Of a DNA stretch of 32,694 nucleotides, positions 1 to 32,694 are shown piece after piece. The stretch spans positions 1-32,694 of the IMG/VR virus record IMGVR_UViG_3300031983_000058. The stretch is one strand, 5' to 3'. This stretch comes from a virus. Under the pieces are notes generated by a model, which had not been told where the DNA came from, did no database searches, and worked only from the letters and a program-made list of their open reading frames with translations. Each line of letters begins with the position of its first letter. The first letter of the stretch is position 1. The position numbers were made by a program, and so were the translations under genes.

Positions 1-152
1 CTTTGAATTCTGACAGAAACTTAAAAAAAGTGGCTATTTCAAAATTCTTTTTTCCTCTATATTTTTTGATATCTTAGAATTAAGAAGTATTAGTGAGGTT
101 AACAACGGGGAACAAACTAAATATTTTTGTACTAGGTGGAACCGGTTTTATC
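1..152. other. noncoding segment upstream of the tRNA fragment
   Basis: AT-rich sequence with no convincing gene. It does not contain the 5' half of a threonine tRNA, so the tRNA piece that follows is a fragment and not a whole gene. If the end of the window joins its start (circular or permuted genome), this would be the short stretch between the integrase stop codon and attP, where integrase arm sites would be expected. I could not identify arm sites with confidence. Confidence 0.4.
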
Positions 153-195
153 GGTAATCAGCAGGTAGGCGGTTCGACTCCGCCCGTCGGCTCCA
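153..195 (+). other. tRNA-Thr 3' half; probable att core
   Basis: From the anticodon-like GGT at 153-155 the sequence reads as the 3' half of a threonine tRNA: 3' side of the anticodon stem, variable loop, T arm with stem GGCGG/CCGCC around TTCGACT, 3' acceptor strand CGTCGGC, discriminator T and CCA at 193-195. The bases before 153 do not match a tRNA and the universal T33 is replaced by C, so the identity block starts at about the anticodon. Phage integrases commonly use tRNA 3' halves as attachment cores, so this is most likely attP or one prophage end. The isoacceptor (GGT) is inferred. Confidence 0.75.
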
Positions 196-202
196 TATAT
201 TT

Positions 203-245
203 AAAAGGGATTACAACGACTTATGTTGTATATCCCTTTTTTATT
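203..245 (+). terminator. rho-independent terminator after the tRNA fragment
   Basis: An imperfect hairpin pairs AAAAGGGATTACAAC with GTTGTATATCCCTTTT and is followed by a T-rich run. It sits eight bases after the CCA end, as expected for a tRNA-gene terminator carried along with the attachment core. Confidence 0.55.
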
Positions 246-570
246 TTAGACCATAAACTTCGGCAAATCAAGGCAAATTAGCGCATTTCTGCGGCCACTT
301 TTGACACACTTTTTTAAAGGTTTCAAGGAAAGATTTTTGACGGAAAGCTATGGAAAAGTTTTTAGACATATTACCTGTCATCATAATAGTTGAAAGTTTT
401 GCAGCTTCTGTACCGTTATTCATCTGTCAAAAATAGGGCAGCGGAATATATTGGTTTTCTGCAGGACTATTAAATTTTGCAGTAATTTTTTTAATCAAAC
501 GATTCGGATGATTTTTGCAATTATGTATAAATTTTCTTTCACAAGCAATCGGCGCAAATTAACAGCCACA
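246..570. other. noncoding leader, no gene recognised
   Basis: About 325 bases without a supported gene on either strand. It is AT-rich, with several TTTTTGAC-like stretches (about 300-325) that might be integrase arm sites or promoter elements, but no repeat or start site is clear enough to call. Confidence 0.4.
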
Positions 571-615
571 AAGGAAACTAAAAAACGATAAGCGTTTATT
601 ATCGTATGAGTTTAA
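571..615 (+). repeat. 45-bp direct repeat, copy A, with CGATAA/TTATCG dyad
   Basis: This block is nearly identical to 30569-30612: AAGG(A/G)AACTAAAA(A/G), then the dyad ACGATAA-N7-TTATCG, then ATGAGTT(T)AA. I count about five differences. It ends 25 bases before the first late gene (640). The dyad suggests a protein-binding site or hairpin rather than attachment DNA, since both copies lie just ahead of short reading frames. Confidence 0.7.
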
Positions 616-639
616 CAGGTAAAATTTAAGGGATTTGAT

Positions 640-1230
640 ATGATTTCAATAAACGTAAAATCAAACGTTAAGCAATTCACCCGGCATTTAACTAAGATTG
701 AAAAGAAACAGGTGCCATTTGCAACGGCCAGGGCTTTGACATGGACGGCCCAGGACGTACAAAAGTGGTTAATTAAAAAGATTCCGGCGATATTCAACGT
801 TACTAAAAAGTGGTGGCTTAAACAACAACCGACCGGGATTAAAATTAAACCTGCAAAAAAGAACCATCTGATTTCATCTATCTATACAAAAGCATATTTT
901 GCCTCGCTCCAGGAAGAAGGCGGCACAAAGCGGCCAACCAGAAGCAAGAATCTTGTAATACCCACAAAGAAAGTTCCAAAGTCCAGGCGCAAGTCAGGCG
1001 GCGCAGTGGTCATGTTAAAGGGTAAGAAGGTGTTTTCGACCAGCCGTGGTATCTATCGCAGAAAGGGCGGCAAGAAGAGCAGAGCCATTGAATTGTTATA
1101 TCATAAAGATTCATCCGCAAACGTCAAGCCGCGGTTTAATTTCAAAAAAACAGCACACAGAATTGCCACTCGAATGTTCAAAAGAAACTTTTTAAAATCA
1201 CTGGCCAGTGCGCTAAAGAGTGCGAGATAA
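640..1230 (+). CDS. GpZ-like minor tail / tail completion protein
   Basis: A 196-residue, very basic protein. The N-terminal third carries a pattern seen in a broad family of phage proteins related to lambda minor tail protein Z and HK97 gp10: a VPFATARALT segment near residues 25-34, an amphipathic helix with two tryptophans, then an EEGGTKRP loop around residue 90. The middle is rich in Lys and Arg, and the C terminus is helical. Members usually act in head-to-tail completion. In lambda this gene lies between FII and U, whereas here it lies upstream of the terminase genes, beyond the cos-like region. The start is supported by AAGGGAT six bases before ATG. The family assignment is by eye, and a generic phage tail protein is the safe fallback. 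Confidence 0.5.
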   Translation: MISINVKSNVKQFTRHLTKIEKKQVPFATARALTWTAQDVQKWLIKKIPAIFNVTKKWWLKQQPTGIKIKPAKKNHLISSIYTKAYFASLQEEGGTKRPTRSKNLVIPTKKVPKSRRKSGGAVVMLKGKKVFSTSRGIYRRKGGKKSRAIELLYHKDSSANVKPRFNFKKTAHRIATRMFKRNFLKSLASALKSAR

Positions 1231-1318
1231 TATATGGCATATCTATTCGAAAGCTTGGAACACCCCGCTAAAAGAGACGGGGGATAATAAATACCCTCCT
1301 AAGCAATATTGTGTGGTT

Positions 1319-1370
1319 AGTGGGTCCTTCTGGCCTGCTTAACCGCGGGTAACGCGAAGAGGGCGATAGA
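1319..1370 (+). other. candidate cos (packaging) region
   Basis: The gap between the GpZ-like gene and the small terminase gene contains GGGTCCTTC, then CCGCGGGTAACGCG, then GAAGAGGGCG. G+C-rich dyads in this position recall lambda cosN (CGCGGGTTTTCGC), and the location directly upstream of a Nu1-like gene is the expected place. I cannot define the nick positions or confirm Nu1 binding sites, so this is a placement argument plus weak similarity. Confidence 0.35.
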
Positions 1371-1434
1371 AAAATAGTTGCAGAAATTTACATAGGGTAT
1401 CATTAATAAAAAATGATTTAGTTAAAAAAAGAAT

Positions 1435-1935
1435 ATGCATATTTCATATAATAAACTAACTGATTTGACGGGTTTTTCATACAGGACCTTGCATAAACGT
1501 CTTTCAGGATTATCGCCGGTTGGAACTGGACGAACAGGGGCGAATCAGTGGGAATCAAAAGAAGCCTTGCCGCTGCTTTATACTCGAAACGGTAAACCGG
1601 TTACAGATAAACCGGATGACGAAAGTGAACAACTTTATTTTAATACAGAAAAGGCCCGGCTTGCGAAAGAGCAGGCCGATGGCCAAGCCTTAAAAAATGC
1701 AATGCAGCGGCGGGAGTTGATTCCGGCTTCTGAAATTGCTGAAACCTGGGGGCTAATCGTTACCGCTGCAAAGCTGCAATTTTTAGCGTTGCCGGATCGC
1801 CTATCTCAAATGCTTGAAACAGCATCGACGGCCAGTGACCGGCGGACGATAATTGAGGCTGAAATAAAAAGCGTCCTGGAAGGATTGGCAGATGAAAAAA
1901 CAAACAGAAAAGGGGGCAAAAATGAAACAGTTTAG
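1435..1935 (+). CDS. terminase small subunit, Nu1-like
   Basis: 166 residues. Residues 1-40 form a winged-helix DNA-binding region (LTDLTGFSYRTLHKRL) like the Nu1 N terminus, followed by a charged coiled coil at about 65-110 (EKARLAKEQADGQALK) and the typical ALPDRL helix near 120. Nu1-type subunits recognise cos DNA and hand it to the large subunit; the long acidic/basic helix supports oligomerisation. The GpA-type large terminase lies downstream, which agrees. The Shine-Dalgarno sequence is weak (AAAAAGAA). The gene overlaps the next start (1922) by 14 bases, implying translational coupling. Confidence 0.75.
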   Translation: MHISYNKLTDLTGFSYRTLHKRLSGLSPVGTGRTGANQWESKEALPLLYTRNGKPVTDKPDDESEQLYFNTEKARLAKEQADGQALKNAMQRRELIPASEIAETWGLIVTAAKLQFLALPDRLSQMLETASTASDRRTIIEAEIKSVLEGLADEKTNRKGGKNETV

Positions 1936-2284
1936 CAGCATTATTTTAATAGCAATAATATTTATATTTTTAATTTCTATAGCTTTTGTGCAGGCAGGCA
2001 GGCGTGATCAGAAGGCGCTTGAAGCGAGGCTGGCTTATTTGAAAGATATTGCCGAAATATCATGGGTGATATTTGATAAAAATAACGTTTATCTTGGTTT
2101 TAACAAGATACCGGATGATATGGGCACGATTGTCCGTGGCGCTGCCTTACAGGGAAACAAGGCATATGGGTTTGGCGTTCATGTGTGGGCGATGGATGCA
2201 AATAAGGGGGACTGGAAAACCGCACCGCATTACTACACCGCAACCGCCCGACATGGCAGGGTTGCAAAAAGCAGTTGCAGGTAA
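1922..2284 (+). CDS. small single-pass membrane protein, unknown function
   Basis: A 120-residue protein that opens with MKQFSSIILIAIIFIFLISI, a clear N-terminal membrane anchor or uncleaved signal sequence (about residues 4-24), followed by a soluble domain of roughly 95 residues. The chosen start is ATG 1922, which has AGGGGG five bases upstream; a longer reading from 1892 lacks this and would add charged residues before the anchor. It overlaps the terminase small-subunit stop and precedes the large terminase, so it is co-transcribed with packaging genes. I do not recognise the domain. The anchor orientation suggests a periplasmic soluble part. Confidence 0.6.
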   Translation: MKQFSSIILIAIIFIFLISIAFVQAGRRDQKALEARLAYLKDIAEISWVIFDKNNVYLGFNKIPDDMGTIVRGAALQGNKAYGFGVHVWAMDANKGDWKTAPHYYTATARHGRVAKSSCR

Positions 2285-2303
2285 AAAACGATAAAGGTTT
2301 GCA

Positions 2304-4187
2304 ATGTTAGAAACATTTGAAGCGGCGGAAAATCTTGATTTAATTGCGGCACAGATATTTGATTTGTGGCGTCCACCTGCGGCAATTACCGGTACACAGT
2401 GGGCGGAGGCTAATCGGGTTTTATCTGGGGAGAACTGCCCTCTTCCGGGGCCGTATCGGGTATCTGTTACGCCGTTTATTGAAGAGATTCTTAATTGCAT
2501 TACAGAACCGGAAATCGAGAAAGTCGTTTGTCAGAAACCTGCCCAGGTTGCGTGGACGGATGGAGTGGTAAACAACAGTGTGGGTTATTATATTGACCAC
2601 GAGCCGTCACCGATGCTGATACTTTTTCCTACCAGCAAAATGGCGGAGAGATACAGCAAAGAAAAATTAGCACCGATGATCCGTGACAGCAAAGCGTTGC
2701 GGGGCAAGATTGCCGAGCCGAAATCAAGGGATTCCGGCAATACAATTTTATCAAAAAATTTCATGGGCGGGCATCTTGAACTGGTAGGTTCCAATGCGCC
2801 GGTTAATCTTTCATCATCACCAATACGTATCATTATCGTCGAGGAACCGGATCGGTGTGCGTCGAATGCGGGCGGAGAAGGAAATTCGCTCAAAATTGCC
2901 TTTGAGCGAACAAAGGCTTTTCATAATCGTAAGATTATTTTAGGAGGGTCGCCGACAATCAAGGGGCTGTCTGAAATCGAACGCGAGATGAAACTGACCG
3001 ATCAGCGAGTGTTTCTAATTCCGTGCCCGATATGCGGCGAATATCAGGAGCTTAAATGGTCAGCAGTGGTATGGGATAAGCACCTGGGGCGGAATCATCT
3101 TGTTTATGGTGACTATTTACCGGAATCGGCGATGTTGCGGTGTATCAATTGTGAAAAAAAGTTCAGCAATGCGGAAAAAAACGAGCAGCTTTCGAAAGGC
3201 GTGTGGAATCCGACGGCGGAATTTACCGGTGCCGCCGGTTTTTATCTATCTGAAATGTTATCGCCGTTTCCAAACTCCAGGCTTTCGGATATCGCTGCTA
3301 AATTTCTTGAGGCCAAAAAAGAAATGAAAGCAGGAAACGAGCTTTTAATGATTACCTTTGTTAACACTGCCCTTGGCGAAACGTGGGAGGAAAAAGGCGA
3401 GGGAGTCGAGCAGCGGGATATAATTGATCGTGTTGAAACATATCGTAAAAATGCCATTGACCCCGGCATATTGGTGATCACCGCTGCGGTTGACGTCCAG
3501 GATGATCGCCTTGAATGCGAAATTGTCGGCTGGGGCATGGGGGAAGAATCCTGGTCACTGGATTATTTAATATTGGAAGGAGATCCGGAGCAACCCAAAG
3601 TATGGAAAAAGCTTGATAAGGTTTTAGAGCGCACGTTCAAACGATCCGGTGTTTTGCTCAAAATAGCCTGCATGTGCATTGATTCAGGTGCGCACACGAA
3701 CGCAGTTTATAAATTTGTTTTGCCACGTCAGGTACGCAGGGTTTATGCAGTAAAAGGTAAAAGTACCGAGGGGGATCCGGTTGTCGGAAAACCGTCACGG
3801 CGGTCGATAATGAAAGGCCTGAAACTCTATCCGGTCGGCACGGATACCGCAAAGACGGTTATTTATGGCCGGTTAAAAGTTGAAGAGCCGGGCCCGGGAT
3901 ATTGTCACTTTCCTGATCACTATCCGGATGAATATTTTAAACAATTAACATCAGAGGAGCTGGTCACACGTTATGTCAGGGGTGTAACTAAGCGGGTATG
4001 GAAAAAGAAACGGCCACGGAATGAGGCCCTTGATTTAAGGGTTTATAACCTGGCAGCGCTCAACATCTTAAATCCTAATTTTAAAGTTTTAAAAGCTAAG
4101 GCGGAAAAGACGCCGAAAGAAAAGCCGAAAGAATCCACACGGATAGCCAGACCGAGCAGACGGAAAAACTTTGTAACTAATTATTGA
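2304..4187 (+). CDS. terminase large subunit, GpA family
   Basis: A 627-residue packaging motor and nuclease of the lambda GpA type, normal in length for the family. Residues 76-86 (CQKPAQVAWTD) match the deviant Walker A of lambda GpA, in which the lysine precedes the loop. A Walker B-like segment IIIVEEPDR lies around 176-184. A four-cysteine zinc-ribbon pair follows (CPICG, then CINCEKK, about 239-285). The C-terminal nuclease part starts with AAVDVQDDRLE near 395, and CIDSGAHT follows about 60 residues later. It would cut concatemers at cos and drive DNA into the prohead through the portal encoded at 6671. AAAGG precedes the ATG. Confidence 0.92.
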   Translation: MLETFEAAENLDLIAAQIFDLWRPPAAITGTQWAEANRVLSGENCPLPGPYRVSVTPFIEEILNCITEPEIEKVVCQKPAQVAWTDGVVNNSVGYYIDHEPSPMLILFPTSKMAERYSKEKLAPMIRDSKALRGKIAEPKSRDSGNTILSKNFMGGHLELVGSNAPVNLSSSPIRIIIVEEPDRCASNAGGEGNSLKIAFERTKAFHNRKIILGGSPTIKGLSEIEREMKLTDQRVFLIPCPICGEYQELKWSAVVWDKHLGRNHLVYGDYLPESAMLRCINCEKKFSNAEKNEQLSKGVWNPTAEFTGAAGFYLSEMLSPFPNSRLSDIAAKFLEAKKEMKAGNELLMITFVNTALGETWEEKGEGVEQRDIIDRVETYRKNAIDPGILVITAAVDVQDDRLECEIVGWGMGEESWSLDYLILEGDPEQPKVWKKLDKVLERTFKRSGVLLKIACMCIDSGAHTNAVYKFVLPRQVRRVYAVKGKSTEGDPVVGKPSRRSIMKGLKLYPVGTDTAKTVIYGRLKVEEPGPGYCHFPDHYPDEYFKQLTSEELVTRYVRGVTKRVWKKKRPRNEALDLRVYNLAALNILNPNFKVLKAKAEKTPKEKPKESTRIARPSRRKNFVTNY

Positions 4188-4188
4188 A

Positions 4189-4407
4189 ATGCAATCAGAC
4201 AACAATAAAAAAATTCTAATCGGTCAGGATGAAATAATGGATTATATTGGCATTAAATCAAATAGACTATTTGTTAATTTTATCAGATCCGGTATGCCCG
4301 CAAAGAAAATCAATGATCGCTGGTATGCCCACGGTGAAAATCTGGACGATTATTTTAAACGTCTTACAAAAGTAAGGAATAAATCAGTCCCGTCAGTGAT
4401 AAAATAG
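4189..4407 (+). CDS. small HTH DNA-binding protein
   Basis: 72 residues, one base after the large terminase stop. The layout (IGQDEIMDYIGIKSNRLFVNFI, then GMPAKKINDRWYAHGENLDDYF) is a short winged-helix or MerR/excisionase-like fold: a helix-turn-helix, then a wing strand with Trp-Tyr and a closing helix. Similar small HTH proteins often sit beside phage terminase genes, and a role in packaging-site binding or late regulation is possible but unproven. The sequence after it changes character (AT-rich), so it marks the end of the native packaging block. Confidence 0.55.
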   Translation: MQSDNNKKILIGQDEIMDYIGIKSNRLFVNFIRSGMPAKKINDRWYAHGENLDDYFKRLTKVRNKSVPSVIK

Positions 4408-4802
4408 TTGTCGTTAGACGGAGATGATTTTAGAACAATCAACATTAAGATTTACTTGACTTGACACCCACCAATAATGATATCTGTATGTTGGGCAAAG
4501 TTTGAATATTCTCAATAAATCACCACTTGAAGTCATACTGGGATAATGGAAAAAAATGATAAATGTCAGCTACTTGATTTGATTCTTCTTGACGTTTGAA
4601 TTTTGTCATACTATTAAAGTGCCAATGGAATGCTCTTTTAATCAATCTCTCACTTAAAGTTCATTATCTAAAAATTAGGTAATGATCCAATGGAGAACCA
4701 AGTCGTACCTACCTATCGCCCAGTAGATCTTATTATGACTCGTTGGATTCTAGACAATTTTTTATTTTAAACTTGTCCCTCACCTAAAGAAAGGGAATAG
4801 TC
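4408..4802. other. AT-rich intergenic region upstream of the cargo membrane gene
   Basis: About 395 bases without a convincing gene. It holds promoter-like sequences (TTGACT at 4456 and TTGACG at 4589), and appears to be regulatory DNA brought in with the gene at 4803. No inverted repeats or transposon ends are evident. Confidence 0.45.
4589..4617 (+). promoter_or_regulatory. sigma70-type promoter candidate for the 4803 gene
   Basis: TTGACG (4589-4594), a 17-base spacer and TATTAA (4612-4617). It lies about 185 bases upstream of the start at 4803, and would let this cargo gene be expressed from the prophage independently of the late operon. Confidence 0.4.
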
Positions 4803-5633
4803 ATGAATAATCAAAATCCAGATCAAAAACTACCAACAGAACCAACTGGGGAGCCAACTGGGGAGCCAACAGAGACGATTGCAAACTGGTCAGCTCAAGC
4901 ACTTGATAGAGTTCAAAATCAATTAACAATGGCCCAGGGCATTCTATTCAAGACAAAAAGAAATCGTAACTTATGGACTGGGATTAGTGCTGGGTCAGCT
5001 ATATTTTTGATTCTTCATTACACAAAAATCCTTACATTACCCACTTGGCTTTTAGTCATTATCTGGATTATAGGTGTTTTATTACTTCTGGCGGTAATTG
5101 GAACTGATGTCGAGAAAACAGAAGCGCAAATTGAAAGACTTGAATCAGCTAAAAGATCTTATGAAGGATTATTAGGTATTAATGAAGAAGCGACTTATTT
5201 CGACAGGTTGGTACAAATAAACGTAGATAATTTATCTGAATACTACTCTTTAGTAAAGATACATACTAGCCAGAGCTTCAAGACATGTATATTTGCTGGA
5301 GGTATAGGATTTTTTTTCATAGTTTTGGGAGTGGCGATAGGTTATTTTAATCAAAACCTAAAAGATATTTCATATTTAGCCGCTGGGGCAGGAATTATTA
5401 CTGAATTCATTTCAGGTATTTTCTTTTATCTATATAGTAAAACAGTTCGACAGCTTAAACAATACCACGACGCACTGCTTGACGTTCAGAATGTGTTAAT
5501 GTCTTTCAGATTAGTTGATGGACTCCAAAATCAAGAGCGGAAAGCTGAAATGATAAAGTCTATGATCCAATATCTCATAGATAAATCTAAAACCCAAAGA
5601 AAATCCTCAAATGGAGTGATTAAAGAAGATTAA
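4803..5633 (+). CDS. four-helix membrane protein resembling TRADD-N-associated transmembrane domains
   Basis: 276 residues. A disordered N terminus has three EPTG/EPTE repeats (13-24). Two hydrophobic pairs follow, at about 57-73 and 79-99, then 161-181 and 190-212, with a charged helical segment between them. The stretch FDRLVQINVDNLSEYYSLVK (133-152), then SFK, the third and fourth membrane helices, and TVRQLKQYHDALLDVQN resembles the two-TM domain linked to TRADD-N modules in predicted bacterial conflict and immunity proteins. That assignment is from memory of the pattern. The gene has its own promoter-like sequence, AAAGGGA before ATG, AT-rich codons unlike the flanking structural genes, and sits alone between packaging and portal genes. 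This is typical of a lysogenic cargo (moron) gene. A membrane-acting defence or exclusion role is inference. Confidence 0.55.
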   Translation: MNNQNPDQKLPTEPTGEPTGEPTETIANWSAQALDRVQNQLTMAQGILFKTKRNRNLWTGISAGSAIFLILHYTKILTLPTWLLVIIWIIGVLLLLAVIGTDVEKTEAQIERLESAKRSYEGLLGINEEATYFDRLVQINVDNLSEYYSLVKIHTSQSFKTCIFAGGIGFFFIVLGVAIGYFNQNLKDISYLAAGAGIITEFISGIFFYLYSKTVRQLKQYHDALLDVQNVLMSFRLVDGLQNQERKAEMIKSMIQYLIDKSKTQRKSSNGVIKED

Positions 5634-6004
5634 TTTAAATTATAACTCTATCACAAGTGAGCCTTTTGGCAGCTTGTTCGTAAGACATTGTGCTACTCTT
5701 TGTTATTTACTATCTGTAAAATCTGCCCAACCAAAATTGCAGATAGCTCCAACGAATCGGCAAAAATGAAGGGCCAAAAAAACCTGTGATATCGTCAATC
5801 CAGTTTCTTTGGTGTCCGGTGCTGATTTCTGCTATGTACCACAAGTTTCTGATCCGTTTTAAAACCTGATGTATCTCCAAAATACAAACTTTCGGAGACT
5901 CCTGAAAAGTTGTGATATCATATTGTCAATTGAAGTTTTAACTTACTTTCCAATTATGTCAAATCAAGTATAGGTCAGGGCAAATAAGTCGCATCCAAAA
6001 AACC
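5634..6004. other. AT-rich intergenic region, nothing certain
   Basis: About 370 bases after the cargo gene. No start-supported gene is visible. A minus-strand reading of about 68 codons is open around 5700-5910, but it lacks a start codon and I recognise no family in it. The composition matches the cargo gene more than the phage structural genes, so the imported segment probably extends through here. Confidence 0.4.
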
Positions 6005-6033
6005 TTGTCAATAGATTTAAATAGTACTTTTAT
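6005..6033 (+). promoter_or_regulatory. promoter candidate upstream of the head genes
   Basis: TTGTCA (6005-6010), a 17-base spacer and TTTTAT (6028-6033). The -10 region overlaps the first of two 17-base direct repeats, ACTTTTATATG(C/T)CTTTT, at 6026-6042 and 6048-6064, spaced 22 bases apart. This is about two helical turns, so an activator or repressor could bind both on one face. It would restart transcription of head genes after the cargo insertion. Confidence 0.4.
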
Positions 6034-6064
6034 ATGCCTTTTGGTATACTTTTATATGTCTTTT
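6026..6064 (+). repeat. pair of 17-bp direct repeats, 22-bp spacing
   Basis: The two copies of ACTTTTATATGYCTTTT differ at one base. They lie between the promoter-like sequence and the terminator hairpin that precedes the gene at 6120. They may be operator half-sites. Confidence 0.55.
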
Positions 6065-6074
6065 CCAATTTTAG

Positions 6075-6119
6075 CAAAAAACCCGTGTTATGTTTTCGTA
6101 AAACTTCACGGGGTTTTTT
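6075..6119 (+). terminator. intrinsic terminator ending at the start codon
   Basis: AAAAAACCCGTG pairs with CACGGGGTTTTTT, with a small inner TTTT/AAAA hairpin and a T run. The T run ends at 6119 and the ATG of the next gene is at 6120. CGGGG in the 3' arm, six bases before ATG, is the only Shine-Dalgarno-like sequence, so it would be buried in the stem. Either most transcripts stop here, or the hairpin is opened or read through during late growth. Confidence 0.7.
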
Positions 6120-6674
6120 ATGCCAGACATTCCAACCACAGAACCATTATCATTTCGCGAAGGCGATAAAGTCCAATGGCAAAAGTCAATTGACAAATAT
6201 CCTGCGTCCGAATCCTATGTTTTAAAATACTACCTTGTCAAATCCGGGACCAACCTCATCACCATTGAAGCCGCCGCATCCGGCGACGATCACCTTGTTA
6301 CGATTACTGCAGCCGATTCGACTAATTATGCGGCGGGTAGATATTCGTATCAGGCACGAATCGAAAAAGGCGACGAAAAAACCACTGTCAGTCCTGATGG
6401 CGCTGTTATTGAGATTCTGCCTAATTTATCCGCCGATGCAACGGGCGCTGATTATAGATCCTTTGCTAAAAAAATGGTGGACGCTTTACAGGCATTAGAA
6501 GCGAACATGGCGACAAAAGAACAGCTTTCCTACTCTATCGGAGGACGTTCTCTCTCTTACTTGTCTCCAGAAGAGCGCTATCGATGGCTACAACACTATA
6601 CTGCCATATATCTCAGGGAAGAAAGAAAAGCAGGCCGTGGGCGATCACAAAAAATAAAGGTGCAATTTCCATGA
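6120..6674 (+). CDS. head-tail connector, C-terminal gpW-like part
   Basis: 184 residues. Residues 1-100 look like a beta-rich immunoglobulin-like domain (alternating strands, VTITAADSTNYAAGRYSY). The C-terminal about 75 residues are helical and end in a short hairpin (YSIGGRSLSYLSPEER), a long helix and a basic tail (RKAGRGRSQK). That matches the helix-hairpin-helix plan of gpW-type proteins that plug the portal exit. The position directly before the portal fits lambda order (A, W, B). The ATG follows a terminator without spacing. The N-terminal domain is an extension compared with lambda gpW (68 residues). Assignment of the C-terminal part is moderate; the N-terminal role is unknown. Confidence 0.55.
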   Translation: MPDIPTTEPLSFREGDKVQWQKSIDKYPASESYVLKYYLVKSGTNLITIEAAASGDDHLVTITAADSTNYAAGRYSYQARIEKGDEKTTVSPDGAVIEILPNLSADATGADYRSFAKKMVDALQALEANMATKEQLSYSIGGRSLSYLSPEERYRWLQHYTAIYLREERKAGRGRSQKIKVQFP

Positions 6675-8230
6675 ACTTGTTCCGAATGAAAACAGTCGGC
6701 GAACATATTGATGATTTTAAATCTCTGATATCGCTTTTCCCAAAACCTTTTAAAAAAACCGGCTTGCCAGGGCGTAGCCGAAGGCGAGGCCCGGGGCAAA
6801 ATCCATTAATGCGAAACTTTGCAGCGGCTCAGGCTGATCGGCTTTTAAAAGATTGGCCTACCAGCGACCTGACTGCCGATGCTGAAATATATTCAGCATT
6901 AAAGAAGTTACGCGTCAGGTCCAGACACCTGGCTAAAAATAACGATTATGCAAAGCGTTTTTTCAATATGCTCAAAACTAACGTGATTGGACCTGCAGGG
7001 GTAGGGCTGCAAGTTCGGGCAAAAAACGAAAAGGGAGAATTGGACAAAGCAGACAATGCACACCTGGAAGCCGAATGGAAGCGCTGGGGTAAAGCAGGCG
7101 TTTGCGATGTTACTGGCAAACTCTCCTGGAGTGATTGCCAGAAACTCTTTATTGAAACCGTTGCCAGGGATGGCGAAGCGATTGTCCGCAAAATTCGCAA
7201 CTGGCCGGGCAATCGCTTTAAATTCGCCTTGCAGTTTATTGAACCGGACATGCTGGATGAACGTCTAAATAAACCTTTACCTAACGGCAACACTATAAGG
7301 CTTGGCATTGAATTCAACAAATGGCGCCGACCTGTAGCATATTATATTAAAAAGTTTCCTGCCACATCGAGCATATACAGCGAAAGTTATGAGTATAATT
7401 TTCGCTATGACCGCGTTCCAGCAAGCGAGATTATCCACGAATATATCTCAGACAGGATCGGTCGGAGTCGCGGGATTCCATGGATGCACACCGCGGCTAA
7501 GCGTTTGCATATGCTGGGCGGATATGAAGAGGCCGAGGTTGTAGCAGCTCGTACCGCGTCGGCAAAAATGGGCTTTTTTAAATCGGAAACCGGTGAAGAA
7601 TATGTGGGTGATGAAGAGGATCCCGATGATCCCACCAAGGCCCCCATTATGAATGCCGAACCGGGCACTTTTGAAGAGTTGCCGGCGGGTATGGATTTCG
7701 TCAAGTGGGACCCGGATCATCCGACAGGCGCATATGAAGCTTTTGTCCTTGCAATACTAAGAGGCGTAGCATCCGGCCTGAATGTGTCATACGTCAGCCT
7801 TGCAAATGATTTGCGGAGCGTTTCTTACAGCTCAATAAGGCAAGGGGCGCTTGACGAACGTGATGCCTGGCGAACCATCCAGGGCTGGACGATAGAACAT
7901 TTTCACAATGAAATTTGGGAAACGTGGTTAAAGGAAGGCCTGGTCTCAGGTGCTTTGAACTTGCCGCTATATAATTTTGATAAATTCAATAATGTTATCT
8001 GGCGTCCGCGTGGCTGGTCCTGGGTTGATCCGCTGAAAGAAGGCCGGGCAAACGAAAACGCGGTAAAGAACGGATTTAAGTCGCTACAGGATGTTGTCGG
8101 AGAACAGGGCAAGGATATCACGGAAGTCCTGGAAGCAATTAAAGCCGAAATTGAGCTTGCTGAGACAATCGGCCTGAAGTTGCCGCTCTTTGAGGCAATG
8201 CTTTTACAGGGAGATGAAAAAAATGGCTAA
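6671..8230 (+). CDS. portal protein, lambda GpB family
   Basis: 519 residues, the usual size for lambda-type portals. Family hallmarks include RHLAKNNDYAKRFFNMLKTNVIGP (about 80-103, split here only for description), a DGEAIVRK strand, FIEPDMLDE and the GIPWMHTAAKRLHMLGGYEEAE stem region, then a SYSSIRQGALDERD helix. It forms the dodecameric channel at the capsid vertex and contacts terminase and connector. The start is ATG 6671, in an ATGA overlap with the upstream stop, showing coupling. A longer reading from 6584 would run through the previous gene and has no ribosome site. No internal break or missing region was seen. Confidence 0.93.
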   Translation: MNLFRMKTVGEHIDDFKSLISLFPKPFKKTGLPGRSRRRGPGQNPLMRNFAAAQADRLLKDWPTSDLTADAEIYSALKKLRVRSRHLAKNNDYAKRFFNMLKTNVIGPAGVGLQVRAKNEKGELDKADNAHLEAEWKRWGKAGVCDVTGKLSWSDCQKLFIETVARDGEAIVRKIRNWPGNRFKFALQFIEPDMLDERLNKPLPNGNTIRLGIEFNKWRRPVAYYIKKFPATSSIYSESYEYNFRYDRVPASEIIHEYISDRIGRSRGIPWMHTAAKRLHMLGGYEEAEVVAARTASAKMGFFKSETGEEYVGDEEDPDDPTKAPIMNAEPGTFEELPAGMDFVKWDPDHPTGAYEAFVLAILRGVASGLNVSYVSLANDLRSVSYSSIRQGALDERDAWRTIQGWTIEHFHNEIWETWLKEGLVSGALNLPLYNFDKFNNVIWRPRGWSWVDPLKEGRANENAVKNGFKSLQDVVGEQGKDITEVLEAIKAEIELAETIGLKLPLFEAMLLQGDEKNG

Positions 8231-10142
8231 ACAACTACGAACTAAAATAATTAAAACAGGTGTTTTTTATCGCATGACCGATGGCGGCGTCAATGTCCGT
8301 GATGTTGATGAAGAAAAAAGAACAGTCGAGCTTTCCTTTTCATCCGAGGAACCGGTTGACCGCTATTTCGGTAAAGAGATTTTGGATCACGACAAAAAAA
8401 GCGTTGATCTGAGTTTTTTAAACTCTGGAAGGGCGCCGCTTTTAAAAGATCATTATACTTTTGAGCAGACAGGGGTTATTGAATCCGCAAAAGTCGGAAC
8501 TGACCGCATGGGACGGGCAATAGTGCGATTTGGAAAGTCGCAACTTGCCGACGATGAATTCAATGACGTAAAAGATGAAATCCGTTCGAATGTTTCGGTC
8601 GGATATCGCATTAAAAAGATGATTCTTGAGGAACAAAGTGAGGACGATGGGGACATCTATCGCGTTGTAGACTGGGAACCATTGGAAATCAGTATCGTTT
8701 CAATACCCGCCGACCAGAGCGTAGGCGTTGGACGCGCCGCGAAGGACGAACGTGAGTTTGAAACCACAGTAATTGAAGAAAGAGAGGAAATCATGCCTAA
8801 AGAAAACAAAAACACACCCGATCCAGTAATTACCCGCAGCGTTTCACAGCCTGCACCAGTGGAGGTTGATGTTGAAAAAATCACAGCCAAAACACGTAAG
8901 GCGGAAACATATCGTGTCAAGGAAATCATGGCCCTTGGCGCAGCCCGCGGGTTCGAAAAGGAAGCATTAACGGCAATCGACGACGGAACGAGCGTTGACC
9001 AGTTCCGTCAATTTATCCTGGAAAAAATTCCTGGAGTAACACCGATCAGCGAACCTGATCCTGATATCGGGCTTACCAAAAAAGAAGCTGACAACTTTTC
9101 TTTTTTGCGGGCGATTAACGCCCTGGCAAACCCCGGCGAACGTTCAGCCCAGGAAGCAGCAGGCTTTGAAATAGAAGTCTCACAGGCGTTTGCGGATAGG
9201 GTCAAACGCACATCCCGCGGCCTTTTCGTTCCGCCGGATGTTTTAAAGCGTGATTTAAATATCGGGGTAGATGCCGAGGGCGGGCACCTTGTCGGAACGG
9301 ATATCAGGCCGCAAAACTTCATCGAAGCGCTACGCAACAAGATAGTCCTGGAAGCGGCAGGCGCCACGGTGATAACCGATCTTATCGGTGATATAGCGAT
9401 CCCGAAACAGTCAGGCGGTGCGACTGCATACTGGGTTGCCGAATCCGGCGCACCCACCGAGAGCCAGCAGACCATCGGGCAGCTTGCGCTGGCTCCCAAA
9501 ACGGTTGCAGCTTTTACCGACATGAGCCGCAAACTGATAATCCAGTCATCCATCGACGTTGAAGCTTTTGTCAGAAACGATCTTGCAAGAGTTATAGCCA
9601 TCGCCCTTGACACCGCAGGTATGCACGGTACCGGGGCAGCTAATCAGCCCACAGGAATTGCGGCAACAACGGGCATCGGAAGTGTTGCAGGCGGGGCAAA
9701 TGGGCTTGCACCCAATGAAGATCATATCATTGACCTTGAAACCGAAGTTGCCCAGGATAACGCAGATGTTGGCGCTTTGTCATACATCTCTAACACCAAG
9801 GTACGGGGCAAGCTGAAAAAAACTTTGATTACCGAAACATACGGTGATCTGAAAGTCTGGGATCGTAACAGCAACACACCGCTGAACGGTTATCCCGCCC
9901 ACATTTCAAATTCGGTATCTTCAACGCTGGATAAGGGTACGTCCACCGGTGTTTGCAGCGCTATCTTTTTCGGCAACTGGGCCGATCTGGTCATCGCCCT
10001 CTGGTCCGGTCTTGATCTTCTGGTTGATCCTTACACCGGAAGTACAAGTGGCACGGTCAGGGTCACAGCTTTCCAGGATGCAGATATCGGCGTCAGGCAT
10101 GCGGAGAGCTTTGCGGCAATGTTGGACGCTTTGACTGCATAG
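8223..10142 (+). CDS. prohead protease fused to HK97-type major capsid protein
   Basis: 639 residues. Residues 1-175 are an HK97-family serine protease: His77 in LKDHYTFEQTG, Ser125 in NVSVGY and an acidic residue near Glu155 in PLEISIVSIPAD. Residues about 190-330 form a charged, helical linker like a scaffold (delta) domain. Residues 330-639 are an HK97-fold capsid protein (VITDLIGDIAIPKQSGG, PKTVAAFTDMSRKL, MHGTGAANQPTGI and the C-terminal DIGVRHAESFAAM). The protease should release itself and the scaffold from the capsid protein during maturation. ATG 8223 has AGGGAG nine bases upstream and overlaps the portal stop. An internal start with a strong ribosome site lies at 8793 (see separate entry). 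Confidence 0.9.
   Translation: MAKQLRTKIIKTGVFYRMTDGGVNVRDVDEEKRTVELSFSSEEPVDRYFGKEILDHDKKSVDLSFLNSGRAPLLKDHYTFEQTGVIESAKVGTDRMGRAIVRFGKSQLADDEFNDVKDEIRSNVSVGYRIKKMILEEQSEDDGDIYRVVDWEPLEISIVSIPADQSVGVGRAAKDEREFETTVIEEREEIMPKENKNTPDPVITRSVSQPAPVEVDVEKITAKTRKAETYRVKEIMALGAARGFEKEALTAIDDGTSVDQFRQFILEKIPGVTPISEPDPDIGLTKKEADNFSFLRAINALANPGERSAQEAAGFEIEVSQAFADRVKRTSRGLFVPPDVLKRDLNIGVDAEGGHLVGTDIRPQNFIEALRNKIVLEAAGATVITDLIGDIAIPKQSGGATAYWVAESGAPTESQQTIGQLALAPKTVAAFTDMSRKLIIQSSIDVEAFVRNDLARVIAIALDTAGMHGTGAANQPTGIAATTGIGSVAGGANGLAPNEDHIIDLETEVAQDNADVGALSYISNTKVRGKLKKTLITETYGDLKVWDRNSNTPLNGYPAHISNSVSSTLDKGTSTGVCSAIFFGNWADLVIALWSGLDLLVDPYTGSTSGTVRVTAFQDADIGVRHAESFAAMLDALTA
8781..8795 (+). promoter_or_regulatory. 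internal ribosome site and start for separate capsid protein
   Basis: AGAGAGG (8781-8787) is followed after five bases by an in-frame ATG at 8793, which is Met191 of the fusion, exactly at the protease/scaffold junction. Translation from here would give a 449-residue scaffold-capsid protein in excess of the protease fusion. This resembles nested lambda C/Nu3 logic. Confidence 0.55.
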
Positions 10143-10214
10143 TCGTAAGTACTGACAACTAAAAACATGGGGGCGCTTATACGGCGTCCCCGTTCAAACC
10201 AAAGGATTTTAAAC

Positions 10215-10445
10215 ATGAGGGTTAAAATTACACGTCAGACTTTCGTAAAAGGTGAATTAGCCGAGGTTGGCGATGTCATTGACGTTGACGAAAAGACCTA
10301 TTTTGCTCTGGTAAAAGAAACGAGAAAGGCTGTTGAAGTGAGCGAGCCGAAACCCGAGAAAATGGTGCCTCCGAAGGTTGAAAATCGGGAAAAAGACCTG
10401 GCTGCTAAAACTGCCAAACGCAGCCTCAAAATAAAGAAAAGATAA
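10215..10445 (+). CDS. small head protein, unknown function
   Basis: 76 residues from ATG 10215, with AAAGGA upstream (9 bases). The first 45 residues form a small beta barrel-like unit (MRVKITRQTFVKGELAEVGDVIDVDEKTY) of a kind seen in many small phage proteins that follow the capsid gene. The rest is a Lys/Glu/Pro-rich tail. It occupies the lambda FI position, between the capsid and the FII-like joiner, but similarity to FI itself is not apparent. A longer reading from 10167 lacks a ribosome site. Its stop touches the next start (10446). Confidence 0.55.
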   Translation: MRVKITRQTFVKGELAEVGDVIDVDEKTYFALVKETRKAVEVSEPKPEKMVPPKVENREKDLAAKTAKRSLKIKKR

Positions 10446-10748
10446 ATGGCCTTTGTTGAAGACATTGACGCTTTTTTTGACACCAATGATTTTGCAGTTG
10501 CGGCAACATATACTCCGGACGGCGGACTGCCATCGACCGTAAACGGCATATTCGACGATGAGTATTTTGATGAGGTTGGAGGCTCGGTCGGCATCGAAGG
10601 ATCGCAGCCGCGTTTCACGTGTAAAGCAGAAGACATTATTGACGTCGAACAGGGCGATTCTCTAAGCGTCAGCGGAAAAACATATCAAATAGTCAATGTT
10701 CAAAAAGACGGTACCGGCATCGTTATTTTGGTGCTTGAAGAGCAGTAA
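10446..10748 (+). CDS. head-tail joining protein, FII-like
   Basis: 100 residues, the length of lambda FII-type joiners (about 117). It opens with a helix (FVEDIDAFFDTNDFAVAATY), then a beta-rich body ending in GDSLSVSGKTYQIVNVQKDGTGIVILVLEEQ. This plan is characteristic of the phage attachment / FII family. It would form the ring between the connector and the tail terminator, and the neighbours (capsid upstream, GpU-like downstream) fit lambda order. The ATG abuts the previous stop with AAAG/AAAAG as the only ribosome site. Confidence 0.75.
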   Translation: MAFVEDIDAFFDTNDFAVAATYTPDGGLPSTVNGIFDDEYFDEVGGSVGIEGSQPRFTCKAEDIIDVEQGDSLSVSGKTYQIVNVQKDGTGIVILVLEEQ

Positions 10749-10757
10749 AGTTAAAAA

Positions 10758-10796
10758 AAGGGTTCAAGGGGTCAAGGATTCGAGGGTTCGAGTGAA
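10758..10796 (+). repeat. GGTTCAAGG/GGATTCGAGG phrase repeat in spacer
   Basis: This short spacer is built from shuffled copies of a nine- to ten-base phrase (GGGTTCAAGG, GGTCAAGGATTC, GAGGGTTCGAG). It is followed by AAGGGATTTTAAAAAC and the next start. It is one of five gene gaps in the window that contain different phrase families. Confidence 0.55.
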
Positions 10797-10810
10797 GGGA
10801 TTTTAAAAAC

Positions 10811-11221
10811 ATGGCTCATGCAAGAAAGGGCATTCGAGATCAGGTCAAAACGGTTTTAACCGGCCTTACAACCACCGGGGCAAGGGTTTTTGCAAGCAGG
10901 GTTTATCCGCTTAAATCCTCCCAGCTTCCTGGCCTGTTAATTTATACCGGCGAGGAAGAGAGCGAACCGGGTGGAAGCGGTGCGATTGATAGAAACCTGA
11001 TCCTTGCAATCGAAGGTCACGTCAAAGCGGTTGGCGGGATCATAGACGATACACTTGATCTTATATCTGAAGAAGTCGAGGCAGCCATAGATGCAGACCG
11101 TAGCCTGAACAGCCTTGCGGTTTATGCTCATATAGCATCAACGGAAATAGAGTTTGATGCTGAAAGCGAAAAGCCGGTTGGCATTATTATTATGAAATTT
11201 TCGATAAATTATCGAACATAA
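10811..11221 (+). CDS. tail terminator, GpU-like
   Basis: 136 residues, close to lambda GpU (131). It starts with a helix (ARKGIRDQVKTVL), then a RVYPLKSSQLPGLLIYTGEEE segment and repeated beta strands ending in KFSINYRT, with a central helix (DDTLDLISEEVEAAI). GpU hexamers stop tail tube growth and form the interface with the FII ring. Order (FII, U, V) matches lambda; Z, normally between FII and U, is absent here. AAGGGA precedes ATG by 10 bases. Confidence 0.8.
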   Translation: MAHARKGIRDQVKTVLTGLTTTGARVFASRVYPLKSSQLPGLLIYTGEEESEPGGSGAIDRNLILAIEGHVKAVGGIIDDTLDLISEEVEAAIDADRSLNSLAVYAHIASTEIEFDAESEKPVGIIIMKFSINYRT

Positions 11222-11232
11222 GGAGTAAAATC

Positions 11233-11628
11233 ATGCCAGTACAACATGGAAATGACGGGATTGTAAAAATAACGACGAATTCGGTCGCTGAGGTCCAGAA
11301 GTGGAGCTATGAGGAAGAGGATGTTGCTCTCGCACCGATTACTTCTATGGGCGATACAGAGGAGTCCTATCTCCCATCGGGCTGTAAACGGGGCAGTGGC
11401 AGCATTGAATGTCTTTTTGACGATGCCGATGCGAACGGGCAGGATCTGCTTGTTTTAGACTCTTCCATTGCGATTAAGCTTTATCCTGCAAATATAGAAG
11501 TGGGCGATGTCGAATATAACGGCAACGTATACGTTGAAAAGCGCTCAGTCGAGGTTAGCAAGGCAGATCCCAACGTGATTAAGTTTGATTTTAAGGGTGC
11601 TCTGACGAAAGGGACGGTTAGCGCTTAA
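11233..11628 (+). CDS. major tail tube protein, GpV-like
   Basis: 131 residues. The opening (MPVQHGNDGIVKITTNSVAEV), a DTEESYLPSGCKRGSGSIEC strand pair and the closing KADPNVIKFDFKGALTKGTVS are typical of tail tube proteins of siphophages, which stack as hexameric rings. Lambda GpV has an extra C-terminal Ig domain that is absent here, so the tube should be smooth. It has a strong ribosome site (AAGGAG, seven bases before ATG). Confidence 0.8.
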   Translation: MPVQHGNDGIVKITTNSVAEVQKWSYEEEDVALAPITSMGDTEESYLPSGCKRGSGSIECLFDDADANGQDLLVLDSSIAIKLYPANIEVGDVEYNGNVYVEKRSVEVSKADPNVIKFDFKGALTKGTVSA

Positions 11629-11727
11629 AGAGCTCATAGCTCACAGCTCATAGCTCACAGCTCATAGCTGATAGTCTGAAGGATTGTATCCTTTTTACTA
11701 TGAGCTATCAGCTATCAGCTATCAGCT
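11629..11727. repeat. AGCTCATAGCTCAC phrase repeat forming a long hairpin
   Basis: The left side repeats AGCTCATAGCTCAC/AGCTGATAG, and the right side, after a short centre (AAGGAT/ATCCTT), has the complementary CTATGAGCTATCAGCTATCAG. The whole spacer can fold back on itself into a long imperfect stem. The same phrases recur at 12222-12311. AGCT-based phrases cannot be coding here because they lie between a stop and a start and carry frame-breaking lengths. Confidence 0.65.
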
Positions 11728-11748
11728 AAAAAATACGGAGTATTTTTT
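11728..11748 (+). promoter_or_regulatory. ribosome site GGAG inside a small hairpin
   Basis: AAAAAATAC, loop GGA, GTATTTTTT: a perfect nine-base dyad with the Shine-Dalgarno GGAG (11737-11740) at its tip. ATG 11749 follows directly. It could present or limit ribosome access for the tail chaperone. Confidence 0.45.
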
Positions 11749-12084
11749 ATGAGTATACTTGACAATGCAAAGCAGCATTTCCAGCAAAAAGAAACAAAAC
11801 ATATAGAAGTGCCGGAATGGGGCGATGAAAACGGGCCGCTTATTATCTATGCCGAACCATTAACGCTCAACGACAAACAACGGATTTATAAAAAGGCGAA
11901 AGAAGGGGAGCTGATATCTCTTGCATATGTGCTGATCTGGTTTGCGAAGGATAAAGACGGTGAGAAACTTTTTACAATTGAAGATAAACGAGCCCTATTA
12001 AATTCTGTCGATCCAAATGTTTTAGCTGATATTGCAAACACAATTCTTGATGCCCCGTCTGTTGAAGAGCTTAAAAAAAAATAG
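11749..12084 (+). CDS. tail assembly chaperone, GpG-like
   Basis: 111 residues. Lambda-type phages encode a short chaperone (GpG) between the tube and tape-measure genes, plus a longer GpGT form made by frameshifting. This protein has the expected position, size and helical content (LTLNDKQRIYKKAKE, ISLAYVLIWFAKD, VDPNVLADIANTILDAPSVEELKKK) and ends on nine consecutive A bases before TAG, a classic slippery run. It would hold the tape measure in solution and recruit tube subunits. The start has GGAG eight bases upstream. Confidence 0.7.
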   Translation: MSILDNAKQHFQQKETKHIEVPEWGDENGPLIIYAEPLTLNDKQRIYKKAKEGELISLAYVLIWFAKDKDGEKLFTIEDKRALLNSVDPNVLADIANTILDAPSVEELKKK

Positions 12085-12221
12085 AAAGCGACCCTGTCCT
12101 TTATAACGAATACCGTCTTGCAGCGGCATTGCACAAAACACGAGCTGAAATCATGCAAATATCGGTTGAAGAGTTTAACGGTTGGATCGCTTTTTTTGAA
12201 ATAGAGCGCCGCTCTAATTAG
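11749..12221 (+). CDS. tail chaperone frameshift product, GpGT-like
   Basis: If ribosomes slip back one base in the A run 12073-12081, reading goes on from ATA 12081 to TAG 12219-12221 and adds about 46 residues (ESDPVLYNEYRLAALHKTR, then SVEEFNGWIAFFEIERRSN). The added part reads like the T extension of many phages: a Leu/Ala/Arg helix, an EFNGWIAFF-type helix and a basic end. In the -1 frame a TAA at 12072 closes reading just before the run, so the shift must occur within it. The total is about 157 residues. The two-protein ratio would be set by slippage. The +1 frame is closed almost at once. Confidence 0.75.
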
Positions 12222-12311
12222 CTGATAGCTCACAGGAAATAGCTCATAGCTCACAGGAAATAGCTCACAGCAAAAAGGATGAAAAATCCTTCAGACTATG
12301 AGCTATCAGCT
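12222..12311. repeat. second AGCTCATAGCTCAC phrase repeat
   Basis: Phrases GCTGATAGCTCACAGGAAAT, AGCTCATAGCTCACAGGAAAT and AGCTCACAGC recur, then a small hairpin AAGGAT-GAAAA-ATCCTT and the complementary ACTATGAGCTATCAGCT. It shares its phrases with 11629-11727 but has a different order and count. Confidence 0.65.
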
Positions 12312-12328
12312 AAAATCCAAAGGATTTT
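12312..12328 (+). promoter_or_regulatory. fold-back ribosome site before the tape measure gene
   Basis: AAAATCC, loop AAA, GGATTTT. The AAGGA Shine-Dalgarno for ATG 12332 is half in the loop, half in the stem. The layout is similar to 11728-11748. Confidence 0.4.
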
Positions 12329-12331
12329 ACC

Positions 12332-13555
12332 ATGGCCAAAGATGTAAAATTTGATGTTCGAGCACAGAATAAAACAAAAACGACATTTAATTCCGTTAAG
12401 TCAGATTTAAAATCCGTTACAAAATCCCTGGGCGGTCTCAAAACGATGGCCATAGGCCTTACTGCCGGCGTTGCTGGTATTTACGCCCTGGCCAAAGGTA
12501 TAGAAACCGTAACATCCGCAGCTATGGGACAACGTTATGCCGAATCCAAACTTAATGCCGTATTAAAGGCAACCGGACATGCCGCCGGCTACACCATGGA
12601 AGAGCTTAAGGGTATGGCAGCCGGTCTGCAAAAAGTAACGACTTTCGGAGACGAAACAGTCATGTCGGGCATGGCAATCCTTGCTACTTTTAAAAATGTG
12701 CGTGGTGAAGCCTTTGAACGCACTACAAAAGCCGCCCTTGATATGTCAACCATAATGGGCACCGATTTAAAATCGTCAATGCTGATGCTTGGCAAAGCCT
12801 TAAATGATCCTGTTGCAAACTTGAGTGCTCTTTCCAGATCCGGCGTACAATTTAATGAACAGCAAAAAGAAATGATAAAGGAGCTTGTGCTGTCCGGCGA
12901 CCTGATGACTGCACAGGGTATCATTTTAGAAGAGCTTGAATCTCAATTCGGAGGCGCAGCAGAGGCTGCGGGCGGTCCGTTCAAAAAGGCACTGGGACAG
13001 CTAAAGAATGTCTGGTCCGATCTTTTAGAAGAAATCGGCTTTGCGATCATAGATAACGAAGCCTTTGTCGCACTTCTCGATGAAATGAAAGATATTATTT
13101 CAGACTTAATTCCTTATATAGGCGATCTTGTCGATGATTTTATTGACTGGATCGGGCCGGTCGATCAGCTTCGTGCTAAACTCGATATGTTTTTACGAAC
13201 CGTACGCATAATGATCAAACCGCTGCAACTGCTCTGGGATCTGATGAAAAAAGTCGGTGCGGGTATAGGAACCGGCGCTGCCATGGCAGTTACCGCAGGT
13301 GAAAAAATCCTTGGTCTTCAAACCGGCACAGGTCCAGCCGGCCTTCCCTCCGATGGTCTTTTTTACGGCCACAGGGGTGAAATCGTCCTAAATCCGGCGC
13401 AGTCAGATGCAGCACGCAGTGGCGGAGGCAATAGAGGCAATACTTATCATTTCCACCTCGAAACGCTAGTTACTGATCCGACAACCCTCCGTAATGCGGC
13501 GCAAATTTTCAAAAGGGAAATGGATGCTTTAAATTGTCGCTGGGGAGAAACGTAA
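12332..13555 (+). CDS. tail length tape measure protein, GpH-like (short)
   Basis: 407 residues. The N terminus (FDVRAQNKTKTTFNSVKSDL) is the coiled-coil opening of tape measure proteins, followed by a Gly/Ala-rich hydrophobic segment (38-68) and the prophage tail-length domain (VSAMAILATFKNVRGEAFE-like, LGKALNDPVANLSALSRSGVQF). The C terminus holds an HRGEIVLNP motif. Lambda GpH has 853 residues, so this one predicts a short tail if the usual proportion between length and tail holds. No internal frameshift was found, and the whole reading is in one frame. Hydrophobic regions at 38-68 and about 290-320 may help DNA pass the inner membrane. Confidence 0.8.
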   Translation: MAKDVKFDVRAQNKTKTTFNSVKSDLKSVTKSLGGLKTMAIGLTAGVAGIYALAKGIETVTSAAMGQRYAESKLNAVLKATGHAAGYTMEELKGMAAGLQKVTTFGDETVMSGMAILATFKNVRGEAFERTTKAALDMSTIMGTDLKSSMLMLGKALNDPVANLSALSRSGVQFNEQQKEMIKELVLSGDLMTAQGIILEELESQFGGAAEAAGGPFKKALGQLKNVWSDLLEEIGFAIIDNEAFVALLDEMKDIISDLIPYIGDLVDDFIDWIGPVDQLRAKLDMFLRTVRIMIKPLQLLWDLMKKVGAGIGTGAAMAVTAGEKILGLQTGTGPAGLPSDGLFYGHRGEIVLNPAQSDAARSGGGNRGNTYHFHLETLVTDPTTLRNAAQIFKREMDALNCRWGET

Positions 13556-13556
13556 T

Positions 13557-13651
13557 AAATGAATATCGAAAAATGAAAAATGAATATTGAAAGAGATAGA
13601 GCGAAGCGACTTCAACAAATATTCAATAATCATTTTTCAATTTTCAATTAA
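13557..13651. repeat. GAATATTGAAAAATGA phrase repeat with inverted partner
   Basis: The left arm repeats GAATATCGAAAAATGAAAAA and GAATATTGAA. The right arm has the complementary ATTCAATAATCATTTTTCAA and TTTTCAATT; a G+C-rich centre (GAGCGAAGCGAC) separates them. A third phrase family in the same type of location, ending just before AAAAAGGATTATC and the next start. Confidence 0.6.
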
Positions 13652-13662
13652 AAAGGATTATC

Positions 13663-14406
13663 ATGGCCTGGACGGTAATATTTTACCCATATAATATTTT
13701 AGAATCCGGCACAGTCACCGTTACCGGTGACCCTGACGACGGTTTCCCGGAAAGCAGGCTGTATGATCGAGCGATTTCACTTTTTTGGAAAGACACGGGC
13801 ACGGCGGTATGGACCTTCGTGGTTGATCAGGGCGCCACAGGAAACCTTGCTATAGATTTTCTGGCGATTCACCGTCATAATTTTTCGGGTAGTGATATGT
13901 GGTGGCAGTACAGTAATGACAATTTTGTTGCGGATATCCACAACGTCGTGAACAATTGGTCTCAGGTGGATAACGCACAGATTATCAAAACTCTAAGCAG
14001 CCCCGACACACATCGTTACTTGAGGATATATCTGGGCACCATAACAAACCCAAAATGTGGCGAAATTTTTATGTCAAAGGGTTATTCGTTTAACGCCCTG
14101 CGCGAGGGGAATCCTACCGGACGCGACGTTGATAACGTCAAGTGGCAAAGAACAGTCGGCAGCATCGAACGATCAACCAAGTTCGGCGAAAAACGCAAAG
14201 CCCGCACATATTCTTTTTGGCTGTCAGCGTCAGAATATGCCGATTTTCTCACTGTTAAAAGCTATCTGAACGATTATGCAAATCCTTTCTATTTCAAGGA
14301 TCATAAAGATAATTATTTTATGGCTAAATTTGAAGGAACGCCGGAAGAGAACTTTGACCATAATATCTATACACGAGTAACGATTAACATTATAGAAATG
14401 CTTTGA
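13663..14406 (+). CDS. distal-tail-like minor tail protein
   Basis: 247 residues, beta-rich. The first half has a galactose-binding-like layout (VDQGATGNLAIDFLAIHRHNF, SDMWWQYSND, then SSPDTHRYLRIYLG). The second half ends in WLSASEYADFLTVKSYL and strand pairs typical of proteins that link the tube to the tail hub. Genes of this type directly before a hub gene occur in many siphophages. It may form the ring below the tube and possibly bind a sugar. The stop overlaps the TTG start of the hub by four bases. The role is inferred from position and fold pattern. Confidence 0.5.
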   Translation: MAWTVIFYPYNILESGTVTVTGDPDDGFPESRLYDRAISLFWKDTGTAVWTFVVDQGATGNLAIDFLAIHRHNFSGSDMWWQYSNDNFVADIHNVVNNWSQVDNAQIIKTLSSPDTHRYLRIYLGTITNPKCGEIFMSKGYSFNALREGNPTGRDVDNVKWQRTVGSIERSTKFGEKRKARTYSFWLSASEYADFLTVKSYLNDYANPFYFKDHKDNYFMAKFEGTPEENFDHNIYTRVTINIIEML

Positions 14407-17400
14407 AAACCTTATCCACCTTTACAGAGACCGCCATCGACAATCCGCATGTCGATATCATTCGGCTGGTTGAAATCACCATCGGAGAAACAACCCTATA
14501 TCTTTGCGATCGGGTTTTCGGTGATGACGGCCTTTGTGTCTTTAACAACCGGCTATACGAACCGCTGATAATCTCCTGGGGCACGATCAAAACAGGTCGG
14601 ATAGACCCGTTAACATATGCCGTCGAACCGGGGGATGCGAGCTTTACGGTTGACAACTCACAGCCTGTGGGCGGAGCGGACTGCTTTACGGCGCTTTTTA
14701 TAAATAATGATCCTCAATATTGTTCTGTAATCATTTCTGAAATACACGAAGGAGCATCCGCTGCAGAGGATAAAGAAGATATTTTCGGCGGTCACATCGA
14801 GGATCTCCCCGAAATGACCGTTGACCGGGTAACCGTGGCCTGTGGCGGCTTTGAACTGGATATTGTAAATAAGTTCGTCCATACCATCGTTGATGATACC
14901 ACATATCCCGGCGCCGATCCTGACGATATCGGCAAGATGGTACCGCAGATTTACGGCCCGGTTAAACGAGTGCCGTGTATTGCAGCAGATGCCGGCGGAA
15001 AAACAACCATTGCAGAGGATATGACCGATACATCGCCGGGCAATGGCGAAACCCTGGATATTTCGGATGCCTCCGCTTTTCCGAGTTCCGGCGCTTTCAC
15101 GATCCAGATCGACAGCGAGCAGGTGCGCATTGCATCACGATCCGGCAACACTCTGACCCTGGCCGCATCCGGCGCCCGTGGTTATAATTCGACAGACGCC
15201 GTCTATCACGACCTCGGCGCACCTATGGCGGAGATCCAGACTAAATATGTTTATCTCCTGGCAGATCATCCTGTTAAAGAAATCACCACGGTTTATGTTG
15301 ACAATATCAGGCAGATATCGGGTTTCACGGCGTATTCGGGAGCAGACTATAATAAGATAGCCGATCCCTCCATCTTGCCTACAGGCCCTGGTTATGGTGT
15401 GGCCTTCAACCATGACGGTTCATTGATGGCTGTAGCACATTGGTATTCTCCCTACATAACAATCTACAACACCAGCGACTGGAGCAAAGTTGCAAACCCT
15501 TCCGTATTACCCGCTGGCGCTGGTTATGGTGTGGCCTTCAACCATGACGGTTCATTGATGGCTGTAGCACATTGGGATTCTCCCTACATAACAATCTACA
15601 ATACCAGCGACTGGAGCAAAGTTGCAAACCCTTCCGTATTACCCGCTGGCTCTGGTTATGGTTTGGCCTTCAACCATGATGGCTCGTTGCTGGCTGTAGC
15701 ACATTGGGATTCTCCCTACATAACAATCTACAACACCAGCGATTGGAGCAAAATAGCAAACCCTTCCGTATTACCAGCTGGTGCTGGTCATGATGTGGCC
15801 TTCAACCATGATGGCTCGTTGATGGCAGTGGCGCATTTCTCTTCTCCCTACATAACCATTTACAACACCAGCGACTGGAGCAAGGTTGCAAACCCTTCCG
15901 TATTACCCCCTAACATCGGTTATGGCGTGGCCTTCAACCATGATGGCTCGCTGATGGCAGTGGCGCATTCCGTTTCTCCCTACATAACCATCTATAATAC
16001 CAGCGACTGGAGCAAGATAGCCGATCCCACGACGCTGCCCTCTGACATCGGCAGAGGCGTAGCCTTCAATCACGACGGGTCGTTAATGGCTGTGGTACAT
16101 AATGGCTCTCCTTACGTAACCATTTACAACACCAGCGACTGGAGCAAGATTGACGATCCCTCCACCTTGCCTACGAGCAGCGGTAATGCTGTGGCCTTCA
16201 ACCATGACGGTTCATTGATAGCCGTGTTGCATGATGATTCTCCTTTCATAACTATTTATGAATTATCGGAATATTTTGGCAAGGCGGTCATCATTTTTGA
16301 CGCCCTGCCCAACTATAAAAAACAGGTCAACATCGAGGCCGATTCGTCGGACCTGGGCGTCGATTCATCCGGCAGGGCCACCGGTGACAGTGGCCATTCG
16401 CACTCATCCGCACAACAGACCATTGAGTGGTATTTTGATGATGCCACGGTCATTACAGGATCAGTTCAAAACCCGAATAATATCTGCGACCAAAACCTCA
16501 CAAATTATGCTCGGTTTTGCAATCTGAATGCTAAATGTGAGGTTGAGAAGATCAGCAGCGAGGAATATTCCGGCCCCCCGCAACAGTACCGAATATGTGT
16601 GAGGGTTGGAACGGTAGATGTCGGGGTTCAAATCAGGGCGAATTTTTACGGCCTGAGCGGAACGTATGGGTGTACCGTAACGTCCGCACATAATAACTCT
16701 ACACGCTACAGCATGTGGTACACTGTATCATCCGCCGTGGATACATGGGTAGAGCTCAAAACTAAAAAAATGACCGTAGAACAAATAGCCGGAAATAATT
16801 ATGGCAACATTAATGAAGTCTGGCTGGAGGTCAAATGGACACCCCAGGGGACCATTTCCGGGTATGCCAACGTTTCTCTTTCAGGCATCAACCTGGTCTC
16901 CGGGATAGTCACGCTGGCCGGTAATTCCACCGCCGAAACCGTTATCGGCAAAATGATATCTGCTGATGCGCAAGGTTATAAAGACGATAGCGCCGGGACC
17001 ATTACCGGCACGCCGTACGCCCTGATCGAACGTCCGGATCATCAGGCAAAGCACATAATAATAGACCGGTGCGGTCTTTCCGCAGACGAAATCCACGCAG
17101 CATCATACTCTGCTGCAGGAATATTTTTTAATGCAAACAGTTTCACCCTTGGCTTTCCCATATTACAAAGGCCCAACGTGCGTCTGCTGCTGAACCGTAT
17201 TGCAATCCAAGCCAAAGCCCTGGAATTTTGGGAGGCTGGAAAACATCATATTGTACCCATAGCAAGCTTCTTTATAGAAGACGAATTGTCGGTCCTGCTT
17301 TTACACATGGACGGCACAGACGGATCGACCGTCTTTATCGATGACGGCGCGACCGGGCACACTGTCATAGCTCACGGCAACGCCCAAATCGACACGGCAT

Positions 17401-19391
17401 ATAAAAAGTTCGGCACCGGTTCAGGACTGTTCGACGGATCGGGAGATTATCTGAGCATACCGGATCATGCCAACTTTAATATGGCTTCAGGACGGGTCGC
17501 AATCGATGTATGGAAGCGATTTCAAAGCGCCGATAAAACGGCTGTGCTTTATAGCCAGTTTGTCGATAATACCCATTTTGTGAAATTCGTAGTTCATAAC
17601 GATATTATCAGTTTTCATATCAAAAACGGAAGCGATGTTGTTAATTTTTCAAGAACCTATACAGCCGGTTTCACGGCGGGGGTGCAATATCACATCGCCC
17701 TGATAAGGGGCTGGAACAACAGCGACAATACCTGGGCGATCACGGTCACCGGCCAGATCGTGGGAGATGTCTATTCAAATTCCGCAGCCTGGCCGGACTT
17801 AGCAGCGGAAATTTTAATCGGAAAGACCGGCGACTGGAGCAAGATAACCAACCCTTCCGTATTTCCCCCCGGTACTGGAAATGGGATAGCCTTCAACCAT
17901 GATGGTTCATTGGTGGCTGTGGCACATTGGTATTCTCCCTACATAACAATCTACAACACCAGCGACTGGAGCAAGGTAAGCAATCCTTCCTTATTACCCT
18001 CCGGTACTGGTTATGGTGTGGCCTTCAATCATGATGGCTCGCTGATGGCAGTGGCGCATAATACTTCTCCCTACATAACCATTTACAACACCAGCGATTG
18101 GAGCAAGGTTGCAAACCCCGTCGTATGGCCTGTTGGTATTAGTATGGGGGTAGCCTTCAACCATGATGGCTCGCTGATGGTAGTGGCGCATTCCGGTTCT
18201 CCCCGCATAACCATCTATAATACCAGCGACTGGAGCAAGATAGCTGATCCCTCCACCTTACCTGCGGGCCCTGGTTGTGATGTGGCCTTCAATCATGATG
18301 GCTCACTGATGGCTGTGGCGCATGATACTTCTCCTTATATAACCATTTACAACACCAGCGACTGGAGCAAGGTAACCGATCCCACGACGCTGCCCTCTAA
18401 CATCGGCTATGGCGTAGCCTTCAATCACGACGGTTCGTTGATGGCAGTGGCGCATGATGCTTCTCCTTATATAACAATTTATAATACCAGTAACTGGAGC
18501 AAAGTAACCGACCCTTCCACATTACCCGCTGGTGCTGTTCGTGGTGTAGCCTTCAACCATGATGGTTCGCTGATGGCTGTGGCAAGTCTCTATTCTCCCT
18601 ACATAATAATCTACAACACCAGCGACTGGAGCAAGGTGGCCGATCCCTCCACCTTGCCTACGAGCTCCGGTCGCGGCGTAGCCTTCAATCATGATGGTTC
18701 GTTGATGGCCGTGGCGCATAATTCTTCTCCCAAAGTAACCACCTATGTCCCTGTTCAATATTCAAAAGGACATAAAGATGAATATCGTGTTTCAAAACCA
18801 ACTGCCCGCTGGACGGCGGATTTTACACCGTCCAATGAACCATACCCAAACACAGATCCGGGCGGCGGCATGTTCTGGAGTTTGTCAGTGTATAAGACAA
18901 TCGATGATAATCGTGTCGATCTCGGTCAAATCTGGCTGAAATATACGGATCGCATTAATATCAAAAATAAACTTACAGCCAGTTATTCCCGGCAGTGGTC
19001 CGGCCATATCGATGAAGTTGAAGCCGACCGGGCAATCGTAATTACAAGCGATGCCGGCTCGATCACAAAATTCGGTGTACTCCAGGGCGATCCGTTATCT
19101 TTTCCATATGTCAACGGCGAAACCCAGGCCCAGGCCGTACTTAATTGGAAACTTGCCGACTCCAAAGGCTCGCGCTTGATCGTCGAGCAGGCCGGCGGAT
19201 ATTACCTGACCGACATCGAGCGCGGGGACATTATCTGTTTTGATCATATGGAGTCCATTGGTGATGATAACCAATATCTGGAAAAAGCCCTGCTGGGACT
19301 CGTAACGATGGGCACAACCCTGTTTAGAGTGATCGATAAAAACTACCGCCCTGATGCGACGATCCAGATCGAAGCGGTAATCATAATATAA
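14403..19391 (+). CDS. tail hub / tip protein with LamG domain and two seven-bladed propellers
   Basis: 1662 residues starting at TTG in a TTGA overlap. Approximate plan: hub N terminus 1-317 (beta-rich, baseplate-like); propeller one, 318-625, seven repeats of 44 residues; hub middle 626-960; first part of a LamG/concanavalin-like domain 961-1146 (LLLHMDGTDGSTVFID, GTGSGLFDGSGDYLSIP); propeller two, 1147-1454, again seven repeats of 44; end of the LamG domain 1455-1490 (DEYRVSKPTARWTADFTP); hub C terminus 1490-1662. Repeats share VAFNHDGSLMAVAH, SPYITIYNTSDWS and LP. It occupies the place of lambda J. As the tail tip, it should contact the host surface; carbohydrate binding by LamG and the propellers is inference. 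Confidence 0.75.
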   Translation: MKTLSTFTETAIDNPHVDIIRLVEITIGETTLYLCDRVFGDDGLCVFNNRLYEPLIISWGTIKTGRIDPLTYAVEPGDASFTVDNSQPVGGADCFTALFINNDPQYCSVIISEIHEGASAAEDKEDIFGGHIEDLPEMTVDRVTVACGGFELDIVNKFVHTIVDDTTYPGADPDDIGKMVPQIYGPVKRVPCIAADAGGKTTIAEDMTDTSPGNGETLDISDASAFPSSGAFTIQIDSEQVRIASRSGNTLTLAASGARGYNSTDAVYHDLGAPMAEIQTKYVYLLADHPVKEITTVYVDNIRQISGFTAYSGADYNKIADPSILPTGPGYGVAFNHDGSLMAVAHWYSPYITIYNTSDWSKVANPSVLPAGAGYGVAFNHDGSLMAVAHWDSPYITIYNTSDWSKVANPSVLPAGSGYGLAFNHDGSLLAVAHWDSPYITIYNTSDWSKIANPSVLPAGAGHDVAFNHDGSLMAVAHFSSPYITIYNTSDWSKVANPSVLPPNIGYGVAFNHDGSLMAVAHSVSPYITIYNTSDWSKIADPTTLPSDIGRGVAFNHDGSLMAVVHNGSPYVTIYNTSDWSKIDDPSTLPTSSGNAVAFNHDGSLIAVLHDDSPFITIYELSEYFGKAVIIFDALPNYKKQVNIEADSSDLGVDSSGRATGDSGHSHSSAQQTIEWYFDDATVITGSVQNPNNICDQNLTNYARFCNLNAKCEVEKISSEEYSGPPQQYRICVRVGTVDVGVQIRANFYGLSGTYGCTVTSAHNNSTRYSMWYTVSSAVDTWVELKTKKMTVEQIAGNNYGNINEVWLEVKWTPQGTISGYANVSLSGINLVSGIVTLAGNSTAETVIGKMISADAQGYKDDSAGTITGTPYALIERPDHQAKHIIIDRCGLSADEIHAASYSAAGIFFNANSFTLGFPILQRPNVRLLLNRIAIQAKALEFWEAGKHHIVPIASFFIEDELSVLLLHMDGTDGSTVFIDDGATGHTVIAHGNAQIDTAYKKFGTGSGLFDGSGDYLSIPDHANFNMASGRVAIDVWKRFQSADKTAVLYSQFVDNTHFVKFVVHNDIISFHIKNGSDVVNFSRTYTAGFTAGVQYHIALIRGWNNSDNTWAITVTGQIVGDVYSNSAAWPDLAAEILIGKTGDWSKITNPSVFPPGTGNGIAFNHDGSLVAVAHWYSPYITIYNTSDWSKVSNPSLLPSGTGYGVAFNHDGSLMAVAHNTSPYITIYNTSDWSKVANPVVWPVGISMGVAFNHDGSLMVVAHSGSPRITIYNTSDWSKIADPSTLPAGPGCDVAFNHDGSLMAVAHDTSPYITIYNTSDWSKVTDPTTLPSNIGYGVAFNHDGSLMAVAHDASPYITIYNTSNWSKVTDPSTLPAGAVRGVAFNHDGSLMAVASLYSPYIIIYNTSDWSKVADPSTLPTSSGRGVAFNHDGSLMAVAHNSSPKVTTYVPVQYSKGHKDEYRVSKPTARWTADFTPSNEPYPNTDPGGGMFWSLSVYKTIDDNRVDLGQIWLKYTDRINIKNKLTASYSRQWSGHIDEVEADRAIVITSDAGSITKFGVLQGDPLSFPYVNGETQAQAVLNWKLADSKGSRLIVEQAGGYYLTDIERGDIICFDHMESIGDDNQYLEKALLGLVTMGTTLFRVIDKNYRPDATIQIEAVIII
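15354..16277 (+). repeat. seven 132-bp tandem repeats encoding propeller one
   Basis: Seven in-frame units of 132 bases (44 residues), 924 bases in all. Most of each unit is near identical, such as ACCAGCGACTGGAGCAA and AACCATGAYGG. The last unit degrades after TIY into ELSEYF, where the host domain resumes. Confidence 0.9.
17841..18764 (+). repeat. seven 132-bp tandem repeats encoding propeller two
   Basis: Again exactly seven in-frame units of 132 bases. The first unit of this array closely matches the first unit of the other array, and the last unit matches the last, which points to duplication of the whole array and not of single blades. Confidence 0.9.
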
Positions 19392-19406
19392 GATTAAGGT
19401 TACATT

Positions 19407-19682
19407 ATGGCTTTCTGTCAAAAACATTCAGGATTTGAAACCAGTATCGAAGAACTTTGCAAATTCAAAGACAAAATGACCGATCCTGGAGGAACATTAG
19501 ACGGGATACGGAAGTCGATAAACAGCAAAATAGGCAAAGGGCTTTTGATAACGTTCACCATTTTAATCCTTGGCCTGCTTAGCACGCTTTACGGCTTGAC
19601 CTACTACACCCAGCACCAGATCTTAAACGAAATAAGCTCTATCAAAACCGATATCGCAGTTATAAAGGAAAAAATAAAATGA
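19407..19682 (+). CDS. small single-pass membrane protein, possibly lysis-associated
   Basis: 91 residues. A soluble N-terminal part with Cys4, His6 and Cys18 (CQKHSGFETSIEELC), a membrane helix about 46-66 (GLLITFTILILGLLSTLYGL) and a C-terminal helix with heptad-like Ile/Val (ILNEISSIKTDIAVIKEKI). The size and location right after the hub and before DUF5675 and the holin suggest a holin accessory or spanin-like role, but there is no direct family match. It overlaps the next gene by ATGA. Confidence 0.5.
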   Translation: MAFCQKHSGFETSIEELCKFKDKMTDPGGTLDGIRKSINSKIGKGLLITFTILILGLLSTLYGLTYYTQHQILNEISSIKTDIAVIKEKIK

Positions 19683-20086
19683 GACCAGTCATTGAATTGC
19701 TCCGCATAGAAGAAAGCCTGTTTTTAGGCACATTTGGAGTCCTTCGGATTAACAAGGAATCCTTTTGCGTTACCTTGGAACCCGCCGACCTGTTGAACAA
19801 ACAGAACGTTTCCTCCATTCCGGCCCAGCAATATATTTGCCGACGGCATGAATCCCCCAGGTACGGCGAAACCTTTATTGTGACAAATGTTCCTGATCGG
19901 GATCTTGTTCTCTTTCATCCTGGAAACACAATTGAAGACACAAAAGGCTGCATCCTCTTGGCACAGTATTTTGGTAAGCTTAAAGGTGATCGAGCCGTGT
20001 TGAATTCAGGAGCAACCTTTCAAGCCTTTATGAAAATAATGAAAGAATCAAACGAATTTCATCTTACAATAAGGGAGATATACTAA
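19679..20086 (+). CDS. DUF5675 family protein
   Basis: 135 residues. Conserved features of the family are visible: TFGVLRINKESFCVTLEP near 17-36, NVSSIPAQQY near 44-53, the YGETFIVTNVPDRDLVLFHPGN core with His80 and a DTKGCILL segment with Cys91. The family is common in phages and some bacterial chromosomes and its biochemistry is not settled as far as I know. Its position between a membrane protein and the holin makes a lysis or cell-wall role plausible, and no other endolysin candidate exists in the window. The stop overlaps the holin start by one base (TAATG). Confidence 0.7.
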   Translation: MRPVIELLRIEESLFLGTFGVLRINKESFCVTLEPADLLNKQNVSSIPAQQYICRRHESPRYGETFIVTNVPDRDLVLFHPGNTIEDTKGCILLAQYFGKLKGDRAVLNSGATFQAFMKIMKESNEFHLTIREIY

Positions 20087-20487
20087 TGGCATGGTACAGC
20101 TTTTTAACAAGTTCGACAAAAACGGTCGAGACCGCAACCGAAGCCGGAAAGTCTATTATTGATGGAATTATATCCGGGATTGATAAGATCGCATATACCG
20201 ATGAGGAAAAGGCCGAGGCCCGCCAGAAAGGATCGGAAACGATTTTAAAGTTCTGGGAAGTGATCGCAAGGGAAAACACAGAGCAGTCAAAGGCAAGGCG
20301 CATCCTGGCAAAGATGACATTCCAGGTCTTTTTCTTTTTTCTCCTGGCAGCAGCCGTGGTCTATAAATTCGACCCGGGATATGCGAAATTTCTATTAATA
20401 CTTGCCGGCAAGATCATGTTTCTGGTGTCCGCCATCGGCGTGATATATTTCGGACCCCATCAGTTACAGAAGATTGTGAAAAAATAG
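20086..20487 (+). CDS. holin, GTA 3-TM-like
   Basis: 133 residues. An N-terminal amphipathic half (TEAGKSIIDGIISGIDKIAYTDEEKAEARQK) precedes two or three hydrophobic helices (about 80-97, 103-121), ending in YFGPHQLQKIVKK. This plan, an acidic/charged helix with an EKAEAR motif before membrane segments, is that of the three-TM holins for gene-transfer-agent release, though the first membrane segment is not strongly hydrophobic here. It would permeabilise the inner membrane in lysis. It is the last gene of the rightward late operon. Confidence 0.6.
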   Translation: MAWYSFLTSSTKTVETATEAGKSIIDGIISGIDKIAYTDEEKAEARQKGSETILKFWEVIARENTEQSKARRILAKMTFQVFFFFLLAAAVVYKFDPGYAKFLLILAGKIMFLVSAIGVIYFGPHQLQKIVKK

Positions 20488-20499
20488 AACGTTGCTAAT

Positions 20500-20526
20500 C
20501 AGCCGCGCGGTTTTTTGCGTCGGCTG
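20500..20526. terminator. hairpin between convergent operons
   Basis: CAGCCG-CGC, loop with a T run, GCG-T-CGGCTG. It lies between the stop of the holin and the stop of the leftward nuclease gene. The T run is in the loop and not after the stem, so termination is likely but not certain. Confidence 0.35.
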
Positions 20527-20553
20527 GGTTTGATTATTATATCCTTGGAGATT

Positions 20554-21267
20554 TTACCACAGCCTACGGACTCTTGATTTTTCTCTATCGATTTTCTTGC
20601 CCACCAGTCGTTCCCATAACTTGATGCCAGCTAACTTTTCAACAAGTGTCGTTGGGACTAAAAACGTGTCCAGTGATTGATCAGATTCTTCGTTTGGCAA
20701 TACAAATGACCACATATGCAAAGCCCCTTTGTTATTCTCAGTCAAAACAGATTTAAAATATGCTTGCGGCACCGGTATCGTTACCTCATTAGGGTCATCA
20801 GCACCTATCGTTTCGACTGGCTGATCGAAATAAAAGATAGGACCACAAATAACATACGTTTCCAAAATTTTAGACTTAGCATCTAAATTTCTGACTGCAG
20901 CTTCCAATTCTCTCCATATTTCTCTATTGAATTGAGGTCTCTGAGGAGACATATTGGACAAAAGGAATGTTTCGCTATTTTGTAATTCTGTTTCTCTCTG
21001 ATTAGCACTTGCAACAAGATGCCCACGGTCATAACCGGACCCAGTATAATCAACAAGGTCGGCACGAAACATCTCAGGAATTCGATAGTCTGGACGAAAG
21101 TTATCTAAACGATCTAAGCCAGGATTATCAGGATCTACAATTTCTAAAGCCCACTTTGCTTGACGAAAATAATATGAATACCCCAGTACATAATACCTAT
21201 TAAACATTATTTGGTCTGCTGCCGGCATTCCGTATCTAGTTTCGCGTCTTAAATTAGGTAAGTTCAT
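20554..21267 (-). CDS. DNA/RNA non-specific endonuclease (beta-beta-alpha metal type)
   Basis: 237 residues. The active-site segment is clear: DRGHL (Asp80, His83), then SNMSPQ (Asn105) and FNREIWRELE with Asn114 as the expected metal ligand. The family includes NucA and endonuclease G, which cut DNA and RNA without strong sequence preference. There is no signal peptide, so the protein is expected in the cytoplasm, unlike secreted relatives. The gene lies downstream of the SIR2-STAND gene on the same strand, 207 bases apart. Cytoplasmic nucleases are common effectors in anti-phage loci, which is inference here. Base composition is AT-rich compared with the phage structural genes. Confidence 0.85.
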   Translation of the reverse strand: MNLPNLRRETRYGMPAADQIMFNRYYVLGYSYYFRQAKWALEIVDPDNPGLDRLDNFRPDYRIPEMFRADLVDYTGSGYDRGHLVASANQRETELQNSETFLLSNMSPQRPQFNREIWRELEAAVRNLDAKSKILETYVICGPIFYFDQPVETIGADDPNEVTIPVPQAYFKSVLTENNKGALHMWSFVLPNEESDQSLDTFLVPTTLVEKLAGIKLWERLVGKKIDREKSRVRRLW

Positions 21268-21393
21268 TCATCTTATCCTTTAAAGATTTTTATGATACAA
21301 AACGGGGGAAGTGCATCCTCCCCTTGGGTTTAGTTTGATTGGCGTGTCATACAAACCGGATAGCATAGCTCAAGCACGCTATGAACTTATAAG

Positions 21394-21474
21394 CTAATGA
21401 ACGTCCCCAATCCTAAACCTTATAAACTAATGGACGTCCCCAATCCTAAACTAATGGACGTCCCCAATCCCAGT
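21394..21474. repeat. three tandem copies of a 24-25 bp repeat
   Basis: Units at about 21394-21418, 21427-21451 and 21451-21474: CTAATG(A/G)ACGTCCCCAAT followed by CCTAAAC or CCCAGT. Copies two and three contain GGACGTCC, a perfect palindrome. The third runs up to the stop codon of the SIR2 gene. There is no gene in this gap; the repeats may be a transcript end or the mark of a past mobile element. Confidence 0.75.
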
Positions 21475-24400
21475 TTAAGTGAAAACTTTTTTCACATATA
21501 TCCCTAAACCGTTAAGACCGATTTCAACTTTCATATTTTGTCCGGATTGGGGATAATTACCTGATGAAATAGTCCTCAAGTCCATATGAGCGTTAAGGTT
21601 TCGCGGGAATCCTTCAATTTCAACAAATCCCTTTCCTAAACGATATGGTTTATAAGTACCATTAATTATCATAGGCTTTTGCTCATGATCTAATAATTCT
21701 ATTTTCAAATTGAGCTTTTCAGAAAAAGAAATTGGAGAATCACTTATTTTTCTAATTTCTCTTGGTGCTTCTCCAAATTCTTGGTGTTCAACTAATCCCT
21801 TTATATACCTTAATCTTCTTTTATAATCGATTGGCACTAATTTTAAATATTCTTTATAGCTATTCTTTATGTCACTCCAACTACCATTTAATGCTATTAA
21901 ACACTTAATTTTTAACCTATGAAGTCCTGAACTTTTAGGCGCATATGGAACCCCATTGTTAATGTATTTAAGAGCGTCAGGATAATTCTTCTTTTTAATT
22001 AACAAGTTTGCCAACAAGAGTATCGCCCGCACATTACCAGCATCAAGCAGGATACTTCTCTTAAGTTTTTCTTCAGCTTCAGGTATTTTATCAAGAGCAA
22101 GATTGAGTCTTGCAAGCAATACGATTAGTTCGCTGCTCATCGGATATAGCCTCAATGCATTATCAAGATCCTCTTGGGCCTCTTCAATAACTCGCAATCT
22201 TTGTTCTTCAGGCAAATGGTCTTTTTTAAGTGCCCAGTCAAGCAATTTATCAATTAGACTATGATAATGTATTTCTTTATCAGTATCTTTGGAAATACGC
22301 TTACGAATTAATGTTGCACCTTTTTTTAGTGCATATTCTGCTCTATCAGGTTTGGGCTCTGAAATCGCCTCTCTTAACCATATGGTCCCTTTTGTATTTA
22401 AAAAATGTGGATGACTATCGCTTAAATGTATCGCATCATCTGCTAATTTTCTAGCAATCTCAAAGTTTTTTTCTTGAGACTCAAAAATAGCAGCATGTTG
22501 TTTTATATAAGGATCTGAAGGAAACTCTGTCATTAAATATGTATATAATGATCTAATGCGACCAGATTCTTTAAGGGTTTTTGATAAATAGTCTTCTTGG
22601 TAAACTCTTTTTAGTAGCTCATATTCGTTATATGAATGCGGATTAATATTTTTTGCTATTTCTATAAGCAATTCGACTATTCTTGCAGGATCAACAACCG
22701 ATTCGAGCAATGATTCTGCTATAACACGATGTTGAGTAGAAAACAGAAGCTCTCCACTTATGTGGTCAATCTCCTCCAGAACAATCTCATCAAGTTGTCC
22801 ACTCATTTCTGAATGGTAGTCAATAAGTGCCAAATTTACTAATTTTGTTGCCAATGTAGCCGGCATTTGTATAGCTAAACTATGAGAAATTGCTACTGAA
22901 AGATAAATATTTCTTGCAGGCACGCTTTTTATCCTAAAATATTCATCAGCGATAATTTCATGAAATTTTGTTTCTTTTCCGGTTATAACCGTCCGCAATC
23001 CAGCAATTATATGCTTCTCGCCCACGTCTATCAATTGGTTGGATATTTCTTTTGCAGATATGCTTTCACCTCTTTCTTCTAATAATCCTGAACGTATTAA
23101 AGTATTTGCCAAACTTAATGATTCTTTTTCCGATAGTCTTTGTAACGTGAATCTTGAAGGAATAGGTATCGAACCTGTTCCTCGCGCAGAATTCCATTCA
23201 CTTTGCCTAGAGGCGATTAAAATATAGACATGTAATTTATTATTTACTGCATCTAAATATAGCCTTTTAATGGAAGACATACATTTTGGTCCATCATCAA
23301 ACATTATCACGACTGTCTTTTTTATTAATTTACAAAATTCGGATATTGGCGTGGGATCTAAATTTACGTTGTTACGCACCCATAGAATGATATAATCATC
23401 ATTTTTAGAAATATCGTATGCGGTCTGCATCAATAAAGTGCTTTTTCCGTATCCAGCCGCACCCAACAATAAACTGATCCGTGGTTTCCTTGATGGTAAC
23501 CAATTATTAATATCATCAATTATATCATTTTCAATTTCTCTCTTTATAGGTAAATTGTTCTGAATGTCATCCCAGTAAGGAAAAGATCCAATCAAATAGG
23601 TGCTCTGTTCAGGTAATCGCACGGGAGATTCTAACTCAGAGATAATTTGACAGTATTTTTTTATTGAATCAGCAAGGTTAGGAGAAATTGATATCGATAA
23701 TTTTTGTTTTGCCCAATTAGTTATAGAGGCACTACGCTCAATAATTTTATCCTCAATTGATATAGGAGTTCTATCTAAATTTGCTTTGAGCCAAGGAAGA
23801 AATGTCTTTGAATCTGAATCAATTACAGTTACTCCTTCAATTTCCATAGATTTGATAAAGCTGGGCGATGCACTAGGCTTTATTAAAAAAGATGGTTTAA
23901 GTATAGAAAGTGACCCCCCATATTTTTTTACGCTTTCCCATAAATCATGGAAATCTGAATCTTCAAACCCAAATCCGATAAATAAAAGGCTATGCTCGCA
24001 TAACTTAACGGCTAAGTTTGCGAATAATCTTAAGTTTTTTTCGCGGGCTTGCGTGTAATCGCGATGTGAAAAAATTATGCTACTCTCAGGTTTTATCAAA
24101 CAACCGTGTAATTTTAGATAGGGCACTTCTGTCTCAGTCTCAGATGTGGATGGATCAGTCGGTAGCACAATTGGAACTAATTTCTGTACTTTTTTCTCAG
24201 CATTGGAATATGCAGTCTCGATACCATAGTCTATATTAACAGTGTATATACTATTCCATTGTATGTATGGAATTTGCATTAAAGTGTTAGTGGTACGCAC
24301 TGGATGAAGTCGTTTAATAAGATATTTACGTAACTTTTCACTCCCTTCAATATTTTGTATTTTTGTTGAAACAGCTCTCAACGATTCATTATTGAATGTT

Positions 24401-24576
24401 TCATTAGGAAAAAAATGTTTTGACAAGTCCTCAGCTAGATTATTTCCAAGTGGCGCGGGTTTTGGAGGATCACCCATTTTGCAGTCCGCGTTTACTCCCG
24501 CACCAAGAAAAAGTACCATATCTCCTTTTGAAGTTGCGGCTAATAATTCCGAAGAATTTGGAAAAGTATGCAACAT
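21475..24576 (-). CDS. SIR2-STAND NTPase-TPR defence protein (Avs5-like architecture)
   Basis: 1033 residues. SIR2 domain 1-265: FLGAGVN (23-29), YTVNIDYGIE with Asn114 and Asp116, KLHG with His157, and FIGFGFEDSDF near 199-209; the NAD-binding and catalytic residues look intact. Central P-loop NTPase about 320-650: Walker A GAAGYGKST (372-380) and Walker B VVIMFDD (422-428). C-terminal about 680-960: helical repeats with TPR spacing (ALRLYPMSSELIVLLARLNLAL, then EAEEKLKRSILLDAGNVRAI). In known systems, STAND proteins sense a phage protein through the C terminus and the SIR2 domain then depletes NAD+. It is AT-rich, on the opposite strand from late genes, and sits in the usual cargo position of a prophage. 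Confidence 0.88.
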   Translation of the reverse strand: MLHTFPNSSELLAATSKGDMVLFLGAGVNADCKMGDPPKPAPLGNNLAEDLSKHFFPNETFNNESLRAVSTKIQNIEGSEKLRKYLIKRLHPVRTTNTLMQIPYIQWNSIYTVNIDYGIETAYSNAEKKVQKLVPIVLPTDPSTSETETEVPYLKLHGCLIKPESSIIFSHRDYTQAREKNLRLFANLAVKLCEHSLLFIGFGFEDSDFHDLWESVKKYGGSLSILKPSFLIKPSASPSFIKSMEIEGVTVIDSDSKTFLPWLKANLDRTPISIEDKIIERSASITNWAKQKLSISISPNLADSIKKYCQIISELESPVRLPEQSTYLIGSFPYWDDIQNNLPIKREIENDIIDDINNWLPSRKPRISLLLGAAGYGKSTLLMQTAYDISKNDDYIILWVRNNVNLDPTPISEFCKLIKKTVVIMFDDGPKCMSSIKRLYLDAVNNKLHVYILIASRQSEWNSARGTGSIPIPSRFTLQRLSEKESLSLANTLIRSGLLEERGESISAKEISNQLIDVGEKHIIAGLRTVITGKETKFHEIIADEYFRIKSVPARNIYLSVAISHSLAIQMPATLATKLVNLALIDYHSEMSGQLDEIVLEEIDHISGELLFSTQHRVIAESLLESVVDPARIVELLIEIAKNINPHSYNEYELLKRVYQEDYLSKTLKESGRIRSLYTYLMTEFPSDPYIKQHAAIFESQEKNFEIARKLADDAIHLSDSHPHFLNTKGTIWLREAISEPKPDRAEYALKKGATLIRKRISKDTDKEIHYHSLIDKLLDWALKKDHLPEEQRLRVIEEAQEDLDNALRLYPMSSELIVLLARLNLALDKIPEAEEKLKRSILLDAGNVRAILLLANLLIKKKNYPDALKYINNGVPYAPKSSGLHRLKIKCLIALNGSWSDIKNSYKEYLKLVPIDYKRRLRYIKGLVEHQEFGEAPREIRKISDSPISFSEKLNLKIELLDHEQKPMIINGTYKPYRLGKGFVEIEGFPRNLNAHMDLRTISSGNYPQSGQNMKVEIGLNGLGIYVKKVFT

Positions 24577-24631
24577 TTTTTTACCTCAAATAGAAATTGT
24601 TTTAATTGAAAACCAAAATTCAAATAGAGAA

Positions 24632-24705
24632 GCCCAACGCGGTGCTGACCTGACTGGAGCGGAGCGTAAGCGTTATCCTAGTCAGCGTCCAGCACATGGT
24701 TAGAA
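24632..24705 (-). other. attC-like integron recombination site
   Basis: Read on the minus strand: TTCTAAC (R''-like), CAT, GTGCTG, GACGC, TGACT, a terminal hairpin with GCTTACGCTCCGCT, AGTCA, GGT, CAGCAC, CGC, GTTGGGC (R', fits GTTRRRY). AAC/GTT, GTGCTG/CAGCAC and TGACT/AGTCA pair while the short spacers between them do not, which is the hallmark fold of attC sites. The first base of R'' is off consensus. No integron integrase is in the window. It lies 55 bases upstream of the SIR2 start. Confidence 0.6.
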
Positions 24706-24760
24706 ATTACTGAAACCTCTAATCCATTTACCATTTAACCATGAACAAGTCTCAAGTATT

Positions 24761-25192
24761 TTATGCCGTTTTTTTTTGAGGCTTCAGCCCCTCCAGGAAG
24801 CCGCAAAGATAATGGGCTACACGTTCGAGCTTGTCCGGTTCAATCCTGTCAATTTCAAGGAGCCTGTCAGCGCACTCCCTTGCCATTTTTTTATTGCTGA
24901 AATTAGCCAGCATGTCTCCTGTAGCACTTTCCTGGTCAGATGCACGTGAGTATATGCATTTGGGTTTTTGAATTGATTCTGGTGTCTCTGACTTTTCCGA
25001 CAATAAAGACCTCAAATCTACGTTATTGTTACCCGCCCATTCTATTATCTTAAAAAGATCAATAGTGCCCCTTTTAATTTTATTTGCTAAATTTTTGTCA
25101 GAAATACCAAATATATCAGTAGCTAAATCCTTTTGTAGCATTCCTGAAATAGCCATCATTCTATCAATTATATCTCTTGAAGTAACGCTCAT
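24761..25192 (-). CDS. CI-like prophage repressor without peptidase domain
   Basis: 143 residues. The N-terminal about 65 residues are a helix-turn-helix of the bacteriophage CI repressor type (DIIDRMMAISGMLQKDLATDIFGISDKNLANKIKRGTID). The rest is a helical region without the Ala-Gly cleavage site and Ser/Lys catalytic pair of LexA-like repressors, so induction would need another route (antirepressor, separate protease). It faces the Cro-like gene across a 139-base control region. It would keep the lytic genes off in the lysogen. The attC-like site follows its stop by about 55 bases. Confidence 0.7.
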   Translation of the reverse strand: MSVTSRDIIDRMMAISGMLQKDLATDIFGISDKNLANKIKRGTIDLFKIIEWAGNNNVDLRSLLSEKSETPESIQKPKCIYSRASDQESATGDMLANFSNKKMARECADRLLEIDRIEPDKLERVAHYLCGFLEGLKPQKKTA

Positions 25193-25204
25193 GTGAATTT
25201 TTCC

Positions 25205-25232
25205 TTGACAAAGTAACTTATTAGTGTATCAT
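25205..25232 (+). promoter_or_regulatory. rightward early promoter (PR-like)
   Basis: A good sigma70 match: TTGACA (25205-25210), a 16-base spacer, TATCAT (25227-25232). It points to the Cro-like gene 100 bases away and starts just after the repressor ATG. A clear leftward promoter was not found. Confidence 0.65.
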
Positions 25233-25260
25233 TAGCCTTAATCGATCATAAAGGCGGCTT

Positions 25261-25274
25261 TCCGGAAATCCGGA
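25261..25274. promoter_or_regulatory. candidate repressor operator (TCCGGAAATCCGGA)
   Basis: Perfect dyad TCCGG-AAAT-CCGGA in the divergent control region, downstream of the rightward promoter. A second dyad, CTTAT-N11-ATAAG, lies near 25299-25319. Either may bind the CI-like or Cro-like protein. Confidence 0.4.
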
Positions 25275-25331
25275 CAAAATACGTCAAATCTATTAATCTT
25301 ATCAAACTGCATCATAAGATACAAGGTAAAA

Positions 25332-25607
25332 ATGAGTACAATGACAAACAACCACCTGGCTGTAATTCAACTTAGACTCCTTGGGTATCCTATTAAAAAC
25401 ATTCGTCAATCCCTTCATAAGCTGACGGAGATTACACAGCCGGATATGGCTAAAAAATTCGGCCTGTCCCGGCAATGTGTCACCCACTATATGTCCGGCA
25501 GGCGGGGACGGCAAAACAGATATAACGAGACTCATGAAAATATCGCTGCAATGTTTGGCGTACCCACAGACGTGCTTTTTGAGGATGCAATCAATCATGA
25601 CAAATAG
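25332..25607 (+). CDS. Cro-like HTH regulator
   Basis: 91 residues. The HTH is around residues 34-62 (TQPDMAKKFGLSRQCVTHYMSGRRG), followed by HENIAAMFGVPTDVLFED, the usual XRE-family ending. It is divergent from the CI-like gene and follows the rightward promoter, so it is the best Cro-equivalent. AAGGT precedes the ATG by five bases. A small N-terminal extension (MSTMTNNHLAVIQLRLLG) is unusual compared with minimal Cro proteins. Confidence 0.65.
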   Translation: MSTMTNNHLAVIQLRLLGYPIKNIRQSLHKLTEITQPDMAKKFGLSRQCVTHYMSGRRGRQNRYNETHENIAAMFGVPTDVLFEDAINHDK

Positions 25608-25722
25608 AATATTATCTTTTTTCTTTTCTGTCAGCACCAAAGATCATGGCGATATTTGTTTGGGTTTTTTTAAGACAATAATTGGGTTGAATTTTCAAAG
25701 TCCTATTTCCAAAACTATTTTC

Positions 25723-25786
25723 CAACACAAAATTCCAACACAAATTTATAACGCAAATTTTGTCTCTTATTTTTGTGTCGAGGAGG
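25723..25786. promoter_or_regulatory. ACACAAA repeat cluster upstream of the CII-like gene
   Basis: Three forward copies (CCAACACAAAATT, CCAACACAAATTT, ATAACGCAAATTT) at 13-base spacing are followed by the inverted form TTTTTGTGT. They occupy the gap before a strong AGGAGG ribosome site, so they are probably binding sites for an early regulator. Confidence 0.4.
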
Positions 25787-25792
25787 TTGCAA

Positions 25793-26140
25793 ATGCCTGA
25801 GACTTACAGTGATTCATTTTCAGATATGATTGACCGCCGGGCAAAACACGAGGACCGGCCGGACATTTTCAGAAAACTGGATATATCGAGAAACCAGTTT
25901 TACAACGTTACCAACCCCAACAGAACAACATCCGGCGGCAACCCATACCCTTTCCCCACCGAGTGGGGAGTACGGGCCACAAACGATTTTAAAGATTATG
26001 AGTGGATCAAGCTTGTAAACAAAGATTGTGGCTGTATTTGCCTTACCCCTGAAGACATCAAAGAATTAAATGAATCAGATCCGGCAAAGGCATTGCAGCT
26101 TTTTCAAAAAGTTCTCGGCATAGTTAAACAGGATAAATAG
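25793..26140 (+). CDS. CII-like early regulator (tentative)
   Basis: 115 residues from ATG 25793, which has AGGAGG six bases upstream. The order Cro, then this gene, is that of CII-type regulators. The sequence has an N-terminal helix-rich part with FRKLDISRNQFYNVTNPNR, a plausible HTH (a LDISRNQFYNV recognition helix), then a GNPYPFPTEWGV loop and a C-terminal helix. Phage regulatory proteins of the CII type have a similar length (about 97-170). A longer reading from 25760 lacks a ribosome site. Activation of repressor or integrase transcription is inference. Confidence 0.45.
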   Translation: MPETYSDSFSDMIDRRAKHEDRPDIFRKLDISRNQFYNVTNPNRTTSGGNPYPFPTEWGVRATNDFKDYEWIKLVNKDCGCICLTPEDIKELNESDPAKALQLFQKVLGIVKQDK

Positions 26141-26175
26141 GCTGGGAGGCTTGGAGGTTAGGAGGTCAGGAGGCT
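26141..26175 (+). repeat. GGAGGCTTGGAGGTTAGGAGG phrase repeat in spacer
   Basis: Shuffled GGAGG phrases (GGGAGGCTT, GGAGGTTA, GGAGGTCA, GGAGGCTA). They include many perfect Shine-Dalgarno cores and lie seven bases before the next start. It is another phrase family in a gene gap. Confidence 0.55.
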
Positions 26176-26181
26176 AAAAAC

Positions 26182-26322
26182 ATGAAAGATATCGATCCGT
26201 TTGATGAAATAGAAAACGATAGTGACAGTATTATCCGTGTCGCCCGTGACGTTATTGCCGGCGCTGTTGTAATCGCCGGGATTATATTCATGATCTGGTT
26301 TTGGCTGTTTTCAGCGTGCTGA
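26182..26322 (+). CDS. 46-residue single-pass membrane protein
   Basis: A short acidic N terminus (MKDIDPFDEIENDSDS), then one strongly hydrophobic helix (VIAGAVVIAGIIFMIWFWLF, about 23-42) and the end SAC. The upstream GGAGG cluster provides a strong ribosome site. The gene is too short for family assignment. Small membrane proteins of this type occur in early regions of many temperate phages and may act in superinfection exclusion or membrane sensing, which is unproven here. Confidence 0.55.
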   Translation: MKDIDPFDEIENDSDSIIRVARDVIAGAVVIAGIIFMIWFWLFSAC

Positions 26323-26516
26323 AGTTTCAAAAACCACCCGGTGAAAGAATATGCGCCAACTGTAAATTTTATGAATTCAGATACAGAACGGGCTCAGAAG
26401 GCTGGGCCTATTGCAATTTTTATGAAACGTATTTTCCCAAACAAAAAGCCTGGGTTTCTGATGCATCCGTATTGCGGACAGGAAAACGCACATGCAAAAA
26501 CTGGAAAATAAAATAA
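26316..26516 (+). CDS. small four-cysteine, zinc-ribbon-like protein
   Basis: 66 residues from GTG 26316, overlapping the preceding stop (GTGCTGA). A TTG at 26301 would add five residues. Cysteines are arranged as CANC near 14-17, YCNF near 34 and TCKNW near 60, so it could hold one metal ion. It is basic and aromatic-rich. Such mini zinc proteins are frequent in phage early regions and I do not recognise the specific family. Confidence 0.5.
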   Translation: MLKFQKPPGERICANCKFYEFRYRTGSEGWAYCNFYETYFPKQKAWVSDASVLRTGKRTCKNWKIK

Positions 26517-26523
26517 ACCGTCC

Positions 26524-26541
26524 TTCCGGCGAAAGCCGGAA
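26524..26541. repeat. hairpin TTCCGGC-GAAA-GCCGGAA
   Basis: A perfect seven-base stem capped by a GAAA tetraloop, in the gap before the next small gene. It resembles REP-like short palindromes found in many bacterial chromosomes. Confidence 0.6.
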
Positions 26542-26563
26542 TATAGTCAGGAAGGATGTCAAA

Positions 26564-26650
26564 ATGATTGATTTAGTTATTTTTTTAATGAAACAGGGCC
26601 ATACCTTTTCAGAAGCTATGGAACTCTTAGGCTTTCATGATGTCAAGTAG
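26564..26650 (+). CDS. 28-residue peptide
   Basis: ATG 26564 is preceded by AGGAAGGA at good spacing and the frame ends at TAG 26648-26650. The peptide (MIDLVIFLMKQGHTFSEAME then LLGFHDVK) is helical and overlaps the next start by 14 bases, as a leader or coupled small gene would. No function is proposed. Confidence 0.35.
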   Translation: MIDLVIFLMKQGHTFSEAMELLGFHDVK

Positions 26651-26837
26651 GATGATCAGGTGCCCCAAAAAAGGCAATCACCAGAAAAACGTGGACGCAT
26701 GCCGGGCCAACTGTAAAAAAGGGCGCACATGTAAAGCGTTTCAAGATTGGCAGCAACCATCCCTTTTCCCAGGGTACAACCCGCCATTGCCGGGGCGGAA
26801 TCTGCCGGCACCTCCACCCGGCCACCCTAACGGGTAA
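26637..26837 (+). CDS. small cysteine-rich basic protein
   Basis: 66 residues. The first part has CPKKGNHQKNVDACRANCKK followed by GRTC, a four-cysteine cluster (one, then Cys-x3-Cys, then one), compatible with a metal site or treble-clef mini-domain. The C terminus is Pro/Gly-rich (PGYNPPLPGRNLPAPPPGHP). The start is MMSSRM at 26637, overlapping the preceding peptide. There is no recognised family. Confidence 0.45.
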   Translation: MMSSRMIRCPKKGNHQKNVDACRANCKKGRTCKAFQDWQQPSLFPGYNPPLPGRNLPAPPPGHPNG

Positions 26838-26843
26838 AGTAGC

Positions 26844-26871
26844 GGCCTGCGTAGTTTTAACGAAGCAGGCC
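26844..26871. repeat. hairpin GGCCTGC/GCAGGCC
   Basis: A seven-base perfect stem with a 14-base loop, in the gap before the DUF5131 gene. There is no T run, so it is a poor terminator. Confidence 0.4.
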
Positions 26872-26977
26872 TGCAAATGGGGCAAACCACCGACTTGGCC
26901 GTGCGTGATCGCCGTGATTCCTGACTCACCCCGACACGCCGGCTCGGTCGGTATTTATCTGTTTGAAAGGATTTGAA

Positions 26978-27640
26978 ATGTTAAACAAACAAGGCCCAAA
27001 CAAAATAGACTGGACGGATTATACCTGGAACCCGATTGCCGGCTGCCTGCACCGTTGCCCATACTGCTACATGCGGCGCATGGAAAAACGCTTTCCCGGA
27101 ATCATGATACCTAAAGTCAGGTATCAATATCTATCCGATCCGAGTAGGCTTAAAAAACCATCAAAAATATTTGTCGGCTCATCAGGCGATATGTGGGGAT
27201 CTTGGGTTTTCCCGGGAGACATTCAAAGCGTACTTGACTCATGTGCCCAGGCCGCGCGGCACACCTTCCAATTTCTCACTAAAAACCCCAGGCGTTATAT
27301 GGAATTTCCCCAGATAGACAACGCCTGGTACGGGACCACATGCGACGGAACCGAACGAACAAAAAATAATATAAGCGACCTGGTTTTAAGCGTCCAGCGA
27401 TGCCACTCGATCCGTTTTATTTCTTTTGAGCCCCTACTTGCTCCGGTTAATCCTGATCTTTTTGGAATAAGCTGGATCATTATCGGTGCAAACTCCAATC
27501 CTGGAGCTAAAAAACCACCAGTCGGGTGGGCATATCATTTAATCAGCCTCGCGGAAGAAAAAGGAATACCGGTATTTGTAAAAGACAACTACGACTACCC
27601 GGACCGCATAAAGGAGATGCCTGAAAATGGATATCGTTAA
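26978..27640 (+). CDS. DUF5131 / phage Gp37-Gp68 family protein
   Basis: 220 residues from ATG 26978, with GAAAGG seven bases upstream (a TTG at 26963 is less likely). The N terminus WTDYTWNPIAGCLHRCPYCY has Cys23, Cys27 and Cys30, a radical-SAM-like CxxxCxxC cluster. It continues with FVGSSGDMWG, FQFLTKNPRRY, WYGTTCDG, RFISFEPLL and WIIIGANSN, all typical of this family. The family is widespread in phages and plasmids, and a radical SAM chemistry is suspected from the cysteines, with the substrate unknown to me. It overlaps the following gene by 14 bases. Confidence 0.8.
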   Translation: MLNKQGPNKIDWTDYTWNPIAGCLHRCPYCYMRRMEKRFPGIMIPKVRYQYLSDPSRLKKPSKIFVGSSGDMWGSWVFPGDIQSVLDSCAQAARHTFQFLTKNPRRYMEFPQIDNAWYGTTCDGTERTKNNISDLVLSVQRCHSIRFISFEPLLAPVNPDLFGISWIIIGANSNPGAKKPPVGWAYHLISLAEEKGIPVFVKDNYDYPDRIKEMPENGYR

Positions 27641-27863
27641 ATTTAAAGAGTGCAATATTGTATATGCAGAAGATCAACCTGAATACCTTCCATTACCAGC
27701 CCATAAAACAGACGATGGTGTAGTTACATCCTGTTGGGGGCTATCTTTTTGGGAAAGATTAAAAGTTGCGGTGACTGGTCGTATATTTCTACAAGTGTTG
27801 ACATTTAACCAGCCATTACAACCATTGATGATGTCGGTCAATAAGGAAGATGTTATTAAATGA
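27627..27863 (+). CDS. conserved small phage protein, unknown function
   Basis: 78 residues. The segments EYLPLPAHKTDDGVVTSCWG, LSFWERLKVAVTGRIFLQVL and TFNQPLQPLMMSV match a pattern I have seen in many small early phage proteins (WERL...TG...FQPLQP), usually annotated as hypothetical. It is partly hydrophobic but has no obvious membrane helix. It overlaps the DUF5131 gene by 14 bases and the next gene by ATGA, so the three genes are translationally coupled. Confidence 0.6.
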   Translation: MDIVKFKECNIVYAEDQPEYLPLPAHKTDDGVVTSCWGLSFWERLKVAVTGRIFLQVLTFNQPLQPLMMSVNKEDVIK

Positions 27864-28057
27864 ACAACTTAGGCCCCGACACAGCCTGGAATTATATGGC
27901 ATCCAGGTTATACAGTAAAATAAACCGGCTCCAGTGGAGAGTCTTAAATTTCTTTATATGTGGATTCGGCCTCGGAGCCATACTCGCAACCATCATCTGG
28001 TTCGCCATTTGGCAGGCCGTAGGCGAACCGGATATGATAAACATCATCCCTGATTAG
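27860..28057 (+). CDS. small single-pass membrane protein
   Basis: 65 residues with a basic N-terminal part (WNYMASRLYSKINRLQWRVL), a membrane helix at about 31-52 (FFICGFGLGAILATIIWFAI) and a short acidic C terminus. Basic before and acidic after the helix predicts that the C terminus is periplasmic. It overlaps the preceding gene (ATGA). Function unknown. Confidence 0.5.
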   Translation: MNNLGPDTAWNYMASRLYSKINRLQWRVLNFFICGFGLGAILATIIWFAIWQAVGEPDMINIIPD

Positions 28058-28066
28058 AGGTTTTAA

Positions 28067-28924
28067 ATGGCTAAATACAGACCGATCTTTACAAGGATAT
28101 GGAAAGACCCGGATTTTGAGGAAATGGATGCCGAATCCAAGTTGATATTTATATATTTATGCACAAATGAATTGACCACCGACAGCGGCATTTATTCCAT
28201 ATCATTTAAAACGATTTCTAACGAAACCGGCATCCCTTTAGAAACGGTTAGGGAACGGTTAACCAACGGTTCTATTAAGAATCTGCTATATGATGAACAG
28301 TTCAAATACGTCTTTGTCGTCAAATTTAAAAAATATAATGCCGGCGGAAAGCCGAAACTTGTCGAAAGGGGGATAGTAAACGACTTTAAATCATCTAACT
28401 GCACGTATTTGTGGAGTATTTTTATAAAAGAATATCCAAAATATAAAGATGCAATTCTAACCGTTGGTAAACCGTTAGAGAACGGTTCTGGACAAATCCG
28501 CACTAATCCTAAACCTAATCCTAAACCTAGAAAGGCTTTATTTACTAGCGTAAATAAAGCCCCCGGATCCGGGGGTCATTTTTCTGATCAGTTGGAAAAT
28601 TACGCCGAACCGATAATCAAGAACTGTAAAAAAATCCTGAAACTGCCACAGAAAAACGGCAAGCGCTTCAACCCGTTTCAATGGGTACAGTCTCAAACTA
28701 AAAACAATATACATCCCGGAGCCATACTCGAGACAGTGGAAGCCCTGGCCAATCCAAAACACTGGCAGAATATCCGTGACGGACCTTGGGCATATGCCAC
28801 GGCGATTATCAAAACTAAAAACGGGAACTGGAATGAAAGATCCCATATCGCCGAGGCTGAAAAATTCAAAGAAACATGGATCAGCCCGGAAGTTAAGGAA
28901 TTAATCAAAAACATTGGATCATGA
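28067..28924 (+). CDS. replication initiator, winged-helix (lambda O-like)
   Basis: 285 residues. Residues 1-110 are a winged-helix module (YRPIFTRIWKDPDFEEMDAE, FIYLCTNE, SGIYSISFKTISNETGI, then ETVRERL) like phage replication initiators of the O / DnaD-like group. Residues about 150-175 are a flexible linker (TNPKPNPKPRKALF), and the C-terminal part is helical (GAILETVEALANPKHWQNI) as in DnaB-loading initiators. The gene body contains repeats that look like the origin itself (see separate entries). It overlaps the next gene by ATGA. No helicase or loader gene is seen, so the host DnaB pathway would be used. The exact initiator family is uncertain. Confidence 0.65.
   Translation: MAKYRPIFTRIWKDPDFEEMDAESKLIFIYLCTNELTTDSGIYSISFKTISNETGIPLETVRERLTNGSIKNLLYDEQFKYVFVVKFKKYNAGGKPKLVERGIVNDFKSSNCTYLWSIFIKEYPKYKDAILTVGKPLENGSGQIRTNPKPNPKPRKALFTSVNKAPGSGGHFSDQLENYAEPIIKNCKKILKLPQKNGKRFNPFQWVQSQTKNNIHPGAILETVEALANPKHWQNIRDGPWAYATAIIKTKNGNWNERSHIAEAEKFKETWISPEVKELIKNIGS
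28243..28271 (+). repeat. iteron triplet 1 (AACGGTT, 11-bp spacing)
   Basis: AACGGTT begins at 28243, 28254 and 28265, exactly one helical turn apart (11 bases), inside the replication gene. A matching triplet lies at 28459-28487. Direct reading shows this; a chance triple at constant phase is unlikely. Confidence 0.8.
28459..28487 (+). repeat. iteron triplet 2 (AACCGTT, AACCGTT, AACGGTT, 11-bp spacing)
   Basis: AACCGTT (reverse complement of AACGGTT) at 28459 and 28470, then AACGGTT at 28481, again at an 11-base period. The change of orientation makes an inverted arrangement. Confidence 0.8.
28503..28529 (+). repeat. tandem 12-bp repeat CTAATCCTAAAC
   Basis: Two exact copies (28503-28514, 28515-28526) and the beginning of a third. 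It encodes the NPKPNPKP linker, so part of the repetition may be protein-level, but its position just after iterons and before two palindromes fits an origin. Confidence 0.6.
28534..28575 (+). other. candidate replication origin structure: two adjoining palindromes
   Basis: GGCTTTATTTAC-TAGC-GTAAATAAAGCC (28534-28561), a perfect 12-base stem, immediately abuts the 16-base palindrome CCCCCGGATCCGGGGG (28560-28575). One is AT-rich (melting), the other very GC-rich. With the two iteron triplets upstream this forms a plausible intragenic origin. Confidence 0.6.
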
Positions 28925-29892
28925 ATCATCTTAAGCGAATAGAACAGATAAAATCAGCCGGCATTGCCGACAATACGATCAGATCGTATGAAAGCGATAT
29001 GAAATATTTCTGGGGCTGGGTTAAAATTACCAGAGGCGGAGATATTAAATATCCGGTTTCTCCGGGACTGATTGAAGCTTTTATTTTAGATCACATAGAG
29101 GGCCTTGATCAACGCACAGACAGGTTAATGGTTGAATGCGGATATAAAGCTAAACTTGGCAGGTTACATGCGGTTATCACCGTCCAGCGTCGTCTGAAAG
29201 CCCTTGGATGGATTCACAGAATTAATAATTATGAGAATCCTGCCAGGTCTCAAAAAATAAAAGAAATACTTAGTGCCGCCAAAAGGGTTGAATCCAAATC
29301 GGGCAGGGTTCCCAAAAAATCCAGGGCGATCACTAAAGATGTCCTGGATAAAATAATTAAAACAATCGACACGCGTACGCTTGTTGGGAAGCGTAACAGG
29401 GCGATCCTTGAATTCGGATTTTATACCGGTGGCCGGCGTCGAAACGAAATAGCATCGGCACAGTACAGGTTTTTAACAAAAAACCGGGGAGGCTATATTT
29501 ATCTGCTCCACAGGTCAAAGACGGACCAGTCCGGCAAGGGCCGTCAAAAAATCCTGCGGAGCAGATACTCCCACTCTCTCACAGCCTGGATTGCAGCCGC
29601 CAACATAACAGACGGCTATCTTTTCCGGAGCATCAGGGGAAATAAAGCCGGTGAAAAGCCGATTAACCCACAAATAGTAAATAAAATTATAAAGTCACAC
29701 ATTGAAATGATCGGTGAAAACCCCAAATTTTACAGCGCCCACGGCCTCCGTCGTGGTTTCATCACAACCTGCGGACGCCTTGGACTGTCAATATATGACG
29801 TAATGGAATTGACCGATCACAAAGACATCAGAACCCTGCTTGTCTATTACGAGGAAGGCCGGATCAGCAGAAACCCGGCCACAAAGATTTAA
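28921..29892 (+). CDS. second tyrosine recombinase
   Basis: 323 residues. Catalytic residues are in place: Arg173 in TGGRRRNE, Lys200 in HRSKTD, His274 and Arg277 in SAHGLRRGF, His300 in LTDHKD and Tyr309/310 in LVYYEEG. The N-terminal SAM-like domain is at about 1-120. The start overlaps the initiator stop by ATGA, so the gene is co-translated with replication. A role in resolving dimers or multimers produced during replication is a reasonable inference; an alternative is a second integration function. It differs clearly from the right-end integrase and is not adjacent to the att core. Confidence 0.8.
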   Translation: MNHLKRIEQIKSAGIADNTIRSYESDMKYFWGWVKITRGGDIKYPVSPGLIEAFILDHIEGLDQRTDRLMVECGYKAKLGRLHAVITVQRRLKALGWIHRINNYENPARSQKIKEILSAAKRVESKSGRVPKKSRAITKDVLDKIIKTIDTRTLVGKRNRAILEFGFYTGGRRRNEIASAQYRFLTKNRGGYIYLLHRSKTDQSGKGRQKILRSRYSHSLTAWIAAANITDGYLFRSIRGNKAGEKPINPQIVNKIIKSHIEMIGENPKFYSAHGLRRGFITTCGRLGLSIYDVMELTDHKDIRTLLVYYEEGRISRNPATKI

Positions 29893-29895
29893 ACT

Positions 29896-30489
29896 ATGAG
29901 CGCAAAGAAATATCATTTTACTCCGGAAATGGATGATCAGATCCGGCAAATATATTTAACCGAAGTCGGCATTAAAGCCGTGGCGCACAAAGGACCGGTC
30001 AGGGATCTGGCTTTAAAATTCGGGCTGCCGAGATGGAGAGTGTCGAGACGTGCACGGGATCTTGGATTGTTGCCCGTCCAGAGAAAAGAGCCCGATTGGT
30101 CGGTAAGGGAGCTTAAAATACTACACAGCAGCGCACACTTGACCCTGGACAGGATTCAAATACACCTGAAAAAGGCCGGATACCGGCGCACCTGTCCGGG
30201 CATTTATTTAAAACGCCGGCGAATGCGATTTCTTCAAAATTTAAACGGCCATAGCGCTACATCTGTGGCTATGTGTTTCGGGGTGGATATTAAATGCGTG
30301 ACCAGGTGGATACAAAAAGGCTGGCTTCAAGCAAAGAGGCGCGGCACAAACCGCACAGCCATCCAGGGCGGAGATCACTGGTGGATTAAAAATAAGTGGA
30401 TAAGAGATTTTATAATATCATCCGTCGAAGTGATCGATATTCGAAAAGTCGACAAATACTGGCTCATAGATTTACTTGCCGGAAAATAA
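29896..30489 (+). CDS. multi-HTH DNA-binding protein, candidate late regulator
   Basis: 197 residues, basic. At least three helical DNA-binding-like units can be seen: residues 1-55 (MDDQIRQIYLTEV...LALKFGLPRWRVSRRARDLG), 68-115 (WSVRELKILHSSAHLTLDRIQIHL) and 120-150 (ATSVAMCFGVDIKCVTRWIQKG, an HTH with a tryptophan after it). Myb/SANT-like repeats are one possibility. It follows the recombinase by three bases and precedes copy B of the dyad repeat also found ahead of the late operon, so regulation of late genes is my inference. Confidence 0.5.
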   Translation: MSAKKYHFTPEMDDQIRQIYLTEVGIKAVAHKGPVRDLALKFGLPRWRVSRRARDLGLLPVQRKEPDWSVRELKILHSSAHLTLDRIQIHLKKAGYRRTCPGIYLKRRRMRFLQNLNGHSATSVAMCFGVDIKCVTRWIQKGWLQAKRRGTNRTAIQGGDHWWIKNKWIRDFIISSVEVIDIRKVDKYWLIDLLAGK

Positions 30490-30568
30490 AAAAGCAAAAT
30501 AAATGATAAAAAGATTAAATATGCTAAAAATTTTCTCAACACGAATTAGCTGCAAACCCACGGCTGGC

Positions 30569-30612
30569 AAGGGAACTAAAAGACGATAACCGTTTATTAT
30601 CGAATGAGTTAA
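30569..30612 (+). repeat. 44-bp direct repeat, copy B, with CGATAA/TTATCG dyad
   Basis: Near-identical partner of 571-615, with the dyad CGATAA-CCGTTTA-TTATCG. It lies directly before a short reading frame (30617) and after the multi-HTH gene. Confidence 0.7.
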
Positions 30613-30616
30613 ATGG

Positions 30617-30885
30617 ATGAAAAATAAAAATATACAACTCGGATTATTTGGCGGTTATATCATTTCTCCAGAGAAGAAAAGCAGGATCCGGCGGCATAAC
30701 AATCAAAAAGCGGCAAAATTGCAAATCAAATAATTAGAAAGATAAAAAACGAATCAAAAGATGTCCAAAAGGCCATTGTTGTTGAAATGTACTACCGAAC
30801 TGTTTGTGAAAACTTAGACAAGTTACAGGAGCGACACTCCAGGGGCTTAGTTTTGAAATTGATAGAACGCTATATATGGGGGTAA
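30617..30885 (+). pseudogene. short gene read across two frames (frameshifted or two mini-genes)
   Basis: The first frame (30617-30733) gives 38 residues (MKNKNIQLGLFGGYIISPEK, then KSRIRRHNNQKAAKLQIK). The -1 frame is open from 30700 to TAA 30885 and gives about 61 residues with sensible composition (IANQIIRKIKN, then VEMYYRTVCENLDKLQERHSR and a tail ending ERYIWG), but lacks a good start. A single -1 step between 30700 and 30733, where an A5 run occurs, would join them into about 89 residues. This may be a real indel, a sequencing error or programmed shifting. There is no family assignment, and this fills most of the 400-base gap from 30490. Confidence 0.4.
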
Positions 30886-30892
30886 AATAATT

Positions 30893-31270
30893 ATGAGAGC
30901 CTTAAGCTTAAGGCCTCCATGGCCATATGCTGTTTTTTATTTAGGCAAAGATGTTGAAAATCGGACATGGCGGATCAATTGGAGGGGGCAACTATTAATT
31001 CATGCAAGCAAAACATGGGATCAACGTGGATATGAGTTTATATCTAATTCTTTGGATGAATACGTACCAAGTAAAGAACATCACTTTTTTGGGGCCATAG
31101 TAGGAACTGTAGAATTAGTTGATTGCATTGATGAACATCACTCAAAATGGTTTTTCGGTGATTATGGTTTTCTTTTAGAAAATCCAAAAGAATTTGAAAA
31201 GTCTATTCCGTGGCCTGGCATGTTGGGCATATTCGACGTACCCGCAAAAATATTCAAAATGACACTTTAA
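30893..31270 (+). CDS. ASCH (PUA-like) domain protein
   Basis: 125 residues. The opening MRALSLRPPWPYAVFYLGKD, then VENRTWRINWRGQLLIHASK, followed later by GAIVGTVELVDC and WPGMLGIFDV, is characteristic of ASCH domains. PUA-like folds of this group bind RNA or modified nucleic acid bases; ligand and role here are unknown. It is AT-rich and sits just before the integration genes, an accessory position. GGGGG about ten bases upstream of ATG is the ribosome site. Confidence 0.75.
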   Translation: MRALSLRPPWPYAVFYLGKDVENRTWRINWRGQLLIHASKTWDQRGYEFISNSLDEYVPSKEHHFFGAIVGTVELVDCIDEHHSKWFFGDYGFLLENPKEFEKSIPWPGMLGIFDVPAKIFKMTL

Positions 31271-31271
31271 A

Positions 31272-31436
31272 ATGATCGAATTTGACAGCAGAAGAAAAAA
31301 GGATAGAAGAAAAACGCCTTGTTACATTGAAAACGACAGGCGCAAGTCGATTGAAAGAAGAGGCAAGGCACTCAAAGAATTAGAGAAAAAACGAAGGAAG
31401 GAATTCGAACGACATTTAAATGCTCAACAAGGGTAA
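31272..31436 (+). CDS. 54-residue basic helical protein
   Basis: It begins MIEFDSRRKKDRRKTPCYIE and continues as an extended Arg/Lys/Glu helix (KALKELEKKRRKEFERHLN). ATG 31272 lies one base after the ASCH stop (TTTAAAATG), so translation is probably coupled. A nucleic-acid-binding role is likely from charge alone. No family is recognised. Confidence 0.45.
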   Translation: MIEFDSRRKKDRRKTPCYIENDRRKSIERRGKALKELEKKRRKEFERHLNAQQG

Positions 31437-31439
31437 TAG

Positions 31440-31694
31440 TTGAACACACCAGACGATATGGAAATCAATCCAAGATGGATAAATCTCGATCAGGCAAAAC
31501 TATATTGCCCGATCGGAAAAAAAAGTCTTATCCGGCTGATCCAGGAAGGTAAAATCAAGGGCGGAAAACAGCACGATAACGGAAAGCATCCCTGGTTTAT
31601 CGACCGCCTGAGTCTGGACAAATATATGCAGTCAATGATCGATCCTAACGAGGCAGAGCAAAAAGCAGTTGAAATCATGCAAAGGATGATATAA
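31440..31694 (+). CDS. excisionase-like HTH protein
   Basis: 84 residues if started at TTG 31440 (AAGGG six bases upstream); ATG 31458 is an alternative. The core INLDQAKLYCPIGKKSLIRL then IQEGKIKGGKQHDNGKHPWF and IDRLSLDKYM is a winged-helix of the excisionase / MerR-like HTH_17 type, with a Trp-Phe wing. Directly upstream of the integrase, one base from its start, the usual Xis position. It would bend DNA at att and bias recombination to excision. Confidence 0.7.
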   Translation: MNTPDDMEINPRWINLDQAKLYCPIGKKSLIRLIQEGKIKGGKQHDNGKHPWFIDRLSLDKYMQSMIDPNEAEQKAVEIMQRMI

Positions 31695-31695
31695 A

Positions 31696-32694
31696 ATGCA
31701 GCCCATGAACCTCTGGCAACGTCCCAAACATCAAACTTGGTATGCCAGCTTTGAACGCTGCAAAAGGTTTCCTGCCGGCAAGCGCATTTCATTAAAAACC
31801 AAAGACAAAAAAGAAGCCCTGGCCATATTTAAGGCCCTGAAAAAAAAGTGGCTCGAAAACCGGCTTATCGAACTGGACGGATCCCGGCGGATATCCCTAA
31901 AAGACTTTATCAAAGAATATACAGATCACCCGGACCGCAAAAACCTGTCTGAAAACACGCTCCGGATGGACCGCCTTGCATTAAACAGTTTAGGTGATGT
32001 TATAGGCCCCAGCGCTGCAATCAAAACAATCAACCATTCTAAAATCACCCTGTTTAAAAAGATATGCAGCGCCCGGGAACTTTCAAAAAGCACCACGAAT
32101 ACATATTTGCGGCATATCAGGGCAGCCCTAAACACAGCCCGCGAATGGGGATATATAGAAAAAGTTCCTAAGATAAAGCCGCTTAAAGTCGGCAAACACC
32201 TTCCGGCCACGTTATCCAGAAAAGAAATAAATAAAATACTCGAATACTCAAAAAAAGAAGATCACGAAATGTGGCGGATTATTACATTCGCCCTCTGGAC
32301 CGGCTGCCGGCGACAGGAAATATTAAATCTTAAATGGCAGGACGTATCAGAAAAAACATGCCGGATCATCGGCAAGGGCGACAAAGAAAGAGTTGTTTAT
32401 CTTCTGCAGGATGCATTAAAAGCGATGGGCCCCATGCGGCATATCGGCCCCGTATTTAGAAAAATGCACAAAGACACGGTTTCTCACAAGTTCAAGGACC
32501 TGGCCACAGCCTGTAATATAAAAGCCCACTTTCACAACCTACGCCACACCGCCGCCACACACATGCTGAAAAACGAAATACCCCTGGAAGTCATCCAGAA
32601 GATCCTCGGCCACTCCGATATCCGAACAACTCAGATTTACGCTCAGGTCTATGACGATGTAATACAAAAAGAAATGAGCAAATTGAAATACTAA
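31696..32694 (+). CDS. tyrosine integrase
   Basis: 332 residues, a full-length phage integrase. The arm-binding N terminus (about 1-60, with GKRISLKTKDKKEAL) is followed by a core-binding SAM-like domain (about 68-160) and a catalytic domain with Arg205 (WTGCRRQEIL), Lys227/230 (GKGDKERVV), His280 and Arg283 (HNLRHTAATHML), His306 (LGHSDIRTT) and Tyr315 (QIYAQVYDD). It would recombine the tRNA-Thr core. The stop codon is the last three bases of the window, so attachment DNA beyond it is not visible here. Confidence 0.92.
   Translation: MQPMNLWQRPKHQTWYASFERCKRFPAGKRISLKTKDKKEALAIFKALKKKWLENRLIELDGSRRISLKDFIKEYTDHPDRKNLSENTLRMDRLALNSLGDVIGPSAAIKTINHSKITLFKKICSARELSKSTTNTYLRHIRAALNTAREWGYIEKVPKIKPLKVGKHLPATLSRKEINKILEYSKKEDHEMWRIITFALWTGCRRQEILNLKWQDVSEKTCRIIGKGDKERVVYLLQDALKAMGPMRHIGPVFRKMHKDTVSHKFKDLATACNIKAHFHNLRHTAATHMLKNEIPLEVIQKILGHSDIRTTQIYAQVYDDVIQKEMSKLKY

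Follow-up and report, generated by a model that had tools for sequence, protein, structure and literature searches.

We found that the tail-tip hub protein of a temperate tailed phage carries two seven-bladed arrays of WD40 type, which are probably binding modules inserted into loops, with a diversifying face and with blades kept alike within the genome by concerted evolution. The hub would thereby present two seven-bladed WD40 propellers as accessory binding modules, propeller A occupying a hub-core loop and propeller B a loop of a lectin-like LamG domain, which would itself be inserted in the hub. The window, the whole stretch of DNA that was analyzed, comprises the 32,694 bases of the whole virus record IMGVR_UViG_3300031983_000058, whose terminase, portal, head and connector genes together with two integrase genes indicate a temperate tailed phage. 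The integrases are distinct tyrosine-type enzymes (28921-29892 and 31696-32694, both on the plus strand). The hub protein of 1662 residues is encoded at 14403-19391 (plus strand) by an open reading frame that starts with TTG and overlaps the preceding gene, and its relatives occur in 24 viral loci, with identities of up to 67% over the N-terminus. Upstream lies the tape-measure gene (12332-13555, plus strand; Pfam TMP_2, E 1.2e-7; PHROG tail tape measure, E 2.2e-43), and the gene separating it from the hub (13663-14406, plus strand), the product of which had zero matches in Pfam and PHROG searches, is distal-tail-like by its position. A small gene 5' of the tape measure is flanked by two clusters of AGCTCAT-type direct repeats of 7, 14 and 21 nt (11631-11728 and 12219-12279). 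In Foldseek searches, the hub core model matched tail-tip or baseplate chains of JBD30, T5, DT57C, RcGTA, lambda, T1 and R4C, with low TM across the whole model, and these fold matches and the upstream tape measure together identify the protein as a tail-tip hub, in agreement with an earlier, sequence-only reading of this DNA that had placed the arrays in a phage tail hub. Such a hub would be present in several copies per virion. Pfam searches of the 1662-residue protein returned no NACHT or NLR domain, and it thus lacks the architecture of an HNWD-like receptor. Elsewhere in the record, a minus-strand gene (21475-24576) encodes a 1033-residue protein with SIR2-like, nSTAND5 NTPase and TPR regions that looks like a phage-borne anti-phage defence protein, and it adjoins a gene for a NucA-type DNA/RNA non-specific endonuclease (20554-21267, minus strand).

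The motif NHDGSL occurs in the hub protein in 14 exact copies that form two series of seven, at residues 336-600 and 1165-1429, with a constant spacing of 44 residues in each, and TRF independently found 132-bp periods at 15384-16219 and 17826-18731. The sequence-only reading had described two arrays of exactly seven 44-residue units at 15354-18764, and this description holds, with the framework sequences also right and the coordinates correct to within about 20 bases. Propeller A (15348-16259, plus strand; residues 316-619) interrupts the hub core in a loop flanked by GAD and ELSEYFGKAV, and propeller B (17835-18746, plus strand; residues 1145-1448) interrupts the LamG domain, with IGKTGD before it and VPVQYSK after it. 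Each module spans 304 residues, in which seven WD40-type blade cores of 40 residues are joined by six four-residue linkers of the NTSD type. Arrays A and B share 78% protein identity, and blade-to-blade identities of 24-41 of 44 residues, mostly above 60%, place them among recently amplified propellers as delimited by a median above 60%. The arrays are not a product of chance, since Pfam beta-propeller models (Beta-prop_THOC3, ANAPC4_WD40) match the hub open reading frame with E 4.5e-36 and the model of array A closes. This AlphaFold2 model, for which 15 family members were aligned with array A first, has a mean pLDDT of 92.9 and a pTM of 0.91 and consists of an N-terminal strand (2-4) followed by seven repeats of three strands, so that array A is predicted to form the closed ring that the earlier reading had anticipated, a velcro-closed seven-bladed propeller. 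Among solved structures, Foldseek placed this model closest to WRAP-T designs, along with a bacterial WD40 domain and 2ymu, a highly repetitive propeller, and WDR5 came lower; these matches, together with those of the sequence, identify the fold as a WD40-type seven-bladed beta-propeller. In a joint model of the hub with propeller A (953 residues; alignment of 20 rows) the hub core is confident and the propeller has a pLDDT of about 48, and the mutual orientation of hub and propeller is therefore not readable from it.

Comparison with hub relatives delimits both insertions. At the first site, all 23 alignable relatives have a short loop, for example YTGQTGDELTGYEGKAV, where the window has YSGAD-(304 residues)-ELSEYFGKAV, and hub residues 313 and 626 are adjacent in the relatives. 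A propeller at this site is found in 0 of the 23, which fits the earlier view that propellers are uncommon in such hubs. At the second site, the positions equivalent to window residues 953 and about 1493-1498 directly adjoin each other in four relatives (L003, L005, L006 and L008), giving about 540 extra residues here; these residues are the LamG domain plus array B, a block missing from the relatives. The first part of this LamG (concanavalin-like) domain (17295-17834, plus strand) has 47% identity to the LamG domain of another locus, L072, and a match to phrog_24074 at 965-1102, and its last part (GHKDEYRVSKPTARWTADFTPSNEPYP; 18747-18848, plus strand) follows propeller B and matches GHIDEFRISKGVARWTTNFTPPTRAYP of L072. 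The L072 domain is recognized by Pfam as Laminin_G_3 and is uninterrupted, reading IGDLNGSSYVNGHIDEFRISK where the window reads IGKTGD-(304 residues)-VPVQYSKGHKDEYRVSK. The window protein itself gave no Pfam LamG match at 0.001, and its domain is assigned through the match to L072, compared directly between the translated sequences, with the last strand region resuming past the insertion. Because the L072 LamG is uninterrupted at the same point, propeller B is, as judged from these alignments, doubly nested, a propeller within a LamG domain within the hub. Velcro closure offers a structural rationale, as the N-terminal d strand would complete the last blade and leave the two ends adjacent; with the ends side by side, the entire module could fit an exposed loop without breaking the carrier domain. 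The insert ends show no target-site duplication, the longest flank match being 4 nt for A and for B, and a transposon-like mobile element was rejected on this basis, though we acknowledge that old insertions could have lost such a duplication. Between the flanks of A and those of B, the common stretch is no more than 6 nt.

The propeller family is a promiscuous virion module. In one locus, L027, a gp11-like protein has a single array and a gp12-like tail tube protein has a pair of them. Matches of these proteins to PHROG tail families 394 and 376 fall into two stretches, the better of which lies downstream of the arrays. The same gp11 junction is present in L071, an independent contig, and internal propellers also occur in L089, which aligns to the gp12-like core, and in the tail-fibre-like L031. 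In the gp12 loop, one L027 propeller and the L072 LamG domain sit at the same position. This loop is an insertion hot spot (L072, L027, L116 and others) that is mostly empty and that holds a domain of 70-75 residues in nine loci. The remaining family members are free-standing or terminal, within a sample biased by the probes that defined it (the NTSDWSK or AF[NS]xDG motifs). Two loci have arrangements of their own: three consecutive genes in L079 (3503-8702) each have a seven-blade array near the end, and L034 (5278-9744) has just three near-identical blades within an apparent beta-sandwich domain, which may be either a real but partial ring or the result of collapse during assembly. With regard to a bacterial source, no relative was confirmed when genome contigs were queried with the protein, a DNA pattern yielded three single motif matches, and the Salicola phage propeller used as a query found nothing further.

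Variation among the blades is concentrated on one face. Amino-acid entropy in the window is highest at blade positions 34, 33, 15, 17 and 13, and the top positions are largely the same in L027 and L028 (entropy rank correlation with the window of 0.68 and 0.61, respectively; weaker in L029 and L030). On the array A model, these positions map to the d-a loop with the first residues of strand a, and to the b-c loop. In the WD40 topology, the d-a and b-c loops lie on a common face. The remaining loops, a-b and c-d (NHDGS, NTSD), are nearly invariant. Over all window pairs, pN/pS is 1.23 at codons 15, 17, 33 and 34 and 0.20 in the framework. Among close pairs, dN at these four codons over framework dS reaches 2.4-2.6 in the window and 3.9-6.0 in L027 and drops to 1.2, which is near neutral, across all window pairs, with the caveats that blade pairs are non-independent and that conversion of the framework could depress dS. 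This makes diversifying (positive) selection likely at codons 15, 17, 33 and 34. The window also has a third-base bias, with 27 of 28 variable codons in which a purine is possible ending in a pyrimidine versus 218 of 361 in the framework (Fisher p 5e-5), a bias that is absent from L027. No reverse transcriptase was found among the open reading frames read or in family searches of the record, which may be incomplete, and a target of a diversity-generating retroelement was rejected given this result and a codon bias limited to the window.

Going by their position and by the hypervariable face, the likeliest role of the propellers is that of a binding module, and we infer that they function in ligand binding and adhesion. 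The framework and the a-b/c-d face would remain constant while residues 13, 15, 17, 33 and 34 on the d-a/b-c face diversify, resulting in up to 14 different blades on a single chassis, with adhesion to variable structures of the host surface or matrix as the likeliest purpose. The first alternative, which we consider unlikely yet deserving of weight, is that the propeller is a tolerated passenger that enlarges or stabilizes exposed loops without a specific ligand, its variable residues being merely unconstrained surface. Such a passenger would be consistent with the lack of a propeller in most relatives, with the unrelated domains accepted at gp12-like insertion sites and with the value of pN/pS near 1 at the variable codons over all window pairs, but it does not account for a close-pair dN at these codons that is 2.4-6-fold framework dS in several phages, nor for the constancy of the opposite face, which is equally exposed. 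That constancy could instead reflect a structural or assembly element, in which the ring would serve as a spacer or trimer clamp, docked by its constant face on the hub, the LamG domain or the tail tube, and insertion into tail-tube proteins, as opposed to classical receptor-binding proteins, speaks for this as well. We judge this second alternative improbable, as a module that works in unrelated host domains is unlikely to depend on a specific docking surface in every one of them, and the variable face is left unexplained. Mis-joining of repeat-rich reads, such that the arrays are not both real, is very improbable even though short tandem repeats assemble poorly and the three blades of L034 may be a collapsed array, given that exact matches between A and B reach at most 53 bp and repeats inside A at most 56 bp, that blades differ at many silent sites, that all four junctions are in frame and that the same type of insertion appears in independent contigs (the gp11-type junction of L071 and L027).

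The binding-module reading also includes a homogenizing process within each genome, which we infer to be concerted evolution. Mean blade nucleotide identity is 0.74 within the window, 0.83 within L027 and 0.61 between the two, and the framework is uniform within each phage and particular to it (NHDGSLMAVAH in the window, SPDGSLLAIAH in L027). Silent sites in the window are widely different (framework pS 0.55), indicating that the amplification is not very recent. Window blades are equally alike within arrays (0.743) and between them (0.745), and in the blade tree the clusters cross the arrays, as the sequence-only reading had expected, though mostly off-index (A6-B5, support 0.98; A5-B3, 0.90; A7-B7, 0.75). 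That reading had also paired blade 1 with blade 1 and blade 7 with blade 7 and taken the whole propeller to have been copied, and here the evidence is weak: same-index identity is 0.765 against 0.745 over all permutations (p = 0.16), so that a one-to-one copy of the entire propeller is not demonstrable, and collinear blade order fares similarly (p = 0.12-0.19). A single copying of the entire propeller is possible, with blades exchanged or re-duplicated afterwards. Exchange or re-duplication of blades within the genome would yield a uniform framework with re-dealt variable residues. Overall, the earlier interpretation is partly supported, and the loop insertion, the nesting of B in LamG, the module in virion proteins of other phages and the one-face variation go beyond it.

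Phages are usually viewed as altering their binding through swaps of fibre tips or through retroelement mutagenesis. We tentatively suggest, as a possibility that falls short of being probable, that these propellers form a genome-internal repertoire in which one cassette multiplies into several virion-protein loops and blade recombination re-deals the hypervariable face, giving many binding specificities without a diversity-generating retroelement. A loop-tolerant repeat ring whose variation is confined to one face would add a third route to changed binding, similar in style to the fungal WD40 immune receptors, and would account for rings in hubs and tail tube proteins that are not usually deemed receptor-binding. 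Such a ring also predicts that the few variable residues per blade decide what the tail tip binds.

Blades of the same or a related family have been catalogued without function (phrog_19311; the 'wD40 repeat protein' of MW202701; Salicola phage CGphi29; BFVD entries), and MW202701 has a mostly free-standing array, unlike the hub insertions. Among the catalogued WD40-like phage proteins that we found, the loop insertion, nesting and selection pattern are not described, and in one open-access literature library we found no description of repetitive propellers in loops of tail hub or tube proteins, which does not prove that there is none. Propellers are known from the phage receptor-binding proteins phi11 Gp45, PRD1 P2 and phiKZ gp131C (PMC4901313). 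These resemble the hub arrays as virion beta-propellers with a proposed host-binding role, and phiKZ gp131C is seven-bladed too, but each is a lone, non-repetitive propeller that belongs to a dedicated receptor-binding or baseplate protein, whereas near-identical blades occupy a hub loop here. Immunoglobulin-like domains, which are spread over phage virion proteins with a mostly unknown role (PMC3185693), are likewise promiscuous accessory beta domains, but of another fold and with no repeat-built variable face. Recently amplified propellers are widespread, viruses included, and are mostly near protein termini (PMC9218822). Among them, WRAP (Nostoc Npun_R6612) is likewise WD40-type and highly repetitive, its 14 blades forming two seven-bladed propellers (PMC9218822, PMC6805158), but it serves as the sensor at the C-terminus of a STAND ATPase and has hardly any silent changes, whereas the arrays reported here are virion loop insertions with strongly diverged silent sites. 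The fungal HET-D/HET-E proteins also have two seven-bladed propellers, in which the framework evolves in concert and diversifying selection acts on a few codons of the interaction face (PMC12222747). They are cellular immune receptors of NLR architecture, with C-terminal arrays of varying blade number, and the likeness of these HNWD proteins to the hub arrays is one of mode of evolution only.

Follow-up and report, generated by a model that had tools for sequence, protein, structure and literature searches.

Replication origins lying inside the gene for the protein that reads them are a known kind in plasmids and phages. In the RepA_N plasmids, the Rep proteins of pSK41 and pTZ2162 use an N-terminal winged helix to bind Rep boxes situated centrally in rep, with the central linker of the protein being coded by the origin DNA itself and the C-terminal domain being exchangeable (PMC5703833). 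The origin of phage lambda is likewise placed in the middle of the O gene and comprises iterons followed by an AT-rich tract (PMC7466680), while in the Bacillus phage SPP1 the replisome organizer gp38 binds direct repeats within its own gene (oriL), which is furnished with an AT-rich unwinding element (PMC6316719).

In a 32,694-nt stretch of viral DNA (hereinafter the window), we examined a gene for a 285-aa protein that carries two triplets of a 7-bp box at 11-bp steps. We read these boxes as a temperate-phage replication origin inside its initiator gene, comparable to those of lambda, SPP1 and the RepA_N plasmids, and give this reading a probability of about 0.86. The preliminary description had cited lambda as a precedent, which holds, but by analogy the RepA_N plasmids offer the closest architecture. 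The modelled N-terminus of the window protein aligns with RepA-type initiators (4pt7, 4pql, 5kbj) over 85–87 residues, and the putative origin DNA likewise codes for the linker between two domains. However, the window derives from a phage, its protein has no PF06970 match, the fold likeness is tied with that to other winged helices, the C-terminal module is without a recognised fold, and the boxes are 7 bp long, stepped at 11 bp and arranged in two clusters. As in lambda, the boxes sit in the middle of the initiator gene, with CI-like, Cro-like and CII-like genes (weak matches) upstream of it in the window, and a relative in Citrobacter phage Chris1 is found in the gene order cro-cII-O-P; in contrast, lambda has a single array of four O-dimer-bound iterons rather than two clusters of 7-bp boxes, and the window has no recognised P-like gene next to the initiator. 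SPP1, compared here by description, shares the repeats internal to the organizer gene and the AT-rich element, but in SPP1 there is a further, distant origin (oriR), and the phage supplies a loader and a helicase of its own. Geobacillus phage D6E and Clostridioides phage CD1801 encode a homologous N-terminal domain, just after which phased ACGATACG boxes occur at 11–12 bp steps, followed by 6-bp or 12-bp repeats and, in D6E, an adjoining DnaB. They differ in box sequence and C-terminus, and have no twin cluster by the simple test used. Although intragenic origins are a known kind, no earlier description seems to exist of the short boxes, of their doubling or of their spread among many unrelated phages: a search of the open literature gave no account of AACSGTT 11-bp iterons or twin clusters, and a search for the heptamer with phage origins gave nothing relevant, its SPP1 match being a terminator-table entry.

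Architecture of the initiator gene and its boxes

Profile matches place the gene in the phage replisome-organizer/helicase-loader family PHROG 6251/1701: within residues 1–122 its product matches PHROG 6251 'replisome organizer DnaA-like' (1.5e-18) and PHROG 1701 'DnaD-like helicase loader' (7e-17). No Pfam family, PF06970 included, was matched at E-values up to 0.1. The AlphaFold2 model (mean pLDDT 85.6) displays a winged helix with its recognition helix at residues 58–66 and wing strands at 73–76 and 81–84, more helices up to residue 132, disorder at 139–170 and then a helical C-terminal domain. In VIA-align comparisons, the model N-terminus scores Z 7.6 over 65 residues against CAP-type winged helices, a tie with the Z 6.7 over its longer alignment to the RepA-type initiators. 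Profile searches against solved structures returned nothing significant, and Foldseek on the PDB gave nothing below 1e-3 for either model, that of the C-terminal module included. The latter reaches a best Z of 5.0 among fold matches, and DnaD and RepA C-terminal domains are absent from its Foldseek or VIA matches. In other genes, this module is joined to different N-terminal domains, several of them with other phased mid-gene repeats, such as AACNGTT at 12-bp steps (L229) or ATGTCAC (L225).

Table 1. Features of the initiator gene and the elements embedded in it (window positions)
Feature	Position	Strand	Basis
Initiator gene, 285 aa: N-terminal winged helix, disordered linker, helical C-terminal module	28067..28924	+	PHROG matches, AlphaFold2 model
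Winged-helix DNA-binding domain, codons 1–90	28067..28336	+	AlphaFold2 model, VIA-align
Predicted recognition helix, codons 58–66; overlaps cluster A	28238..28264	+	model secondary structure
Cluster A: three AACGGTT boxes (starts 28243, 28254, 28265), 11-bp steps	28243..28271	+	box search, shuffles, wobble conservation
AT-rich stretch just 5' of cluster B, candidate melting site	28400..28458	.	AT content, duplex instability
Cluster B: AACCGTT, AACCGTT, AACGGTT (starts 28459, 28470, 28481), 11-bp steps	28459..28487	+	box search, shuffles, arrangement kept in relatives
Disordered linker, codons 139–170	28481..28576	+	pLDDT < 50
CTANNN hexamer repeats, linker-coding, second candidate melting site; include tandem 12-mer CTAATCCTAAAC (28503-28526)	28503..28532	+	
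Perfect 12-bp inverted repeat (arms 28534-28545/28550-28561), 4-nt loop; not conserved, probably outside core	28534..28561	.	
16-bp palindrome CCCCCGGATCCGGGGG, terminator-like with T run after it; not conserved	28560..28575	.	
C-terminal helical module, codons 171–285; elsewhere joined to other N-terminal domains	28577..28921	+	homologue comparison

The preliminary description had reported six heptamers in two triplets with 11-base steps and a 216-base offset inside this gene, as well as a tandem 12-mer, a perfect 12-bp-stem inverted repeat and a 16-bp palindrome, all of which are present (the last three at 28503-28575), with the offset running from the first box of cluster A to the first box of cluster B. 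The best consensus for the box is AACSGTT, a near-palindrome. The window contains 14 such boxes as compared to 4.8 ± 2.2 in dinucleotide shuffles, with 6 of the 14 packed within 245 bp, and the phased pattern AACSGTTN4AACSGTTN4AACSGTT occurs twice as against 0 in 100 shuffles. Synonymous-codon shuffles of the initiator gene produced one triplet in 160 of 100,000 cases (0.16%) and six boxes in 0 of 100,000; the encoded peptide (TVxxRLxNG) does make one triplet easier, but not two. Moreover, a step of 11 is not divisible by 3, so the frame shifts from box to box: the repeats occupy different reading frames and encode different residues, and a repeated peptide is hence no explanation for them.

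Given the modelled position of the recognition helix, cluster A (codons 59–69) sits on the recognition-helix codons. Cluster B corresponds to codons 131–141, where the folded N-terminal part ends, and, together with the repeats, spans codons 131–155, with the predicted disordered linker being encoded by the tandem repeats and hairpins. With 76% AT, the 50 bp at 28400-28449 rank at the 98th percentile of the window for duplex instability; the hexamer region does not itself stand out as unstable. The tandem 12-mer is a version of a linker-coding 6-bp repeat that recurs in relatives, where it adjoins cluster B whatever their peptide (NPKPNPKP, NTNTNT or LPLPLP). The preliminary description envisaged an intragenic origin with abutting palindromes, of which the origin is supported, but the inverted repeat and palindrome prove lineage-specific and were rejected as core parts. 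At the place of the inverted repeat, L001/L144 has an unrelated hairpin, L145 a fold formed by the boxes themselves, and L146, L148 and L151 no significant fold. GC skew gave no clear origin signal and was uninformative.

Distant homologues of the initiator in Geobacillus phages D6E, E2 and PK5.1 lie directly 5' of DnaB-like helicase genes, and one in a Klebsiella phage lies 5' of a DnaC gene. In the window, its 3' neighbours are a tyrosine recombinase and an HTH protein. No helicase or loader (P-like or DnaC) gene was recognised among the neighbouring genes scanned, a part of the window ORFs, and host proteins are therefore probably recruited. The tyrosine recombinase (28921-29892, + strand) overlaps the end of the initiator gene (ATGA) and is additional to the usual integrase at 31696-32694. 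Elsewhere in the window, the gene at 21475-24576 (− strand) probably provides anti-phage defence and is borne by the prophage; its 1033-aa product combines SIR2-like, nSTAND NTPase and TPR domains and matches ThsA weakly. Adjoining this gene on the same strand is a DNA/RNA non-specific endonuclease (20554-21267, − strand; PF01223, 2.7e-43). The tail region codes for a 1662-aa protein (14403-19391, + strand) with many near-identical 'FNHDGSLMAVAHxxSPYITIYNTSDWSKV' repeats that resemble beta-propeller/WD40 blades.

Conservation, variation and spread of the phased boxes

A first protein search of the genome collection found no relative of the initiator; a profile search recovered 80 viral homologues, a set that is largely, not wholly, independent of the boxes, since 4 of the 10 profile members were taken from the box scan. 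The preliminary description had made its reading depend on the heptamers being conserved where the protein is, and they are: the relative L001/L144, with 53% aa identity, retains 6 of 6 boxes at identical in-gene offsets (176, 187, 198 / 392, 403, 414). Across the close clade, cluster A boxes are partly kept (176, 198) beside degenerate AACTGTT, AACAGTT or AAGTGTT copies, and cluster B is found at 392–415 or 448–487. Overall, cluster B is better preserved and more widespread than cluster A, and some homologues have no recognisable phased boxes by the simple test used. Synonymous sites, the other comparison proposed at the outset, point the same way: in nine aligned relatives, 83% of pairs are identical at wobble bases beneath cluster A versus 38% expected from codon usage (six codons scored, with the alignment breaking up at cluster B), as compared to 35% observed and 35% expected in 120 other codons (Mann-Whitney p = 0.0016 for cluster A versus the others). 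Codon 64 encodes R, L or V in these relatives, yet is always NNG.

The twin triplets, previously thought distinctive, are indeed present in the window, but the twin layout is recurrent in the superfamily, neither universal nor unique to the window phage. Among 23 non-redundant triplet-bearing initiators, 29 AACNGTT boxes fall in nt 141–275 as compared to 5.3 ± 2.0 in synonymous shuffles (maximum 12 in 1000), an excess that is in part the starting observation because the window and L019 are within the 23. Such boxes are present in 10 of the 23, and 7-mers common to both regions at p < 0.01 occur in 10 of 38 non-redundant homologues, mostly not box-selected.

Further relatives carry changed boxes in the same layout. 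Cluster B of L147-L149 reads AACCCTT-AACCCTT-AAGGGTT, with the spacing and the two-forward-one-inverted arrangement of the window; cluster A has not followed this change. In a Klebsiella phage (L233), each cluster comprises two AAGGGTT and one AACSGTT (176, 187, 210 / 408, 419, 430), and an Acinetobacter phage (L236) has AAGGGGCTT or its complement in both clusters at 11-bp steps (181, 192 / 448, 459). Gram-positive relatives have ACGATAC or ACGTGAC at 11–12 bp steps just 3' of the same domain. To judge from these sequences, a reader protein whose specificity drifts alongside its sites appears to be the best explanation.

A scan of 2.9 million viral contigs for the triplet at 11-bp steps gave 58 matches, as compared to 2 each for a 14-bp step of AACSGTT and for the scrambled box ATCSGAT. 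By profile or BLAST, 28 of the 58 contigs have the triplet in the window's gene family (a BLAST count of 43 in initiators was lowered to 28 by a stricter test), and about 11 more have it in a sister family ('MARIRYLKPDFF') labelled replication initiation protein by PHROGs; in total about 39 of the 58 are inside initiator-type genes, and the hosts span several phyla. A second scrambled box, CAASTTG, matched 25 viral contigs, some of them in another phage protein family, and was rejected as a clean control. At least six contigs with CAASTTG at 11-bp steps (L242, L247, L249, L250, L259, L261) belong to one family ('RNWDKFQPTMKDRNVIWIKIYRQILEDYEWHNLSSDSKATL'), which may be another initiator or replication protein with its own phased boxes.

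Initiator genes are not the sole location of the box, since the remainder of the 58 include triplets beside terminase genes in other viruses. At L022:3789, L045:4120, L053:1693, L070:2623, L032:1258, L036:906 and L029:551, AACSGTT boxes stepped at 11 bp are found between terminase genes or immediately ahead of them, where they could act as origins or as pac/cos sites recognised by the terminase small subunit. Many genome-collection matches are short tandem repeats or Bacteroidales intergenic repeats rather than initiators. Numerous GAACGGTTCAG triplets outside long ORFs in Bacteroidales (Butyricimonas-type) genomes (L078, L082, L083, L086, L088, L090, L092, L094 and others) represent a different use of the same box. 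In Legionella-like genomes (L132:1152, L137:4635, L143:852), AACCGTTTGTG triplets are contained in a gene whose product begins MAIKKGAF... and which may be a further replication gene of a mobile element.

The proposed origin and competing explanations

The origin reading draws on the annotation of the gene family as initiator or helicase loader and the homologues adjoining DnaB or DnaC genes, on phasing beyond coding chance, wobble conservation, concerted box changes and viral spread, and on the other subfamilies with other phased boxes at the same place and the architecture of pSK41 Rep and lambda O. By analogy with lambda O, SPP1 gp38 and pSK41 Rep, we posit that the N-terminal winged helix would bind the AACSGTT boxes, probably with one subunit per 11-bp turn, which would place three subunits per cluster on one DNA face. 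Cluster B, where domain and linker meet, would be the core iteron array at which the origin fires, with the adjoining AT-rich DNA and 6-bp repeats as the likely melting site, and the C-terminal module would recruit the host helicase or primase. Cluster A, lying upstream, may be a second binding station that loops to cluster B, raises the local initiator concentration, or damps initiation and transcription.

The initiator might instead bind the boxes mainly to regulate its own transcription, which would make them an internal operator or roadblock and place the true origin at another site. At 176 bp into the gene, cluster A is positioned where bound protein could block transcription, and a terminator-like hairpin follows in the linker; yet internal operators would need neither 6-bp repeats nor a linker-coding site as in lambda O and pSK41 Rep, and it is cluster B, not A, that is better kept among relatives, making this improbable. 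Slightly less probable still is that the boxes are sites for another protein, be it a host factor, a terminase or a protein of partition: the triplets near terminase genes in several other viral contigs would fit such a role, but the concerted box changes within initiator genes, the hosts from several phyla and the location of most viral matches inside initiator-type genes speak against it. That peptide sequence and codon bias by themselves gave rise to the repeats is largely refuted and very improbable, for although the shuffles indicate a peptide favouring boxes, they never yielded all six, the 11-bp step breaks the reading frame, and wobble bases stay fixed while residues vary.

Beyond the origin reading itself, we tentatively raise a broader possibility, which we think more doubtful than probable, that the locus exemplifies an unrecognised and very widespread class of self-contained phage origins. 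In these, the recognition-helix codons would carry copies of the site being read, a second set would lie ~200–270 bp downstream before the linker, the helix and both clusters would change together, the C-terminal replisome-recruiting module would be freely exchanged, and the two stations would act as a looping or handcuffing switch.

If the boxes are an origin, short boxes phased along the middle of a phage gene for a winged-helix protein would constitute a signature by which origins might be found and initiators named from DNA alone. The family would also offer natural repeated experiments in which to follow an initiator and its origin as their specificity changes jointly within a single gene, and to ask why a second, upstream cluster has been retained.
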